Shown: in pieces, positions 1 to 64,000 of the stretch | Position numbering within the stretch: the first letter of the stretch is position 1 | Layout of the letters: the number at the start of each line of letters is the position of its first letter | From: an uncultured Maribacter sp. | GTDB lineage: Bacteria; Bacteroidota; Bacteroidia; Flavobacteriales; Flavobacteriaceae | Assembly: GCA_947504045.1 (NCBI GenBank) | Contig: CANNFY010000001.1 | Span: 930,001-994,000, forward strand | Direction: 5' to 3' | Length of the DNA stretch: 64,000 nucleotides | Notes under the pieces: model-generated | The model's input: the letters and a program-made list of their open reading frames with translations, nothing else | What the model was told of the DNA's origin: nothing | The model's database searches: none | Position numbers and translations under genes: made by a program

Positions 1-1218
1 GCAGCATACTTTCTTGTAAATATGCCAGAAGTTGGAGGAATAAAAGCTTTAATGGCCAATGAGAATGTCACCGATAAATTATCTATTTTACCAGATTTTA
101 GTAATAAAAAAGCTCTTATAACTTTATTTATTATTCCACTAGCTGTACAATGGTGGAGTTCATGGTATCCTGGCGCTGAGCCAGGAGGAGGAGGTTATAT
201 AGCACAAAGAATGTTAGCTGCAAAGGATGAAAACCATGCTATTGGAGCAACTTTTTTCTTTAACATTATGCATTATGCATTACGCCCTTGGCCATGGATT
301 CTTGTGGCATTAGCATCTCTTGTAGTATTTCCAGATATTGCTAGTATACAAGAAGCTTTTCCTAATATTACAGAAGATAAATTAGGGCACGATTTAGCTT
401 ACTCTGCAATGCTAACTAAACTTCCAAGTGGACTTTTAGGTTTAGTATTAGCATCTTTAATTGCAGCTTATATGAGTACAATTTCTACCCAATTAAACTG
501 GGGGTCTTCTTATATAGTTTTTGACTTTTATAAACAACAAATTAATCCAAATGCTTCTGAAAAAAGGTTAGTTGCTGTTGGTAGAATAGCAACCGTGGTT
601 TTAATGTTATTTAGTGCAGGTTTAGCATTGGTATTGCAAAATGCATTGCAACTTTTTGATGTGCTTTTAACATTTGGTGCAGGTACTGGACTTATATTTA
701 TTCTACGTTGGTTTTGGTGGCGTATAAATGCTTGGAGCGAAATTACAGCAATGTTTGCCTCAGGATTAATATCTATTATTTTAAAATTTACGCCTATTGG
801 AGACTTCTTTTTTGCTACAGAAACTGGCGTTTTTCCAGATTGGATGGAATACCCTTTTGTTGTAATTATAACTACCTTAATATGGCTAGCAGCAACTTTT
901 ATAACACAACCAGAATCTTCAGAGGTATTACAAAATTTTTATAAAAAAATACAGCCAGGTGGCCCTGGGTGGAATACTGTAATAACTAATGCAGAAAAAA
1001 ATAATATTTTTATAAAAAATAAAGAAGAAAAGTGGAGTGTGCCTAACGGTATATATGCAATGGTTGTTGGTTGCGTACTTATTTATTCTTGTATGTTTGC
1101 TACAGGGTATTGGATTTATGGCAAAACAACATTAGCACTAACTTTAACAGTAGTTGCAATAGTTTCTGCATTGGCTTTAATAAAAATATGGAAAGCCCTT
1201 AAAGAAGATATTTTATAG
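1..1218 (+). CDS. Sodium:solute symporter (SSS family), C-terminal part
   Basis: The reading frame is open from base 1, so the gene starts upstream of the window; the first ATG at 22 is internal. The visible 405 residues are a polytopic membrane protein with about eight hydrophobic segments. The stretch WWSSWYPGAEPGGGGY followed by a helix and QRMLAAKDE is typical of the SSS core, where sodium and substrate bind, and the later helix with the AAYMSTISTQLNWGSS stretch is the family's conserved Na2-site helix. The substrate cannot be read from this part. It ends 2 bases before the convergent ribE gene, with no terminator between them. The family call is firm; the substrate is unknown. Confidence 0.85.
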   Translation, partial: AAYFLVNMPEVGGIKALMANENVTDKLSILPDFSNKKALITLFIIPLAVQWWSSWYPGAEPGGGGYIAQRMLAAKDENHAIGATFFFNIMHYALRPWPWILVALASLVVFPDIASIQEAFPNITEDKLGHDLAYSAMLTKLPSGLLGLVLASLIAAYMSTISTQLNWGSSYIVFDFYKQQINPNASEKRLVAVGRIATVVLMLFSAGLALVLQNALQLFDVLLTFGAGTGLIFILRWFWWRINAWSEITAMFASGLISIILKFTPIGDFFFATETGVFPDWMEYPFVVIITTLIWLAATFITQPESSEVLQNFYKKIQPGGPGWNTVITNAEKNNIFIKNKEEKWSVPNGIYAMVVGCVLIYSCMFATGYWIYGKTTLALTLTVVAIVSALALIKIWKALKEDIL

Positions 1219-1220
1219 TG

Positions 1221-1811
1221 TTACCCTCTGTTAGCCATTAGTTTAGAAACATATTTTCCTATAACATCAAACTCTAGGTTAACTACAGTTCCTACTTTAT
1301 AGGAACCAAAACGAGTATGTTCATACGTATAAGGTATAATAGCTACACTAAAGGTATTTTTTCCAGAATTTACTACGGTTAAACTTGTGCCATCAATAGT
1401 AATAGAACCTTTCTCTATTGTAGGGTTATTTAGTATTGGGTCATATTCAAAAGAAAAAAACCAACTTCCATTTTTTTCAGAAATAGAAGTGCATTTTCCA
1501 GTTTGATCTACATGCCCTTGTACTATATGGCCATCTAACCTAGAACCTAAAATCATGGCACGTTCTAAGTTTACTTTTTCTCCAACAGTAAGTGTATTTA
1601 AGTTTGTTTTTTCTAAAGTTTCATTAATAGCAGTAACAGTATATTCTTGGTCTTTTATAGCAACAACAGTTAAACAAACCCCATTATGAGCAACACTTTG
1701 GTCAATTTTTAATTCAGAAGTTATAGTAGATGTAACGGTAATATGTAAATTACTATCTTCCTTCTTTAAATTAGTAATTTCACCTAGTATTTCAATTATA
1801 CCTGTAAACAT
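1221..1811 (-). CDS. ribE: Riboflavin synthase, alpha subunit
   Basis: This 196-residue protein catalyses dismutation of two 6,7-dimethyl-8-ribityllumazine molecules to riboflavin in the cytoplasm. It starts with the family signature MFTGIIE and contains two lumazine-binding barrel repeats: the first carries HNGVCLTV and the second DGTSLTVV, joined through GHIVQGHVD. The length is slightly short of the usual 200-215. It is divergent from pdxA across a 58-bp gap that must hold both promoters. The gene stands alone rather than in a rib operon. Confidence 0.95.
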   Translation of the reverse strand: MFTGIIEILGEITNLKKEDSNLHITVTSTITSELKIDQSVAHNGVCLTVVAIKDQEYTVTAINETLEKTNLNTLTVGEKVNLERAMILGSRLDGHIVQGHVDQTGKCTSISEKNGSWFFSFEYDPILNNPTIEKGSITIDGTSLTVVNSGKNTFSVAIIPYTYEHTRFGSYKVGTVVNLEFDVIGKYVSKLMANRG

Positions 1812-1828
1812 GTGTCGTTTTATTTAAG

Positions 1829-1861
1829 TAATTTTGTAGAATATATTTAGATACAAAGGTA
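1829..1861. promoter_or_regulatory. Divergent ribE/pdxA promoter region
   Basis: Two -7 boxes of the Bacteroidota type TAnnTTTG lie in the 58-bp gap: TAATTTTG on the plus strand (1829-1836, for pdxA) and TACCTTTG on the minus strand (1854-1861, for ribE). No TTG -33 element sits at the usual 19-bp spacing for either, so the assignment is moderate. Confidence 0.45.
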
Positions 1862-1869
1862 AAGATATA

Positions 1870-2919
1870 ATGCAGGAAAAAGCGAAAATTAAATTAGGTA
1901 TATCTATAGGAGACTTAAATGGTATAGGTTGCGAGGTTGTTTTAAAAACTTTCGCAGACTCTAGAATGTTAGATTTTTGTACTCCTATTGTTTTTGCCTC
2001 AAATAAAACAATATCATTTCAAAAAAATCATTTAAAAATACCAATAAATTATAACGGTATTCCAGATGCCTCTAAAGCGCTAGACGGTAAATTTAATGTA
2101 GTAAACAGTTGGAAAGAAACCCCAAAAATAAATTTTGGAGAAGCAACCGCAGAAGGCGGTAAGTTTGCTATTAGATCATTACAAAAAGCAGTAGAAGCTT
2201 TAAAACAAGGTACTATAGATGTTTTAGTAACAGCACCTATTAATAAAAACAACATACAAAGTAAAGATTTTAATTTTCCAGGCCATACAGATTATTTGGC
2301 AAAAGAATTAAATGGGCAGAGCTTAATGTTTATGGTTACTGATGATTTAAAAGTAGGCCTTTTAACAGATCATGTTGCTGTTAAAGATGTTTCTGCGGCT
2401 ATTACTACAAAATTAATTAAAGATAAAATACAGGTTATAGAAGATTCTTTGAAAAAGGATTTTGCCATAAACAAACCTAAAATAGCACTTTTAGGTATTA
2501 ATCCGCATAGTGGAGATAATGGTGTAATTGGAAAAGAAGACGACCAAATTTTAAAGCCTGTAATAAAAGAATTAGCAAATAAAGGCCATTTGGTTTACGG
2601 GCCATATGCCGCAGATAGTTTTTTTGGCTCAGATAGTTATAAAAAGTTTGATGCTATTTTAGCAGCATACCATGATCAAGGTTTAATTCCGTTTAAAACA
2701 TTATCTTTTGGTAATGGAGTAAATTATACCGCAGGTTTAAGTAAGGTAAGAACCTCGCCAGACCATGGTACTGCCTATGAAATAGCAGGAAAAGGCAAGG
2801 CAGACCATAGTTCTTTTAAAGAAGCTGTGTATTGTGCACTACAAATTTTTAGAAATAGAGAAGAGTATTTAGAGCTCACAGAAAACCCTTTAAAAAAGCA
2901 AAAAATTGCTAGGAAATAA
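1870..2919 (+). CDS. pdxA: 4-hydroxythreonine-4-phosphate dehydrogenase
   Basis: The 349-residue protein oxidises 4-phosphooxy-threonine to the precursor of the pyridoxal-5-phosphate ring (DXP-dependent vitamin B6 pathway). It begins with the family stretch GISIGDLNGIG. The metal-binding histidines are visible in FPGHTDYLAKEL (about residue 139) and AAYHDQGLIPFK (about 273), and VLVTAPINK precedes the first one. The length is normal. It is divergent from ribE and followed by a separate promoter for the yceD operon, so it is probably monocistronic. Confidence 0.95.
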   Translation: MQEKAKIKLGISIGDLNGIGCEVVLKTFADSRMLDFCTPIVFASNKTISFQKNHLKIPINYNGIPDASKALDGKFNVVNSWKETPKINFGEATAEGGKFAIRSLQKAVEALKQGTIDVLVTAPINKNNIQSKDFNFPGHTDYLAKELNGQSLMFMVTDDLKVGLLTDHVAVKDVSAAITTKLIKDKIQVIEDSLKKDFAINKPKIALLGINPHSGDNGVIGKEDDQILKPVIKELANKGHLVYGPYAADSFFGSDSYKKFDAILAAYHDQGLIPFKTLSFGNGVNYTAGLSKVRTSPDHGTAYEIAGKGKADHSSFKEAVYCALQIFRNREEYLELTENPLKKQKIARK

Positions 2920-2969
2920 GTATTGTATTAAAACACAATGATTTATTGTTTAAATTTAAGGAGTAAAAA

Positions 2970-2999
2970 TTGGGTATTATTAAAATAATAGTATCTTTG
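2970..2999 (+). promoter_or_regulatory. Promoter of the yceD-rpmF operon
   Basis: TTG at 2970-2972, a 19-bp spacer and TATCTTTG at 2992-2999 match the Bacteroidota primary sigma factor consensus TTG-N19-TAnnTTTG exactly. The predicted transcript starts near 3005, about 40 nt before the yceD ATG. It is one of the best promoters in the window. Confidence 0.8.
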
Positions 3000-3046
3000 C
3001 ACCCCCTATTAAGTAGGTGGGCGTTCTAAATTTAAGTGTTTATACG

Positions 3047-3583
3047 ATGAAGCAAAAGGAGTTTACCATTCCTTTCTCAGGATTGAAGCAAGGGAAACAT
3101 GAATTTAAGTTCGTAATTAATAACGAGTTCTTTGAATCTTTTGAATATGATGAATTTAATAATGCAGATGTAGATTTATCTGTAGTATTAAACAAAACGA
3201 GCACTATGATGGAGCTCGATTTTATTGCATCAGGTAGCGTAAATGTTAACTGCGATACTACAAACGAACCCTATAATCAATCAGTAGATTCTGATATACA
3301 ATTAATAGTTAAGTTTGGAGAAGCATTTAATAATGAGGACGATGAAATTTTAATATTACCTCATGGGGAATATGAAGTGAATATTGCTCAGTACGTTTAT
3401 GAAATGCTTGTTTTAGCTGTACCTCAAAAAAGAGTACACCCTGGAATAGCAGACGGCACTCTAAAATCGGAAGCTTTAGATAAGTTAGAGGAGTTGCAAC
3501 CAAAAGCAAAAGATATAAAAGATAATAAAGAAGAAAGTGATCCCAGATGGGACGAATTAAAAAAACTATTAACGGATAAATAA
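3047..3583 (+). CDS. YceD/DUF177 family protein
   Basis: This 178-residue acidic protein belongs to the YceD (DUF177) family, encoded just upstream of rpmF across bacteria. E. coli YceD is linked to 23S rRNA accumulation; the role here is inferred. A strongly hydrophilic C-terminus (DPRWDELKKLL) and a pair of cysteine-poor beta regions are seen. The frame could be extended to a GTG at 3017, but ATG 3047 (MKQKEFTIPF) is preferred because the promoter predicts a transcript start near 3005 and the family begins at this point. It lies 6 bp before rpmF in the same operon. Confidence 0.85.
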   Translation: MKQKEFTIPFSGLKQGKHEFKFVINNEFFESFEYDEFNNADVDLSVVLNKTSTMMELDFIASGSVNVNCDTTNEPYNQSVDSDIQLIVKFGEAFNNEDDEILILPHGEYEVNIAQYVYEMLVLAVPQKRVHPGIADGTLKSEALDKLEELQPKAKDIKDNKEESDPRWDELKKLLTDK

Positions 3584-3589
3584 GTAATA

Positions 3590-3787
3590 ATGGCACATCC
3601 TAAAAGAAAAATTTCCAAAACAAGGAGAGACAAAAGAAGAACACATTACAAAGCTGTAGCTCCTACTTTGGCAACAGATTCAACAACTGGTGAAATGCAC
3701 TTATACCATAGAGCACACTGGCACGAAGGAAAATTATACTACAGAGGTCAGGTTTTAGTAGACAAAACTGTTGAAGCAGAAGCTTAA
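3590..3787 (+). CDS. rpmF: 50S ribosomal protein L32
   Basis: The 65-residue basic protein starts [17 protein letters not shown], the L32 signature, and continues with [13 protein letters not shown]. There is no zinc-binding CxxC pair, so this is the zinc-independent form. It follows yceD by 6 bp in the conserved yceD-rpmF-fabH order. A strong terminator follows 17 bp downstream, so much of the transcript probably ends here before fabH. Confidence 0.97.
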
Positions 3788-3803
3788 ATAATAAGATATA
3801 TGT

Positions 3804-3843
3804 AAAAAACTCTCTCATTGTTTTAATGATGAGAGTTTTTTTT
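3804..3843 (+). terminator. Terminator after rpmF
   Basis: A hairpin with AACTCTC and TCATT arms paired to AATGA and GAGAGTT (one bulged T) is flanked by A and T runs and ends in eight T. The symmetrical A/T runs would let it work in either direction. Confidence 0.85.
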
Positions 3844-3890
3844 GTTTTATTTTTTTGGTATAAAGTACTTTTTTAAAAAGTAAAATTTAA

Positions 3891-3914
3891 AATCCCGAAT
3901 AGGGATTCTTTTTT
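3891..3914 (+). terminator. Second hairpin before fabH
   Basis: AATCCC pairs with GGGATT across a five-base loop, followed by CTTTTTT. The 6-bp stem is shorter than that of the first terminator. It may be a backup terminator or an attenuator for read-through into fabH. Confidence 0.5.
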
Positions 3915-4022
3915 ATAAAAAGTTAAAAAATGATGGTTTTTCCGCAAAAAGTCGCAAAAAATCATTAATTTTCGACGATTTTGATTCGTTTTTGAAGTTT
4001 TTTACCCAAAAGCAACTAATAC

Positions 4023-5015
4023 ATGAACAAACTTACCGCAGCTATTACTGCTGTTGGGGGCTATGTCCCTAAGCATATTTTAACCAACAAAATGTTGGAA
4101 GAAATTGTAGATACCAATGATGAGTGGATAACTACTAGAACTGGTATAAAAGAAAGAAGAATTCTAAAAAAAGACGAAGGGGAAGGCACTTCCTACCTAG
4201 CAATTAAAGCAGCGGAAGATTTAATTGCTAAGAAAAATATAAACCCAGAAGAAATAGATTTGGTGGTTGTAGCAACTGCTACACCAGATAATATGGTTGC
4301 ATCTACTGCTGCATTTGTTGCTTCAGAAATTGGAGCAACTAACGCTTTTGCTTACGATTTGTTGGCAGCATGCTCAAGTTTTCTTTTTGGATTATCTACT
4401 ATAGCTAGTTATATAGAGTCTGGTAGATACAAAAAGGTATTACTTATAGGCGCAGATAAAATGTCTTCTATATTAGATTATACAGATAGAACCACCTGTA
4501 TTATTTTTGGAGATGGAGCAGGAGCAGTACTTATGGAACCAAATTCTGAAGGTTTAGGATTACAAGATGAGTATTTAAGATCAGATGGTACTGGAAGACA
4601 GTTTTTAGGAATGGAAGGTGGCGGATCTTTAATGCCGGCAACTATAGAGTCTGTAAAAAACAAGAAACACTATATTTTTCAAGAAGGTAGAACGGTATTT
4701 AAATTTGCTGTATCTAATATGGCAAATGCAGCTGCAGAAATCATGAAACGTAATAACTTAAGTGATACAGATGTAGACTGGCTAGTACCACACCAAGCTA
4801 ATAAAAGAATTATTGATGCTACATCTAACAGAATGGGATTAGATGAAGATAAAGTAATGATGAATATTCAAAGGTACGGAAATACTACCTCTGGAACCTT
4901 ACCACTATTGTTGTGGGATTATGAAAAACAATTAAAAAAAGGCGACAACCTTGTATTTGCTGCTTTTGGAGGTGGCTTTACTTGGGGTTCTATTTATTTA
5001 AAATGGGCCTATTAA
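4023..5015 (+). CDS. fabH: 3-oxoacyl-ACP synthase III (KAS III)
   Basis: This 330-residue enzyme condenses acetyl-CoA (or a branched starter acyl-CoA) with malonyl-ACP to begin fatty acid synthesis. The catalytic triad is complete: Cys117 in AACSSF, His257 in VPHQANKR and Asn287 in YGNTTSG. The length matches the family. It sits upstream of accB and accC, which supply malonyl-CoA, so initiation and substrate supply are co-encoded. No clear TAnnTTTG box was found in the 235-bp gap upstream, so expression may depend on read-through past the two hairpins. Confidence 0.96.
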   Translation: MNKLTAAITAVGGYVPKHILTNKMLEEIVDTNDEWITTRTGIKERRILKKDEGEGTSYLAIKAAEDLIAKKNINPEEIDLVVVATATPDNMVASTAAFVASEIGATNAFAYDLLAACSSFLFGLSTIASYIESGRYKKVLLIGADKMSSILDYTDRTTCIIFGDGAGAVLMEPNSEGLGLQDEYLRSDGTGRQFLGMEGGGSLMPATIESVKNKKHYIFQEGRTVFKFAVSNMANAAAEIMKRNNLSDTDVDWLVPHQANKRIIDATSNRMGLDEDKVMMNIQRYGNTTSGTLPLLLWDYEKQLKKGDNLVFAAFGGGFTWGSIYLKWAY

Positions 5016-5052
5016 ATTATTAAAAGAACAACCAACTTAATATATTTTTATT

Positions 5053-5541
5053 ATGGATATTAAAGAAATTCAAAGCCTAATTAAATTTGTGGCAAAATCT
5101 GGAGCTAGTGAAGTAAAACTAGAAACAGATGATTTAAAAATAACAATTAGAACTGGATCATTAAATTCTGGTTCAGAAACAACATATGTACAACAAATTC
5201 CTGTTGCACAACAAGCAATGGCTCCTGCTCCGGTTGCAGCAGCGCCAGTTGCAGAATCAGCTCCAGCTGCAGCAGCACCTGCAGAAGATGAAAATTCTAA
5301 ATATATTACAGTTAAGTCTCCAATAATAGGTACTTTTTATAGAAAACCATCACCAGACAAACCATCTTTTGTTGAGGTTGGTAGCACTATTGCTGAAGGA
5401 GATGTGCTTTGTGTTATTGAAGCAATGAAATTATTTAATGATATTGAGTCTGAAGTATCAGGAAAAATTGTAAAAATATTAGTAGACGATTCTTCTCCAG
5501 TAGAATTTGATCAACCACTATTCTTAGTAGATCCATCTTAA
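5053..5541 (+). CDS. accB: Biotin carboxyl carrier protein of acetyl-CoA carboxylase
   Basis: The 162-residue carrier carries biotin on Lys126 in the motif EAMKLFND. An N-terminal domain (1-50) is followed by an Ala/Pro-rich flexible linker (about 50-78) and the C-terminal biotinyl domain with the usual thumb region (TFYRKPSPDKPSFVEVG). It transfers the carboxyl group from AccC to the carboxyltransferase, whose genes are not in this window. The gap to accC is 75 bp. Confidence 0.96.
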   Translation: MDIKEIQSLIKFVAKSGASEVKLETDDLKITIRTGSLNSGSETTYVQQIPVAQQAMAPAPVAAAPVAESAPAAAAPAEDENSKYITVKSPIIGTFYRKPSPDKPSFVEVGSTIAEGDVLCVIEAMKLFNDIESEVSGKIVKILVDDSSPVEFDQPLFLVDPS

Positions 5542-5616
5542 GAGATTTTAAATAGTTTAATACTAGTTTCTAGTACTAGTAACTGATTAGAGTTTAAAAT
5601 TTAAAATTTAAAAAAG

Positions 5617-6960
5617 ATGTTTAAAAAAATACTTATTGCCAATAGAGGAGAAATAGCACTACGTGTTATTAGAACCTGTAAAGAAATGGGAATAAAAACA
5701 GTAGCTGTTTATTCCAAAGCAGATGAAGAAAGTTTGCATGTAAGATTTGCAGATGAAGCTGTTTGTATAGGACCAGCACCAAGTAGTGAGTCTTATTTAA
5801 AAATTCCAAATATTATTGCTGCTGCAGAAATAACAAATGCAGATGCTATACACCCAGGATACGGATTTTTATCAGAAAATTCTAAATTTTCTAAAATTTG
5901 TGCAGAACATGATATTAAATTTATTGGAGCATCTGGGGAGCATATTGATAAGATGGGAGATAAGGCAACTGCTAAATTAACCATGAAAGAAGCAGGTGTA
6001 CCTACTGTACCAGGATCAGATGGGTTATTAAAAGATGTAGATGATGCATTAGAAATAGCTGAGAAAATGGGATATCCTGTTATGATTAAAGCAACTGCAG
6101 GTGGTGGTGGTAAAGGTATGCGTGCCGTATGGAGCGCAGAAGAAATGCCAGACCTTTTCGAAAGTGCAGTACAAGAAGCAACTGCAGCCTTTGGTAATGG
6201 AGGTATGTATATGGAGAAGCTTATTGAGGAGCCAAGACACATAGAAATACAAATAGTAGGAGACCAATACGGTAAAGCCTGTCACTTATCTGAAAGAGAT
6301 TGTTCTGTACAAAGAAGACATCAAAAATTAACGGAAGAAACACCATCTCCGTTTATGACAGATAAGCTTAGAGACGCTATGGGTAAAGCTGCAGTAAAAG
6401 CTGCAGAATATATAAAATATGAAGGTGCAGGTACTATAGAATTTTTGGTAGATAAGCACAGAAAGTTCTATTTTATGGAGATGAATACTCGTATTCAAGT
6501 AGAACACCCAATTACAGAACAAGTAATAGACTACGATTTAATTAGAGAGCAAATTTTAGTAGCAGGTGGTGTACCTATTTCAGGTAAAAACTATCTACCA
6601 AAGTTACACTCTATAGAATGTAGAATTAATGCAGAAGACCCTTATAACGGGTTTAGACCATCACCAGGAAAAATAACTACATTACATATTCCTGGAGGTC
6701 ATGGTGTTCGTATGGATACGCATGTATATAGTGGTTACATTATACCACCAAACTACGATTCTATGATTGCTAAATTAATTACCACTGCACAAACACGTGA
6801 AGAGGCAATTAATAAAATGAAAAGAGCATTAGATGAATTTGTTATTGAAGGTGTAAAAACTACAATACCTTTTCACAGACAATTAATGGATCATCCAGAT
6901 TATTTAGCTGGTAATTATACTACAGCATTTATGGACGATTTTGAAATGGATTCTAAATAA
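5617..6960 (+). CDS. accC: Biotin carboxylase subunit of acetyl-CoA carboxylase
   Basis: This 447-residue ATP-grasp enzyme carboxylates biotin on AccB using ATP and bicarbonate. It starts with [16 protein letters not shown]. The glycine-rich ATP loop GGGGKGMR is seen near residue 165, [13 protein letters not shown] near 231 and [14 protein letters not shown] near 290 (metal and bicarbonate/biotin site). The length fits stand-alone AccC. It is the last gene of the operon and is followed by a perfect terminator. Confidence 0.97.
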
Positions 6961-6966
6961 AAATAT

Positions 6967-6997
6967 AAAAGCCCCAATGTAAATTGGGGCTTTTTTT
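6967..6997 (+). terminator. Terminator after accC
   Basis: AAAAGCCCCAAT pairs perfectly with ATTGGGGCTTTT (12 bp, GTAA tetraloop), and the T run continues to 6997. It closes the yceD-accC operon. Confidence 0.92.
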
Positions 6998-7114
6998 ATA
7001 AATTATAATTAAGTACCCTGTTTTCAGGGTGTTAATATCACTATTAACCACCTAGTTCTTAGTTTAAATTGTATTTACTTTTGTTTAATAATAAACCAAA
7101 GACACTATATTAAA

Positions 7115-7435
7115 ATGCAAAAGCTAAATTTTAAACCATTTAAAAAAGCGGAATTAATAGAATCGTTAAAAGAAAAATTTCCACAATATAAAGTTCAAAA
7201 TACTTTTGGCAACTTACAAGTAAGAACTAGTGGATTTACAGCAACAGGAAATGTTCAGGTAAAAGTAAATGCCCAAAAAGGAACAATAAAAACACAAACT
7301 AATTATGATAACATTTTTATCTTCATGTTAGTGTCTTTTCCTATTGGAATATACATTTATATAAAAAAAGAGAAACAAAAGAAAATGGAACAAGAGGTTG
7401 TATCTATGTTACATAATTTATTGGAAACTGTTTAA
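7115..7435 (+). CDS. Small membrane protein of unknown function
   Basis: Not recognised. The 106-residue protein has a basic N-terminal soluble part (about 1-65, beginning MQKLNFKPFKKAEL), one strong hydrophobic segment at about 66-85 (FIFMLVSFPIGIYIYI), and a charged C-terminal tail. A -7 box TACTTTTG lies at 7076-7083, about 30 bp upstream, though without a TTG at good spacing. It is flanked by the accC terminator and a lipoprotein gene 105 bp downstream, so it is probably transcribed alone. Confidence 0.6.
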   Translation: MQKLNFKPFKKAELIESLKEKFPQYKVQNTFGNLQVRTSGFTATGNVQVKVNAQKGTIKTQTNYDNIFIFMLVSFPIGIYIYIKKEKQKKMEQEVVSMLHNLLETV

Positions 7436-7540
7436 AAAATGACTTTTTGCTCTTTTATAAGTGTAGTAAATAAAGAGTATATATTTAATACAATTTTAAG
7501 TTAAATTACGTGTTACTTAATACTAGATTAACCAACCATT

Positions 7541-8227
7541 ATGATTAAAAAGATAGTTACCTATTTTAGCTTATTTGTTTGTATTTCCTTATGTACTAGT
7601 TGTTTTGAAATTTTAGAAGAAATAAAGCTAAATAAAGATGGTAGCGGCACTATTATGGTTACTCTAAACATGAGTAAGAGTAAAACCAAATTAGCCTCTA
7701 TAATGCTTTTAGATAGCATAAACGGATATAAAATACCTTCGGAAGATGAAATAGATGAATCTTTTAAAGATGTTATATATCATTTAGAAAAGACGGAAGG
7801 AATATCAAACATTAAAAAAACAAAAGATTTTGATAATTATGTTTTTACTATTTCTTGTGATTTTAAGAATGTAGAAAATGTAAATGCCATTTTTAAAGAG
7901 CTTATAAAAAAGCAGAATAAAAATAATTACACCAATTTTACTACTACCAATTTATCTTATAACCCATCAGAAAATGTTTTTAATAGGCATTTTACTTATG
8001 ATAATGCCATAAAAAAATCTTTTAACACCTTAAAAAGTGAAGACCGTAAGGTTTTTGACGATGCTAGTTATACTTGCATATATAGGTTTCAAGATAAAGT
8101 AAAAAGTGTTTCTAATATAGATGCTAAAATAGCACCTAATAAAGGAGCGGTATTTTTAAAAATAGATGCTCTATCTCTAATATTAGGAGAAAAAAATGTT
8201 GAAAATAAAATCCAATTAATCAATTAA
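7541..8227 (+). CDS. Putative lipoprotein of unknown function
   Basis: The 228-residue protein has a lipoprotein signal peptide (hydrophobic stretch then LCTSC, with Cys21 as the lipidation site). After it come a predicted mixed beta-strand/helix domain with LNKDGSGTIMVTLNMSKSK and a long Asn/Lys-rich region. No enzyme motif was found. It is followed after 9 bp by another exported protein gene, so the two and probably the next gene form a three-gene envelope operon (7541-11436). It is likely anchored in the inner or outer membrane facing the periplasm. Confidence 0.65.
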   Translation: MIKKIVTYFSLFVCISLCTSCFEILEEIKLNKDGSGTIMVTLNMSKSKTKLASIMLLDSINGYKIPSEDEIDESFKDVIYHLEKTEGISNIKKTKDFDNYVFTISCDFKNVENVNAIFKELIKKQNKNNYTNFTTTNLSYNPSENVFNRHFTYDNAIKKSFNTLKSEDRKVFDDASYTCIYRFQDKVKSVSNIDAKIAPNKGAVFLKIDALSLILGEKNVENKIQLIN

Positions 8228-8236
8228 TATTTTTAG

Positions 8237-10042
8237 ATGAAAAAAATTATAATAGCAGTCTCTGCCTTATTTATATCTATTACGCTTAGTGCGCAAGACT
8301 TAATAACAAAAGTTCCTTCTACAGCTTCGGCAGTAGTTTCTATAAAAGGAAAAAATGTTTTACAATTAATGAGTTTGGAGGAGTTTTCTAACTCAAAGTT
8401 TGGTTCTTTTTTAGAGAAGCAATTAATGGATGAAAGCAAGGGAGAACTAGAAAATCTGGAAGATTTAGGCTTAGATTATAATAATACATTTCATTATTTT
8501 TTTGAAATAAATGATGGTGTTTACACCAACTGTTTTCTTATTCCTTTAAAGGATGGAAAAGCTTTTACTAGTTTGTTAAGAACTAGTGAGATAAAAAGAA
8601 CCGTAACAGATGGTAATTTATCTTACATTCAAAATTACAGAGGAGATGAGGTTACTATGTGGAATGAAGATGTTTTAATGTTTGTTATTTCATCAGACCA
8701 TAAAGTAAAAGAAGAATCGTATAGTTATTATAATGATTACTCATCAGAAGCTGTAGAAGAGGAAGATTATTATACTAGTGATGCTTATAAAAAAGAACAA
8801 GAAGAGAGAGAAAAAAAGCGTTTAGAAAAACAAGAAAAAAGAGAAGAAAGAGAAAAAGAATTTTCGCAAGTAGTTTTAGATAAAGCAAAGAAAATACTAG
8901 CAGGTACTTATGCTAATAAAAGTATACTAACCAATAAAAGCTATCTTAAAAGTTTAGGTAAAGGAAAAGAAGAAGCTAGTGTTTGGGTAAACGATTTTGC
9001 CACAATATATGAGCAAGCAATACCTAGTTATATGTTAGGAAACTCTTTTAATCCATATAATTTTATGAATATAGATAAATTATATGGTGGTTTAACTTTA
9101 ATGGCAAAGTTAAATTTTAATGAAGATGAAGCTGTTATAAAAACGAAATATACCATGAATGATGAAATGGCGGAGATTTATAAACCTATGTATAATGGAA
9201 AGATTAATAAGAGTTTTGCCAAATATATTAATGAAGATAATATGTTAGGGTATATGTCTTTAAACCTTAGTACAGAAGGTGTTCTTAAGGCATACCCAAA
9301 TTTAGTCTCTAGTATGTTTGATACTGGATCTGGAGAAACAATAAGTGAGTCGGTAGCTTTAGGAACTAAAGTTTTTTCTATGTTAATAGATGAAGAAGAA
9401 ACTGCAAAAATATTTAGAGGAGATATGTTTTTAGCACTTACTAACCTAACAGAAAAGCAAGTAACCTATACAGACTATGAGTATGATGAAGATTTTAATT
9501 ACAAAGAAATAGAAAAAACTAAAACCGAAACTATTCCAGATTTTATATTCATGTTTACATCAGAAGAACAAGAAATATTTAATAGACTGGTAAGAATAGG
9601 GGTTAAAGAAAAACAATTAGAAGCCAATAACGGTGTGTATCAATTAATAGACTTACCAAAATCTACTCCGTTTAATATCTACGTAATGTATAAAGATAAT
9701 ATGGTGTTTCTTGGAAGCTCTTTAAAAGATTTGAATGCAATACAAAGTGGAAGATTTGTTTCTAAACTTTCTGGTGCGCATAAAAAGAACATTACTAAAA
9801 ATGCTTCAAGTGTTTTTGTAAATGGAAAGAAGATTATAGCCGAGATTCCTGCAGAATCTTTTCCTAGAGAATTACGTAATAAAGTAGATTTCTTAACCTC
9901 TAATACAGAAGATATAAAGTTTAATTTTCAGAAGATAAAAGGAAACTCTATGAAAGGAGAACTTATCTGGGAAATTCCATCCGAAGGGCATAAAAATAGC
10001 TTTGTTTACTTTATCAATATTATAGATGCTATGATGGATTAA
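8237..10042 (+). CDS. Exported DUF4836-like protein
   Basis: This 601-residue protein has a cleavable signal peptide ending at about residue 19 (LSAQD). The N-terminus of the mature part, TKVPSTASAVVSIKGKNVLQLM, resembles in pattern the Bacteroidota DUF4836 family (VPsdas.Vv.iNgk.ll.k); this is pattern recognition, not a search. Residues about 170-215 are a highly charged Glu/Lys/Arg-rich coiled-coil-like insertion. No catalytic motif was recognised. It lies 9 bp after a lipoprotein gene and 5 bp before a distant paralogue. Function unknown, presumably periplasmic. Confidence 0.6.
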   Translation: MKKIIIAVSALFISITLSAQDLITKVPSTASAVVSIKGKNVLQLMSLEEFSNSKFGSFLEKQLMDESKGELENLEDLGLDYNNTFHYFFEINDGVYTNCFLIPLKDGKAFTSLLRTSEIKRTVTDGNLSYIQNYRGDEVTMWNEDVLMFVISSDHKVKEESYSYYNDYSSEAVEEEDYYTSDAYKKEQEEREKKRLEKQEKREEREKEFSQVVLDKAKKILAGTYANKSILTNKSYLKSLGKGKEEASVWVNDFATIYEQAIPSYMLGNSFNPYNFMNIDKLYGGLTLMAKLNFNEDEAVIKTKYTMNDEMAEIYKPMYNGKINKSFAKYINEDNMLGYMSLNLSTEGVLKAYPNLVSSMFDTGSGETISESVALGTKVFSMLIDEEETAKIFRGDMFLALTNLTEKQVTYTDYEYDEDFNYKEIEKTKTETIPDFIFMFTSEEQEIFNRLVRIGVKEKQLEANNGVYQLIDLPKSTPFNIYVMYKDNMVFLGSSLKDLNAIQSGRFVSKLSGAHKKNITKNASSVFVNGKKIIAEIPAESFPRELRNKVDFLTSNTEDIKFNFQKIKGNSMKGELIWEIPSEGHKNSFVYFINIIDAMMD

Positions 10043-10047
10043 TAACC

Positions 10048-11436
10048 ATGAAAAAAGCACTAAAAATAATGGTATTGCTAAGTATAACTTCATTAATTGG
10101 TTATTGGAGTTATACTTGGTATTGTAATACAGCCTCTTTATTGGGTGTTATTCATAAAGATGCTGATAGTGTTATTAAAATAGGTATACAAGACATTAAA
10201 GAAACACTGGTTTTAGATGCATTAACCTCGCCTAAATATTACTACAACAATATATCATTCAAACAAAAAAATAAAAAGAAAGATACTGTAGATAAAAAAG
10301 GAGTGGATTTTATGCCTTACAATGCCGTATTATTTACGGTTCCTAAAGTAGAAAATATATATTTTTCAATTTTTAATATTTCTAACACTAATGCTTTTAA
10401 AAATCAACTTAAAGAGTATTCTAAAAATTTAATTCTTAAGAAAGATACCACACAAAATATACATTGGTTAGAGAATAAAAAACAACATTGGGTTTGCGCC
10501 TGGAACACCAAAAAATTAGTAATTTCTTTTGGAGTGGGTAATTCTTACCTAAAGAGCAAAAGTGTTTTTTTAGAAGTTTTAAATGAAGATAAAGTAATTA
10601 CTTCTAAAAATAATAAATGGATTACCGCGCTTTCTAAAAGTAAAAGTCATGTAACGCATATTACCAACAAAGGGGAAACAAAACTTCAGTTTAAAGATGG
10701 CGAAGCCGTTTTAGAAGGAAGCCTAGAAACAAACGAAGAAGATGCATATCCTAAGAAAGTTTCTTATGATAGATTTCCGAATACAGCAGTAGAATTTTAT
10801 TGGGACGGTAATTTTAGTCGGAATAAAAATAGAGACCAATTTATAGCCGCTTGGAAGAATACTATGTTTTTAAAAAAAGTAAATATAAACGTACCAGACA
10901 TTGCAGAATTAACCAATGGATTTTTTTATGCAGCTGTTAATGGAACAACTATGCAAACAGATACTATTGTAACGTATGGCTACGACGACAATTTTAATAA
11001 AATTGAACAAAAAACGCTACAAGAAAAAGAAGTGCCTTCTATTATTTTAAATTTAGGAAGAGAAAAACAACCTTTAAAAAGCTATTTAAAAGAACAACAA
11101 TTGTTGACTGAAAATGATATTTTTAAGAGTATTCCTTTATATCAGTTTTATGTGGAAGAAGATGCTACAGCAACAATTTTTAAAACCCAAAAATTAAAAG
11201 AAAGTACAGAGCAAGTTACTAGTTCTAATTTTTTAAATCTGTTTATAGATTTTAATAGAGCAAAAGAAACTATACAAATACCACAAGCAAATAGTTATTA
11301 TAATTTACTAAATAGTTTGCAAATATCTGCGCAACAATCTACCAGTAAAAAAATAGTATTAGAAGGTAGTATTAAAGGTAAATTAGATAAGATTAACTTA
11401 CTTTCTCAATTGTTTTTTGGACTAAAATCAGAGTAA
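10048..11436 (+). CDS. Membrane-anchored protein, distant relative of the preceding gene
   Basis: The 462-residue protein has an uncleaved-looking N-terminal hydrophobic segment (about 6-24, IMVLLSITSLIGYWSYTW) and a large soluble part. Like its upstream neighbour it starts its mature part with a statement-like beta pattern (LLGVIHKDADSVIKIGIQDI) and carries a similar mid-protein stretch around DTIVTYGYDDNFNKIE, comparable to TDYEYDEDFNYKEIE in the neighbour. This suggests an old duplication. No known function. The gap to the upstream gene is 5 bp. Confidence 0.55.
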   Translation: MKKALKIMVLLSITSLIGYWSYTWYCNTASLLGVIHKDADSVIKIGIQDIKETLVLDALTSPKYYYNNISFKQKNKKKDTVDKKGVDFMPYNAVLFTVPKVENIYFSIFNISNTNAFKNQLKEYSKNLILKKDTTQNIHWLENKKQHWVCAWNTKKLVISFGVGNSYLKSKSVFLEVLNEDKVITSKNNKWITALSKSKSHVTHITNKGETKLQFKDGEAVLEGSLETNEEDAYPKKVSYDRFPNTAVEFYWDGNFSRNKNRDQFIAAWKNTMFLKKVNINVPDIAELTNGFFYAAVNGTTMQTDTIVTYGYDDNFNKIEQKTLQEKEVPSIILNLGREKQPLKSYLKEQQLLTENDIFKSIPLYQFYVEEDATATIFKTQKLKESTEQVTSSNFLNLFIDFNRAKETIQIPQANSYYNLLNSLQISAQQSTSKKIVLEGSIKGKLDKINLLSQLFFGLKSE

Positions 11437-11647
11437 ATAACAAACTACAAAGTTTAATTTTCTAGAATTCAATTCTTTTATATTCTCTAAAACTTTTATT
11501 AGCGGTAAAACTAGCTGTTAAACGATGTTTAATTTAATAAGCGGTAGAGTTTTAAAACTTAAAACAGACTAACTAGTTGATTGCACAATAAAAAGATAGC
11601 TTCTTATTTCTAATTAGTATTTAAGCAATTGTACTTATTTTAGTGTT

Positions 11648-12769
11648 ATGAATCTTAGTTATTGGGAATATAAAACATGGTTATCAAATATAGACTTTAC
11701 TATTGTTGGTAGTGGAATTGTAGGTATAAATTGCGCTTTAAAACTTAGAGAAAAATATCCAGAAGCTCGTATTTTAATTTTAGAAAAAGGAACCTTACCA
11801 CAGGGGGCAAGTTCTAAAAATGCAGGCTTTGCATGTTTTGGAAGCATTTCTGAAATACTAACCGATTTAAAAACACATACTCCAGAAGAAGTGGTTACAT
11901 TGGTTAAACAAAGGTATAGTGGCATATCTTGTTTAAGAAAAAAATTAGGGGATGCTAAAATTGGTTACCAGCAAATGGGCGGGCATGAGTTGTTTATGAA
12001 AGATAATAAAGAATTATACCAAAATTCGTTATCAAAAATAGACGATGTTAATAAATTACTATTCCCAGTTTTTAACGAAAATCCATTTATTTTAAATACC
12101 AATATTTTTAATTTTTCTGGTATACAAGAAAAATATATTACTCAAAAATTTGAAGGGCAAATAAATACTGGAAGCATGATGCAGTCTTTGCTTCAAAAAG
12201 CATTTCTGAATAATATATCTATTTTAAATGGTATACAGGTTGAAAATTATACCGAAACGCCAGAACATGTAAATATAAAATGTAATAAGTTCGAATTTAA
12301 AACTAAGCAGCTTTTTATTGCAACCAATGGTTTTGCAGCTACACTTATATCTGAAAATATTAAACCTGCTAGAGCACAGGTATTAGTAACTAAACCAATA
12401 AAAAATTTACCAATTAAAGGTACTTTTCATTTAGAAGAAGGCTACTATTATTTTAGGAATATAGAAAATAGAATTCTTTTAGGAGGAGGAAGAAACTTAG
12501 ATTTTAAAAAAGAAGAAACTATAGAGTTTGGAACAACAGCTATTGTACAGCAAAAATTAGAGAACCTTTTAAAAGAAATAATACTTCCAAATAAAGAGTT
12601 TAAAATTGAACGAAAATGGAGCGGAATAATGGGGGTTGGTTTGTCTAAAAAACCAATACTTAAACCACTTTCTTCGCGAGTTTTTTGTGGTGTTAGACTA
12701 GGAGGCATGGGTATTGCAATAGGAGCTACTATAGGGGAAAAATTAGCACAGTTATATATAAAATCATAG
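11648..12769 (+). CDS. FAD-dependent oxidoreductase (DAO family)
   Basis: The 373-residue flavoprotein shows an N-terminal Rossmann motif at about 20-25 (VGSGIVGINCA), an acidic end to the second strand (LILEKG) and the FAD-contacting QGASSKNAGFACFG, all typical of the DadA/glycine oxidase/sarcosine oxidase group. The C-terminal return to the FAD domain is visible in GVRLGGMGIAIGATIGEKLA. It probably oxidises an amine or amino acid with release of ammonia or iminium; the substrate cannot be told. It stands alone, 211 bp after the previous gene, with no terminator recognised on either side. Confidence 0.8.
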   Translation: MNLSYWEYKTWLSNIDFTIVGSGIVGINCALKLREKYPEARILILEKGTLPQGASSKNAGFACFGSISEILTDLKTHTPEEVVTLVKQRYSGISCLRKKLGDAKIGYQQMGGHELFMKDNKELYQNSLSKIDDVNKLLFPVFNENPFILNTNIFNFSGIQEKYITQKFEGQINTGSMMQSLLQKAFLNNISILNGIQVENYTETPEHVNIKCNKFEFKTKQLFIATNGFAATLISENIKPARAQVLVTKPIKNLPIKGTFHLEEGYYYFRNIENRILLGGGRNLDFKKEETIEFGTTAIVQQKLENLLKEIILPNKEFKIERKWSGIMGVGLSKKPILKPLSSRVFCGVRLGGMGIAIGATIGEKLAQLYIKS

Positions 12770-12892
12770 TTTTTATTTTAAAAAGATAATTTTTTTAAAT
12801 TATTTATCTATATTGAAAACCCCAAAACATATTTTGTTTATACCACAAAGAACTTTACCTATTATTATACGTGCTAGTATAATTTAATAGTA

Positions 12893-13522
12893 ATGACATT
12901 AATAGTAAAATTTTTAAGAATTAGTGTAGTAGTTTTTGCTATAGTACTTTTGCAAGCATGCTCCTCTTCTAAATCTAGTTACAAAAAAGAATATGCTAAG
13001 GTTTGGAAAGAGCTAATAAAAACGGAAGCTTGGAAAGAGGCATTAGTATCTCAAAAAACTAATGCAAGTCCTAATAATTTATACGTAAGTTCTGATGAAG
13101 ATTTGGTTGTAAACACAACAGAGTCTTTAAAAAGCATACAAAGCACCTGGTTTAAGCAGAAATACGGTTCTTTAGTTTCTAGAGCATATTTTAAGATAAT
13201 TTCTGAAGCCCAAAATGCAGATGCAAGGTTACAAGAAGATTACGAGTATTGGTCTTTAAAAGAGAAAACCTCTAAGGTAAAAGATAAAGAACTTAAAAAA
13301 AGAGTAGCCTTAGTAAGTAAAAAATATGAAGCGCATAAAAATATGCTTTCTGGTTTAAAATCTTGGAATATATTTAGTGAAGATAGGTCCGGAGATTTAG
13401 ATTATTTTAAAGCAGAAAATAAAGAGGCTATATATAAAATGTACCTTCAAGACTCCGATGAAAAAGCAATGATCAATTATCTAGTATTTAAGCTAGCCGA
13501 TTTATATCATTTTGAAGAGTAA
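12893..13522 (+). CDS. Putative lipoprotein of unknown function
   Basis: Not recognised. The 209-residue protein has a lipoprotein signal with the lipobox LLQAC (Cys23) followed by a serine-rich spacer. The mature part is mostly helical and charged, with repeated lysine/glutamate pairs and several Trp-Lys motifs (VWKELIKTEAWKEAL). It is followed after 17 bp by a GreA-like gene on the same strand, so the two may be co-transcribed. Confidence 0.6.
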   Translation: MTLIVKFLRISVVVFAIVLLQACSSSKSSYKKEYAKVWKELIKTEAWKEALVSQKTNASPNNLYVSSDEDLVVNTTESLKSIQSTWFKQKYGSLVSRAYFKIISEAQNADARLQEDYEYWSLKEKTSKVKDKELKKRVALVSKKYEAHKNMLSGLKSWNIFSEDRSGDLDYFKAENKEAIYKMYLQDSDEKAMINYLVFKLADLYHFEE

Positions 13523-13539
13523 TAGTATACTTTTGCTTT

Positions 13540-13998
13540 ATGCTTAAAACCACATTAAAGAAAAATATTTTTACTTTTTGTAACGATTTTGTTACCAATC
13601 GTCTTACCAGAATACATTCTCAAATACAAGAAATACAAACTGCGTTAACTTCTGAAACCAAAAGTAGTGCTGGCGATAAACACGAAACTGGAAGAGCAAT
13701 GTTACAGTTAGAAAGAGAAAAGTTAGGACAACAACTTGCAGAAGCAGAAAAAGTTGCCCAACTACTTGGTAAAATAGATATTGTAAAGCAACAAGAGTAT
13801 ATTGGTTTAGGAAGCTTAATTAAAACAAATAAATTTTCATATTTTATTGCAATTTCTGCAGGTGAATATAAAAGTAAAGAGGCTACTGTTTTTTGTATTT
13901 CTGCAGCTACACCTATTGCCAAGTTATTAATGGGAAAAAGCGTTGGCGAAAAAGTAACTTTTAATACTACAGAAATTATAGTAGAAGAAATTTATTAA
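13540..13998 (+). CDS. GreA/GreB-like transcription factor family protein
   Basis: The 152-residue protein combines an N-terminal helical hairpin (about 20-85, with GDKHETGRAMLQLEREKLGQQL) with a C-terminal FKBP-like domain (GSLIKTNKFSYFIAIS ... ATPIAKLLMGKSVGEKVTF). The second part matches the SPlGkALlGkkvGD pattern of Gre factors. Gre factors insert the coiled coil into the RNA polymerase secondary channel; here the acidic tip residues are not obvious (GDKHE), so cleavage stimulation is uncertain. Homologues are sometimes labelled 3-oxoacyl-ACP synthase, which nothing in this sequence supports. Confidence 0.65.
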   Translation: MLKTTLKKNIFTFCNDFVTNRLTRIHSQIQEIQTALTSETKSSAGDKHETGRAMLQLEREKLGQQLAEAEKVAQLLGKIDIVKQQEYIGLGSLIKTNKFSYFIAISAGEYKSKEATVFCISAATPIAKLLMGKSVGEKVTFNTTEIIVEEIY

Positions 13999-14007
13999 AA
14001 AAGCTTT

Positions 14008-14412
14008 TTAATCCAAATCTGGTTTTCTTCTATTTACTTTTTTTAATGCGGCTCTTTTTTTAGATTTTAAACGTTTTTCTATAGCAGATTTTTTTGGTTT
14101 ACTAGCCTTTCTTTTTTTAGGAATTACTAGTGCATTTTCTAATAAATTTAAAAATCGTTTAATGGCTAACTCTTTATTTTTATGCTGACTTCTGCTTTCA
14201 TCACATTGTAAAATAAGAGTATTTTCTTTATTAATTTTATTAGATAGTTTTTCTAAAACACAATCTTTTTCAAATAATGTAAGTCCTTTTGTGGTATTAA
14301 TATTATAACTTAACTCTATTTTAGAAGAAACTTTATTTACATGCTGCCCACCAGCACCACTACTTCTAATGGCTTTAAATTGTAATTCAGAAACTACTAT
14401 TGTTTTGTTCAT
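14008..14412 (-). CDS. arfB: Alternative ribosome-rescue peptidyl-tRNA hydrolase
   Basis: The 134-residue protein has the class I release factor GGQ at residues 21-23 within SSGAGGQHVNKVSSKIEL and a very basic C-terminal tail (about 100-134) that in ArfB/YaeJ inserts into the empty mRNA channel. It lacks codon-recognition domains, so it is ArfB, not a release factor. It hydrolyses peptidyl-tRNA on stalled ribosomes. It lies 10 bp downstream of an ABC ATPase gene on the same strand and may share its transcript. Confidence 0.9.
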   Translation of the reverse strand: MNKTIVVSELQFKAIRSSGAGGQHVNKVSSKIELSYNINTTKGLTLFEKDCVLEKLSNKINKENTLILQCDESRSQHKNKELAIKRFLNLLENALVIPKKRKASKPKKSAIEKRLKSKKRAALKKVNRRKPDLD

Positions 14413-14422
14413 TACAATACGC

Positions 14423-15394
14423 TTAGGATAGTCTTTGGTTTATAGTTTCTATAGAAATGTTTAAGTATACTTTTTTACCTTTTTCTAACGCTTTTGTATG
14501 GTAAAAATATATTTTTTGCTTTTCATAAACCGCTTCTATTAAGTAGTTTATTCCTTGGTAATAATTTTTTTTAACTTGAACCTTTAAACCAGATTTTTCA
14601 GATACTTTAAACTCATTTGCATATACAATTATCCGTTTTTTTGTACTAGCATAGGTTTTTACAATATTTACAGGAATACGGTTAGCATCTCCTAAAAGCG
14701 ATGCAACGTATAGGTTTTTCGGATTTTCGTATAATATTTCAGGAGTATTATGAGCAATTATTTTTTTGTTTTTTAATACAATAACTTGATCTGCGTAAGG
14801 TAGCACATCACTAGGGTCATGTGTAGCCGTTAAAACCGTAATTTTTTCTTTTTTTAGGTATTTAAATATATTTCTTCTAAGGCTATTTTTCCTATAATTA
14901 TCAATATGGCTAAAAGGCTCATCTAATAATAAAAGTTCTGGCTGTTGTGCCAATACTCTTGCTAAAGCAACCCTTTGTTGTTGCCCGCCGCTTAAAAATT
15001 TTACTCTTGTGTGAGCAAAAGAAGTCATTTCAATAGTTTCTAAAAGCTCTTGTGTACGTCTTTTAAGCTCTTCGGGTTCAAATAAAGATAAATACTGACT
15101 CACATTTTCAAATACGGTTGTATGCGGCATTAAATCGTAATCTTGTGCTAAAAATTTAATGTACTCTTCTCCTGGAATTAAATTATAAGTAGGCCCTAGA
15201 ATCTGATTTTCTTTCCAAAAAATAGAACCATCATTCAAATCATAAATACCATAAATTAGTTTTAAGAGAGTGCTTTTTCCACAACCGCTTTCTCCAATAA
15301 GAGAAACGTGTTCTCCTTTTTTAATTTTAAATGAAATGTTTTCTAAAATAGACGTGGTTTTATAAGAAAAGTCTAAGTTATTTATTTGTAGCAT
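14423..15394 (-). CDS. ABC transporter ATP-binding protein
   Basis: This 323-residue protein has a complete ATPase: Walker A GESGCGKST (about 34-42), Q-loop near FLAQDYD, signature LSGGQQQRVALARVLAQ, Walker B LLLLDEPFSHID and switch histidine in TATHDPS. About 100 extra C-terminal residues (from about 230) form a TOBE-like beta region, as in PotA/FbpC/CysA import ATPases. No permease or binding protein is nearby, so the substrate is unknown. Its ATG directly abuts the stop codon of the prolyl oligopeptidase gene. Confidence 0.85.
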   Translation of the reverse strand: MLQINNLDFSYKTTSILENISFKIKKGEHVSLIGESGCGKSTLLKLIYGIYDLNDGSIFWKENQILGPTYNLIPGEEYIKFLAQDYDLMPHTTVFENVSQYLSLFEPEELKRRTQELLETIEMTSFAHTRVKFLSGGQQQRVALARVLAQQPELLLLDEPFSHIDNYRKNSLRRNIFKYLKKEKITVLTATHDPSDVLPYADQVIVLKNKKIIAHNTPEILYENPKNLYVASLLGDANRIPVNIVKTYASTKKRIIVYANEFKVSEKSGLKVQVKKNYYQGINYLIEAVYEKQKIYFYHTKALEKGKKVYLNISIETINQRLS

Positions 15395-17470
15395 TTATTT
15401 TTTATTTGATAATTTATTAAAGCCCATATTAAATAAAGTAAAAGCAAAAATATCTGCATATTGTGCAATAGTTTTACTTACAGGAGTTCCTGCTCCATGA
15501 CCGGCATTGGTTTCTATTCTAATTAATATTGGGTTATTTTTTATTTTTTTTGCCTGTAATTCTGCTGCAAATTTAAAACTATGCGCAGGAACCACACGAT
15601 CATCATGATCACCAGTGGTTATTAAAGTTGCAGGATATGTAATATTATCTTTTACATTATGTACAGGCGAATATTTTTTTAAATAGGTGAACATTTCTTT
15701 AGAATCTTCTACCGTACCATAATCATATGCCCACCCTGCACCAGCAGTAAAAGTATGGTAGCGTAGCATGTCTAAAACACCAACAGCAGGTAGTGCTACT
15801 TTTGCTAAATATGGTCTTTGTGTTATAGTAGCACCCACTAAAAGTCCTCCGTTACTACCACCACGTAAAGCTAAATAATTAGAGGATGTATAGTTGTTTT
15901 CTATTAAATACTCTGCCGCTGCAATAAAATCATCAAACACATTTTGTTTTTTCATTTTAATGCCCGCATTATGCCAATCTTTACCATATTCGCCACCACC
16001 ACGAAGGTTAGGAACGGCATAAATTCCGCCTTGCTCCATCCAAACTGCATTAGTAATACTAAATGATGGGGTTAAACTAACATTAAAACCTCCATAACCA
16101 TAAAGTATAGTTGGGTTTTTACCGTTTAATTTTATTCCTTTTTTATAGGTAATTAGCATTGGAATTTTAGTGCCATCTTTAGAGGTATAAAACACTTGGT
16201 TAGATTCGTATTCTTCCGAATTAAAATCAATATTAGGTGTCCAATATAAATTATAAATGCCGCTTTCTACATTATATTTAAAATACGAACCTGGTGTTTT
16301 ATAGTTAGAAAAGGAGAAGTAAAAGTCTTTATCTTCTTTCTTTCCTCCAAAGCCATTGGTGCTTCCAATACCCGGAAGTTTTACTTCTCTAATAAGCTTA
16401 CCATCATAGCTGTATTGGTATACTTTAGATATTGCATCTACCATATATTCTGCAAAAAAATATCCACCTCCAGTATTGGGGTTTAAAACATTTTTGGTTT
16501 CAGGAATAAAATCTACCCAATTATTTGGTGTTGGGTTTGCAGCATTTACGGTAACAATTTTTTTATTAGGAGCGTTTAAATTGGTAACTATAAAAAGTGT
16601 AGAACCTGTATTTTCTATAACATAACTATCTGTATTTGTATGATCTAAAATAGTTACCAAAGGTGCGTTAGGAATATCTAAATTTTTAATAAATAGTTTG
16701 TTACCACTGGTAGATGTTGCTGCAGAAATTATTAAATATTTATTGTCTTCTGTTACATTAGCACCAATATACCGGTGTTTTTCAGCAGCTGTGCCTCCGT
16801 ACACCAATTCATCCGAATTTTGTGGAGTATTAAGTTTATGGTAATATACTTTGTGTTGGTCTGTTTTTGCAGAAAGCTCGCTACCTTTTGGCTTGTCATA
16901 ACTAGAGTAATAAAAACCATCATTTCCTTTCCATGAAATACCACTAAATTTAATATCTACCAGAGTATCACCTATTATTTTTTTGGTTTTAGTATCTAAA
17001 ACTATTGCTTTTCTCCAGTCGCTACCACCTTCTGAAATTAGATACGTAGCCAGAGAGCCATCTTTTGTAAACGTTATTCCGGCTAAAGAGGTAGAACCAT
17101 CTTTAGAAAATGTATTTGGGTCTAAAAAAACTTCCTCAACACCATTAGAGTTTGTTCTATAAAGTACATATTGGTTTTGTAAACCATTATTTTTATAATA
17201 GTAGGTGAAGTTTCCTCGTTTAAATGGGGAAGTTAATTTTTCATAATTCCAAAGTGTTTCTAGTCTATTTTTTATTTGTTGCTTAAAAGGAATTTTGTCT
17301 AGGTAACTAAATGTGACTTTGTTTTGTTCTTTTACCCAAGCTTTTGTTTCTGTACTCTTATCATTTTCTAACCAACGGTATGGGTCTTTAACGGTTGTTC
17401 CAAAAAAGGTGTCTTTTACATCAGATTTTTTAGTAATAGGATATTTTATAACCTCTTTTTTTTGCGTCAT
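15395..17470 (-). CDS. Prolyl oligopeptidase family serine peptidase (S9A)
   Basis: The 691-residue protein has the S9A N-terminus (VKDPYRWLEND), a seven-bladed propeller region (about 75-400) and a C-terminal alpha/beta hydrolase with the nucleophile in GGSNGGLLVG, the acid in GDHDDRV and the histidine in NAGHGAG. It cleaves short peptides after proline. From this ATG it has no signal peptide, but in the same frame upstream a hydrophobic segment follows an ATG separated only by a TAA stop (17516-17518). The export signal may have been lost by a nonsense change, or translation may start at a non-standard codon. Confidence 0.9.
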   Translation of the reverse strand: MTQKKEVIKYPITKKSDVKDTFFGTTVKDPYRWLENDKSTETKAWVKEQNKVTFSYLDKIPFKQQIKNRLETLWNYEKLTSPFKRGNFTYYYKNNGLQNQYVLYRTNSNGVEEVFLDPNTFSKDGSTSLAGITFTKDGSLATYLISEGGSDWRKAIVLDTKTKKIIGDTLVDIKFSGISWKGNDGFYYSSYDKPKGSELSAKTDQHKVYYHKLNTPQNSDELVYGGTAAEKHRYIGANVTEDNKYLIISAATSTSGNKLFIKNLDIPNAPLVTILDHTNTDSYVIENTGSTLFIVTNLNAPNKKIVTVNAANPTPNNWVDFIPETKNVLNPNTGGGYFFAEYMVDAISKVYQYSYDGKLIREVKLPGIGSTNGFGGKKEDKDFYFSFSNYKTPGSYFKYNVESGIYNLYWTPNIDFNSEEYESNQVFYTSKDGTKIPMLITYKKGIKLNGKNPTILYGYGGFNVSLTPSFSITNAVWMEQGGIYAVPNLRGGGEYGKDWHNAGIKMKKQNVFDDFIAAAEYLIENNYTSSNYLALRGGSNGGLLVGATITQRPYLAKVALPAVGVLDMLRYHTFTAGAGWAYDYGTVEDSKEMFTYLKKYSPVHNVKDNITYPATLITTGDHDDRVVPAHSFKFAAELQAKKIKNNPILIRIETNAGHGAGTPVSKTIAQYADIFAFTLFNMGFNKLSNKK

Positions 17471-17524
17471 ACAAAAGGTGTTTAATAAAAGTATAAGGGT
17501 ACTAATGTTAGGGTATTAGTTCAT
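17471..17524 (-). pseudogene. Possible broken signal peptide of the prolyl oligopeptidase
   Basis: In frame with the peptidase gene, the minus strand reads ATG AAC TAA and then YPNISTLILLLNTFC before MTQKKE. The pattern is that of a short signal peptide or lipoprotein leader whose third codon is a stop (one base from AAA, lysine). The Phe before Cys is not a canonical lipobox. The codons are certain; the interpretation is inferred. Confidence 0.4.
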
Positions 17525-17550
17525 ATAATAAAACAGGCCTAATTTAATAC

Positions 17551-17588
17551 AAAAAAACCTTTGATACCGTTAAGGTTCAAAGGTTTTT
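17551..17588 (-). terminator. Terminator downstream of asd
   Basis: AAAACCTTTGA pairs with TCAAAGGTTTT, with an inner ACC/GGT pairing and an unpaired T. A/T runs on both sides make it usable in either direction; asd ends 36 bp away. Confidence 0.8.
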
Positions 17589-17624
17589 ATAAAGGATTGG
17601 TTTTTTTGTATTTACAACTACTAG

Positions 17625-18614
17625 CTAGACTAACTTATTGTCTACTAAATATTCTGCAATTTGGACAGCGTTTGTAGCAGCACCTTTTCTAAGGTTATCT
17701 GCAACAATCCACATATTTATACTATTAGGTTGTGTTTCGTCTCTTCGTATTCTTCCAACAAATACATCATCTTTATCATGCGCATAAATTGGCATTGGAT
17801 AAGTGTTAGTATCTGGATTATCTTGTACAGTTACCCCAGGAGTATTGTTTAAAATTCCACGAACTTCATTTAGTTCAAAATCATTTTCAAACTCTACATT
17901 TACAGATTCAGAATGCCCACCAGCAGTAGGTATACGTACTGCGGTAGCACTTATAGAAAAAGACCTGTCATTTAATATTTTTTGAGGCTCTCTGGCTAAT
18001 TTCATTTCCTCTTTAGTATATCCGTTTTCTAAAAACACATCACAATGTGGTAATGCATTTCTACCAATAGGATAAGGATACGCCATTTCACCTTCAACAC
18101 CAGCTATTTCGTTTTCTAATTGTTTTACAGCTTTAACACCTGTTCCAGAAACAGATTGGTAAGTAGATACTACCACACGTTTCATTTTATATTTATTGTG
18201 TAATGGAGATAATGCCATTACTAATTGTATTGTAGAACAATTTGGATTAGCAATAATTTTATCTTCTGCAGTTAGTTCATTTGCATTAATTTCTGGAACT
18301 ACTAATTTCTTAGTAGGATCCATACGCCATGCAGAAGAATTATCTACAACGGTTGTTCCTGCTTCTGCAAATTTTGGTGCCCACTCTAAAGAGGTGTCTC
18401 CACCTGCAGAAAAAATAGCAATGTCTGGCTTAGCTGCTACTGCATCTGCTAGACCAATAATGGTATGATCAACGCCTTTATAGCTTAATTTTTTACCTAC
18501 AGAACGTTCTGAGGCAACTAATAATAATTCTGTAATAGGAAAATTACGTTCTGCTAATACTTTTAGCATTACCTCTCCTACCATTCCTGTAGCTCCTACA
18601 ACTGCTATTTTCAC
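17625..18614 (-). CDS. asd: Aspartate-semialdehyde dehydrogenase
   Basis: The 329-residue enzyme reduces aspartyl-4-phosphate to aspartate semialdehyde for lysine, threonine, methionine and diaminopimelate. The Rossmann motif GATGMVG is at 8-14, the catalytic cysteine is Cys126 in ANPNCSTIQL and the catalytic histidine is in TAGGHSESVNV. The length is normal. It is monocistronic, with a textbook promoter upstream and a terminator downstream. Confidence 0.96.
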   Translation of the reverse strand: MKIAVVGATGMVGEVMLKVLAERNFPITELLLVASERSVGKKLSYKGVDHTIIGLADAVAAKPDIAIFSAGGDTSLEWAPKFAEAGTTVVDNSSAWRMDPTKKLVVPEINANELTAEDKIIANPNCSTIQLVMALSPLHNKYKMKRVVVSTYQSVSGTGVKAVKQLENEIAGVEGEMAYPYPIGRNALPHCDVFLENGYTKEEMKLAREPQKILNDRSFSISATAVRIPTAGGHSESVNVEFENDFELNEVRGILNNTPGVTVQDNPDTNTYPMPIYAHDKDDVFVGRIRRDETQPNSINMWIVADNLRKGAATNAVQIAEYLVDNKLV

Positions 18615-18640
18615 TTTTACTTTAATTTAAGATTAAGCTG

Positions 18641-18670
18641 CAAATTTAACTATTACTTGGAGTTGTACAA
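18641..18670 (-). promoter_or_regulatory. Promoter of asd
   Basis: On the minus strand TTG (18668-18670), a 19-bp spacer and TAAATTTG (18641-18648) match the Bacteroidota consensus exactly. The box ends 26 bp before the start codon. Confidence 0.8.
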
Positions 18671-18737
18671 GTATTAAAACAAAGAATAAATAAAATATAA
18701 CAAAATGTTTTATTTATAACAAATGCTTTTAAGCATT

Positions 18738-18770
18738 AAAAAACCCTATCTAGAAATAATAGATAGGGTA
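18738..18770 (-). terminator. Terminator after mscL
   Basis: CCCTATCTA pairs with TAGATAGGG around a seven-base loop, and the minus strand continues into TTTTTT (the A run at 18738-18743). Confidence 0.8.
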
Positions 18771-18797
18771 AATTTTTTATAAAGTAATGTAGTTGAA

Positions 18798-19202
18798 TTA
18801 CTTTTTTAAAGAATCACGTATTTCAGTAAGTAATTCTTCTGCAGTTGGTCCTGCTGGTGCAGCTTCTGGCTCTGGAGCTTTTGTTTTGTTGTATGCTTTT
18901 ACAATAATAAACATAACAAGACCTACTATTAATAAGTTAATAATAGTGTTGATCCAAGCACCGTAAGCTATTACAGCACCACCTGCTTCTTTAGCAGCAG
19001 CTAACGTAGCATAATCGTTACCATCCATAGCAATATGCAAGTCTTCAAAATTCATTCCACCTGCAAAATACCCAACAAATGGCATAGCAATATTATCTAC
19101 AAATCCTTTAATAACTCCTCCTAAGGCACCTGCCATAATAACTGCTACTGCAAAATCAATCACGTTTCCGGTCATGATAAAATCTTTAAATTCTTTTAAC
19201 AT
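18798..19202 (-). CDS. mscL: Large-conductance mechanosensitive channel
   Basis: The 134-residue protein starts with the amphipathic helix MLKEFKDFIMTGNVIDFAVAV, followed by TM1 (about 14-45), a periplasmic loop with a Gly/Ala-rich stretch, TM2 (about 82-102, INLLIVGLVMFIIV) and an Ala/Pro/Glu linker to a C-terminal charged bundle helix (ELLTEIRDSLKK). As an inner-membrane pentamer it opens under tension to release solutes on hypo-osmotic shock, in keeping with a marine lifestyle. It stands alone between alr and asd. Confidence 0.96.
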   Translation of the reverse strand: MLKEFKDFIMTGNVIDFAVAVIMAGALGGVIKGFVDNIAMPFVGYFAGGMNFEDLHIAMDGNDYATLAAAKEAGGAVIAYGAWINTIINLLIVGLVMFIIVKAYNKTKAPEPEAAPAGPTAEELLTEIRDSLKK

Positions 19203-19284
19203 AATATTTAGTGTTTAATTGGTTATATATAATAAGACGCAATTTAATAAAAAAAGTCACATTTTATTATTGTGTAAGTTTAAA

Positions 19285-20391
19285 TTAAATTTTTATTTGT
19301 CTTTTTACTCGTGAAGAAATGCTTGTTAAAAGCTCGTAAGAAATGCTATTTGCAGTCTTAGCAAAATCTTCAGCTGATTGTTCTGGCCCAAAAATAATTA
19401 CTTCGTCTCCTTCTTCGCAATCTATATTAGTAACATTAATCATAATCATATCCATACATACGTTACCAACAATAAGTGCTTTTTTACCATTAACCATTAC
19501 ATAGGTTTTTCCTTGTCCATATTGTCTACCAATACCGTCTGCATGGCCAATGGGTAAAGTTGCGGTTATTATTTTTTTGTCTGTAATAAACCCTCTATTG
19601 TATCCTACACTTTTTCCGGGTTCTAAAATATGCTTTTGAGAAATTATTGTTTTTAAAGTAGCTACAGGTTTTAAAAACTTGTCAAAATTAGGGTTGTTTC
19701 CGTAACCGTATAGCCCTATACCACTACGAACCATAGAAAAGTGTGCCTCCGGATAATTTAATATTCCTGAGGTGTTTGCCATGTGTGTTAGTATAGAATA
19801 AGGGAGTAATTTTTCTATTTCGTCTTTAATTTTACAAAACTCTTTTATTTGTTCTTTAGTAAATTCTTTTTCATTTAAATCTTCAGAAGCTGCTAAATGA
19901 GAAAATATACTTTGTATGTGTAGCGTGTTATCTTCTGTTACAGTTTTAATAATTTTAGAAACAGAATCTATAGTAAAACCTAGCCTATTTAAGCCTGTAT
20001 TAAATTTAATATGAACAGGATAGTTCTGTTTATTTTCTGCTTTTGCTATTTTTAAAAATGCATTAAGTATTTTTTCAGAATATAAGTTAGGTTCTAACGT
20101 ATATTCTAAAATAGTTTTAAAATTAATAGCTTGTGGGTGTAACACTAGTATAGGTGTTTTAATACCCGCATTTCTTAGTTCAACACCTTCTTTTGTATAT
20201 GCTACTGCAAAATAGTTTACTCCTAAACTTTCTAGTTTTGTTGCAATTTTACAAGCATCGCTACCATAAGCAAAGGCTTTAGCAACCGCTAAAAATTTAG
20301 TGGTAGAATTTATTTTAGATTTAATAAAATTATAATTGTGCTCTAAAGCATCTAAACTAATCTCTAAAACTGTTTCTTTAGTTTTACCCAT
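19285..20391 (-). CDS. alr: Alanine racemase
   Basis: This 368-residue PLP enzyme makes D-alanine for peptidoglycan. The PLP lysine is Lys38 in [12 protein letters not shown]; the usual Asn after VKA is Phe here. The second catalytic base tyrosine is expected in SVGYNRGF, and [10 protein letters not shown] near residue 310 is the family motif. The length is normal. The start overlaps the end of tdk by 8 bp, so the two genes are translationally coupled. Confidence 0.94.
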
Positions 20392-21028
20392 TAGAATCTT
20401 TTTTAGAAGGAGTAATTTGTTGAGACTGTACTGGAAATTCTTTTATTTTTTCTTTTAATTGCGCTTTGTAAAAAGCCCCTCTACTTAAAGGTTCATAAGC
20501 TTCTACTTCACCTAAAAGAACAAGGTCATCGCTATTTGCTTTTCTAAAACTATAATTAGCTAAGTTTCCAGACCTTGTACAAATAGCATGTACTTTAGTA
20601 ACATACTCTGCAGTTGCCATTAAATTGGGCATTGGCCCAAAAGGGTTTCCTTTAAAATCCATATCTAAACCAGCAACAATAACACGAATTCCTTTATTTG
20701 CAAGATCATTGCAAACCTGTACAATTTCTTCATCAAAAAATTGCGCTTCATCTATTCCTATAACATCACAATCTTCTGCTAGTGTTCTAATTTTGGCGGC
20801 AGATTCTACAGGCGTAGAATGTATTTCATTAGAATCATGAGATACCACTTTACTTTTATCATAACGTGTATCTACCATTGGTTTAAAAATTTCAACTTTT
20901 AATTTAGCAAACTGAGCACGTTTTAATCTTCTAATTAGTTCTTCTGTTTTACCAGAGAACATAGATCCTGCAATAACTTCTATCCAGCCAAATTGTTCTT
21001 TATGATTAACGGTATTTTCGAGAAACAT
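20384..21028 (-). CDS. tdk: Thymidine kinase
   Basis: The 214-residue type II thymidine kinase has the P-loop [14 protein letters not shown] (about 22-35), the Walker B-like stretch [13 protein letters not shown] with the catalytic Glu, and the lasso-region tyrosine in [11 protein letters not shown]. Only one cysteine (ICTRSG) remains where the family usually has CxxC, and the second CxxC is replaced by LSRGAF, so the structural zinc site appears lost. It salvages thymidine to dTMP. The first gene of a tdk-alr pair. Confidence 0.94.
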
Positions 21029-21132
21029 TTTGTAATTTTAGACGAAAATAAGGTGTTTTTTCGTTCTTATTTTAGTGATGATATAAATTTAAGAAAAAAA
21101 CATACCTTTTCTGAGAGGTTAAAAATTGCGTC

Positions 21133-21816
21133 ATGAAAAAAAAAATAAAAGCAGAATTAGTAAAACTGGCAACAAAAATTATTACTGCAGAAGATCTTAC
21201 AGAAATTACAGCACTTTATGATGCAAGTAAAGAAGTGTATGAGAAGTTGGCGGTTTTAAAGTACATAAACGATAATTTAGATGACATTGAAGTAAATGTT
21301 ACTAAAAGTCCTATTGCTGCTAAATTTGAAAAAATGGCTAATGCTGTTTTAAATGAAAATAAGCATGTTCCAGAAAATAATCCTCATAAAGAAGATATTA
21401 TTATTCCAGGTATGGATACCATAAAAGATATGATTTTAGAAATGTCTGATGATAAAAAGGTAGATGAAGTTTTATCCGAATTTTTAGAAAAACCTAATTA
21501 TGCTAAAAATGATAAAGAGCTTTTTATGCCTAAAGAAAATGAAGTTCTTGTAAAAGAAACTAAATCTGTAAATGACAGAGTAAGTAACAAAGAAATTAAG
21601 GTAGATTTAAATAATAGGCTAGCATTTGTAAAGCATCTTTTTAATAATAGTACAGAAGATTATAATAGGGTATTATCTCAATTAAATACGATAGACTCTG
21701 AAGAACGCTCTGTTGCATTTATTGTAAATATGGTAAAACCAGATTATAATAATTGGGAAGGAAAAGAAGAATTAGAAGCCCGTTTTATGCAATTAATTGA
21801 GCGTAAATTTGCGTAA
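21133..21816 (+). CDS. Conserved hypothetical protein
   Basis: Not recognised. The 227-residue protein is soluble, acidic and largely helical. An N-terminal helical part (KAELVKLATKIITAEDLTEI ...) is followed by a disordered-looking middle (about 75-150) and a compact C-terminal domain with RLAFVKHLFNNSTEDYNRVLSQLNTI. The composition looks typical of conserved flavobacterial proteins, but no function can be offered. It is divergent from tdk and closed by its own terminator, so it is monocistronic. Confidence 0.65.
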   Translation: MKKKIKAELVKLATKIITAEDLTEITALYDASKEVYEKLAVLKYINDNLDDIEVNVTKSPIAAKFEKMANAVLNENKHVPENNPHKEDIIIPGMDTIKDMILEMSDDKKVDEVLSEFLEKPNYAKNDKELFMPKENEVLVKETKSVNDRVSNKEIKVDLNNRLAFVKHLFNNSTEDYNRVLSQLNTIDSEERSVAFIVNMVKPDYNNWEGKEELEARFMQLIERKFA

Positions 21817-21837
21817 AAATTTTAAATAAAAAACCTA

Positions 21838-21872
21838 AACAATGCCTTGCTTATGCAGGGCATTGTTGTTTT
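21838..21872 (+). terminator. Terminator after the 21133-21816 gene
   Basis: AACAATGCCTTGC pairs with GCAGGGCATTGTT (13 bp with one G-U) around the loop TTAT, followed by GTTTT. Confidence 0.85.
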
Positions 21873-21912
21873 AAGAATATAATTACGACTATTAAAATAT
21901 AAATTAAGTAAA

Positions 21913-22260
21913 ATGAAAATTATATTCTATATAGCCACCGCAATATTAACTGCAATAATGCTTTATTCTGCTCAAATGTATATAAGAAACCCAGAGGCAG
22001 TAGCAGGTTATTTCCAAAATTTAAATTATCCTACCTATTTAGTTTACCCTTTAGCAATAGCAAAGTTGCTTGGTTTAATTGCTATTTGGAGTAATTTTTC
22101 AAAGCCTATAAAAGAGTGGGCTTATGCAGGTTTCTTTTTTAATCTTTTATTAGCTTTTACAGCGCATATAGTTGCTAAAGATGGTGGAGAGTTATTTTCT
22201 ATAATTGCTTTTTTTGCTTTAATTACATCCTATTTTTTTGATAAGAAAGTAAGGTTGTAA
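21913..22260 (+). CDS. DoxX-like small membrane protein
   Basis: The 115-residue protein has four predicted transmembrane helices (about 3-22, 42-60, 68-90, 94-110). The pattern of Tyr-Leu-Val-Tyr-Pro-Leu-Ala-Ile-Ala-Lys in helix 2 and WAYAGFFFNLLLAFTAHI in helix 3 fits the DoxX-like family. The family's role is poorly defined (respiration or membrane redox in some members). It precedes rsmI by 9 bp and may lead the 21.9-23.9 kb gene string. Confidence 0.75.
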   Translation: MKIIFYIATAILTAIMLYSAQMYIRNPEAVAGYFQNLNYPTYLVYPLAIAKLLGLIAIWSNFSKPIKEWAYAGFFFNLLLAFTAHIVAKDGGELFSIIAFFALITSYFFDKKVRL

Positions 22261-22269
22261 ATTTGTATA

Positions 22270-22941
22270 ATGGGAAAACTCTATTTAGTGCCAACACCAA
22301 TTGGTAATTTAGAAGATATTACATTACGTGCCATTCGAGTTTTAAAAGAGGCAGACCTTATTCTTGCAGAAGATACCAGAACTAGCGGTAAACTTTTAAA
22401 ACACTTAGAAATTGGCACGCCAATGCAAAGCCATCATATGCATAATGAGCATAAAATGGTAGATATTTTGGTGCAAAAAATACAAGCAGGAACAACAATT
22501 GCATTAATATCAGATGCAGGTACACCAGCAATATCAGACCCAGGTTTTTTACTCACAAGAGCTTGTGTAGCTGCAAATATAGAAGTAGATTGTTTGCCTG
22601 GAGCAACAGCCTTTGTTCCAGCATTAGTAAATAGTGGTTTGCCTAATGATAAGTTTGTTTTTGAAGGATTTTTACCTGTAAAAAAAGGAAGGCAAACACG
22701 ATTAAAGTTACTTGCCGAAGAAACTAGAACCATTATTTTTTATGAATCGCCTCATAAACTAGTAAAAACTTTAGGACAGTTTGTAGAATATTTTGATGCC
22801 GAAAGGCCAGTTTCTGTTTCTAGAGAGCTCACCAAAATGTATGAAGAAACGGTAAGAGGAACCGCTGAAGAAGTTTTAAAACATTTTACAGAAAAACCTC
22901 CCAAAGGCGAAATAGTAATTGTTGTAGGAGGAAAAAAATAA
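22270..22941 (+). CDS. rsmI: 16S rRNA (cytidine1402-2'-O)-methyltransferase
   Basis: The 223-residue protein starts GKLYLVPTPIGNLEDIT and has the tetrapyrrole-methylase fold signatures AEDTRTSGKLLKHL and ISDAGTPAISDPG (SAM site). It methylates the 2'-OH of C1402 in 16S rRNA. It is shorter than E. coli RsmI (286 residues), lacking the C-terminal extension, as is common in Bacteroidota. It is followed after 12 bp by a HopJ-family gene. Confidence 0.93.
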   Translation: MGKLYLVPTPIGNLEDITLRAIRVLKEADLILAEDTRTSGKLLKHLEIGTPMQSHHMHNEHKMVDILVQKIQAGTTIALISDAGTPAISDPGFLLTRACVAANIEVDCLPGATAFVPALVNSGLPNDKFVFEGFLPVKKGRQTRLKLLAEETRTIIFYESPHKLVKTLGQFVEYFDAERPVSVSRELTKMYEETVRGTAEEVLKHFTEKPPKGEIVIVVGGKK

Positions 22942-22953
22942 GAAATTTAGAAT

Positions 22954-23295
22954 ATGAAAATTGAAGAATTTAAAAGTATATTAAGTACAGAAGGTAAAGT
23001 AGAATTTACAGATACAATGGCAGTTATTGAAGCAAATTATGAATTTACACCAACTGCTTTTACCAATGGAACATTACATAATAAAGCAGGAGAAAATTCT
23101 GGATCATGTAAATTATTTGCATTTGCTAGTTTACAAAAATTGTCTAAAGAAGAAACACTAGCTTGTTTTGGTAAGTATTATACAGTAGAGGTTTTGCAAG
23201 ATTTAGAAGGAACAGGACACCAGAATATTAGAAACTTTATGGCAACAGGTTTTAATGGAATTTCTTTTGATGGAGAAGCATTAAAAACAAAATAA
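22954..23295 (+). CDS. HopJ type III effector family protein
   Basis: The 113-residue protein shows the family pattern of EFTDTMAVIEANYEFTPTAFTNG, AGENSGSCKLFAFA and GHQNIRNFMATGF. Despite the family name, there is no secretion system nearby and these small proteins occur widely in free-living bacteria; the biochemical role is unknown. The stop is 1 bp before the next ATG, so it is co-transcribed with its neighbours. Confidence 0.85.
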   Translation: MKIEEFKSILSTEGKVEFTDTMAVIEANYEFTPTAFTNGTLHNKAGENSGSCKLFAFASLQKLSKEETLACFGKYYTVEVLQDLEGTGHQNIRNFMATGFNGISFDGEALKTK

Positions 23296-23296
23296 A

Positions 23297-23866
23297 ATGG
23301 AAAAGCTCCTTTCCAATATCCGAGCGTGTGCTATTTGTAAGGAGCATTTAGTTTTAGGCCCAAGACCTGTAGTTGTAGCACATGCAAAAGCTAAAATTGC
23401 AATTATTGGGCAAGCTCCAGGTACCAAAGTACATGCTTCTGGTATTCCTTGGGACGATGCTAGTGGTAAGCAGCTACGAAAATGGATGGGAATAACAGAT
23501 GAAGTTTTTTATGACGAAAAACAAGTAGCAATTATTCCTATGGGTTTTTGTTATCCTGGAAAAGGAAAAACAGGCGATTTACCACCAAGGCCAGAATGCG
23601 CACCCTTATGGCACGAGCAGTTATTTAATAAACTACCTAATGTAGAATTAGTTGTATTAATAGGCATTTATGCCCAAAAATATTACTTAGGTAAAAAAGC
23701 AGAAAAGAACCTTACAGAGACGGTTCGTGTTTTTGAAAATTATTTACCACAATATTTTACATTGCCACACCCATCACCAAGAAATAGATTTTGGTTAACT
23801 AAAAACCCTTGGTTTAATACCAGTGTGTTGCCAGAGCTAAAGAAAAGAATAAATAAAATCTTATAA
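23297..23866 (+). CDS. Uracil-DNA glycosylase superfamily protein
   Basis: The 189-residue protein has the superfamily motif 1 GQAPGTKVHASGIPWDDASGK and a motif 2-like HPSPRNRFW near the C-terminus. Only two N-terminal cysteines are close together (CAICKEH), so the four-cysteine iron-sulfur cluster of family 4 enzymes is not evident. It probably removes uracil or another damaged base from DNA; the exact specificity is open. It lies directly after the HopJ-family gene. Confidence 0.8.
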   Translation: MEKLLSNIRACAICKEHLVLGPRPVVVAHAKAKIAIIGQAPGTKVHASGIPWDDASGKQLRKWMGITDEVFYDEKQVAIIPMGFCYPGKGKTGDLPPRPECAPLWHEQLFNKLPNVELVVLIGIYAQKYYLGKKAEKNLTETVRVFENYLPQYFTLPHPSPRNRFWLTKNPWFNTSVLPELKKRINKIL

Positions 23867-23901
23867 ATTGTATTTTTGAGGAATACAGAAAATTAAATAT
23901 A

Positions 23902-24330
23902 ATGAGCACAACAAATAAAGTAACAACAAAGTGGTTGGGTAATATGGCTTTTGAAAGCGATAACCCTTCCGGACATAACTTAAAAATAGATATTGCAAAA
24001 GAAAATGGCGGAGACGGTAGTGGCTATAGACCAAAAGCCTTAATGTTATCTTCTTTAGCAGGCTGCTCTGGGCTAGATATAGCTGCAATGATAAAAAAAA
24101 TGAAGTTAGAGGTTGAAGAGTTTACCATAGATACTATTGCAAATCTTACCGATGAACATCCAAAATTTTACGATGCTGTAACAGTAGAATATCATTTTAC
24201 AGGTCCAAATTTGCATGAGAAAAAATTACAAAGAGCAGTAGACCTTTCTATTGAAAAATATTGTGGGGTAATGGAAATGTTTCGTCAGTTTGCTACTATG
24301 GAAATTAAGACGATTTTTCACCATAAATAG
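23902..24330 (+). CDS. OsmC family protein
   Basis: The 142-residue protein has the OsmC/Ohr fold signatures: an N-terminal strand pair, KALMLSSLAGCSGLDIAAM with the first reactive cysteine, and EKYCGVMEM with the second. The family reduces organic hydroperoxides with the two cysteines, but the YhfA-like subgroup it resembles has no proven substrate. Cytoplasmic. It sits 35 bp after the UDG-type gene and 50 bp before recJ, so it may belong to the same string. Confidence 0.85.
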   Translation: MSTTNKVTTKWLGNMAFESDNPSGHNLKIDIAKENGGDGSGYRPKALMLSSLAGCSGLDIAAMIKKMKLEVEEFTIDTIANLTDEHPKFYDAVTVEYHFTGPNLHEKKLQRAVDLSIEKYCGVMEMFRQFATMEIKTIFHHK

Positions 24331-24380
24331 AACCTACTAATTTTTAGTTTACTCTTAAAACATATCATTTAATTAAAAGA

Positions 24381-26078
24381 ATGCGCTGGAATATTAAACC
24401 CAAACCTAAACAAGAAGCTATTAAAGCATTAGCGCAAGTTTTAAATGTTGAAGATATTGTTGCTCAATTACTTTTACAAAGAGGAATAACAACATACGAA
24501 GAGGCAAAAACGTTTTTTAGGCCACAACTTTCCCATTTACATGATCCTTTTTTAATGAAGGATATGGCTATTGCGGTGAGCAGAATACAACAAGCCATAG
24601 CCGATAATGAAAATATATTAGTGTATGGCGACTATGATGTAGACGGTACAACATCTGTTGCGTTACTGTCCTCCTACTTGTTAAGTTATTACCCTAATGT
24701 AGCCACATATATTCCAGATAGATATGGTGAAGGTTATGGCGTTTCTTACCAAGGAATAGATTTTGCCGAGGATAATAATTTTACTTTAATCATAACCTTA
24801 GATTGTGGCGTAAAAGCCATAGATAAAGTTGCGTATGCCAAAGAAAAAGGAATAGATTTTATTATTTGTGACCACCATAGGCCAGGAAAAAATTTACCTG
24901 ATGCAGTTGCTGTTTTAGATGCCAAAAGAGAAGATTGCACCTACCCTTATGATGAGTTGTGCGGTTGTGGTGTTGGCTTTAAATTAATACAAGCTTTAGC
25001 TGTAAAAAATGGTCAAACTATAGAAGATTTAGTACCTTATTTAGATTTAGTTGCTACAGCTATAGGAGCAGATATTGTTCCTATAACAGGCGAAAATAGA
25101 GTGCTAGCATATTATGGCTTGCAAGTTATAAACAACAATCCAAGAACAGGGTTTAAAGCAATTATAGAACAAACAAAAAAGCAAAAATTAAGTATTACCG
25201 ATGTTGTTTTTACAATAGCACCCAGAATAAATGCAGCAGGTAGAATGAAACACGGCCAACATGCTGTAAATTTATTAACAGAAACAAACTTAGAGCAGGC
25301 AAATAAGTTTGCAGAAGAAATAGAAAGTTACAATTTAGATAGAAAAAATTTAGACAAAAAAATAACTAAAGAGGCACTACAACAAATAGTAGACAATAAA
25401 GAAGAAGATAAATTTACTACAGTAGTTTATAAAAATACTTGGCATAAAGGAGTAATAGGTATTGTGGCATCTCGCCTAACAGAAAATTACTATAGACCCA
25501 CTTTGGTATTTACAAAAAGTGGCGATAAATTAGCAGCATCTGCACGTTCCGTAAAAGGGTTTGATGTGTATAATGCTTTAGAAGCAAGTTCCGAATTTAT
25601 AGAACAATTTGGAGGACACAAATACGCCGCAGGATTAACACTTCTAGAATCGCAATACGAGGCTTTTAAAACAAAGTTTGAAGAAGTTGTATGTAATACT
25701 ATAGACAAGCATTTATTAACTCCAGAAATTACTGTAGATTCTATTCTAAATTTTACTGACATAACTCCTAAGTTAATGCGTATTATTAACCAGTTTGAGC
25801 CTTTTGGACCAGGAAATATGACACCAGTTTTTATGGCAGAAAATTTAAAAGATTCTGGTTATGCAAAAGGAGTAGGTGCAGACGAGAGCCATTTAAAATG
25901 TGCTGTTTATCAACCTTCAACTACAACTAGTAGAGAACGAATTAATGCCATAGGTTTTAATTTAGGCGATAAATTGGATACGGTTTCCCAAGGCACTTTT
26001 AATGCCGTATTTTCTATAGATGAAAATGAGTGGCAAGGAAAAACTTCTTTACAGTTGAAGATTAGAGATGTAAAATAA
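24381..26078 (+). CDS. recJ: Single-stranded-DNA-specific exonuclease RecJ
   Basis: This 565-residue exonuclease degrades single-stranded DNA 5' to 3' in recombination and mismatch repair. The DHH phosphoesterase motifs are complete: VYGDYDVDGTTS (about 81-92), LDCG, ICDHHRPG (DHH motif), and the DHHA1 motif GGHKYAAGLTL. The OB fold follows (about 450-560, FEPFGPGNMTPVF). The length is normal. It closes the run that starts at the DoxX-like gene. Confidence 0.95.
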   Translation: MRWNIKPKPKQEAIKALAQVLNVEDIVAQLLLQRGITTYEEAKTFFRPQLSHLHDPFLMKDMAIAVSRIQQAIADNENILVYGDYDVDGTTSVALLSSYLLSYYPNVATYIPDRYGEGYGVSYQGIDFAEDNNFTLIITLDCGVKAIDKVAYAKEKGIDFIICDHHRPGKNLPDAVAVLDAKREDCTYPYDELCGCGVGFKLIQALAVKNGQTIEDLVPYLDLVATAIGADIVPITGENRVLAYYGLQVINNNPRTGFKAIIEQTKKQKLSITDVVFTIAPRINAAGRMKHGQHAVNLLTETNLEQANKFAEEIESYNLDRKNLDKKITKEALQQIVDNKEEDKFTTVVYKNTWHKGVIGIVASRLTENYYRPTLVFTKSGDKLAASARSVKGFDVYNALEASSEFIEQFGGHKYAAGLTLLESQYEAFKTKFEEVVCNTIDKHLLTPEITVDSILNFTDITPKLMRIINQFEPFGPGNMTPVFMAENLKDSGYAKGVGADESHLKCAVYQPSTTTSRERINAIGFNLGDKLDTVSQGTFNAVFSIDENEWQGKTSLQLKIRDVK

Positions 26079-26081
26079 AAA

Positions 26082-26109
26082 AGCCCTTGCATAACCACAA
26101 ACAAGGGCT
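26082..26109. terminator. Hairpin after recJ
   Basis: AGCCCTTG pairs with CAAGGGCT around 12 bases. The plus strand lacks a T run after it, while the minus strand runs into TTTTTT. It probably ends recJ poorly and stops antisense transcripts better. Confidence 0.5.
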
Positions 26110-26296
26110 CAAATTGCAATAATGAAAATAAAATAGTTTTTCAAAACAACTAGTACTTTAATAGTACTAAGTTTACACTCTTCACATATTTAGTTTTGAT
26201 TAGTATTCTACAAATATATTTATTATTTTTAATTAGTCTAAATAAAATTAATATTTTTGCTGATGTATATTTATTAACCTAATAAAATAATATGCT

Positions 26297-26659
26297 ATGG
26301 ATGATATTATTCCACTTTATTCTAATGATTTTGGAATGGCTTTTCAGTGGCGAAAAAGTGTATTAAAAGATAATAGTAAAGTACAAGTAGTATTTAAAGA
26401 CACTGGCTTTTTTATTACAAGACATGAATTAGTCTATTTTTCTGAAAGCATTATAGACACCATAGAAAAAAATTATCTAGAGTTTCAGGAAAATATTGCA
26501 TGCGATTCTTGTAGAAAATTATTATTAAATACTCCTGCTAATCAAGTAAGTTTAGCATTAGATAGAAATGAGCTGCTTTTAATAAAAGATTTAATAGAAG
26601 GAACACTTTTTCAGTTGGATCTAGAAAATTATTTGGATAAAATATGCTCAGGTAATTAA
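26297..26659 (+). CDS. Conserved hypothetical protein
   Basis: Not recognised with confidence. The 120-residue soluble protein reads like small Bacteroidota proteins of the DUF6686 kind (a short beta domain, then a helix with YFSESIIDTI, CDSCRK and a leucine-rich C-terminus LLIKDLIEGTLFQLDLENYL), but I could not check this. A CxxC pair (ACDSC) is present. A -7 box TATTTTTG lies at 26252-26259, about 38 bp upstream. It is flanked by recJ and an MFS gene with its own promoter. Confidence 0.55.
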   Translation: MDDIIPLYSNDFGMAFQWRKSVLKDNSKVQVVFKDTGFFITRHELVYFSESIIDTIEKNYLEFQENIACDSCRKLLLNTPANQVSLALDRNELLLIKDLIEGTLFQLDLENYLDKICSGN

Positions 26660-26699
26660 AGACTTTTTGTAGTACTATTTTATAGCATAAATATAATTT

Positions 26700-26707
26700 T
26701 ACCTTTG
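26700..26707 (+). promoter_or_regulatory. -7 box upstream of the MFS transporter
   Basis: TACCTTTG fits TAnnTTTG and lies 19 bp before the TTG start codon; no -33 TTG is at the usual distance. The leader would be very short. Confidence 0.4.
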
Positions 26708-26726
26708 TATATCTAAACAATTACTT

Positions 26727-27986
26727 TTGGATCCATACGCAGCACTTCGTTTTAAAGAATTCAACATATTTTTAATAGTCCGTTTTGCTATGGTATTTGC
26801 CTGGTCTATGCAATTTATTGTAATAGAATGGCAGGTGTATACAATGACAAAAGACCCACTTTCTTTAGGTATAATAGGCCTTATGGAGGTTATTCCTGCA
26901 GTATTAATGGCCCTTTTTGCAGGGCATATTGTAGACCAGAAAGAAAAACGAAGTTTATTAGTCAAATGTATACTTGGTTTTTCAATCATAAGTTTTGGTT
27001 TATTTATGCTAAGTATGCCGCAAGTGCAATTAGATTATAACACAAAAACTATTCTTTATGCCATTTATTTTCTTGTTTTTTTAGGTGGTATTGTACGTTC
27101 TTTTATTGGTCCAACTATATTTTCGTTAATAGCTTTAATTGTGCCCAAAAAAATATATCCAAATGCAGCAACATGGAGCAGTTCTACTTGGCAAATGGCA
27201 TCGGTTCTAGGACCTGCTTTTGCAGGATTTTCTATTAGTTGGATTGGTGTACACTGGTCTATGTGTGTAATTTTTGGTTTTTCTATTCTTGCATTAATAG
27301 CACTTTCTCAGATTAAAAAGAAACCTATTTTAAACCCTAAAATTGGAGAACCTGTTTTTCAAAGTTTAAAAGAAGGGTTAAATTTTGTTTTTAGTACTAA
27401 AGCAGTATTAGGAGCATTAACTTTAGATATGATTGCGGTACTTTTTGGAGGAGCAATAGCACTACTTCCTATTTTTGCACAAGATATTTTACATGTAGGG
27501 GCAGAAGGTTTTGGTATTCTTAGAGCAGCGCCAGCTGTAGGTGCATTTTTAACCATGTTAGGTTCTACTCGTTTTCCACTACATAAAAATGCGGGAAAAA
27601 AACTTTTGTATGCTATTTTTGGTTTTGGACTTTGTATAATAGTATTTGGATTATCTACATACTTTTGGTTATCTGTATTTGCTTTATTTATGAGTGGCGC
27701 TGTAGATGGTGTTTCTATGATTATAAGACAAACTATTTTACAATTAAAAACTCCAGATCATATGCGTGGTAGAGTAGCATCTGTAAATTCGATATTTGTA
27801 GGTTCTTCTAATGAGTTGGGAGCTTTTGAAAGTGGATTAACAGCTAAATGGATGGGTGCAGTAACAGCGGTTGTTTTTGGTGGTACTATGACCTTGTTAA
27901 CCGTAGGTATTACAGCTTTCTCATTACCTTCATTTAGAAAGTTAGATTTACAAAAGGATATTGATGCCCATGAGGATACCGAATAA
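26727..27986 (+). CDS. MFS transporter
   Basis: The 419-residue protein has about 12 membrane segments. It starts at a TTG codon: the residues after it, DPYAALRFKEFNIFLIVRF, align with the N-terminus of the MFS_3/enterobactin-exporter-like group (NPfraLRyrnFr), and a later ATG would cut helix 1. GLMEVIPAVLMALFAGHIVDQKEKR carries the family's cytoplasmic loop 2-3 motif. Probably an exporter of a small molecule; the substrate is unknown. It converges on lpxH with a 1-bp gap. Confidence 0.85.
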   Translation: MDPYAALRFKEFNIFLIVRFAMVFAWSMQFIVIEWQVYTMTKDPLSLGIIGLMEVIPAVLMALFAGHIVDQKEKRSLLVKCILGFSIISFGLFMLSMPQVQLDYNTKTILYAIYFLVFLGGIVRSFIGPTIFSLIALIVPKKIYPNAATWSSSTWQMASVLGPAFAGFSISWIGVHWSMCVIFGFSILALIALSQIKKKPILNPKIGEPVFQSLKEGLNFVFSTKAVLGALTLDMIAVLFGGAIALLPIFAQDILHVGAEGFGILRAAPAVGAFLTMLGSTRFPLHKNAGKKLLYAIFGFGLCIIVFGLSTYFWLSVFALFMSGAVDGVSMIIRQTILQLKTPDHMRGRVASVNSIFVGSSNELGAFESGLTAKWMGAVTAVVFGGTMTLLTVGITAFSLPSFRKLDLQKDIDAHEDTE

Positions 27987-27987
27987 A

Positions 27988-28758
27988 CTATTGCGTTGGT
28001 AATTTTTCTAATTTTAGGGTAGTACCATCAAACACACCATAAGTGTAATAAGAAATCCAATCGCCAAGATTTATATAACTAGATTTTCCGTTAAGGTCTA
28101 TTTCTAAAGGCAGGTGCCTATGTCCAAAAACAAAATAGTCATAATGCTTAGTTTCTAATTTTCGTTTGGCATATTGTACTAGCCATTCGTTTTCTTCTCC
28201 TAAAAACTTTACATCGTCATCTCCAGAAATAAGCTTATTTTTTACGGATAAGTATTGTGCTAGGCGCACTCCAATATCAGGGTGTAGCCATCTAAACAAC
28301 CATTTGGCAAAAGGGTTGGTAAAAACCTTTTTCATTCTTTTAAAACCTTTGTCTCCAGGACCCAAACCATCACCATGTCCTATAAAAAAAGAAGTTTCGT
28401 TTAGTTTAAATTGTTGGGTAGTGTGGTAAACAGGTATGTTTAGTTCATTTTCAAAATAACCATTCATCCAAAGATCGTGGTTACCTACAAAGTAAAATAT
28501 CGGAATTCCTGCATCACTCAATTCGGCAAGTTTTCCTAGAGTTCTAGTAAACCCTTTAGGAATAACGGTTTTGTATTCCATCCAAAAATCAAACATATCT
28601 CCTAAAAGGAAAATAGCCGCGGCATCTTCTTTAATTTCATCTAACCAAGAAACAAATTTCTTTTCTCGAGGCATACTTTGTTCCATGGTAGGTGCCCCCA
28701 AGTGGTTGTCACTTGCGAAGTATACTTTTTTACCTTTTGGAACAGCAATGTTTTTCAT
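27988..28758 (-). CDS. lpxH: UDP-2,3-diacylglucosamine diphosphatase (LpxH-type)
   Basis: This 256-residue calcineurin-like phosphoesterase should hydrolyse UDP-2,3-diacylglucosamine to lipid X in lipid A synthesis. The metal motifs are complete: SDNHLGA (D-x-H), LLGDMFDFW (GD), FVGNHDLW (GNHD), IGHGDGLGPGD and FGHRHLP. The length fits the Bacteroidota form. It is 6 bp downstream of queD on the same strand and starts MKNIAVPKGKK. Confidence 0.88.
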   Translation of the reverse strand: MKNIAVPKGKKVYFASDNHLGAPTMEQSMPREKKFVSWLDEIKEDAAAIFLLGDMFDFWMEYKTVIPKGFTRTLGKLAELSDAGIPIFYFVGNHDLWMNGYFENELNIPVYHTTQQFKLNETSFFIGHGDGLGPGDKGFKRMKKVFTNPFAKWLFRWLHPDIGVRLAQYLSVKNKLISGDDDVKFLGEENEWLVQYAKRKLETKHYDYFVFGHRHLPLEIDLNGKSSYINLGDWISYYTYGVFDGTTLKLEKLPTQ

Positions 28759-28764
28759 TAAAAA

Positions 28765-29214
28765 CTAATTGTCAGAGGCATGCCACTCTGCATAAGCGGT
28801 ATCAGTTTCTTGTAATTTTAAAGAATGTAGTTGTATTTCTTTTGGTAGCCTAGCTTTTATTTTAGCAGCAAAATCTATCACCATATTTTCACTTGAAGGT
28901 TGGTAATCTGCAAGTATTACATCATGCCCTCTATTTATAAGCTCATTGGCTAACTCTAAATGTGGTGTATTTTTATTAAAAACAGTAGCATGATCAAATT
29001 TATCAACAACCTCTTCTTTTACAATCTTTTTTAAATCTCCAAAATCTATTACCATGCCCAATTTTACACTGTTAGTATCAGTAATTGGTTTGCCTATTAC
29101 TGTTACAGAAAGTTTATAACTATGGCCATGAACATTTTTACATTTACCATCATAACCATAAAGGGCATGACCGGTTTCAAAATTGAATTTTTTTGTAATT
29201 CTTATGTTACTCAT
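28765..29214 (-). CDS. queD: 6-carboxy-5,6,7,8-tetrahydropterin synthase
   Basis: The 149-residue protein has the PTPS-family zinc histidines in FETGHALYGYDGKCKNVHGHSYKL and the catalytic Glu/His region near the C-terminus (SLKLQETDTAYAEW). It makes the queuosine precursor 6-carboxytetrahydropterin. The cysteine between the zinc histidines (GKCKNVHGH) supports QueD rather than eukaryotic PTPS. First gene of the queD-lpxH pair; a -7 box TACCTTTG lies at 29237-29244 on the minus strand. Confidence 0.92.
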   Translation of the reverse strand: MSNIRITKKFNFETGHALYGYDGKCKNVHGHSYKLSVTVIGKPITDTNSVKLGMVIDFGDLKKIVKEEVVDKFDHATVFNKNTPHLELANELINRGHDVILADYQPSSENMVIDFAAKIKARLPKEIQLHSLKLQETDTAYAEWHASDN

Positions 29215-29308
29215 TTTATTGGGTACTATTGTAGTGCAAAGGTAAGGTTTATTCCTATTCCTATAAGAAGACCTTTAAATAAGTAATTTGGAGTACTATG
29301 ATGAACTT

Positions 29309-29422
29309 TTACCTTTTGTATTTTTTTCTAGCACGTACTCTATTTACAAAATAGATAACAAGTACAAATAAAGCAAGTATTGGAAAAACAAGATTTCCGT
29401 TTAATAAGTTTAAAATTTCCAT
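29309..29422 (-). CDS. Small single-pass membrane protein (37 residues)
   Basis: A short open frame reads MEILNLLNGN, then a hydrophobic helix (VFPILALFVLVIYFV, about 12-26), then a strongly basic end RVRARKKYKR and a stop. This is the classic design of a bacterial small membrane protein with a positive-inside tail. It fills most of the 248-bp gap between queD and the enoyl-CoA hydratase gene, on the same strand as both. No homology information is available. It could be chance, but composition and position favour a real gene. Confidence 0.5.
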   Translation of the reverse strand: MEILNLLNGNLVFPILALFVLVIYFVNRVRARKKYKR

Positions 29423-29462
29423 CTGATTGTATTTAGAAGTATAAAACGTTTTTGAAAAAAAA

Positions 29463-30230
29463 TTATTTTATAAATTTTGATAATGCTTTTTTAGTAAAGT
29501 CTGATAATGCAAGTTCCCCAGTTTTAATGGCGCGTTCTTGTAGTAAAGTGTTCCAATTTTCTGTTCCTTCCCAAAGTACTTTTTTCCACTCTTGTAATGC
29601 TTTAGGGTTGTAGTTAGAGATTTGGTTGGTGTAAAAATCAATTTCCTTATCCATTTCATCTTTACTTTCAAAAACCCTTGCATAAAGCCCTTTTTCTTTA
29701 GCCCAGTAGGCATTTTTCCATTCTGTAGGTGCTAAAGAAAGTTCTCCTAATGCTGGATTTCCAATTTTACGCGCTACTGCAGGCGCAATAACAAATGGTG
29801 CAATACCAATAGAAAGTTCGGATAGTTTTATAGAGGCAGCCTCTGTAGCAAAAACATAATCACATGCAGCAGCTATACCAACACCACCACCAACGGTTTT
29901 TCCATGCACACGCCCAACAATAATTTTGTTGCAAGTACGCATAGCGTTTATAACATTGGCAAAACCACTAAAGAAAATTTTACCTTCTTCTAAGTTAGTA
30001 ACTGCAGTAAGTTCTGTAAATGATGCTCCAGCACAAAAAGCTCTTTCACCTTCAGATTTTAAAAGAATAATACTAACATCATCATTCTTAGATAGTTCTT
30101 CAAGGGTTTTTGTTAATCGCCCTAATAATTCTGAAGTAAAAGAATTACTTGCAGGGTGGCCAAATTCTATGGTAGCTATTTTATTAGTTATAGAGGTATA
30201 AAGGCTACCGCTTGTATGTGATGTAGACAT
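29463..30230 (-). CDS. Enoyl-CoA hydratase/isomerase family protein
   Basis: The 255-residue crotonase-fold protein shows the oxyanion-hole stretches EGERAFCAGASFTEL and HGKTVGGGVGIAAACDYVFA, and a candidate catalytic Glu in IKLSELSIGIAPF. It begins with a flexible MSTSHTSGSLYTSI. Probably acts on an acyl-CoA in fatty acid or amino acid breakdown, but crotonase specificity cannot be read from these motifs. It is 15 bp downstream of a MATE transporter gene on the same strand. Confidence 0.85.
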   Translation of the reverse strand: MSTSHTSGSLYTSITNKIATIEFGHPASNSFTSELLGRLTKTLEELSKNDDVSIILLKSEGERAFCAGASFTELTAVTNLEEGKIFFSGFANVINAMRTCNKIIVGRVHGKTVGGGVGIAAACDYVFATEAASIKLSELSIGIAPFVIAPAVARKIGNPALGELSLAPTEWKNAYWAKEKGLYARVFESKDEMDKEIDFYTNQISNYNPKALQEWKKVLWEGTENWNTLLQERAIKTGELALSDFTKKALSKFIK

Positions 30231-30245
30231 GTTTTTTATTTAAAA

Positions 30246-31580
30246 TTAATGCTTTTGCACTAACGGACGAAACTTTTGATTAAACTTCCATACTAATGCA
30301 CCGCCTCTAACTAACATCCAAACGGTAAAGGCAATCCAAATACCAATAAGGCCCCAACCTGCAAATTTACTTAAAAATAGAAAAGGAATAAAGCCTAAAA
30401 AAGTTGCAGAAAGTAATACATTTCGTAAATATTTCATTTCCCCTAAACCTTTAAAAAGTCCGTCTAAAACAAAAGCTACGGTATTAAAAGGCAGACCAAG
30501 TATTAAGATATAAAATATGGCATAAAAAGCATGTAAAATTGGGGTTTCTTTAGAAAAAAGCAATCCAATTGGTTTATAGAAAAGAATACTAAGAAGCATT
30601 AATACAGCACTTACAATAAGGCCATAAAAAACTATCTTTTTAGCTAATATCCATAAGTTTTTATAGTCTTTAGCACCTAATAATTTACCACCTAAAATAT
30701 TGCCTGCTGCACCAAAACCATCAATAAAAAAAGCAGCAAAAAGCCATAAATTAATAGCAATTGTATGTGCTCCAATATATTCATCTCCTAAAACGGTAGC
30801 TTCTCTAACAGCTAAAATTAAAGCGGTATTAAGAGCTAGTGCTCTAACAAAAAGGTTTAGACTCATGATAACTAATCTGCTTAATTCGGAATGTATTGGC
30901 AGTTTTAGTTTTAAGCTAACATCTGTCTTTGTTATTAGAAGTACAAAAGCTAGCACAGCCATAATAGCTTGTGCAATTAAACTAGCCCATGCAGCACCTT
31001 CTAAATACATAGGAGAAATTACTCCATCTATTCCATACACAAAAGCAAAGTCTAAAATAACATTTACAATAGCACCAACAATTGCAATAACCATTGGCCA
31101 AACCGTATTTTGTAAGCCTCTAAAAATACCCATAACCGCAAATACAAATAGAGTAAGGGGAAACCCCCAAACTCTAATAGAATAATAACTAATACAGTAT
31201 TCTAGAATTTTACCAGAAGCTTTTAAAGCTATAAAAATGTCTTCTATTAAAAATACTGTTGATATTAATATTATACCACTAAGAATAAGGTTTAAAAAAA
31301 TAGCTTGTGCTGGTAAAGATTTTACTTCTTCTAATTTTCCTGCCCCTAGGTATTGCGATAGTATTGCAGAAATAGCACTACGTGTTTGTCCTAAAACCCA
31401 TATTAGCATAGATAAAAAAGAGCCAACAATACCTGCTGCTGCTAAAGATTCTAGGCCATTTACAGGAATGTTACCAACAATAGCAGTATCTGTAATAGAT
31501 AATAGTGGCTCTGCAATACCAGCAATTGTTGCCGGAATAGCTAGGTTATTTATGCTTTTAAAATTAATTAGGGTTTTCAA
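30246..31580 (-). CDS. MATE family efflux transporter (DinF-like)
   Basis: The 444-residue protein has 12 predicted helices in two similar halves (about 1-215 and 225-440). AEPLLSITDTAIVGNIPVNGLESLAAAGI in helix 1 is the typical MatE start and GFGAAGNILGGKLLGAKDYK in the second half is its counterpart. It exports drugs or metabolites driven by a sodium or proton gradient; substrate unknown. Co-oriented with and close to the enoyl-CoA hydratase gene. Confidence 0.9.
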   Translation of the reverse strand: MKTLINFKSINNLAIPATIAGIAEPLLSITDTAIVGNIPVNGLESLAAAGIVGSFLSMLIWVLGQTRSAISAILSQYLGAGKLEEVKSLPAQAIFLNLILSGIILISTVFLIEDIFIALKASGKILEYCISYYSIRVWGFPLTLFVFAVMGIFRGLQNTVWPMVIAIVGAIVNVILDFAFVYGIDGVISPMYLEGAAWASLIAQAIMAVLAFVLLITKTDVSLKLKLPIHSELSRLVIMSLNLFVRALALNTALILAVREATVLGDEYIGAHTIAINLWLFAAFFIDGFGAAGNILGGKLLGAKDYKNLWILAKKIVFYGLIVSAVLMLLSILFYKPIGLLFSKETPILHAFYAIFYILILGLPFNTVAFVLDGLFKGLGEMKYLRNVLLSATFLGFIPFLFLSKFAGWGLIGIWIAFTVWMLVRGGALVWKFNQKFRPLVQKH

Positions 31581-31968
31581 AACTTAATTATGCCCACTAA
31601 AGTGGTTTTTTTTCCTGTAAATTTAGAATAATAAACTGTGCTATTTTATTTTTTAAGGTTTAAGAGGTTGGTTTTGTTAAATAGTGTGTTTGTTTAACAA
31701 ATAATAAGGTATAATTCTGAACTAAAGTGTTAAAAAATAATGCAAAAAACCTCTTATTGTAAGAGGCTTAATGTTATATGTACTGCTCTTTAATTTATCA
31801 TAGCAATTATAAAAACGCTATTTACAGGAAATGTTTTTTATTAAAAACACAATAAAAACATACAAAAATTAACATATATTTAATTAACTGAGTAAAACTG
31901 CTAAAATAATTTAATTTATTATACATTGCAGAGTATAAATGAAACTATAATTTATTACAACACTGTTC
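31581..31968. other. Intergenic region before the ECF sigma gene
   Basis: This 388-bp AT-rich gap separates the MATE gene (minus) from the sigma factor gene (plus), so both upstream regions lie here. A hairpin CCTCTTA/TAAGAGG at 31750-31766, with an A run before it, would terminate minus-strand transcripts. No convincing promoter for either gene and no extra gene was seen. Confidence 0.6.
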
Positions 31969-32586
31969 GTGACTGCTAGAGACTACATACCACCAAATAA
32001 AGAAAAGTCAAAGGTAATTACATGGGAAAAACTTAAAAGTGGCAACAGAGAAGCTTTAGGTGAAATTTATGATTTTTATATTGACGACCTTTTTGTTTAC
32101 GGTATGCATCAAAAACATGATAAGGGGTACGTTATGGACTGTATTCATGATGTTTTTGTAGATATTTATAAGTATCGTAATAGTTTGTCTAATACAGACA
32201 ATGTTAGATTCTACTTATATAAATGTTTAAAACGAAGAATTCATAGAAAAAAATCTTGGAAAATTATTCCGTTGCAAACAGACTACAATGGTTTTTCAAA
32301 AGCAGAACAAAGAGTAAGTAGTATTTCAAGTGAGGAAGCAATTATAGATTTAGAACGGACTACTGAAAAGAATACAAGATTGGCAAAAGCCATGGAAAGC
32401 CTAACAAAAAGGCAGAAAGAATGTATTTTAATGCGATTTACAAAAGACATACCTTATGAAGAAATTGCACAAATAATGGATGTATCAGTTCAAACTGCTA
32501 GAACAATAGTCTACAGGGGTATTAAAAGTCTTAGAGAGCATTCTCTCACGGTTATTTTTACATTAATAAAAATTATCTTCATTTAA
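31969..32586 (+). CDS. RNA polymerase sigma factor, ECF type (SusCD-associated)
   Basis: The 205-residue protein starts at GTG and has sigma region 2 (about 24-75, REALGEIYDFYIDDLFVYG and DCIHDVFVDIYKY) and region 4 (about 140-190, LTKRQKECILMRFTKDIPYEEIAQIM with a helix-turn-helix). Region 3 is absent, as in ECF factors. In Bacteroidota such a factor is held by a FecR anti-sigma until a SusC transporter signals substrate. FecR lies 1.2 kb downstream, but a metalloprotease gene separates them. Two hairpins after the stop suggest that the sigma transcript ends there. Confidence 0.9.
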   Translation: MTARDYIPPNKEKSKVITWEKLKSGNREALGEIYDFYIDDLFVYGMHQKHDKGYVMDCIHDVFVDIYKYRNSLSNTDNVRFYLYKCLKRRIHRKKSWKIIPLQTDYNGFSKAEQRVSSISSEEAIIDLERTTEKNTRLAKAMESLTKRQKECILMRFTKDIPYEEIAQIMDVSVQTARTIVYRGIKSLREHSLTVIFTLIKIIFI

Positions 32587-32658
32587 AAATAGCAAAACAA
32601 GAGTTTACAGATTAGCTTCTTAATTTTTCTAAAACTTATAGGTATTCAATTTCAAAAT

Positions 32659-32717
32659 AACTTAAAAAAGATATTGTTTCTTTTTTAAGTTCGAATATAT
32701 CTTGCTTTAGATATATT
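32659..32717 (+). terminator. Two hairpins after the sigma factor gene
   Basis: AACTTAAAAAAGA pairs perfectly with TCTTTTTTAAGTT (32659-32691, 7-base loop), followed by AATATATCT with AGATATATT (32694-32717). The T run is inside the first stem. They probably end or process the sigma mRNA. Confidence 0.55.
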
Positions 32718-32756
32718 ATTTACTATAGTTTTTTATCACTACAAAATTTAAATAAG

Positions 32757-32793
32757 AAAAAATAATTTTTCTTGTCTATAAAAACTAATAACA
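32757..32793 (+). repeat. Direct repeat, copy 1 (upstream of the metalloprotease)
   Basis: Bases 32757-32783 are identical to 33670-33696 (27 bp), with core TTTTTCTTGTCTATAAAA; both copies then continue into TAATAACA after a 2-bp difference. The copy ends about 45 bp before the protease ATG. Its position ahead of two separate genes of one regulon suggests a shared promoter or operator, perhaps for the ECF sigma factor. Confidence 0.7.
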
Positions 32794-32828
32794 AGCCTTT
32801 AGTATACAAAACCCATATTTTTTATAAA

Positions 32829-33647
32829 ATGGTAAATAGTATAAAAAGTAATTTTGTATGGATTGTAATTATAGCTCTATTTATTTTAGGGTGTTCTACT
32901 GAAGAGGCTATTGAGGAGCCTAAAAAACAAGAGTCCATAAGTTATTCTGAAGAGGATTCTAATGAAAACGCTTTATCTATAATTACACTTAACTTAAGGG
33001 TACATATCATGAAAGATATTACCATGGTACACCCTACAGGTTTTCCTTTAGAAAATTGGGTAACAACGGACGATGTTGAAAAAACTATTGTACCAGAATT
33101 AAATGATATTTGGGAACAAGCAGGTATAGTTTGGAGTATAGAATCTATTCTTGAGGAGAATGTTGTTAAAGGGGAAAATTACCAAGAATCCTTAAATTAT
33201 ATTGTAAATGCTAAAAGAGATTCAAACGGAAACTCAGACCCAGAGCGTTTACCACATTTATACTCACTAATGCAACCACAGCATAGAAGTGCCGAAGAGA
33301 ATTTAAGAAATAATTTATTTCATATTTATCTATTTCCTTTTATAGGAAATACATCTCAAGGAAATGCAATGAAAAGTTTTAATAACCATAGTGTAGTTGG
33401 AACATGGACCAATAAACATAATGGAGGTGGTATTCCTGAGAAAACCTTATTAACAGAAAGTCATAGTTCATTTACACGAGGATCTTTAGCAAGAACAATT
33501 GCCCATGAAATTGGGCATGTATTAACATTAAGCCATAATGAATGCGCAAATGAATGCTTAATGGGAGGGACAAACTCAGACGGTTATCAAATTACAGATA
33601 GCCAAATAATTGCATCTAGAATAGAGGCTATAGGGCGTTCATTTTAA
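32829..33647 (+). CDS. Secreted metzincin-like zinc protease (lipoprotein)
   Basis: The 272-residue protein (from ATG 32829) has a lipoprotein signal with LFILGC (Cys22), an acidic linker and a protease domain. The zinc motif HEIGHVLTLSH is at about 226-236; metzincins normally have Gly where Thr stands. CLMGG downstream resembles the Met-turn. The TTG at 32772 was rejected as a start because it lies inside the 27-bp repeat and would put 19 residues before the signal peptide. The gene sits between the sigma factor and FecR, an unusual place, so it may process the regulator, the outer membrane system or the substrate. Confidence 0.8.
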   Translation: MVNSIKSNFVWIVIIALFILGCSTEEAIEEPKKQESISYSEEDSNENALSIITLNLRVHIMKDITMVHPTGFPLENWVTTDDVEKTIVPELNDIWEQAGIVWSIESILEENVVKGENYQESLNYIVNAKRDSNGNSDPERLPHLYSLMQPQHRSAEENLRNNLFHIYLFPFIGNTSQGNAMKSFNNHSVVGTWTNKHNGGGIPEKTLLTESHSSFTRGSLARTIAHEIGHVLTLSHNECANECLMGGTNSDGYQITDSQIIASRIEAIGRSF

Positions 33648-33669
33648 ATAAAATTAGTATAAATTTTAA

Positions 33670-33704
33670 AAAAAATAATTTTTCTTGTCTATAAAATAAT
33701 AACA
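33670..33704 (+). repeat. Direct repeat, copy 2 (upstream of fecR)
   Basis: Second copy of the 27-bp repeat (33670-33696), ending about 80 bp before the fecR ATG. The same TAATAACA continuation follows. The two copies flank the protease gene and are 913 bp apart. Confidence 0.7.
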
Positions 33705-33781
33705 TCCTCCTTTTACATTAAAATAACAGTAAAGAAGGTATTTTGTTGAAATTGTAAATTTAAATAAGTTCAAAAATAAAA

Positions 33782-34795
33782 ATGGATAACAAAAACATTG
33801 ATTCTCTTACAGATTTAGAAAAAGAAAACCTTAAAAAAAGGATTTCTAAATCTGTGCGTTCCATAAAAGCTAGAAAGCTAATTCGTTATAGCTATGGTGC
33901 CGCGGCATCTATTACTATACTTGTTGTAGCAGCCAGCATCTATTTTATGCAACCTAAAGAAGTGTCTATAACAGACTATGTTAATTCTGCTACAGGTGAA
34001 GATGTAAAGACACTAGAAAATGTTGTTCTTATTTTAAATGAAACGGATAATGTTCAGATAGATGAAAAGTCTGTATCTATTAACTACTCCAAAACAGGAG
34101 AAAAAGTTAATATAGGATCTAAGAAAGCTATAAACCAAAAAACAATTAAAAATAAAAAAGTAGTTTATAATACTTTATTGGTTCCTTATGGGCGAAGATC
34201 TAAAATTAAGCTATCAGATGGTAGTATGGTTTGGCTTAATTCTGGTTCTAAACTAGTATACCCTTCTGTATTTAATGGAGAAAAAAGAGAAGTTTACCTA
34301 GAAGGTGAAGCCATTTTTGATGTTACACATGATAGTAGTCATCCATTTAAAGTTATTTCTAAAGACCAAGAGATAAGTGTTTTGGGTACCGTATTTAATG
34401 TCTCTAATTATAAAGAGGATAATATGGTAAATACAGTATTAAAAAGTGGTAGTGTTAGAATAGATTATACTAAAGATTCTTCTAATAAAACAATAAAATT
34501 GTCTCCAGGAAATATGGCAGCTTATAGTAAAGAAGGAAATACAATGAAAATGAAGAAAGTAGACGTCTATAACTATTTTTCTTGGAGAGATGGCGTCTTA
34601 ATTTTTAGAAATAATAATCTTAAATATATAATGTCCAAGTTATCACGCTATTATAATGTAAAAATAAACATAACGGATATCGATTTAGAAAAAGAAACCT
34701 TTTCGGGATATTTAGATTTAAAAAATGATGTTGAAAATGTATTATCTACAATAAAAGAAACTACAAATTTTAACTATGAAATCGTAAAAAACTAA
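33782..34795 (+). CDS. FecR-type anti-sigma factor
   Basis: The 337-residue inner-membrane protein has a short cytoplasmic N-terminus (1-33) that would bind the sigma factor, one membrane helix (about 35-55), a periplasmic FecR domain (about 130-230, with GSMVWLNSGSKLVYP and REVYLEGEAIFDVTH) and a C-terminal DUF4974-type domain (about 265-335) for contact with the SusC STN domain. It keeps the ECF factor inactive until SusC signals. It lies 146 bp before susC. Confidence 0.92.
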   Translation: MDNKNIDSLTDLEKENLKKRISKSVRSIKARKLIRYSYGAAASITILVVAASIYFMQPKEVSITDYVNSATGEDVKTLENVVLILNETDNVQIDEKSVSINYSKTGEKVNIGSKKAINQKTIKNKKVVYNTLLVPYGRRSKIKLSDGSMVWLNSGSKLVYPSVFNGEKREVYLEGEAIFDVTHDSSHPFKVISKDQEISVLGTVFNVSNYKEDNMVNTVLKSGSVRIDYTKDSSNKTIKLSPGNMAAYSKEGNTMKMKKVDVYNYFSWRDGVLIFRNNNLKYIMSKLSRYYNVKINITDIDLEKETFSGYLDLKNDVENVLSTIKETTNFNYEIVKN

Positions 34796-34941
34796 TTAAA
34801 ATTATTATTAACACTTAAAAACAGGAAAGTATATGAAGTGAAAATTTTTTCAAAAAAAGCCAGAAGATATTGGAGTATCCCCTGGCAATTAAAATCAATA
34901 TTACCCATGTAAGGTAACATTAACTAACCAAAAACAAAATT

Positions 34942-37900
34942 ATGAATAAAACAGTCAATCGCATTCTGTTGTGTCAAAAAAAAGGTGCAATAGGTGGTTT
35001 ATTAACTATTATGAGAATTTTTATATTGTTCATAACCATAGGTATAGCTTCAGTTTATGCAAATAGCACCTATTCTCAAGACCTACTCAACATAACTGTT
35101 GATGGGGTAAGCTATGTAGAATTATTTAAAGAAATTCAAGACAATAGTGAGTATATATTCTTCTATAAAGATGATGATATATTAAAAAGTAATGAAAAAG
35201 TTCATTTAAACTTAAAAAATACTTCATTAGCTATAGTACTTGATAAAGCGTTCTCAAATTCAGACTTAGCATATACTATAAAAGGAAAACAAGTTGTAGT
35301 AAAGAGACTATATTTAAAGTCTGCTAAGGAGGAAGTAAAAACTAAGGATGTTGATCAAAATACGGTTTCTGGAGTAGTTACAGATTCCAATAACGCTCCT
35401 CTTCCTGGTGTAAACATATTAATTGAGGGATCAATAATAGGTACACAAACCGATTTTGATGGAAAATATACAATTGAGGCCTCTTCGGAAAATGTTTTAG
35501 TTTTTTCTTATTTAGGCATGCAAACAAAAAAAGTAACTGTAGCAAATCAAAATACAATAAACATTATTCTACAAGAAGATGCAGCTGCTTTAGATGAAGT
35601 AGTAGTGGTAGCTTACGGTACATCTACTAAAGAATCTATAACGGGTTCCGTGAGCGTTGTTAAAAGTGAAGAGCTAGAACAGGTGCCGGTATCCACTTTT
35701 GAGCAGACACTAAGAGGTAGTACTGCAGGTTTACAAGCAAGTGCAGTAGATGGTGCTCCAGGAGGAAATACACAAGTTAGAATAAGAGGTATAGGTTCTA
35801 TATCAGCTTCAAGTGAACCACTATATGTTATAGATGGTATTCCGGTTCAGAATGGTAGTATTGGTACTATAGATAACGGAGGTAGTAGTACTAATGTTAT
35901 GGCATCAATTAACCCAAATGATATTGCTTCTATTTCAGTTTTAAAAGATGCTGCTTCCACGGCAATATATGGATCTAGAGGTGCTAATGGTGTTATTTTA
36001 ATTACCACAAAATCTGGAAGTTCTGGTAAGGCTAAAATAACCTTAAAATCACTAACCGGGTTTAACTCACAAGCATACAATAATATTTTAAAACCATTAA
36101 ATGCAGCAGAGTATACAGAACTTTTTCTTGAAGGTTATATAAATTTGGGAGATACACCTGAACAAGCTCAAGCAAGATTTGATGCTACTTTTCAACAATT
36201 AATTGATCCTTCTACTGGTGAACCTACAGATACCAATTGGTTAGATGCCATAACAAGAACAGGAATAACTCAAAGTTATGATCTTAGTGCTAGTGGTGGT
36301 ACAGATAAGTTAAAATATTTTTTCTCAGGAGCTTACTATGATCAAGAAAACTATATTATTGGATCTGGCTTTAATAGATTGAGTGCTCGTAGTAATATAG
36401 AATTTAAGGCAACCGATTATTTAACTATTTCAAATAATATATCAGTTTCAAACAGTACAACCAATACTTTCTTTGATGGAGGTTCTTTTAATAACCCGTT
36501 TAAAAACTCGTTAGAGTTGTCACCATTAATTCCAATCTATGATGAGGAAGGTAGATTTAATGGAGAGCATGCAAATTATTTTCCTTTAGGAGGAGCTAAC
36601 CCTGTTGGTTCTTTAAGTGGAGATGATTTATGGGAAAATAAGCAGTTTAGAGTAATAGACAATTTTGCGGTTTCTATTAAACCATTAAAGAATTTAACTT
36701 TACGTTCGCAACTTAATTTTGACCTTTTAACATTAAACGAATCTCAATATCAAAATCCTAGATATGGTGGAGGAAGAAACTCAGGAGGAATAGGTTATGA
36801 GGCAAATACATCACTTAAGACTTTCGTAGGTACCCAAACCGCAGATTATAATTTTAGCTTAGGAGATAATCATAATTTTAATGTTTTAGCAGGTTTTGAA
36901 GCTCAAGAAACTAATAGTGAATCTTTTAGTGCCTCAGGAACACAATTTCCTAACCAAAGTTTAAGAACTTTAAATAGTGCTTCGGCAGAATTTTCCATTA
37001 GTGGTTCAAAATCTGAATACACTTTTGTTTCTGCTTTTTCTAGAGCAAATTATAACTACGACGGAAAATATTTTCTTTCAGCAAGTTTAAGAAGAGATGG
37101 CTCGTCTAGATTTGGAGCAGAAAATAGATGGGGTACTTTTTATTCTTTTGGCGGTAGTTGGGTTGCTAGTAACGAAGCTTTTTTAGAGGATGTTTCTTTT
37201 CTTAATTTATTAAAAGTAAGAAGTTCTTGGGGTGTTACAGGTAATGCTGCTATTGGAGATTTTCCATCGCAAGGACTTTATGTATATGGTCAAGATTATG
37301 ATGGTAGCCCAGGTGGTAGTCCTAGCCAAATTTCTAATCCTGATCTTACTTGGGAGAGCCAACAGAATTTTAATGTTGGTGTAGATTTTGGGTTATTTTC
37401 TAAAATAAGTGGTACAGTAGAATATTTTGAACGTACTTCTTCAGACCTTATTTTAAATGTTCCTATTACTTTAACTTCAGGATTCTCATCATTAACCCAA
37501 AACTTTGGTGAAATGAAAAACTCAGGTTTTGAAATTTCAATGAATGCAGATATCATTAGTAATGATAATTTTAATTGGAACGTTGGTTTTAATACCACCT
37601 TTTTAAAGAATGAAATTACGGACCTTACAGATGATTTTACAGATGGTGCGTATAGAAGACAAGAAGGGGAAGATTTTCAATCGTTCTATTTATATAGTTG
37701 GGCAGGTGTAAACCAAGAAAATGGTGACCCACAATGGTATACAGATGAAACAAAAACTACTATAACTAATGACATTAGTGAGGCAGAACGCTTTTTAGAT
37801 GACAAATCGGCTACTCCTGAATTTTTTGGAGGTTTCAATACCATGTTTTCTTATAAAGAGTTTAGTTTAAGTGCCAATTTTATCTACTCTTATGGTAATT

Positions 37901-38313
37901 ATATTTTCGATTCTAGGGCAAGAGGTTCATTAGGAGATGGAAGGCTTACACCAAGAAGTACGGCAGATTTTATTTACGATAATAGATGGCAACCTGGTTC
38001 AACAGATGCCTTAGTACCACAGTTTGTTTGGGGTGGTCGTAATGGTAGTAATGAAGCAAACCAAACTAGATGGTTGTATGATGGAAGTTATATTCGTTTA
38101 AGAGATTTAACGGTTGCATATAATTTTACTGAAAATATTACATCGCTATTAGGTCTGAATTCTATGCGATTTTATGTGAGAGGAACTAATATTCTGACTT
38201 TCGTAAAAGAAGATATTCTATATATTGATCCAGAGCAGGGAATTAATGGTAGTTACACAGGGCAAACACCAGCAGTAAAGACTGTATCCATTGGTTTAGA
38301 TATTCAACTTTAA
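34942..38313 (+). CDS. SusC/RagA family TonB-linked outer membrane transporter
   Basis: The 1123-residue protein has a long signal peptide (cleavage about residue 45), an STN signalling domain (about 50-115), a CarboxypepD-like domain (about 128-205), a TonB box (DEVVVVAYGT), a plug (about 220-330) and a 22-strand barrel ending in VSIGLDIQL. The STN domain means it signals through FecR. It should import a substrate captured by the SusD protein encoded directly after it. The neighbours contain no carbohydrate enzymes, so the cargo is probably peptide- or amide-like. Confidence 0.95.
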   Translation: MNKTVNRILLCQKKGAIGGLLTIMRIFILFITIGIASVYANSTYSQDLLNITVDGVSYVELFKEIQDNSEYIFFYKDDDILKSNEKVHLNLKNTSLAIVLDKAFSNSDLAYTIKGKQVVVKRLYLKSAKEEVKTKDVDQNTVSGVVTDSNNAPLPGVNILIEGSIIGTQTDFDGKYTIEASSENVLVFSYLGMQTKKVTVANQNTINIILQEDAAALDEVVVVAYGTSTKESITGSVSVVKSEELEQVPVSTFEQTLRGSTAGLQASAVDGAPGGNTQVRIRGIGSISASSEPLYVIDGIPVQNGSIGTIDNGGSSTNVMASINPNDIASISVLKDAASTAIYGSRGANGVILITTKSGSSGKAKITLKSLTGFNSQAYNNILKPLNAAEYTELFLEGYINLGDTPEQAQARFDATFQQLIDPSTGEPTDTNWLDAITRTGITQSYDLSASGGTDKLKYFFSGAYYDQENYIIGSGFNRLSARSNIEFKATDYLTISNNISVSNSTTNTFFDGGSFNNPFKNSLELSPLIPIYDEEGRFNGEHANYFPLGGANPVGSLSGDDLWENKQFRVIDNFAVSIKPLKNLTLRSQLNFDLLTLNESQYQNPRYGGGRNSGGIGYEANTSLKTFVGTQTADYNFSLGDNHNFNVLAGFEAQETNSESFSASGTQFPNQSLRTLNSASAEFSISGSKSEYTFVSAFSRANYNYDGKYFLSASLRRDGSSRFGAENRWGTFYSFGGSWVASNEAFLEDVSFLNLLKVRSSWGVTGNAAIGDFPSQGLYVYGQDYDGSPGGSPSQISNPDLTWESQQNFNVGVDFGLFSKISGTVEYFERTSSDLILNVPITLTSGFSSLTQNFGEMKNSGFEISMNADIISNDNFNWNVGFNTTFLKNEITDLTDDFTDGAYRRQEGEDFQSFYLYSWAGVNQENGDPQWYTDETKTTITNDISEAERFLDDKSATPEFFGGFNTMFSYKEFSLSANFIYSYGNYIFDSRARGSLGDGRLTPRSTADFIYDNRWQPGSTDALVPQFVWGGRNGSNEANQTRWLYDGSYIRLRDLTVAYNFTENITSLLGLNSMRFYVRGTNILTFVKEDILYIDPEQGINGSYTGQTPAVKTVSIGLDIQL

Positions 38314-39729
38314 ATGATAAGACACATGAAAACATATAAAATATTTATAGTAACGATATTGGCTGGACTCGTATTCTCTTGTTCAGACTCTTTTTTAGAA
38401 CTAACTCCGCAACAATCTGTTTCGGATACAGAAGCCTTGTTAGACCTTGATGGTTATAAATCTTCTATCACAGGTATATATAATAAACTTTCTGGCGCAG
38501 AATATTATGGGCGTTATATGATTATGATTCCTGATGTGTTGGCGGATGATGTTAAACAAAATAGTCAGGCCAATAGACTTGTAGATTATGCCGAGCATAT
38601 TCAAAGAGTATCAGACACTGATGCATTGAATTTATGGGGTAGTGCTTACGAAGGTATTAATGCAGCAAATGCTATTATCAATTCTGAAACAATTTTAGCA
38701 GATGCTATTTTAGATGAACAAAATCACATTGTTGGTGAGGCTTATGCATTAAGAGGTTTAATATATTTTGATTTGGTACGTATGTTTGCCCAACAATATA
38801 ATTATACGGCAGATGCTAGCCATTTAGGTGTGCCAATTGTTTTAAATTTTGATTTGGATAACGAGCCTTCTAGAAGTACCGTAGCAGAAGTGTACGAACA
38901 AATTATTTCTGATATGACAACTGGGATCTCTTTAATGAGCAATAGTTCTAGAAGTGGTAATTCAAATACCTTGTCTCCAAATGCAACAAGAGCATTATTG
39001 GCGAAAGTGTATTTATTTCAAGAAGATTGGAGCAATGCAGAAGCTATGGCTAGCAGTGTTATAGATTCAGGTGATTATAGCTTAATTTCTAATGACAACT
39101 ATTATGACTTATGGACTACAGACAATAGTACGGAGTCAATTTTTGAAATATCAATGACCGAAACAGATAATGTAGGCGGTAATGGTATTGCGGGTCTTTA
39201 TCTACAAGCAGGTTTTGGAGATTACCTTCCTTCTAATGATGTTGTTGACCTTTATCCTTCTAATGATGTACGTTTAAGCACTTTTGAAATTGACCCTTTA
39301 TTGACAGGAGAATTTGCTCCAAATAGAATGATTAAATATCCAGACATTAATGGGTTTGATAATGTAAAAGTTGTAAGACTTGCAGAAATGTACTTAATAC
39401 GTGCCGAGGCTAGGGCAGAAATAGGTACTGATATTGCTGGTGCACAAGACGATTTAGATATGGTACGCCAACGTGCAATAGCAGATGAACCTGATAATTC
39501 GGAAATTGGAGACGCCCTTAAAGATGCTATATTTTTAGAAAGAAGATTAGAATTGGCATTTGAAGGACAACGATTATGGGATTTAATGCGTAACCAGATG
39601 GATATTGTTAGAACCAACTGTACAGCACAGACTTGTTTTATTGCTTACGGAGCAGATACAGTAATCATGCCAATACCACAAGATGAAACGGATGTAAATC
39701 CAAACCTTGAACAAAATTCAGGATACTAG
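38314..39729 (+). CDS. SusD/RagB family nutrient-binding lipoprotein
   Basis: The 471-residue surface lipoprotein has a lipobox (LVFSC) after a short basic start; ATG 38314 follows the susC stop directly and ATG 38326 is an equally good start. TETRATRICOPEPTIDE-like helices with ALRGLIYFDLVRMFAQ and the C-terminal RRLELAFEGQRLWDLMR are SusD signatures. It caps the SusC barrel and determines the ligand. A 17-bp perfect inverted repeat follows 23 bp downstream. Confidence 0.94.
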   Translation: MIRHMKTYKIFIVTILAGLVFSCSDSFLELTPQQSVSDTEALLDLDGYKSSITGIYNKLSGAEYYGRYMIMIPDVLADDVKQNSQANRLVDYAEHIQRVSDTDALNLWGSAYEGINAANAIINSETILADAILDEQNHIVGEAYALRGLIYFDLVRMFAQQYNYTADASHLGVPIVLNFDLDNEPSRSTVAEVYEQIISDMTTGISLMSNSSRSGNSNTLSPNATRALLAKVYLFQEDWSNAEAMASSVIDSGDYSLISNDNYYDLWTTDNSTESIFEISMTETDNVGGNGIAGLYLQAGFGDYLPSNDVVDLYPSNDVRLSTFEIDPLLTGEFAPNRMIKYPDINGFDNVKVVRLAEMYLIRAEARAEIGTDIAGAQDDLDMVRQRAIADEPDNSEIGDALKDAIFLERRLELAFEGQRLWDLMRNQMDIVRTNCTAQTCFIAYGADTVIMPIPQDETDVNPNLEQNSGY

Positions 39730-39752
39730 ATTCATAGCTTAATTTTTGTTGC

Positions 39753-39794
39753 TAATACATTGATAAAACTCGTAAGTGTTTTATCAATGTATTA
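39753..39794 (+). repeat. Perfect 17-bp inverted repeat after susD
   Basis: TAATACATTGATAAAAC (39753-39769) and its exact complement (39778-39794) surround an 8-base loop. There is no T run, so it is more likely an mRNA-stabilising or processing hairpin at the end of the susCD message than a simple terminator. Confidence 0.7.
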
Positions 39795-39843
39795 AATGCA
39801 ATACCAATGTTAGTATCGGCATAATTCATATAATATTTTAACA

Positions 39844-40992
39844 ATGAAAAATACAAGAAGAAATATTGCCAAAATGTTATCTATGGGAGTATTATTTCCA
39901 GGACAATTGGCTCAGTCAATAACATCTATATTAGAATCAATTCCATCTAATGAGCTTAATAATTTTAATTCACACGAAGAAAAAGTATTAAAAAAAAATA
40001 TAGAGGAATTATATAAAAAAGCTATAGTAATAGATGGTTTATCAATACCTAGAGGTTGGAATGAAGATTCCTATAAAGCCTTAAAAGAATCTGGTTATAC
40101 AGGTTTTAACGCTTCTTTAAACTCTTCAAACTTAAAAGTAGCAATGGCTTCTTTGGCAGAATGGAGAGATAAAATTGACGACAACCCAGAAACCTTTATT
40201 TACGCAACAAGTGCAGATGATTTTGTAAAAGCTAAAAAAGAAAATAAAACAGCTGTTTTATTGGGTTTTCAAAATGCTACAATGATTGAAAAATCTATAG
40301 ATAATATTGAAACCTTATATAATGCTGGTACTCGTTGGATTCAGCCAACTTACAACCAAAGAAATCTTTTAGGTGATGGATGCACAGAAAGAACAAACTC
40401 TGGACTTTCAGACTTTGGTATCGAAGCACTAGAACGAATGAATGAATTAGGTATTATTATAGATTTATCGCATTGTGGTCGTGAAACAACCAACGATGGT
40501 ATAAAGTTTAGTAAATCAGGCGCAAGTTTTAATCACACAATGTGCGATGCTTTATATAAAGATCATCCACGTGCTAAAACAGATGAACAAATTAAGGCTA
40601 TGGCAGATAAAGGGGGTGTTATGGGAATTATTTGTCTTGGATATATGATTGGCCCAGACCCAGGAGGCGAAACAACTATTGAAACCTATGTAGATCATAT
40701 AGATCATGCCGTAAAAATTGGAGGAATAGATCATGTAGGAGTGGCCTCAGATTTTCCTATACAAGGTATGCAAGCCCATGGAGATACTCGAGAAAACTGG
40801 TATTTACCTCGTTTAACACGTTTTAAACCATCTTATCAAGTTAGATGGCCAGCATGGATAAATGGTTTGGACGAGCCTACACGCTTTTATAATGTTGCAA
40901 AAGTTTTGGATAAAAGGGGCTATAGTACAGGGGATATTGAAAAAATACTTGGGCAGAATTGGTTGCGCTATTATGGCGAAGTATTAAAGTAA
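39844..40992 (+). CDS. Peptidase M19 (membrane dipeptidase)-like protein with an incomplete metal site
   Basis: The 382-residue protein has an N-terminal export signal with a possible twin-arginine motif (TRRNIAKML) and a TIM-barrel M19 domain. The second zinc site is seen: His210 (IIDLSH), His231 (FNHTMC) and Asp303 (GVASDF). The first-site residues are changed: the usual DGHxD is DGLSI (Leu66, Ile68) and the bridging Glu is Gln143. It may be a one-metal enzyme or have a different reaction. It is the first gene after susD in the run of hydrolases. Confidence 0.85.
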   Translation: MKNTRRNIAKMLSMGVLFPGQLAQSITSILESIPSNELNNFNSHEEKVLKKNIEELYKKAIVIDGLSIPRGWNEDSYKALKESGYTGFNASLNSSNLKVAMASLAEWRDKIDDNPETFIYATSADDFVKAKKENKTAVLLGFQNATMIEKSIDNIETLYNAGTRWIQPTYNQRNLLGDGCTERTNSGLSDFGIEALERMNELGIIIDLSHCGRETTNDGIKFSKSGASFNHTMCDALYKDHPRAKTDEQIKAMADKGGVMGIICLGYMIGPDPGGETTIETYVDHIDHAVKIGGIDHVGVASDFPIQGMQAHGDTRENWYLPRLTRFKPSYQVRWPAWINGLDEPTRFYNVAKVLDKRGYSTGDIEKILGQNWLRYYGEVLK

Positions 40993-41041
40993 CAATACAC
41001 CCTACTTTTCTAAAAAATTAATAAAAGAATCCGTAATAAAT

Positions 41042-43033
41042 ATGAAAAATAGTATAACTACTCTAGTCTTAGTTTTTCTTATTACTATTAGTTGTAATGA
41101 AACTAATAAAAGTAGTTCCGACGAGGTATTATATGAGGTTTTTTTTAGAGAAAAATTGGCAGGAGAGTATAAGAAAATTAGTATTGGAGATCATAGTTTT
41201 AAATACAATTACTCCTATACAGATAGGGGGCGTGGACCAGAGTATAGTGAAGATATAACATTAAATAATCAAAATTATATTATTAGCCAGTCTATAAAAG
41301 GTTTCAACTATAGAAAAGTACCAGTAAATGAAGTTTTTTCAATTAAAGGATCTTTAGCTTCTTGGGATAATCCTAAAGAAAAAAAGACAGCTGAAATTAA
41401 AGAAAACGAACTATACTTTCGGTATGATGGTTCTCCTGGTATTTATGAGATTTTGGCACAAAACTTAATATCTTCTGAAACAGGAAAGGTAAAACTAGTA
41501 CCAGAAGGTGAAGCAGAGTTAGTTAATAAAACACAAATAACCCTTAGTAATGGGGCTGTTTTGGACCTTATAATGATAAAAGGGTTGGATATAAACCCAA
41601 CTTATTTATGGATTAAAGATGGGCAATTAATATGTAGTATAGTAGGAAACCTTCATGTAGTTCACCAAGAATTTCGGGCAATGCGTTCAGAAATGAAAAA
41701 ATTACAAGATGATGCAGAGGATAATTATTTGATGAACATTTCAAAAAAATTAAGCCATAGTATTAATAAGGTTGTAATCCAAAATGTTAATGTATACTGT
41801 GTAGATAGTTCTCTTCTTTTAAAACAAGATGTATTCATAGAAAACGAAACTATTTTGTCAATTTCTCCAACAGGAAGTAAAATAATCCCAGAAAAAGCAA
41901 AAGTAATTAATGGTACTGGAAAGACTTTAATGCCTGGTATGTATGACATGCATACACATAACAGCAAATTTAGAGGCATATTGCATATTGCAGGTGGTAT
42001 AACATCGGTTAGAGATTTAGCAAACAATAAACAATTAAAAGATTTAAGCTCACAGTTTAATGAGAATGAAATTATAGGTCCAAGAATAGTAACCTTTGCA
42101 GGAATAATAGATGGTCCGGGTCCTTTTGCAAATCAGCGTAATGTTATTACTAATTTAGAAGAAGGTATAAAAGAAATTCAAGTTTATAAAAACTTAGGCT
42201 ATCATCAAATTAAACTTTATAGCTCAATAAAACCAGAATGGGTGGAGCCAATGGCAAAAAAAGCACACGATTTAGGTATGCGAGTTAGTGGTCACATTCC
42301 TGCTTATATGACCGCAACACAAGCTATTAATAAAGGTTATAATGAAATACAACATATTAATATGGTATTTCTAAATTTTCTATCTGATACTATAGACACT
42401 AGATCGCCACTTCGTTTTACAATGCCAGCACAACATGGAGCCGATTTAGATTTAAAATCGGATGAATATTTAAACTTTGTTAAACTATTAAAAGATAAAA
42501 ATATAGTTATAGATCCCACTGTTTCAATTTTCGAAGATATGTTTGTTTCTCAAAAAGGGAAAGTAAGTCCTACCTATGTTAAAATAGCAAATCGATTGCC
42601 TGTAATTAATCAAAGAAAATTTTATAGTGGAGGATTACCAAAATCTGGAAAAAAAATAAAGCGCTATGCCGATAGTCATAGCAAAATGTTAAATGTAATA
42701 AACGATCTATACAACAAAGGTGTAGTAATTGTTCCTGGTACAGATGGTCTTCCTGGTTTTTTATACCATCGCGAACTTGAGTTATACGTAAAGTCGGGTA
42801 TCTCTACAAAAGAAGTTCTAAAACTGGCAACTATAAAATCTGCAGAGCTTACAGGAACTTCTAAAATGTATGGATCTGTTGAGGTAGGTAAAAAAGCAGA
42901 CCTTATTTTAATAGATGGTAACCCTATAGAAAATATTAGTAATATAAGAAATGTAGAATGGACCATGAAAGAAGGAACCCTCTTTTATGCTAAAGAACTC
43001 TATAAATCAATCGGAATTAAACATTTTAAATAA
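41042..43033 (+). CDS. Exported amidohydrolase (lipoprotein)
   Basis: The 663-residue lipoprotein (lipobox ITISC, Cys18) has an N-terminal beta-rich domain of about 220 residues and a C-terminal M38-type amidohydrolase. Metal ligands: HTH in DMHTHN, the probable carboxylated Lys in QIKLYSS, His in SGHIPA and IQHINM, and Asp in PGTDGLPG. This is the imidazolonepropionase/Xaa-Pro dipeptidase-like group that cleaves cyclic or dipeptide amides. Together with the similar gene at 44213 it brackets an FG-GAP protein gene. Confidence 0.88.
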   Translation: MKNSITTLVLVFLITISCNETNKSSSDEVLYEVFFREKLAGEYKKISIGDHSFKYNYSYTDRGRGPEYSEDITLNNQNYIISQSIKGFNYRKVPVNEVFSIKGSLASWDNPKEKKTAEIKENELYFRYDGSPGIYEILAQNLISSETGKVKLVPEGEAELVNKTQITLSNGAVLDLIMIKGLDINPTYLWIKDGQLICSIVGNLHVVHQEFRAMRSEMKKLQDDAEDNYLMNISKKLSHSINKVVIQNVNVYCVDSSLLLKQDVFIENETILSISPTGSKIIPEKAKVINGTGKTLMPGMYDMHTHNSKFRGILHIAGGITSVRDLANNKQLKDLSSQFNENEIIGPRIVTFAGIIDGPGPFANQRNVITNLEEGIKEIQVYKNLGYHQIKLYSSIKPEWVEPMAKKAHDLGMRVSGHIPAYMTATQAINKGYNEIQHINMVFLNFLSDTIDTRSPLRFTMPAQHGADLDLKSDEYLNFVKLLKDKNIVIDPTVSIFEDMFVSQKGKVSPTYVKIANRLPVINQRKFYSGGLPKSGKKIKRYADSHSKMLNVINDLYNKGVVIVPGTDGLPGFLYHRELELYVKSGISTKEVLKLATIKSAELTGTSKMYGSVEVGKKADLILIDGNPIENISNIRNVEWTMKEGTLFYAKELYKSIGIKHFK

Positions 43034-43046
43034 TAAATATAACCTT

Positions 43047-44168
43047 ATGAAACTCAAAATATTTTTTATTTTTTCGCTTCTATTTTCTGTTGGAAATAGC
43101 CAAACGCTAGAATTTTTTAATAGCGGACGATTAATTTTAGGAACGCACAAAGAACGAACAGCCTCTATAGGAATAGGCGATATTGATAACGATGGCGATT
43201 TAGATATTTTAGTTGCAAACGGTAGGCATTGGCCAGGTCAAAATCGCATATTTATAAATGATGGTAGAGGAGTTTTTACTGTTTCTAGAGTATTAGGTAA
43301 TGAACAAGAAACCAGTTACTCAACAGAGCTTGCAGACTTTGATAACGATGGCGATTTAGATATTGCGGTTGGAAATGATATGGCTCCAAATTACATTTTC
43401 ATAAATGATGGAAAGGGCAACTTTACAAAAGGCCCGAGTTTTGGAAAAACTTACGCACCTACTAGAAACATTGTAGTAGCAGATATTGATAATGATGGCG
43501 ATAAAGACATTTTAATTACCAATAGAGGAAGTGAGAATGAAATATGCTTAAACGATGGAAATGGAACCTTTTCTAAAAATATAGGCTTTGGCTCTAAAAA
43601 AGATTCTACAATAGATGTAGAAGTTGCAGATATGAATGCAGATGGTCATTTAGATTTGATTTTAGCCAATAGAGACGACCAACAAAATTTCGTTTATTTA
43701 AATGATGGAAACTTAAAATTTACGAATAAAATACCTTATGGCACAGGAAAAGATGTAACAAGATCTGTTGCAATTACTGATGTAGATAAAGATGGATATT
43801 TAGATATAATAACCGCAAATATTGGCGAACCTAATGTAATTTATTTTGGAAGTAAAAAACAAGATTATAAACGTAAACTTGTATTTGACTCTAGTGATGA
43901 TAGGTCATATTCTTTATCTGTGGGCGACTTAGATTTAGATGGTGATACAGACATTATAATAGGAAATTTTAGAGCTCCCAATACTGTTTTTGTAAATAAT
44001 GCTGAAGCAAAAACTTGGAGTAAAATAACATTAAACAACGAGGCTTTTAACACTTACGATATTTTAACTTCTGATTTAAATAATGATGGAAAACTAGATA
44101 TTATTGAAAGTAATTCTGATGAGTTAAACCAATATTACTTTAATAGGTTCACCCCTAAATTTCCATAA
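43047..44168 (+). CDS. FG-GAP/VCBS repeat protein (secreted beta-propeller)
   Basis: From ATG 43047 (373 residues) it has a signal peptide ending near GNSQ, then about seven repeats of the type DIDNDGDLDILVANG, each with a calcium-binding D-x-D-x-D-G loop, followed by a last strand; the pattern predicts a seven-bladed propeller. The frame extends to ATG 42987 inside the previous gene, but the signal peptide starts at 43047. It probably binds substrate or stabilises partners rather than catalysing a reaction. It lies between two exported amidohydrolase genes. Confidence 0.85.
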   Translation: MKLKIFFIFSLLFSVGNSQTLEFFNSGRLILGTHKERTASIGIGDIDNDGDLDILVANGRHWPGQNRIFINDGRGVFTVSRVLGNEQETSYSTELADFDNDGDLDIAVGNDMAPNYIFINDGKGNFTKGPSFGKTYAPTRNIVVADIDNDGDKDILITNRGSENEICLNDGNGTFSKNIGFGSKKDSTIDVEVADMNADGHLDLILANRDDQQNFVYLNDGNLKFTNKIPYGTGKDVTRSVAITDVDKDGYLDIITANIGEPNVIYFGSKKQDYKRKLVFDSSDDRSYSLSVGDLDLDGDTDIIIGNFRAPNTVFVNNAEAKTWSKITLNNEAFNTYDILTSDLNNDGKLDIIESNSDELNQYYFNRFTPKFP

Positions 44169-44212
44169 AAACAGTTGTAAAATAATCATATTACTTTCAA
44201 AAAATACAATAT

Positions 44213-46276
44213 ATGTTACATAAAAATCAATCAAAATTAATGGCTTATAGTATTAATGGTTTACTAAAATTATTTGTACTCTTACTTATTTCAAGTTGTT
44301 CTTCAAAATCATCTAAATGGGATAATATTAATGAAGAAGGAACATTTATTGTACACAGAAGACAATCTCCAATAGGAGAAGAAAACTATAAGATTCATAC
44401 TATTAATGATACTATAATTGTAACATCATTACAAGGAGAAAACGAGCGTGGTCGTATTACTGGTGTTTTATCAGAATTAAAGTTGACAAAAGATTTAGAG
44501 CCTTTTTATTACAGTAGTAAAAGAATTTCTAGAGACACCACAAATGTTCTAGAAATCGAAAAAATTGGGCCAAATAAAATTACTATTTGGGAAAAACATT
44601 TTGACAAAGTTACTAAAGAAGTATCTGGTAATTTTTTTCCATTACACAGTAATATTCCGGCAGGTATAGAAATCATGCTATATCATTATTATTTTAAGAA
44701 AGACCAAAAAAGTTTACCAACTTACCCAAGGGGAGAAGTTACAGTTACTAATACAGGAAAAGATACTGTAACAATAGGTGGAACACAAAAAATACTAGAT
44801 AGGTATGTTACAACAGGTATTAACTGGGGCGGCAGAACAGTTTGGTTGGACGAATCTAAAAATTTGGTTGCATTGGTTAAAGCCAATACCCAAATTAGAG
44901 AAATGATTAAAAAAGAATATATAGAAGCATTACCAACTTTTATTGCTGGTAATGTAACAGAACAAATGGCCCAACTTTCTGAATACACAAAAGAAGTAAA
45001 AGGTCTGGAATACCCTGTTACTGCTTTAGTTGGAGGCGATGTACTTGTGGGTTTAAGCAAAAGTGTTAAAAAAGACATGACCCTTATTATTGAAGATGGT
45101 AAGATTGTTAAAATAGGAAAAAGCGAAGCTGTTCAAGTGCCTAATGGAGCTAAAATAATAGATGTAAAAGGAAAAACTTTAATACCTGGTCTTTGGGATA
45201 TGCATGCCCATTCTAATCAAGTACAGTGGGCACCAGCTTATTTGGCAGGAGGAGTAACCACTATTAGAGATAATGGAAATGAATTAGAATTTGCTACTTC
45301 TTTTAGAGATGCTATTGCTAAAGAAGGTGCAGTTGGTCCAGATATTCTTTTAGCCGGTATGACAGATGGTCCTGGAGCTAAAGGAAATGGTATAATTAGA
45401 GCAAGATCAGTTAAAGAAGCCAAAGAGGTAGTAGCCTTATATCATAAAAATGGGTATGAGCAGATTAAAATATATTCTTCCATTGAGCCAGAAATTTTAA
45501 AAGTATTGTCAGAAGAAGCTCATAAAATTGGTATGACAGTAACAGGTCATGTACCAAATCCAGTAGACGATACCCGTAAGGCTGTAGAAGGCGGAATGGA
45601 TATGTTAAGCCACTACAATAGAATTTTAGCAGCCTTATTTACAAATAAAAAAGTATCTGAAATAGGACCATATTTTATGGTAGATAATGAAGTTACGGAT
45701 GATATGGTTGATGATGCCATAGCATTTTACTTAAAACACGGAACCGTTTTAGATGTAACTTTTGGATTAGGTGTATTACGCACATTACCCAAAGGTAATC
45801 TAATGGAAACTATAGAGCCAGATGCAGGTAGAATGGCATACGAACTTTTTGAAGGCAAAAAGTTTAGAGCAGGAATAAATCCATTGCTTTCTAATAAATC
45901 AAAACTTAATATAATAAGATCTGCAGAAGTACTTGGAAAGTTTTATAAAGCGGGTATTCCTATAGTTGCTGGAACAGATAATTTTGCACCAGGATTTGGA
46001 CATTTTTTAGAATTAGAATCATACGTTAAGTTTTGTGGATTAACACCTTTAGATGCTATTAAAACCGCAACTATAATTCCTGCAAAAGCTATGGGTTATG
46101 ATGAGGTTACCGGAACAATAGAAGTTGGTAAACAGGCAGACATAGCTATTTTAGACAAAAACCCATTATTAGATATTTCAAATTTAAGAACAGTATCTTC
46201 TGTAATGACAAATGGTAATTATTATGAAAGCGAAGCTTTATGGATCGCTGCAGATTTTAAACCAACCAGAGATTAA
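44213..46276 (+). CDS. Second exported amidohydrolase (lipoprotein)
   Basis: This 687-residue paralogue of the 41042 gene has a lipobox (LLISSC), a beta-rich N-terminal domain of about 230 residues and the amidohydrolase domain with HAH in DMHAHS, Lys in QIKIYSS, His in TGHVPN and LSHYNR, and Asp in AGTDNFAPG. ATG 44240 is an alternative start. The pair suggests stepwise hydrolysis of two amide or cyclic bonds in one imported molecule, or two related substrates. Confidence 0.88.
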   Translation: MLHKNQSKLMAYSINGLLKLFVLLLISSCSSKSSKWDNINEEGTFIVHRRQSPIGEENYKIHTINDTIIVTSLQGENERGRITGVLSELKLTKDLEPFYYSSKRISRDTTNVLEIEKIGPNKITIWEKHFDKVTKEVSGNFFPLHSNIPAGIEIMLYHYYFKKDQKSLPTYPRGEVTVTNTGKDTVTIGGTQKILDRYVTTGINWGGRTVWLDESKNLVALVKANTQIREMIKKEYIEALPTFIAGNVTEQMAQLSEYTKEVKGLEYPVTALVGGDVLVGLSKSVKKDMTLIIEDGKIVKIGKSEAVQVPNGAKIIDVKGKTLIPGLWDMHAHSNQVQWAPAYLAGGVTTIRDNGNELEFATSFRDAIAKEGAVGPDILLAGMTDGPGAKGNGIIRARSVKEAKEVVALYHKNGYEQIKIYSSIEPEILKVLSEEAHKIGMTVTGHVPNPVDDTRKAVEGGMDMLSHYNRILAALFTNKKVSEIGPYFMVDNEVTDDMVDDAIAFYLKHGTVLDVTFGLGVLRTLPKGNLMETIEPDAGRMAYELFEGKKFRAGINPLLSNKSKLNIIRSAEVLGKFYKAGIPIVAGTDNFAPGFGHFLELESYVKFCGLTPLDAIKTATIIPAKAMGYDEVTGTIEVGKQADIAILDKNPLLDISNLRTVSSVMTNGNYYESEALWIAADFKPTRD

Positions 46277-46298
46277 TAATAAGAACCAATAGAACCAT

Positions 46299-47240
46299 AT
46301 GAAGAATAATCATAATTCACGAAAATTAATAGTTTTATTGTTTTTCGGCTTGTGTTCAAATGTATACTTTGTATGTGGGCAAGAACTGAATTTAAAATAT
46401 CTTGGTGTTGCTGGCTGGGAAATTTCAAATGATAGTCTTACTATTTTGGTAGACCCTTATATATCTAGGCTTAAATTAAAAGGTAATCCTCGTTTTTATG
46501 CAGAAGGTGATGATCGTAAAATATTTAGTGGTGACGATGTTTACGAATCCGATACTGTTGCCATAAATAAAGTTATTACCAAAGCAGATTATATTTTAGT
46601 GCATCATTCACATACGGATCACTTAGCAGATGTGCCTTATATAGCTAAAAAAACAGGAGCAGTGGTTATTGGTACCGAAACTACGGCTACTATTTTAAAG
46701 GCGTACGGTATTCCTCAAAAACAATTGATTACGGTTAAAGGTGGTGAAGACTATCAATTCGATAATTTTTCAGTTAGGGTAATACCTTCCATTCATTCGG
46801 CATTAGGAGATAAGCGTTATTTTGATTCAAAAGTATATTCGGATCCAGAGGAACTAAAAATACCTTTAACGGTTGAGGAATTTATAGAAGGAGGGTCTCT
46901 TATGTTTTTGTTACGTATTGATGCTCACAAAATACTTACCTCTGGTTCTATGAATTTTATAGAGCGAGAAGTAGCTGGTTTAAAACCAGATGTGTTGATA
47001 CCGGGTATTAATCTGTCTCGCTTGGAAATATATAAATATACCGAAAGGCTGTTAGAGCTAACCGGATATCCAAAAACCATAATTCCTGCACATTGGGATA
47101 ATTTTAGAGTACCATATGGTTCTTCGCAAGAAGACCCTATTAAGAAAAAGGTAATGCCATTTATTGAAGAAGTAAAGGCAGTATCACCAGAATCTAAAGT
47201 TATAGTGCCGGTTCATTTAGAAACCATTACTATTCAATAG
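46299..47240 (+). CDS. Exported MBL-fold metallohydrolase
   Basis: The 313-residue protein has a signal peptide (cleavage near VCGQ) and a metallo-beta-lactamase fold with HHSHTDHL (HxHxDH motif, about 107-112), later His in SIHSALGD and a terminal PAHWDNF. It resembles the UlaG-like/N-acyl-hydrolase group of periplasmic MBL proteins. It could open a lactone, lactam or phosphoester in the same pathway. The substrate is not evident. 22 bp after the second amidohydrolase. Confidence 0.85.
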   Translation: MKNNHNSRKLIVLLFFGLCSNVYFVCGQELNLKYLGVAGWEISNDSLTILVDPYISRLKLKGNPRFYAEGDDRKIFSGDDVYESDTVAINKVITKADYILVHHSHTDHLADVPYIAKKTGAVVIGTETTATILKAYGIPQKQLITVKGGEDYQFDNFSVRVIPSIHSALGDKRYFDSKVYSDPEELKIPLTVEEFIEGGSLMFLLRIDAHKILTSGSMNFIEREVAGLKPDVLIPGINLSRLEIYKYTERLLELTGYPKTIIPAHWDNFRVPYGSSQEDPIKKKVMPFIEEVKAVSPESKVIVPVHLETITIQ

Positions 47241-47289
47241 AAATATATTTAAAAAATCAGTAATCGATAAGTATTAATAAAACTATATA

Positions 47290-48147
47290 ATGGCAGCAGT
47301 ACAAACCAATCCGTTATGGAAAGAGGCTAAGATTAAAAATTACTTACCGCATATGACGGTGCCAGAGGTAGAAACGTTTCTAAAGCAATCAGATATGGTA
47401 ATTATACCAATAGGAGCTTTAGAGCAACATTCTAGCCATTTGCCTATTGGCACAGATTTTATAAACGGAGTAGAGCTTTGTAAGCTTATTGCTCAAGAGC
47501 GAGAGGTATTGGTTGCGCCTGTATTAATGGCTGGTCAGTCTCCATACCATATGGCTTTTCCGGGTACAATTTCTTTAAGTGCAGAAACCATTGTTAGAGT
47601 GCATATGGAAACGGTTGAAAGTTTGGTGCAAAACGGTTTTAAGAGATTTATATTTATGAACTCACATGGTGGTAATAGAGCAATCACCACTTTTCTCGTA
47701 GATCAAATTAATCAAAAAACTGCAGCTGTTGCGGTAGATTTTAGTGTAGCTGTATCTCCTTTTCTTAAACCAGAAAATACTAAAAATACTACTTCTTTAG
47801 ATAGGCATGCTGGTGTTAGTGAAACATGTGATAGTTTGTATTTAATGCCCAGTTTGGTAGAAATTGAAAGAGCTACCGATCCAGGAATGAAACTTCCAAA
47901 ACACTTAGAGAAAATGCTACCTGAAGTTATTAAAGAGGAACCTACGGCAAAGTTATTATTTCTGTCCGAAGCATTGAAAGCAGAAGAAACAGGTAAAAAA
48001 ACATCTACTATAGAAATGACAAAAACCGGAGTTTGGGGAGAATTAAACCCTAAGCAAGCTACCGTAGAAAGAGGGGAAGAGCGTGTTTCAAAAATGGTGG
48101 CTGCGTGTACAGGTTTTATTGATAAATGGAATGAGTTAACACAATAA
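47290..48147 (+). CDS. Creatininase family protein
   Basis: The 285-residue protein has the creatininase fold with its metal ligands: Glu and His in IGALEQHSSHLPIGTD, His in NSHGGN and Glu in HAGVSETC. No signal peptide is seen, so it acts in the cytoplasm. Family members hydrolyse cyclic amides (creatinine) or formamides, or cut peptides (MftE). Here it probably opens a ring or amide after uptake. 49 bp after the MBL gene. Confidence 0.88.
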   Translation: MAAVQTNPLWKEAKIKNYLPHMTVPEVETFLKQSDMVIIPIGALEQHSSHLPIGTDFINGVELCKLIAQEREVLVAPVLMAGQSPYHMAFPGTISLSAETIVRVHMETVESLVQNGFKRFIFMNSHGGNRAITTFLVDQINQKTAAVAVDFSVAVSPFLKPENTKNTTSLDRHAGVSETCDSLYLMPSLVEIERATDPGMKLPKHLEKMLPEVIKEEPTAKLLFLSEALKAEETGKKTSTIEMTKTGVWGELNPKQATVERGEERVSKMVAACTGFIDKWNELTQ

Positions 48148-48173
48148 GTACTATATAAAAGCATACAATTATT

Positions 48174-49064
48174 ATGAAGATTAAAATCTTATTACCCGTT
48201 TTAACGCTATTATGTTTTGTGTATGCTAATGCTCAAGACAGTATTCTTTTTCCAAAGCCACAAGTGGTTTTGAAAATTAAACCATCGGAAACCGACAATA
48301 GAATAACAAAAGCCGATACACCACATTTTATAGCTTATAACCCTTCTAATGAACAGGGTAAATTGTTACTTTTTATTCCAGGCACCAATGGTATTGCGTT
48401 AAAAGGACCTAAGAATTTATTCGCTACTGCTATTGAACAAGGGTATGCTGTAATTAATATGTCATATATAAATACCCCAGCCATTGCAAGGATTTGTAAA
48501 GGTGAGAATCTAGAAGCAAATGCAAACTGCGCAGCAGATTTTAGAAATTGGAGAGTGTATGGTAATACGGAATTTCCCCTTATTGAAGATGCATCTTACG
48601 ATGCCATTGTAAATAGGTTGACCAAGCTTTTAATGTATTTGTCGGAAAATGATAAACAAGGTAATTGGAGCCGATTTTTAGAAAATGGTTCGCCTAAATG
48701 GAGCGAAATAGCTTTGGCAGGTCAATCTCAAGGTGGAGGTATGTCTGCTTTTATTGCAAAAACACATTTGGTAGCTAGAGTAATCGATTTTTCTGGTGGA
48801 TGGGATTATTCTGCTAAAAATAAAATTGCTAATTGGTATTCTTCTGCCAGTGTTACCCCTGTAGACCGCTATTATGGTACGTTTCATAAAAAAGAACCTA
48901 TGGCGGAGACTATAGAAAAAACCTATAAAACCATGAATATACCAGAAGATCATATTTATGGTTTTGATCTGGAAGTACCTAAGGGTAAGCGGGCACATTC
49001 TAATGGGGTACGAAATTTAGGTTATAAAGACCAATGGATAAAATTGCTAGGAAAAGGAAACTAA
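48174..49064 (+). CDS. Exported alpha/beta hydrolase
   Basis: The 296-residue protein has a signal peptide (cleavage near ANAQ) and an alpha/beta hydrolase core: LLLFIPGTNG as the oxyanion-hole region, the nucleophile Ser in GQSQGG and a probable catalytic His in KRAHSNGV near the C-terminus. It likely hydrolyses an ester or peptide in the periplasm. It is 26 bp after the creatininase gene and 33 bp before the racemase. Confidence 0.8.
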   Translation: MKIKILLPVLTLLCFVYANAQDSILFPKPQVVLKIKPSETDNRITKADTPHFIAYNPSNEQGKLLLFIPGTNGIALKGPKNLFATAIEQGYAVINMSYINTPAIARICKGENLEANANCAADFRNWRVYGNTEFPLIEDASYDAIVNRLTKLLMYLSENDKQGNWSRFLENGSPKWSEIALAGQSQGGGMSAFIAKTHLVARVIDFSGGWDYSAKNKIANWYSSASVTPVDRYYGTFHKKEPMAETIEKTYKTMNIPEDHIYGFDLEVPKGKRAHSNGVRNLGYKDQWIKLLGKGN

Positions 49065-49097
49065 TTACAAAAGCAGCAATTGGTAATAAAAGAATAC

Positions 49098-49907
49098 ATG
49101 AATAAAAAAATATACCACTATTGTTTTTTGCTTTTATTATTTACGTCGTGTAAAGAGGGTAAAAAGGAAGGTGTGATAAAGAAAGATATGAAAGAAAAGG
49201 TAACTACTAAAATGAATACATTAGGATTAATTGGTGGTACTTCTTGGCATTCCACCATAGAATATTATAGTATGATTAATCAAGCTATAAATGATAACTA
49301 TGGTAATAATACCAATCCGCCATTGCTGGTTTACACACTTAATCAAGCTGAAATTCATCGTTATCAAATAGAAAATAAATGGGATTCTATTGCCCATATG
49401 CTGGTAAATGCAGCCAATAGTTTACATAGAGGTGGTGCAACATCGGTACTATTTTGTGCCAATACACCACATAAGGTATATGATCTAGTAGAGCAGGAAC
49501 TTGATTTTCCAATTATTCATATAGCAGATGCAACCGCTAAAGAGATTCATAAAAGAGAGGTGAAAAAAGTACTGTTCTTAGGCACAAAATATAGTATGGA
49601 AGAAACCTTTATTACAAAAAGAATTGAAAATAACGGTATAGAGGTATTGGTGCCTGAAGATCAAAAGGTGATAGACGAGTTACATAGAATAATAATTGAA
49701 GAACTTACGTATGGCAACATTGTGCCATCTTCAAAAGATTATGTAATGGGGGTAATACAAAACGCTATAGATCAAGGTGCGGAAGGGGTAATTTTAGGAT
49801 GTACAGAATTTCCATTAATGATTTTTCCACAAGATGTTGATATCGCAGTTTTCAATACCACTAAGATTCATTCAAATGCAGGTGTAGAATATATTTTAAA
49901 TAAATAA
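49098..49907 (+). CDS. Aspartate/glutamate racemase family lipoprotein
   Basis: The 269-residue protein has a lipoprotein signal (LLLLFTSC, Cys18), a Lys/Glu-rich spacer and then a complete Asp/Glu racemase starting LGLIGGTSWHSTIEYY. Both catalytic cysteines are present: FCANTPHK and LGCTEFPL. A second start at Met39 (49212) would give a cytoplasmic protein of normal family length, so both forms may be made. TTG 49080 was not used. An exported racemase is unusual. It precedes the DASS transporter by 1 bp. Confidence 0.88.
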   Translation: MNKKIYHYCFLLLLFTSCKEGKKEGVIKKDMKEKVTTKMNTLGLIGGTSWHSTIEYYSMINQAINDNYGNNTNPPLLVYTLNQAEIHRYQIENKWDSIAHMLVNAANSLHRGGATSVLFCANTPHKVYDLVEQELDFPIIHIADATAKEIHKREVKKVLFLGTKYSMEETFITKRIENNGIEVLVPEDQKVIDELHRIIIEELTYGNIVPSSKDYVMGVIQNAIDQGAEGVILGCTEFPLMIFPQDVDIAVFNTTKIHSNAGVEYILNK

Positions 49908-49908
49908 T

Positions 49909-51363
49909 ATGCAGTTTTCCAAACAGAATATTGGCCGTGTTTTAGGACCATTAGTTTTCTTTTATATTTTATTCTTTTTCCATCCAGAGGATTTATCTGA
50001 AACAGCAAATGCCGTATTAGCCTCAGTGGCTTGGGTAGCTATTTGGTGGGTTACAGAAGCTATTCCTATTTACGTTACAGCACTATTGCCTTTAATTTTA
50101 TTTCCGTTAACCGGAGGTTTAAGTTTGACCGAAACAGCAACCTCTTACGGGCATAAATATATCTTCCTTTATATGGGCGGTTTTATTTTAGCAATAGCCA
50201 TTGAAAAATGGAACCTACATAGGCGAATTGCACTAACCATTATCAACCTTATTGGTACTAACGTCATAAATATTATACTTGGTTTTATGCTTGCAACTGC
50301 ATTTCTGTCTATGTGGATTTCGAACACCGCAGCAGCAGTAATCATTTTACCAATTGCTATGGCAATTGTGTATCAATTAAATGATAACCCAGATACTGAA
50401 AAAGATGAGAATAAAATTTTTGGCAAAGCATTAATGCTTGCTATTGCATATAGTGCATCTATTGGTGGAATTGCGACACTAATAGGAACACCTACAAATT
50501 TAGTTTTGGCAGGAGTAGTACAATCTACCTTTGGTAAAGAAATTACTTTTTCTGAATGGTTTGTTTTAGGATTTCCTATTGCTATAATTTTATTGTTTTT
50601 ATGTTGGTATTACCTAACACATTTTGCTTTTACTTTTAAGCAAAAAGAATTTCCAGGAGGTCGTGCTGAAATTGCTGCAAGGTTAAAAGCTCTTGGTAAA
50701 ATGGGTTTTGAAGAAAAATCTGTACTAGTTGTATTTGTAGGAACTGCCTTTGCATGGATAGCTCGTTCATTTCTATTACAAAAATTAATCCCTAAAATGG
50801 ATGATACCATTATTGCGGTGTGTACAGTAATAATTCTATTTTTATTACCTACGCAAAAAAAAGGGAAGAAATTAATGAATTGGGAAGATGCCGTTAAGCT
50901 ACCTTGGGGAATATTGCTATTATTTGGTGGCGGATTAACCTTGGCTTATGGTTTTGATAGTAGCGGATTGGCACTTTGGATAGGAAGCAAACTTACTGCT
51001 TTACAAGTATTACCTTTCTTTCTACTGCTATTAATATTAATAACAATAGTAAATTTCATGACAGAAATTACTTCTAATATAGCCACCACAGCTATTTTAT
51101 TACCTGTTTTAGTATCCTTAGCGCCAGTTTTAGGTGTGCACCCTTATTATTTGATGATTGCTGCAACACTTGCTGCCTCATGTGCTTTTATGTTACCGGT
51201 AGCTACACCACCCAACGCAGTTGTTTTTGGTTCTGGTTATTTAGAAATGCAAGACATGGTAAAAAAAGGATTTTGGCTAAATATTATTTCCATTTTAATA
51301 CTAACCGTGGTTGTTTATATAGTTCTGCCTTTGGTTTGGGATTTAACTACAACTGTTCAATAA
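49909..51363 (+). CDS. DASS-family dicarboxylate:sodium symporter (SLC13)
   Basis: The 484-residue inner-membrane protein has 11-12 helices and the two family signatures, WISNTAAAVIILP (SNT motif, about 138-150) and MTEITSNIATTAILLP (about 385-400). It imports C4-dicarboxylates or related acids with sodium. Its place between an Asp/Glu racemase and aspartate dehydrogenase suggests that it carries aspartate or a product of the pathway. The stop is 58 bp before the dehydrogenase gene. Confidence 0.93.
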   Translation: MQFSKQNIGRVLGPLVFFYILFFFHPEDLSETANAVLASVAWVAIWWVTEAIPIYVTALLPLILFPLTGGLSLTETATSYGHKYIFLYMGGFILAIAIEKWNLHRRIALTIINLIGTNVINIILGFMLATAFLSMWISNTAAAVIILPIAMAIVYQLNDNPDTEKDENKIFGKALMLAIAYSASIGGIATLIGTPTNLVLAGVVQSTFGKEITFSEWFVLGFPIAIILLFLCWYYLTHFAFTFKQKEFPGGRAEIAARLKALGKMGFEEKSVLVVFVGTAFAWIARSFLLQKLIPKMDDTIIAVCTVIILFLLPTQKKGKKLMNWEDAVKLPWGILLLFGGGLTLAYGFDSSGLALWIGSKLTALQVLPFFLLLLILITIVNFMTEITSNIATTAILLPVLVSLAPVLGVHPYYLMIAATLAASCAFMLPVATPPNAVVFGSGYLEMQDMVKKGFWLNIISILILTVVVYIVLPLVWDLTTTVQ

Positions 51364-51421
51364 TAACGTTTATAAGGTTTTGTAAACCGTTAAAACACTT
51401 TACTCAAATAATTAAATTAAT

Positions 51422-52210
51422 ATGATGAGAATAGCAATAATAGGTTTTGGAAATATTGGTAAATATCTTGCAGAGTGGATTTGTAATGATCCTAGTTACG
51501 ATTTAAGATATGTAGTAGCTCGAAAAGAAATAGAGAATACTAATTTAACAAATCAACCTATTCAGTTTAGAAAGGAAATTACTTCAGATTTGATAAATGA
51601 TGTTGATATTATTATTGAATGTGCAAATAAGGACGTTGTTACTCAGTTATTAAAATTTCCTGAATTAGATCGTGCAGGTTTGAAATTAGTAATTATAAGT
51701 ACAGGAGGTCTTTATGAGAATAAAGTTACGTTACAAAAGTTGAAAAATTGTGAGGTAATTTTACCTGTAGGTGCCATTGCAGGTCTTGATGCAATAAAAG
51801 CAGTAAATGACGAAATATCTTCAGTAAAACTAGAGACTACAAAGCACCCTAAAAGTCTAGAAGGAGCACCTTTTTTTAATAATTCAAAGATTGATTTGTT
51901 ATTCATAAATACTAAACAGACTATTTGGGAAGGTAAAGTTAGCGAGGCGGTAAAACAATTTCCGAAAAACATAAATGTTGCTGCAAGCATCTATTTTGCA
52001 TCTAAATGTGAAGATTTACTAATTAAAATAATAGCAGACCCCAATACTAAAAGTAACATGCACGAGATAACTTGTGAGGGTGATTTCGGCAAAATTTATA
52101 CACGCACCGAGAATAAGCCAAGTCCAAATAACCCAAAAACAAGTTTTTTAGCGGTTAAAAGTGTAGTTAGTATACTTAAAAATATGAATTCTAATATTAA
52201 AATCAACTAA
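51422..52210 (+). CDS. L-aspartate dehydrogenase family protein
   Basis: The 262-residue protein has an N-terminal NAD-binding Rossmann motif (IIGFGNIGKYLAE) and the DUF108 C-terminal domain with PVGAIAGLDAI, FPKNINVAASIYFAS and HEITCEGDFGKI, all typical of NadX-type aspartate dehydrogenase. The reaction is L-aspartate + NAD(P)+ to iminoaspartate (then oxaloacetate + ammonia). There is no nadA/nadC nearby, so a catabolic role in this locus is more likely than NAD synthesis. Confidence 0.88.
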   Translation: MMRIAIIGFGNIGKYLAEWICNDPSYDLRYVVARKEIENTNLTNQPIQFRKEITSDLINDVDIIIECANKDVVTQLLKFPELDRAGLKLVIISTGGLYENKVTLQKLKNCEVILPVGAIAGLDAIKAVNDEISSVKLETTKHPKSLEGAPFFNNSKIDLLFINTKQTIWEGKVSEAVKQFPKNINVAASIYFASKCEDLLIKIIADPNTKSNMHEITCEGDFGKIYTRTENKPSPNNPKTSFLAVKSVVSILKNMNSNIKIN

Positions 52211-52359
52211 TTATATTGTTGTTAGAAATGAGAATTTCTAAACACTATAATTTTTTTATCCTTATTAAAACCCTAAAACGTTTTACATATATTTTTGGAA
52301 ATAAATAGGCTTACTTATTTCTTAACAAATATTTACATTATGATAGGAAAAGTATTTAA

Positions 52360-52367
52360 TACTTTTG
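52360..52367 (+). promoter_or_regulatory. -7 box upstream of the SDR gene
   Basis: TACTTTTG lies 43 bp before the ATG at 52411, with no -33 TTG at 19 bp. It suggests that the SDR gene is transcribed separately from the SusCD locus. Confidence 0.45.
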
Positions 52368-52410
52368 ATAGTGTATTTTATTGAAGTTTTATTTCATAAA
52401 TAGTATAAAA

Positions 52411-53124
52411 ATGGAAAAGTTAAAAGGAAAAGTTGCATATATAACAGGAGGTTCTAAAGGAATAGGTTTAGCAATTGCAAAAACACTAGTTGAGATAGGA
52501 ATGAAAGTTGCCATTAGTGGTAGAGATTTAAAAACTGTTGAAATTGCTGCAGAATATTTAGAAAATAAAGAAAATGTTTTAGCATTAGCTTCTGATGTAA
52601 CTAATATAGAAGATGAGCAGGCTGCTATTTCTGCAATTATAGATACATGGGGAAAAGTAGATGTTGTTTTAGCAAATGCTGGTGTTGGCCACTTTTCACC
52701 TATAGATCAAATGTCTATTAAAGATTGGCATACTATGATAGACACTAATTTAAATGGTGTTTTTCATACCTTAAAAGCATCTGTAGAGGAGTTAAAAAAG
52801 TCTAAAGGTTATTTTATTACTTTGGCAAGTTTAGCAGGAGCAAACTTTTTTGCAAAAGGTGCTGGCTATAATGCAACTAAATTTGGTGTTGTAGGTTTTA
52901 CACAAGCTGCTATGTTAGATTTGCGTCAGTATGATATAAAGGTGTCTACTATAATGCCAGGTTCTGTATCTACAGAATTTGCTGGTAATTCCCCATCGGA
53001 TAAAGATGCTTGGAAAATACAACCCGAAGATATTGGAGAATTAGTTTTAGACTTACTTAAAATGCACCCAAGAACATTACCAAGTAAAATAGAAGTAAGA
53101 CCAACAAGACCAGATAAAAGATAA
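52411..53124 (+). CDS. Short-chain dehydrogenase/reductase (SDR)
   Basis: The 237-residue oxidoreductase (from ATG 52411; the frame extends to TTG 52381) has the NAD(P) motif TGGSKGIG (about 11-18), ANAGVG, catalytic Ser in LASLAG and YxxxK in GYNATKFG. Specificity cannot be read. A 200-bp gap with its own -7 box separates it from the aspartate dehydrogenase gene, so it is probably not part of the SusCD locus. It converges with the AddB-like gene (2-bp gap). Confidence 0.9.
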   Translation: MEKLKGKVAYITGGSKGIGLAIAKTLVEIGMKVAISGRDLKTVEIAAEYLENKENVLALASDVTNIEDEQAAISAIIDTWGKVDVVLANAGVGHFSPIDQMSIKDWHTMIDTNLNGVFHTLKASVEELKKSKGYFITLASLAGANFFAKGAGYNATKFGVVGFTQAAMLDLRQYDIKVSTIMPGSVSTEFAGNSPSDKDAWKIQPEDIGELVLDLLKMHPRTLPSKIEVRPTRPDKR

Positions 53125-53126
53125 AC

Positions 53127-55874
53127 TTATACCTCTTTTTCTATAAACGGAATATTAGGGTTACAAATTTCTAATACTAGACGCTTGAGTTCTACTAAAA
53201 AAAGGTCAAGCGTTTCTTTATTTATAATAACATCTTCAGCACTTTTTTTAGGTCCTTTTTGGGTGTTAAATTTTAAGGTTCCTGCATTAAGGTTTTTAAA
53301 GGTTATAATACCTGCTTGTATTTCGGATATTGGGTTCTTAGAATTATACATTACACTATAGCAAAGAAGTTGAAAAGCTTTGCTATACGAGTAGTCTGTT
53401 ATACAATCTTCCCAGTTATTTATTTTAACATTTTTTGGTTCTACACGCCCAGTCTTATAATCTATTATTCTAAGTATACCATTTTCTTCATCAATACGAT
53501 CTAATTTTCCTTTTAATACTATTGGGTAATCTAATTCAGGAAACTTAAAAGTTACGCTTAGGTTTTGTTCTAATGCAAGTATTTTAATTGTATTATGCTG
53601 TATGTGTTTAATTTCTAGGTTTATAAATCGTTCTAAATATCTTAAAATTACGTTATAGGCAATTAAATTTTTACCATGTTGTATATCGCCTTCAGCATAT
53701 GTTTTTGCAAAATGTTTTTTTACAAGAGGTTTTATATTCTTTTTAGCTTCGTTTAGTAATTTAACATCAATTGTTTTGCCAATAAAAGGAGTATATAAAT
53801 CCTCTAAAGTATCATGAACAATTGTTCCAAAGGTATTAGCAGCAACCGTTTCTTCAACAGTTAGTAAATCATCTATTTTTAATAAATTTCGTTTATAAAA
53901 ATCTATAGGGTTACGTATATAATTACTTAGTGAAGTAGGAGAAAAACCATTAGTAGCATGGTTTCTAATAAGTTCTAATAAATTAGAATCTTTTTCTATT
54001 GTTTCATTTTCTTTATAGGATGCAACAACAGTTGGCGTTGCAATTTTTTCTGTAATATCAGGAATTTTATTTTCATCGGTTAAAAGCTGCATAATAAGTC
54101 TACTTTTTTCTCCTCCTTCTAATGCATCTGGTTCTGTATTATAAATTAAAAACACCTTTTTGGCACGCTGTAATAATCTATAAAAATGATACGTATACAC
54201 AGCATCTTTTTCTTTATAAGTTGGTAGACCATGCGCTATTTTTAAATCGAATGGAATAAAAGAGTTATTAGATTTACCTGATGGCAAAATACCTTCATTT
54301 ACAGAAGTAATAATTACCGTTTCAAAATCTAAATTTCTACTTTCTAACATACCCATAATTTGAAGTCCTTCTATTGGGTCTCCTCTAAAATCTACTGTTT
54401 CTGAAGATAGAAGCTCATTATAAAGGCTTAATAACGATTTTAAGTCGTTTACATACGTATGTTCTGTAAGTAATGTAAAAAGTTGATTAAATAGGTTGTT
54501 AAACCTATATAAGTATTCTAAAGCTAAAGAATTTTCTTGTTTAGTATATATTTCTCTTAGTTTAGATATAATTGTTAAGCATCTTTCTGTAAAGCTTAAA
54601 GGACTAAATTTTGTTTCCTGAAATAGGAATAAAATACAATCTTTATCTGCAGCAACAGATTTAATCTTTTCTGGAGTTATATAAGCCCAGTTTTTAGTTT
54701 TAATAGTGTTACTAATTGTAGTACTATTTGTTTTTATGGTATTATTTAAAAATGCTATTGTAGTTGGATGCGATATAAAATCTAATAAATTAGAATAAAA
54801 CCATCCTTTTGTGTTAGAAGTAATATATAATTCAAAAAATAATTTAAAAAAGCTAGCTAAAGGTGTTTTATCTAAGCTATAACCCATAGTAATATTTACC
54901 GACTTAATTTCTTTTGGAATAGAATTTAATATAGGGTTTAGTAAGGTTTCATCTGCTAAAATTATTGCGGTGTTTTTAATTGCAGTTTGCGATGTTTTTT
55001 TTATTTCTTTTAAAAGATTACCAACATACTTTGCTTGCGAAATGTTTTTTGGTGTGCCTATTATTTCTATTTTTTTAGAATTAGAGTAGTAATTACTTAC
55101 TCCTTTAAATTCATTAGAAATAAAATGTTTCCAATTTTTTTTGTGGTTTCTTAGAAATAACCCTGCATCATGTACAGGGTCATTTAAAAAACTAGTATCT
55201 ATATCCCAATAAATATCAGAACTGTGTTGTTTTAATATTTTTTGAATAATTATACTTTCAGATTCATTTAAAGCATTAAACCCTAAAAATATAAATGTTT
55301 TGTTTTGGTTTTGCTGCAAGTAAGTGTCTAACTTAATTGTTGCTGTTCTATACACTAAACCTTGGTGCCCTTTATTTTGTTGTAGTAAATAGGCGTTGAA
55401 GTTTTTATATATGTCCTCTATATTATTCCAAAAGAGCAAATAATTTTCCATTAGCTGTGTTTTTGGAGCTTCTGGAGACCAATGCGATATTTCTTGTATA
55501 GCGGATAGGTTAGTGAAAAGTTTTTGGGTATCTATTAAATACCTATCTATTTCATTAAAGTCTTGTAATAATGTTTGTCCCCATTTAGAAAAAGAAAAGA
55601 AGGATTCTATTTCTTTAGGTTTACTATTTAAATACGTATTATATAATGCAAAAAGCTGTTCTAGGTTTGATGCATAAGAGAGTTCAGATATTTTCTCAAT
55701 AAATGTTTCAATACTCCATATTTCAGGAGCAAAATTAGTTTTAGTTGTTTTTTTAGCAATAGAATTTTTTAAAAATGTACCAGCTCTTTTGCTCGGTAAA
55801 ATAAATATATGATCACTAAGACTAGTATTTTGGGATAGTATTTTGTCTAGTACTTCTTCTAAAAATCCATTCAT
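53127..55874 (-). CDS. AddB-like PD-(D/E)XK nuclease
   Basis: The 915-residue protein has a helicase-like fold without a clear Walker A (N-terminus IFILPSKRAGTFLKNSI), helicase-like remnants in the middle and a C-terminal RecB-family nuclease domain (about 660-915) with GKLDRIDEENGILRIIDYKTG, i.e. the D-x(n)-D-Y-K motif. Such proteins pair with AddA for double-strand break repair. The AddA-like partner is encoded 1.6 kb upstream on the same strand with ompA between. The iron-sulfur cysteines of Gram-positive AddB are not evident. Confidence 0.85.
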   Translation of the reverse strand: MNGFLEEVLDKILSQNTSLSDHIFILPSKRAGTFLKNSIAKKTTKTNFAPEIWSIETFIEKISELSYASNLEQLFALYNTYLNSKPKEIESFFSFSKWGQTLLQDFNEIDRYLIDTQKLFTNLSAIQEISHWSPEAPKTQLMENYLLFWNNIEDIYKNFNAYLLQQNKGHQGLVYRTATIKLDTYLQQNQNKTFIFLGFNALNESESIIIQKILKQHSSDIYWDIDTSFLNDPVHDAGLFLRNHKKNWKHFISNEFKGVSNYYSNSKKIEIIGTPKNISQAKYVGNLLKEIKKTSQTAIKNTAIILADETLLNPILNSIPKEIKSVNITMGYSLDKTPLASFFKLFFELYITSNTKGWFYSNLLDFISHPTTIAFLNNTIKTNSTTISNTIKTKNWAYITPEKIKSVAADKDCILFLFQETKFSPLSFTERCLTIISKLREIYTKQENSLALEYLYRFNNLFNQLFTLLTEHTYVNDLKSLLSLYNELLSSETVDFRGDPIEGLQIMGMLESRNLDFETVIITSVNEGILPSGKSNNSFIPFDLKIAHGLPTYKEKDAVYTYHFYRLLQRAKKVFLIYNTEPDALEGGEKSRLIMQLLTDENKIPDITEKIATPTVVASYKENETIEKDSNLLELIRNHATNGFSPTSLSNYIRNPIDFYKRNLLKIDDLLTVEETVAANTFGTIVHDTLEDLYTPFIGKTIDVKLLNEAKKNIKPLVKKHFAKTYAEGDIQHGKNLIAYNVILRYLERFINLEIKHIQHNTIKILALEQNLSVTFKFPELDYPIVLKGKLDRIDEENGILRIIDYKTGRVEPKNVKINNWEDCITDYSYSKAFQLLCYSVMYNSKNPISEIQAGIITFKNLNAGTLKFNTQKGPKKSAEDVIINKETLDLFLVELKRLVLEICNPNIPFIEKEV

Positions 55875-55887
55875 TTTTAAATATAAA

Positions 55888-55914
55888 AAAAGCTCCGCAA
55901 TTGCGGAGCTTTTA
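55888..55914 (-). terminator. Terminator after ompA
   Basis: AAAGCTCCGCAATTGCGGAGCTTT is a near-perfect palindrome; the minus strand ends in seven T. It separates ompA from the AddB-like gene, which starts 14 bp later. Confidence 0.85.
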
Positions 55915-55938
55915 ATTATGTTAAGATGTTAAAACTTC

Positions 55939-57285
55939 TTATTTAACTAAGTTAATTTCAACTCTTCTGTTAGATTTTCTACCAGCTCTAGTATTGTTAG
56001 TAGCTATAGGCTTATCTTCTCCGTATCCGATAGCAGTTAATCTATCAGCACCAATACCTTTTTCAATTAAGAAATCACGTACTGAATTTGCTCTAGAGTC
56101 AGATAATTTTTGGTTTAATTTAGAACTACCAACGCTATCTGTATGACCTTCTACTGTAAATTTAGCATTAGGATACTCAGCTAAGATTGTAATAATATCA
56201 ACCATTACAGAAGTAGATTCCGCTTTGATAGAAGATTTACCTGTATCAAATAAGATAGTTCTAGCATATTCGTTTAATTGCTTTTGAACTTCTTCAGTTA
56301 CTTCAGGACAACCGTTGTTTGCAACAGTACCAGCAACTTCTGGACAAGCATCATCTTTATCTAAAACGCTATCTCCATCTTTATCAGCCCAAGGACAACC
56401 TTTGTTTTCAGCAGGACCAGCCTCTTCAGCACATTCGTCATCTTTATCAGCAACACCGTCACCATCAGCATCAGGACATCCAGCTAAAGCAGCTAAACCA
56501 GCAGCTTCTGGACAAGCATCATCTTTATCAGCAACACCGTCACCGTCAGAATCAGGACAACCATTCATTTCTTTAGTACCAGCAGCATTAGGACAAGCAT
56601 CTTTACTATCTTCTATACCATCACCATCAGCATCAGGACAACCGTTGAAAGCTTCTAAACCAGCAACTTCTGGACAAGCATCATCTTTGTCATAAACACC
56701 GTCACCATCAGTATCTGTACCACCAAATTTAATTGCTATACCAGCCATATGTTGCCAGTGTGGTGCTAAATAATCTTCAAAAGAGTGCTTGTAAGCAGTT
56801 TGTACTGTAAGACCAATGTTTTCTGTAAACCAAAAGTTTACACCAACACCACCGTTTGCTGTACCAGCTCCGATTTCATCAATCCAACTGTAACCACCAC
56901 CAACTTCAACGAAAGGATCGATACAAGTGTTTTTTAAGAAATTGTACTTAATAGTACCGTCAATACCATAGTAAGATAAATCAGCTACATCAGTATCTCC
57001 CCATTTAGTAATTTTGTTTAAAGAACCTCTTACTCCAACAGAAAAGCCATCGCTAACATTTTTAGACACCGCTATGTAAGATAGAGATGGTAAAATGTTC
57101 CAATGATCAGTTGCATTAAAAAGCTCATTTCCGAAAGAACTCCCTTCAAAGTCACCTGTTGGGTATACGTCTACTGCGTTAGCCCCAAAACTAACCTGCC
57201 ATGGGTTATTTTCGTCTTGCGCTTGTATGTTGTTAAAACCTACAACAAGTAGAGCAACAACCAATAATTTGCTAAGATGTTTCAT
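55939..57285 (-). CDS. OmpA family protein with thrombospondin type 3 repeats
   Basis: The 448-residue outer membrane protein has a signal peptide (cleavage near IQAQD), an eight-stranded barrel-like region (to about 195), five calcium-binding TSP3-like repeats with DxDGDGxxDxxDxCP (about 197-325) and a C-terminal OmpA peptidoglycan-binding domain (about 335-448, [29 protein letters not shown]). It links the outer membrane to peptidoglycan. It has its own promoter and terminator between the two recombination genes. Confidence 0.95.
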
Positions 57286-57319
57286 GTTTAAATTTTTAAG
57301 TTTAAGTGTTTATTAGCTG

Positions 57320-57349
57320 CAAATGTAAGTTGTTAAATATTATTAACAA
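57320..57349 (-). promoter_or_regulatory. Promoter of ompA
   Basis: On the minus strand TTG (57347-57349), a 19-bp spacer and TACATTTG (57320-57327) match the Bacteroidota consensus exactly, ending 34 bp before the ATG. Confidence 0.82.
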
Positions 57350-57476
57350 AATCAATTTCCTATTTTTTTTAACGTATTTTATAGAAAAAAGTATGCATTT
57401 TATCGAAATTTAACAATATTCATTACTGTAATTTTCCTATTTAGTATGTAAGTCTATATATAAGGCTTTCATTACA

Positions 57477-60400
57477 TTAGATAAATTCTACTTCTATTTT
57501 ATCATTTATATATATAATAATTTTATTTTTTACTTGGTAACCCATATTAGTTAATGCGTCTGCATACTCATAAACTTGCTGGTAATAGCGTGTATTTTTT
57601 TTGCCAGTTTTATAATCTATTACATTTGCTTCTTTATTATGTATTGTTACTCTGTCTGGTCTTAATACAGTACCTTCTTTTGTTATTATTTCTTTTTCAT
57701 TAAAAACTGTAATGTCTTCTTCATAAAAAGATGTAACTTCTGGGTGATTTATAATTTCTTTAAGCTTTTTATTTACGGTTTCTGCTTCCTCTTTATTTAT
57801 TTCTCCGGTACTAATAGCCTTGTTAATTGCTTGTTTTATGTCGTTTTTGGTTATTATATTGTTTAATAAGTTATGGTATAGATTACCTGTATTTATAGCA
57901 TCTTCTCTTGTTGTATTCCATAAAGAGCCAGATGTTGTTATTATATTAAAACTAGGTCTATCTTTTTCGGTATATATATAAGGTATACTATTTTGGCTAT
58001 ATATAGTGTGCTCTTCTTTTATTTTTTTAGGGAGATTACCAAAGGTGTATTCTAGATTTTCTAAGTTCCAAAGATTATTTTGTACTAAATACTCTATAAA
58101 CATGCCAGAGTAGGATGTTTTTTTATAAGAGCCATTTTTGTTAAGGTCTTTTTCTGTGTATATATATAATGCTTTAACAGCTCTTGTTAGTGCTACATAT
58201 AATACATTAAAGGCGTCTAATTCTAATTTATATTCTTCTTCGTTATATATAGTTTCTGTTAGCGTATTGTAATTTATAGCCTCTTGTTTTTTATTTATTA
58301 AAAGTTCTTTAAACCCAGTAGAAGATTCTAAAGTGTTTGGCACCCAAAGTTTTGGGTCTATTTCTTCATTAAAATTTGTTGTGGCAAAGGGGAATATAAC
58401 TATGTTAAATTCTAGTCCTTTAGATTTATGAACAGTCATTATTTGTACTGCATTCATAGTTTCTGGAGTACAAATACTAAGAACATCTTCTTTTTTTGTC
58501 CAATAGTTTAAAAAAGTTTGAAGATCTGCACTATTGTTTTGCTCTACTTCTAATATTACATCTAGAAAGTAATTAATATATGCATCTGAGCTTTCCGCTA
58601 AATTAAATTGCTTTATGGCATATTCTACAGTATCAAAAACGGAGGCTAGCTCTACTTGGGTAGTATTGTAATTAAAATCTTTTTTAAACAACTCTTGCAT
58701 AGCATTAATGTTAGATGCTATATAGTTATGTTTGTTTTGCGAGCTTTTAGATAAAAAAGATAATATTAAGTAGTTGTTTTCTTTGTCATTAGGTTGTAAA
58801 CTGTACTTTAATAGGGCTATTAGAAAAACAATTTTTGGACTATTTTTAAGAAGAAGACTTTCTGAAGATAGTATTGGTATTTTATTTTGCATTAAAAAAT
58901 TTGCAATTAAAATACCATGTTTCTTTTTTCTAGTTAATATACAAATGTCATTATATGTATAATTCTCTTTTGTTACGGCATGTATAGTTTCTAGTATTTT
59001 TTTACAGTAAATTTCTTCTTCATTATTTTCTTTTTCTATAAAATGTAAAGAAACTAAACCACCTTTTTTATGGTTTACCCCTTGTTTATTGCCATCTACA
59101 AATAAATTTTTATAATTTTCTTTATTTAAAAAGGTGCTAGTTGTAGAAAAAAATGAGTTTGTAAACTGTATTATTTCATCATAACTACGGTAATTGTTAG
59201 GTAGGTTGTTAACGTTTGGGTTTATTACAAATGGGTTTGTTTTTGTATTTGCAAGGTTTAAAAATTGTTCTGCTTTTCCTCCTCGCCATCTATATATAGC
59301 TTGCTTAGCATCTCCCACTAAAAAAAGAGAGCCTGTTTTTCCGGATAAATCTTGACTTTCTAAGGCATTACTCATTAATGGTATTAGGTTGTTCCATTGC
59401 ATTTCAGAAGTATCTTGAAATTCATCTACAAAATAATGCCTGTATTTTTCTCCTAATCTTTCATATATAAATGGCGCTGGTTGGTTTTTTATTTCATTAG
59501 ATATAATGGTATTAAATTCTGTAATTGAAAGTTGGTCTTTTTCTTTTTGTATGTTTTTTACTTCTTTATGTATTGCATTTAAAACTGTTAAAGGCACTAA
59601 ATTTTTATAAGCATTTTTATAAAAAACCCTGGTGTATATTAGTTTTTTTATAATTAAATAGCTTTGTAGTAACTGCTTAGAAAGTTCTTCTGTAGGTTTA
59701 GAAACAGTTTTTTTAACTATTTTGTTATTTATTAAGTCTTGTTCAAGCTTATTTGCATATAGTTTACTGGGTTCAAAAACATCTTCTCCAATTTTTTTAA
59801 AATGGTTAGGTAGCGTTCCTCTTGTAAAATCGCTAAACTCAAATCCTAATTCTGGTAATAATAGTAAGGTGTTTTTTGCAGCTTCTTTAACATCAATTTC
59901 AATTTTAGATATTTTATTTAGTAATTCTTTTTTTAGTTTTAAAAAGTCATCAATACTTTTTGTTCTAAGAGGGTCTAAATGTTTTGTTTGATTTTCATTA
60001 AACAATAGCTTCCCTATTTTATTTAGATCTATTGCAATGTCCCAACTTTTATCATTGTCAATTTTTTCTATTGCAAAATCTAAAAGTACTTTAGTAAGTT
60101 TATCGTTAGAGCCAGCTTTATTTATTAAAGAAGACACAGCTTCATCTAATAATAGAGTAGTGTCTAAAACAACTTCAAAATTTTGAGGCAGTTTTAAATC
60201 TTTTGCAAAAGTTCGTATAAGTCTATGTGTAAACTTATCTATAGTAGAAATATCAAAAAATGCATAATTATGCAAAATACTTTTAAGTACACTTTTGCTT
60301 TTAGTTTGTAGTGTAGGAGCATCTAAATTAAGTTCTTTCATAATATCCAAAAACATGGTAGATGCGGTATCTGTAGTTTTGGTTTTACTAAATTCAAATA

Positions 60401-60578
60401 AACTATTAACAATACGCTGTTTCATCTCATTTACTGCTTTGTTGGTAAATGTTATGGCAAGTATTTGTTTAAAAGAGTGTGTGGAAGATAAAATGGTTTT
60501 AATATATTCTTTAGATAGAACATAGGTTTTTCCGGAACCAGCAGAGGCGTTGTATATTTTATAAGAAGCTTGTTGCAA
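57477..60578 (-). CDS. AddA-like UvrD helicase-nuclease
   Basis: The 1033-residue protein has an SF1A helicase with Walker A ASAGSGKTYVLSKEY (about 11-25), Walker B VDEFQDTSEMQW (about 390), VGDAKQAIYRWRGG, motif V/VI VMTVHKSKGLEFNIV and YVALTRAVKALYIYT, and a C-terminal PD-(D/E)XK nuclease (about 880-1033, RPDRVTIHN and VIDYKTGK). It should unwind and resect DNA ends together with the AddB-like protein. It is divergent from sod across a 117-bp gap. Confidence 0.9.
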   Translation of the reverse strand: MQQASYKIYNASAGSGKTYVLSKEYIKTILSSTHSFKQILAITFTNKAVNEMKQRIVNSLFEFSKTKTTDTASTMFLDIMKELNLDAPTLQTKSKSVLKSILHNYAFFDISTIDKFTHRLIRTFAKDLKLPQNFEVVLDTTLLLDEAVSSLINKAGSNDKLTKVLLDFAIEKIDNDKSWDIAIDLNKIGKLLFNENQTKHLDPLRTKSIDDFLKLKKELLNKISKIEIDVKEAAKNTLLLLPELGFEFSDFTRGTLPNHFKKIGEDVFEPSKLYANKLEQDLINNKIVKKTVSKPTEELSKQLLQSYLIIKKLIYTRVFYKNAYKNLVPLTVLNAIHKEVKNIQKEKDQLSITEFNTIISNEIKNQPAPFIYERLGEKYRHYFVDEFQDTSEMQWNNLIPLMSNALESQDLSGKTGSLFLVGDAKQAIYRWRGGKAEQFLNLANTKTNPFVINPNVNNLPNNYRSYDEIIQFTNSFFSTTSTFLNKENYKNLFVDGNKQGVNHKKGGLVSLHFIEKENNEEEIYCKKILETIHAVTKENYTYNDICILTRKKKHGILIANFLMQNKIPILSSESLLLKNSPKIVFLIALLKYSLQPNDKENNYLILSFLSKSSQNKHNYIASNINAMQELFKKDFNYNTTQVELASVFDTVEYAIKQFNLAESSDAYINYFLDVILEVEQNNSADLQTFLNYWTKKEDVLSICTPETMNAVQIMTVHKSKGLEFNIVIFPFATTNFNEEIDPKLWVPNTLESSTGFKELLINKKQEAINYNTLTETIYNEEEYKLELDAFNVLYVALTRAVKALYIYTEKDLNKNGSYKKTSYSGMFIEYLVQNNLWNLENLEYTFGNLPKKIKEEHTIYSQNSIPYIYTEKDRPSFNIITTSGSLWNTTREDAINTGNLYHNLLNNIITKNDIKQAINKAISTGEINKEEAETVNKKLKEIINHPEVTSFYEEDITVFNEKEIITKEGTVLRPDRVTIHNKEANVIDYKTGKKNTRYYQQVYEYADALTNMGYQVKNKIIIYINDKIEVEFI

Positions 60579-60631
60579 AGTGTTTTATATGCAAAGTACA
60601 AAATAATGTATTGTTCTTAACAAAGAATTAA

Positions 60632-60662
60632 TTGAATGTACCACTTAAAAACAGTAAATTTG
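60632..60662 (+). promoter_or_regulatory. Promoter of sod
   Basis: TTG (60632-60634), a 20-bp spacer and TAAATTTG (60655-60662) match the Bacteroidota consensus; the ATG is 33 bp further. Confidence 0.75.
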
Positions 60663-60695
60663 ATGTAGGAATTTAATATTTAAAATATAGAAATT

Positions 60696-61304
60696 ATGGC
60701 TTTTGAATTACCAAAACTACCTTACGCTTATGATGCGTTAGAACCACATATTGATGCTAGAACTATGGAAATACACCATACAAAGCACCATAACGGGTAT
60801 ACAACAAAATTAAATGGAGCTATTGATGGTACTGCTTTAGCAGAAAAATCAATAGAAGAAATTTTAGATACTTTAGATATGTCTAATGGAGCTGTTAGAA
60901 ATAATGGTGGTGGTTTTTATAACCATTCTTTATTTTGGGAAATACTTTCTCCAAACGGTGGAGGAGAGCCTACAGGAGAATTAGCAAGTGCTATAACTTC
61001 TGCATTTGGTTCTTTTGAAGAATTTAAAAATAAATTTAGTACTGCTGCTGGAACAAGATTTGGTTCTGGTTGGGCATGGCTTTGTGTACATAAAGGTGGA
61101 AAAGTAGAAGTATGTTCTACACCAAACCAAGATAATCCATTAATGCCTGAAACTGGGTGTGGAGGTTTTCCTATTTTAGGTTTAGACGTATGGGAGCATG
61201 CATATTACTTAAATTATCAAAATAGAAGACCAGATTATGTTAATGCATTTTTTAATGTAATTAATTGGGATAAAGTTTCTGCTTTATATGAAGCTAATAA
61301 ATAA
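60696..61304 (+). CDS. Superoxide dismutase (Fe/Mn type)
   Basis: The 202-residue enzyme converts superoxide to oxygen and hydrogen peroxide. The metal ligands are all seen: His27 in [11 protein letters not shown], His in [10 protein letters not shown], and Asp and His in [28 protein letters not shown] is typical of the manganese or cambialistic type. It has its own promoter and a long terminator, so it is monocistronic. Confidence 0.95.
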
Positions 61305-61338
61305 GATATTACTTAGGTAAAACACTGTTAATTAGTAT

Positions 61339-61377
61339 AAAAGCCGCCTTGTTTTTTTAAACAAGGCGGCTTTTTTT
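61339..61377 (+). terminator. Terminator after sod
   Basis: A 16-bp perfect stem (AAAAGCCGCCTTGTTT with its complement) around TTTT, followed by a T run. Confidence 0.93.
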
Positions 61378-61384
61378 ATAATAG

Positions 61385-61467
61385 AAAAGGGCGGAGAAGT
61401 CTCCACCCTTTTCGTCCCAAATCTTACCATAAACTTAACCTACTTATGCTATGGCAGCACTAAATTA
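61385..61467 (-). ncRNA. Tandem small RNA gene, copy A
   Basis: On the minus strand a 38-nt conserved block begins CCATAGC at 61454 (one base differs from the other copies), followed by a terminator hairpin GGGTGGAG-ACTT-CTCCGCCC (one G-U) and TTTT. Box TAATTTAG lies at 61467-61460, exactly 5 nt upstream of the block. The RNA would be about 70 nt. Function unknown. Confidence 0.65.
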
Positions 61468-61570
61468 CTGGTATTGTGGGACATAAAAAAGTAATTTTAA
61501 TTAATTTTTTTTGAGCTAATACGTAAAATTGACAGATTTATCTTGTTAAATGTCTGGTTTTCAGCAATGA

Positions 61571-61652
61571 AAAAGGCGAAGCATAGCTCCGCCTTTTTCC
61601 CCCAAATCTTACCATGAACTTAACCTACTTATGCTATGGTTCTCCAAAAGTA
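61571..61652 (-). ncRNA. Tandem small RNA gene, copy B
   Basis: The conserved block starts at 61639, and the hairpin AGGCGGAG-CTATG-CTTCGCCT with T run ends the RNA. Box TACTTTTG at 61652-61645 is 5 nt upstream and matches TAnnTTTG exactly. About 69 nt. Confidence 0.7.
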
Positions 61653-61786
61653 ATGTAAAGTACTAAAGCTTAAAAAGGTATTAGATAAAGCAACCATATC
61701 TTTAGTTAAAGTGCTAAATATTGCCTTTGGGTAGTTAATTTGTATAGTTGTTTGGAAATATCACTATATAAGAGAAGTATATAAAA

Positions 61787-61869
61787 ATAAAAAGACGAAG
61801 CAATGCTCCGTCTTTTCCCCAAATCTTACCATGAACTTAACCTACTTATGCTATGGTCCTTCAAAAGTA
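61787..61869 (-). ncRNA. Tandem small RNA gene, copy C
   Basis: The conserved block starts at 61856. The hairpin reads AGACGGAGC-ATT-GCTTCGTCT, in which an A-T pair replaces the G-C pair of copies B and D. Box TACTTTTG at 61869-61862 is 5 nt upstream. About 70 nt. Confidence 0.7.
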
Positions 61870-61972
61870 AATTCTTTTTTTATTACTGCCATTTGTTTTA
61901 GGTAAACGTACTATATATATAGTTATATGGTATTTTATGCAATAAAATAAACATTGTTTAGGTATATAAAAT

Positions 61973-62056
61973 AAAAAAGGCGGAGAAGTCTCCGCCTTTT
62001 TTGCCCCAAATCTTACCATGAACTTAACCTACTTATGCTATGGCAAAACTAAAATA
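61973..62056 (-). ncRNA. Tandem small RNA gene, copy D
   Basis: The conserved block starts at 62043 and the hairpin AGGCGGAG-ACTT-CTCCGCCT is perfect, with six T after it. Box TATTTTAG at 62056-62049 is 5 nt upstream. About 71 nt. It is the copy nearest the purF-type gene. Confidence 0.7.
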
Positions 62057-62100
62057 GTCTTGTACCATACCATAGTAGCATATTGCCGCTGAAATGTACT

Positions 62101-62144
62101 TTTTATCGATGAAATACACAATCGTGTGCATTTCATCGATAAAA
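62101..62144. repeat. Long inverted repeat downstream of the purF-type gene
   Basis: TTTTATCGATGAAAT (62101-62115) pairs perfectly with its complement (62130-62144), with an inner ACAC/GTGT pairing. It sits 2 bp after the stop codon (minus strand), so it is probably the 3' end or terminator of that transcript, though without a T run beyond the stem. Confidence 0.55.
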
Positions 62145-62146
62145 TC

Positions 62147-64000
62147 TTAATAAGCCCTTTCGTTTTTACCTTCATAAAAGTTAATAAAAGCTTTATTAAC
62201 AACTCTGTTTCCTCCAGGAGTTGGATAGTTTCCTGTAAAGTACCAGTCTCCTAGGTTTTTTGGACAGGCTTCATGTAAACTTTCTATAGTTTGGTAGATG
62301 ATATCTACTTTAGCTTTTATTTCTGGTGGACTAAGTAATTCTCCAATTTTCTTTGATATTTCTAAAGCTGTAAAAGGAGCATAAAATTCTTTTACATAAT
62401 TTATTACATCTTTATCGTCGGATGTAATTTGTAATTTACACTTGTTGTAAATGTCTTCTACAACATTCATGGTGTTATTCTCTTTATGTAATTCTAATGC
62501 TGCTCTAAACGCTATAAAGTCTTCTAGTTTTGCCATATCTATACCATAGCAATCCGGATATCGTATTTGTGGAGCAGAAGAAACAACAATAATTTTACCA
62601 GGATCTAAACGATCTAAAATTCTTAAAATACTTTTTTTAAGTGTTGTACCTCTTACAATACTATCATCTATAATTACAAGGTTATCTCCTTTTTTTACAG
62701 AGCCGTAAGAAATATCATAAACATGAGCTACTAAGTCATCTCTACTACTGTCTTGTGTAATAAATGTTCTTAGTTTGGCATCTTTAATTGCTACTTTTTC
62801 TATTCTTGGTCTTACTTTTAAAATTTCATGTAACTCTTCACTTGTAATAGCACTACCTAAGGCTAAAATTTGCTCTTCTTTCTTTTTGTTTAGATAGTTT
62901 TGTGCTTCTTTAACCATTCCAAAAAAGGAAGTCTCAGCTGTATTTGGTATATAAGAAAATACAGTGTTTTTAATATCATTATTAATAGATTTTAAAATTT
63001 GAGGAAATAATAGTTTTCCTAATTCCTTTCTCTCTTGGTATATTTCTTTATCACTACCTCTAGAAAAATAAATACGTTCAAAAGAGCATGCTTTTCTTTC
63101 TGTAGGCTCTAAAATGGGTTTAATTGCTGATTGCCCACTTTTTTTAATAATTAATGCGTGTCCAGGATCTATTTCTTGAACAGACTCGTAAGGCACATTA
63201 AATACAGTTTGTATTACGGGTCTTTCAGAGGCAACTACAACAACTTCGTCGTCTTTATAATAGTATGCAGGTCTTATTCCTCCTGGGTCTCTAAGTACAA
63301 AAGCATCTCCATGCCCTAATAATCCGGCCATTGCATAACCTCCATCAAAATTCTTTGCAGCACGTTTTAAAATTTTAGATACTTTTAAACGCTCTGCAAT
63401 TAAAGGAGAAGCCTCTCTTTTAGTATATCCTTCTTTTTTTACTTGTTTATAAATTTTAGCAACCGCATCATCTAAAAAATGACCAATTTTTTCCATAACA
63501 GTAACGGTATCTGCCATTTCTTTTGGGTGTTGCCCTATGTGTACAAGATTGTCAAAAAGCTCATTAACATTAGTCATGTTAAAGTTACCTGCAACAATTA
63601 AATTACGGTGCATCCAGTTATTTTGTCTTAGAAAAGGGTGCACACTTTCTATACTATTTTTACCAAAAGTACCGTAACGTACATGCCCTAACAATAATTC
63701 TCCTATATAAGGTATGTTCTTTTTTTGTAAAGCAACATCGTCTAAATATTCTGGGTGTTCTTTAAAGGCATTATTTATTCTTTGGTTTACTTGTGCAAAG
63801 ATATCTTGTATAGGTTGCTGCTGTGCAGAACGTACTCTACTCATATACCTTTCTCCAGGCTCCATGTCTAATTTAATACTAGCTAAACCAGCACCATCTT
63901 GTCCACGATTGTGCTGTTTTTCCATCATTAAATACATTTTATTTACACCATAAAAAGCGGTACCGTATTTTTCTTTATAATATTCTAGGGGTTTTAGTAA
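62147..64000 (-). CDS. purF: Amidophosphoribosyltransferase (N-terminus beyond the window)
   Basis: The frame continues to base 64000, so 617 residues are visible and the extreme N-terminus, including the catalytic Cys of the glutamine amidotransferase domain, is missing. MEKQHNRGQDGAGLASIK belongs to the amidotransferase part, and VIIDDSIVRGTTLKKSI near residue 425 is the PRPP-binding phosphoribosyltransferase motif. It makes phosphoribosylamine, the first step of purine synthesis. It is longer than E. coli PurF (505), with several insertions, as in other Bacteroidota. Confidence 0.88.
   Translation of the reverse strand, partial: LLKPLEYYKEKYGTAFYGVNKMYLMMEKQHNRGQDGAGLASIKLDMEPGERYMSRVRSAQQQPIQDIFAQVNQRINNAFKEHPEYLDDVALQKKNIPYIGELLLGHVRYGTFGKNSIESVHPFLRQNNWMHRNLIVAGNFNMTNVNELFDNLVHIGQHPKEMADTVTVMEKIGHFLDDAVAKIYKQVKKEGYTKREASPLIAERLKVSKILKRAAKNFDGGYAMAGLLGHGDAFVLRDPGGIRPAYYYKDDEVVVVASERPVIQTVFNVPYESVQEIDPGHALIIKKSGQSAIKPILEPTERKACSFERIYFSRGSDKEIYQERKELGKLLFPQILKSINNDIKNTVFSYIPNTAETSFFGMVKEAQNYLNKKKEEQILALGSAITSEELHEILKVRPRIEKVAIKDAKLRTFITQDSSRDDLVAHVYDISYGSVKKGDNLVIIDDSIVRGTTLKKSILRILDRLDPGKIIVVSSAPQIRYPDCYGIDMAKLEDFIAFRAALELHKENNTMNVVEDIYNKCKLQITSDDKDVINYVKEFYAPFTALEISKKIGELLSPPEIKAKVDIIYQTIESLHEACPKNLGDWYFTGNYPTPGGNRVVNKAFINFYEGKNERAY

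What the first reader, a model, noticed from the sequence alone, without database searches (positions are those of the whole stretch)
61385..62056. Four tandem minus-strand small RNA genes, each with its own promoter-like box and terminator
Between sod and the purF-type gene, a 38-nt block starting CCATAGC is repeated four times at spacings of 185, 217 and 187 nt, with a single base difference in one copy. Each copy has a hairpin plus T run 3' of the block. The sequences between copies are unrelated, so the ~70-nt unit, not the whole region, is conserved. This is the signature of a multicopy sRNA family. Core sequence conservation in a loop closed by CCAT/ATGG suggests an antisense or protein-binding site.
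Basis: partly seen in the sequence, partly recalled or inferred. Interest (0 to 1): 0.85.

Follow-up and report, generated by a model that had tools for sequence, protein, structure and literature searches.

The report
LytTR-linked tandem small RNA genes
Four near-identical small RNA genes sit in a row between two housekeeping genes; they belong to a family found in most of the flavobacterial genomes sampled but absent from the RNA family library, and they appear to be controlled by one particular response regulator, which makes them a testable, so far overlooked regulatory RNA.

Summary
In detail: four minus-strand copies, each a 5' hairpin with a near-invariant core, a GAUUUGGG tail and an intrinsic terminator (about 70 nt). 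No Rfam family matches. A core pattern hits 50 of 62 genomes of the window's family and 0 of 284 genomes of other families in the order. The array lies downstream of a purF-like gene, usually converging on sod, with 1-5 copies per array (commonest 2).

New here: most copies carry two direct repeats about 20 bp apart upstream of a TAnnTTTG-like box, the layout used by LytTR regulators. One orphan LytTR response regulator co-occurs with the RNA (36 both, 22 neither, 2 discordant among 60 genomes that I chose by RNA status), and the double site stands in the promoter of 17 of its 33 orthologs against 1 of 39 other LytTR genes. It also precedes ompA in 8 of 11 close relatives.

Best reading: a response-regulator-controlled, multicopy trans-acting sRNA, working like streptococcal csRNAs or Vibrio Qrr. 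The targets are not shown: antisense matches at 393 gene starts did not exceed controls, so protein titration stays open. Transcription itself is inferred, not seen.

The parts
61973..62044 (-). sRNA copy 1 in order of transcription (62044 is the inferred +1)
   Evidence: R1 103.1 bits; fold; sequence
61789..61857 (-). sRNA copy 2
   Evidence: R1 79.5 bits; fold
61570..61640 (-). sRNA copy 3
   Evidence: R1 85.4 bits; fold
61385..61455 (-). sRNA copy 4, the C-to-T variant (TTTATGG)
   Evidence: R1 93.7 bits; fold
62083..62118 (-). LytTR-type double site upstream of copy 1 (TGTATTTCATCG ... TACATTTCAGCG, period 20)
   Evidence: PWM score 24.7
61679..61715 (-). LytTR-type double site upstream of copy 3 (period 21)
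   Evidence: PWM score 17.2
61896..61932 (-). weak double site upstream of copy 2 (one good half, GTACGTTTACCTAAAA)
   Evidence: PWM score 8.4; below the level seen as significant
62147..63937 (-). purF-like amidophosphoribosyltransferase gene upstream of the array, same strand (frame stays open to the window edge)
   Evidence: TIGR01134 123.7 bits, below its curated cut-off of 350
60696..61304 (+). Fe/Mn superoxide dismutase gene, convergent with the array
   Evidence: PF02777, PF00081
62101..62144 (.). inverted repeat between purF-like gene and array; contains GTGCATTTCATCGATAAAA in one arm and its mirror in the other
57373..57409 (+). LytTR-type double site, in reverse orientation, about 90 bp upstream of the ompA-like gene
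   Evidence: PWM score 23.6; kept at -92 or -112 in 8 of 11 close relatives
55939..57285 (-). OmpA/TSP3 outer membrane protein gene, putative member of the same regulon
   Evidence: PF00691, PF02412

Best explanation
The four units are genes of a non-coding, multicopy small RNA (about 70 nt: 5' hairpin ACCAU-loop-AUGGU whose loop carries AGUAGGUUAAGUU, then an unpaired GAUUUGGG(G)C tail, then a terminator). Most copies in the family are transcribed from their own promoter, activated by one orphan LytTR response regulator that binds two direct repeats about 20 bp apart just upstream of the -7 box; the last copy of the window's array has another promoter without that site. The regulator also binds its own promoter in many species and, in close relatives, the ompA promoter. 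The RNAs then act in trans, most likely by pairing of the exposed loop and tail with leader regions of mRNAs, with copy number setting the dose. Shown here by sequence: the gene family, its spread, its position, the double sites and their sharing with the LytTR gene. Inferred: transcription, activation, the regulon and the pairing step (the pairing step is the weakest, about 0.45 on its own).
For: Conserved unit and range: 230 of 299 family genomes, 50 of 62 versus 0 of 284, strong model hits only in the own family in a class sample. Terminator helix: 9 of 21 pairs in the alignment have a change on both sides, 8 of them in the terminator. Promoter box at -19 to -12 from CATAAG in 66 copies, which by the box position given in PMC9723704 (passages) puts +1 at the A of ACCAU. 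Double site: period 20 in 100 and 21 in 14 of 121 copies; the half-site resembles AlgR's CCGTTCGTC, and LytTR regulators bind imperfect direct repeats about 12 bp apart (PMC4064291, passages). Regulator: 30 of 30 sRNA-positive genomes have an ortholog at 58-97% identity; after re-examination of 30 pattern-negative genomes the table is 36 both, 1 LytTR only, 1 sRNA only, 22 neither (Fisher 3.6e-14). Own promoter of the regulator: 17 of 33 ortholog promoters reach shuffle p of 0.037 or less against 1 of 39 promoters of other LytTR genes. Where the regulator is lost or the RNA decays, the other decays too: G188 (no regulator found) has a degenerate tail, G792 keeps the double site with a degenerate RNA.
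Against: No transcript data. The 60 genomes were picked by RNA status and are related, so the Fisher value overstates the support. 16 of 33 ortholog promoters, among them those of the inferred Flavobacterium group, do not show the double site although their sRNA genes do. The PWM was fitted to the same sRNA promoters, so its high scores there are circular. In 400 kb of the own genome 10 sites score 13 or more against 12, 6 and 9 in block shuffles, no overall excess, although the three best are intergenic. Target side: matches to the complement of the core at 393 gene starts do not exceed controls (9 nt: 3 against 2 and 2; 8 nt: 24 against 17 and 15); the LytTR leader ranks only 17th of 87 own gene starts in duplex energy.
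Confidence: 0.68

Rival explanations
1. The RNAs are decoys: several identical copies present AGUAGGUUAAGUU and GAUUUGGGG as binding sites that titrate an RNA-binding protein, as CsrB does for CsrA, and have no mRNA targets.
For: The loop and tail are almost invariant across the family, far more than a single seed needs; copies are multiplied in tandem; the perfect 10-nt complement of the loop occurs nowhere in the own genome or in G032 outside the sRNA genes (4.4 to 9.8 expected in the own genome by Markov models); antisense matches at gene starts equal controls.
Against: No protein partner is known or was sought; a single site per RNA is poor for titration; absence of a 10-nt complement is also what off-target avoidance by an antisense RNA would give.
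Confidence: 0.22
2. Negative feedback is the main task: the RNAs pair with the leader of the LytTR mRNA itself, like Qrr on luxO.
For: The LytTR leader of the own clade keeps GATTTAACCCCACAAATC (complement of the tail with a 2-nt bulge), and in the G154 group it keeps CTTAACCTA, a perfect 9-nt complement of the loop, in 3 of 4 loci. Duplex energies beat shuffles at p 0.05 or less in 12 of 28 leaders.
Against: The own leader has p 0.155 and ranks 17th of 87 own gene starts; the pairing region differs between clades; 5 of 33 orthologs were not tested.
Confidence: 0.2
3. The units are only decaying duplications of a transcription terminator or attenuator of the purF-like gene, with no separate RNA.
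For: They lie downstream of the purF-like gene and on its strand and end in terminators.
Against: A promoter box at constant distance, a conserved 5' part unneeded for termination, occasional copies away from purF (L198, L237, L284), and double sites shared with the LytTR gene.
Confidence: 0.05
4. Each unit encodes a short peptide from the conserved ATGGTA.
For: ATGG is invariant in 66 copies.
Against: The indel GTAAGATTT/GTAGATTT and a variable A run shift the frame between and within genomes.
Confidence: 0.03

Closest known systems
Cia-dependent csRNAs of streptococci (recalled; named in a passage of PMC11697453)
   Same: Several paralogous small RNA genes controlled by one response regulator that binds direct repeats upstream of each (detail recalled).
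   Different: Regulator there is of the OmpR type with hexamer repeats (recalled); genes are scattered; no sequence relation.
Qrr sRNAs of Vibrio (recalled; named in a passage of PMC11697453)
   Same: Multicopy sRNAs with an almost invariant core, controlled by a response regulator, with feedback on that regulator.
   Different: Sigma-54 promoters and LuxO, Hfq-dependent, separate loci (recalled); feedback here is only suggested.
RNAIII under AgrA in Staphylococcus aureus (recalled; AgrA sites in PMC4227749, passages)
   Same: A regulatory RNA promoter activated by a LytTR regulator at direct repeats upstream.
   Different: Single, long, partly coding RNA; the regulator gene lies in the same locus.
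FopS of Bacteroides (RF04319; PMC11697453, passages)
   Same: Multicopy sRNA family of the same phylum: single-stranded seed followed by a terminator.
   Different: Model scores 20.3 against a gathering score of 56, no match of the core alone, no hit in 6 genomes of the own order, positive only in the Bacteroides control; FopS copies are dispersed and the conserved sequence differs.
Rfp18 of Flavobacterium psychrophilum (PMC9723704, passages)
   Same: Conserved sRNA of the same family of bacteria.
   Different: Described with a third stem-loop as pairing region; the present RNA has two. Its sequence and place are in supplements that could not be read, so identity of any Rfp RNA with this one is neither shown nor excluded.

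Membership tests
FopS (RF04319) | Covariance model score at or above gathering (56 bits) | tested here: not met
   20.3 bits, E 1.9 for the window copy; none at gathering; 0 of 6 relatives
Flavo-1 (Rfam) | Match to the Rfam model | tested here: not met
   No match at gathering in 64 kb and not among the 70 permissive matches
Any Rfam 15 family | Match of the core without terminator | tested here: not met
   0 matches at E up to 10 for 61995-62046; the permissive matches that I saw aligned rest on the terminator
Response-regulator-controlled multicopy sRNA (csRNA or Qrr kind) | Several paralogous genes with separate promoters and terminators | tested here: met
   (sequence only)
Response-regulator-controlled multicopy sRNA (csRNA or Qrr kind) | Binding repeats of one regulator upstream of the copies | tested here: inconclusive
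   Repeats found and shared with one LytTR gene; in the window clear in 2 of 4 copies, weak in 1, absent in 1; binding not shown
Response-regulator-controlled multicopy sRNA (csRNA or Qrr kind) | Base pairing with target mRNAs | tested here: inconclusive
LytTR binding site | Two imperfect direct repeats, 8-13 bp, about 12 bp apart | tested here: met
   Period 20 or 21 in 114 of 121 copies after fitting; rule from PMC4064291 passages
LytTR response regulator | Receiver plus LytTR domain | tested here: met
   PF00072 and PF04397 over cut-off
Rfp RNAs of F. psychrophilum | Sequence or position identity | not testable with these tools

The most novel reading that the evidence does not exclude
A family-wide, dose-tuned RNA decoy: one orphan LytTR regulator turns on 1-7 identical RNAs whose invariant loop and tail sequester an unknown RNA-binding protein (a CsrB-like circuit in bacteria that mostly lack CsrA, as I recall), and so set the make-up of the outer membrane (ompA and other regulon members).
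Probability: 0.2. Interest if true: 0.85.

Novelty: new variant of a known kind. Interest (0 to 1): 0.62.

Why it matters
Post-transcriptional control in Flavobacteriaceae, a large part of marine and freshwater bacteria, is almost unexplored; this gives a short, nearly invariant RNA present in most sampled members, with a named candidate regulator, a candidate operator and candidate regulon genes. One knock-out of the array or of the regulator in a laboratory flavobacterium would make it testable. If the RNA proves to be a decoy, it would reveal an unknown RNA-binding regulator in the phylum.

Tried and rejected
Rfam homology: permissive matches (STnc40, sraA, FopS and others) are far below gathering, and none remains when the terminator is left out. 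Relatives outside the family: class-wide model hits of 25-41 bits in other families; for the seven such loci that I ran again (L041-L047) the scores stayed at 33-41 bits; I take them as terminator-driven but did not view each alignment, and the script meant to inspect the core there failed (missing file).

Mobile element: 0 matches in viral contigs; phage and plasmid collections were not searched. Peptide coding: rejected on frame-shifting indels. Inner part of the 5' hairpin: pairs near the loop are kept in the 45 aligned sequences but hardly vary, so covariation does not test them; variants with other loop 5' sides speak against a fixed inner stem.

Antisense targets: complement searches in 8 genomes, duplex energies and longest-match counts at 393 gene starts gave no clear target. 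Many low energies come from pairing of CAU in the RNA with start codons. OmpA as an RNA target: the leader shares only a 7-nt AT-rich match, not followed up. Regulon by sampling: 400 kb gave three intergenic double sites (24.9, 18.9, 17.0) next to genes that I read as mpl, a surface protein and a 43-aa membrane peptide, but no excess over shuffles at 13 or more. The first PWM scan of LytTR promoters returned nothing through a slicing error and was redone.

Literature: searches found no description of this RNA; only open-licence papers are held and supplements were not readable, so an unnamed entry in an RNA-seq table is possible.

Full report
Observation. The window holds four minus-strand units at 61385-62056, spaced 185, 217 and 187 nt. 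The 38-nt block is identical in three copies and differs by one base in the fourth. No such match appears in 100 dinucleotide shuffles of the window, and the own genome has no further copy at up to 3 mismatches. Each unit folds as a 5' hairpin and a terminator hairpin (z -3.75 to -4.82). The model built later finds exactly four strong units in the window (79.5 to 103.1 bits; the next match has 23.3 bits and is the terminator read on the other strand).

The family. With CATAAGTAGGTTAAGTTCATGGTAAG and up to 3 mismatches, 230 of 299 genomes of the window's family match, 205 of 249 among good assemblies, with 0 matches of the reversed control in the rows shown. Copies per genome run from 1 to 7. 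With AGTAGGTTA..ATGGT..ATTTGGGG, 50 of 62 family genomes and 0 of 284 genomes of other families in the order match (counted by hand from the rows). In a class-wide sample of 295 genomes the covariance model R1 (45 sequences) gives more than 70 bits only in six genomes of the own family, while matches elsewhere stay at 41 bits or less. So the family of the window is very probably Flavobacteriaceae, and genus g128 probably Flavobacterium (inference). Viral contigs: 0.

Anatomy. Over 66 copies from 31 loci, information content is close to 2 bits from CCAT through GGGG and falls off sharply on both sides. The invariant parts are ACCA, AGTAGGTTAAGTT, ATGGTA and ATTTGGG; the loop's 5' side varies in more distant copies. 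The terminator stem varies with compensatory changes. A box TAnnTTTG stands at -19 to -12 from CATAAG. PMC9723704 (passages) places such boxes at -12 to -5 from the start of transcription, which puts +1 at the A (or G) of (A/G)CCAU: the conserved unit begins where the transcript should. In the window all four copies have such a box, two of them in the degenerate form TAnTTTAG.

Position. Of 65 family loci from the genome searches, 64 contain the purF-like gene and 57 both that gene and sod within 3 kb. In 118 named stretches, 82 have purF upstream and sod downstream in convergent order, 16 more have purF upstream, 8 lack purF despite room (one of these, L255, has an extra copy before purF), and the rest end too early to tell. 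Complete arrays hold 1 (25), 2 (44), 3 (10), 4 (2) or 5 (1) copies. In 24 purF loci from RNA-negative or doubtful genomes, sod is next to purF in five: gaps of 84 (G010), 74 (G113) and 112 (G131) without the RNA, 316 (G792, a degenerate copy) and about 950 (G188, which has the RNA).

The regulator. Fitting a 16-bp half-site to 121 upstream regions gives TGCATTTCATCTAATA in direct repeat, period 20 in 100 and 21 in 14. Individual sites such as GCCGTTCATCC resemble AlgR's CCGTTCGTC, and LytTR regulators bind direct repeats about 12 bp apart (PMC4064291, passages). I therefore compared all LytTR genes of five genomes: 14, 7, 1, 10 and 10. One ortholog group occurs in the three RNA-positive genomes and in neither RNA-negative one, and two of its three members were the only 2 of 42 whose upstream region holds two half-sites 19-23 bp apart. 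With the PWM these two score 17.5 and 17.2; the best of the 39 other LytTR genes has 5.9. Of 30 further orthologs 15 reach shuffle p 0.037 or less, so 17 of 33; the orthologs in the probable Flavobacterium group do not. The protein has a receiver and a LytTR domain and stands alone, divergent from genes that I read as rpsF, rpsR and rplI (by eye); no kinase gene is seen in that locus.

Co-occurrence. I took 30 genomes with the RNA and 30 without it by pattern. All 30 positives have an ortholog (58-97% identity); 7 of the 30 negatives have one (52-60%), and 23 have only paralogs of 42% or less. The model then found the RNA in five of those 7 (G193 93, G087 81, G053 71, G273 71, G199 46 bits), and G792 has a degenerate copy with an intact double site at the usual place; G010 has none. 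One genome without ortholog at E 1e-40, G188, has a copy (67 bits) with an altered tail. The table is 36, 1, 1, 22 (Fisher 3.6e-14; 4.3e-13 if G792 counts as RNA-negative). The choice of genomes and shared ancestry inflate this.

Other genes. In the window the only other strong double site lies upstream of the ompA-like gene, in reverse orientation (23.6; the single shuffle, one strand, had none at 14 or more). It is kept in 8 of the 11 closest ompA orthologs and absent from the 19 others. In 400 kb of the own genome, 10 sites reach 13, as in shuffles (12, 6, 9), but the three best are all intergenic and the other seven all inside genes.

Targets. The perfect complement of the loop's 10-mer is found in the own genome and in G032 only in the sRNA genes; six other genomes have a few more; 4.4 to 9.8 were expected in the own genome. 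The complement of the tail (GCCCCAAAT) is about as frequent as expected: 17 seen, 13 to 26 expected. At 393 gene starts, matches of 8 or 9 nt number 27 against 19 and 17 in two controls. The LytTR leader carries conserved partial complements that differ between clades, with duplex p at or below 0.05 in 12 of 28 leaders, but it ranks 17th of 87 own gene starts. I conclude that the target step is open; antisense action is preferred on the analogy with other multicopy sRNAs.

Known or new. Rfam has no match, FopS fails its gathering score, and text searches found no account of it. F. columnare sRNA candidates (PMC5395568, passages) and the 85 new Rfp RNAs of F. psychrophilum (PMC9723704, passages) may include it unrecognised.

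Noticed in passing
window 61400-61560 and L029, L030, L067, L069, L070: The 3'-most copy (T variant) in this clade has its own conserved promoter (CAATACCAGTAATTTAG) and no LytTR double site, so it may be expressed under other conditions than its sisters (by eye).
   Followed up: partly
window 62101-62144: The inverted repeat after the purF-like gene consists of two facing copies of the LytTR-like element GTGCATTTCATCGATAAAA.
   Followed up: no
L365 (G010), purF-sod gap of 84 bp: A genome with the LytTR ortholog but no RNA has a terminator whose stem is CCCCAAATC/GATTTGGGG, the sRNA tail sequence; remnant or chance.
   Followed up: no
L255, L291, L198, L237, L284; G212, G225: Extra sRNA copies outside the purF-sod gap, for example before purF, on the other side of sod, or on other contigs.
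   Followed up: no
L357-L358 region of G000 C1, about 265736-266010: A double site precedes a 43-aa predicted membrane peptide (MEQEITFGTKLLNGFLSLTVIVLAGILLTVALCLILWAAGVF) upstream of a SusC-like gene.
   Followed up: no
L061-type and other class-level R1 hits: Many terminators of other Bacteroidota score 25-41 bits with the model, a warning that terminator-bearing models overcall.
   Followed up: partly
G212 and G056: Some genomes carry extra close paralogs of the LytTR regulator (65-86% identity), in G056 one directly beside the ortholog.
   Followed up: no
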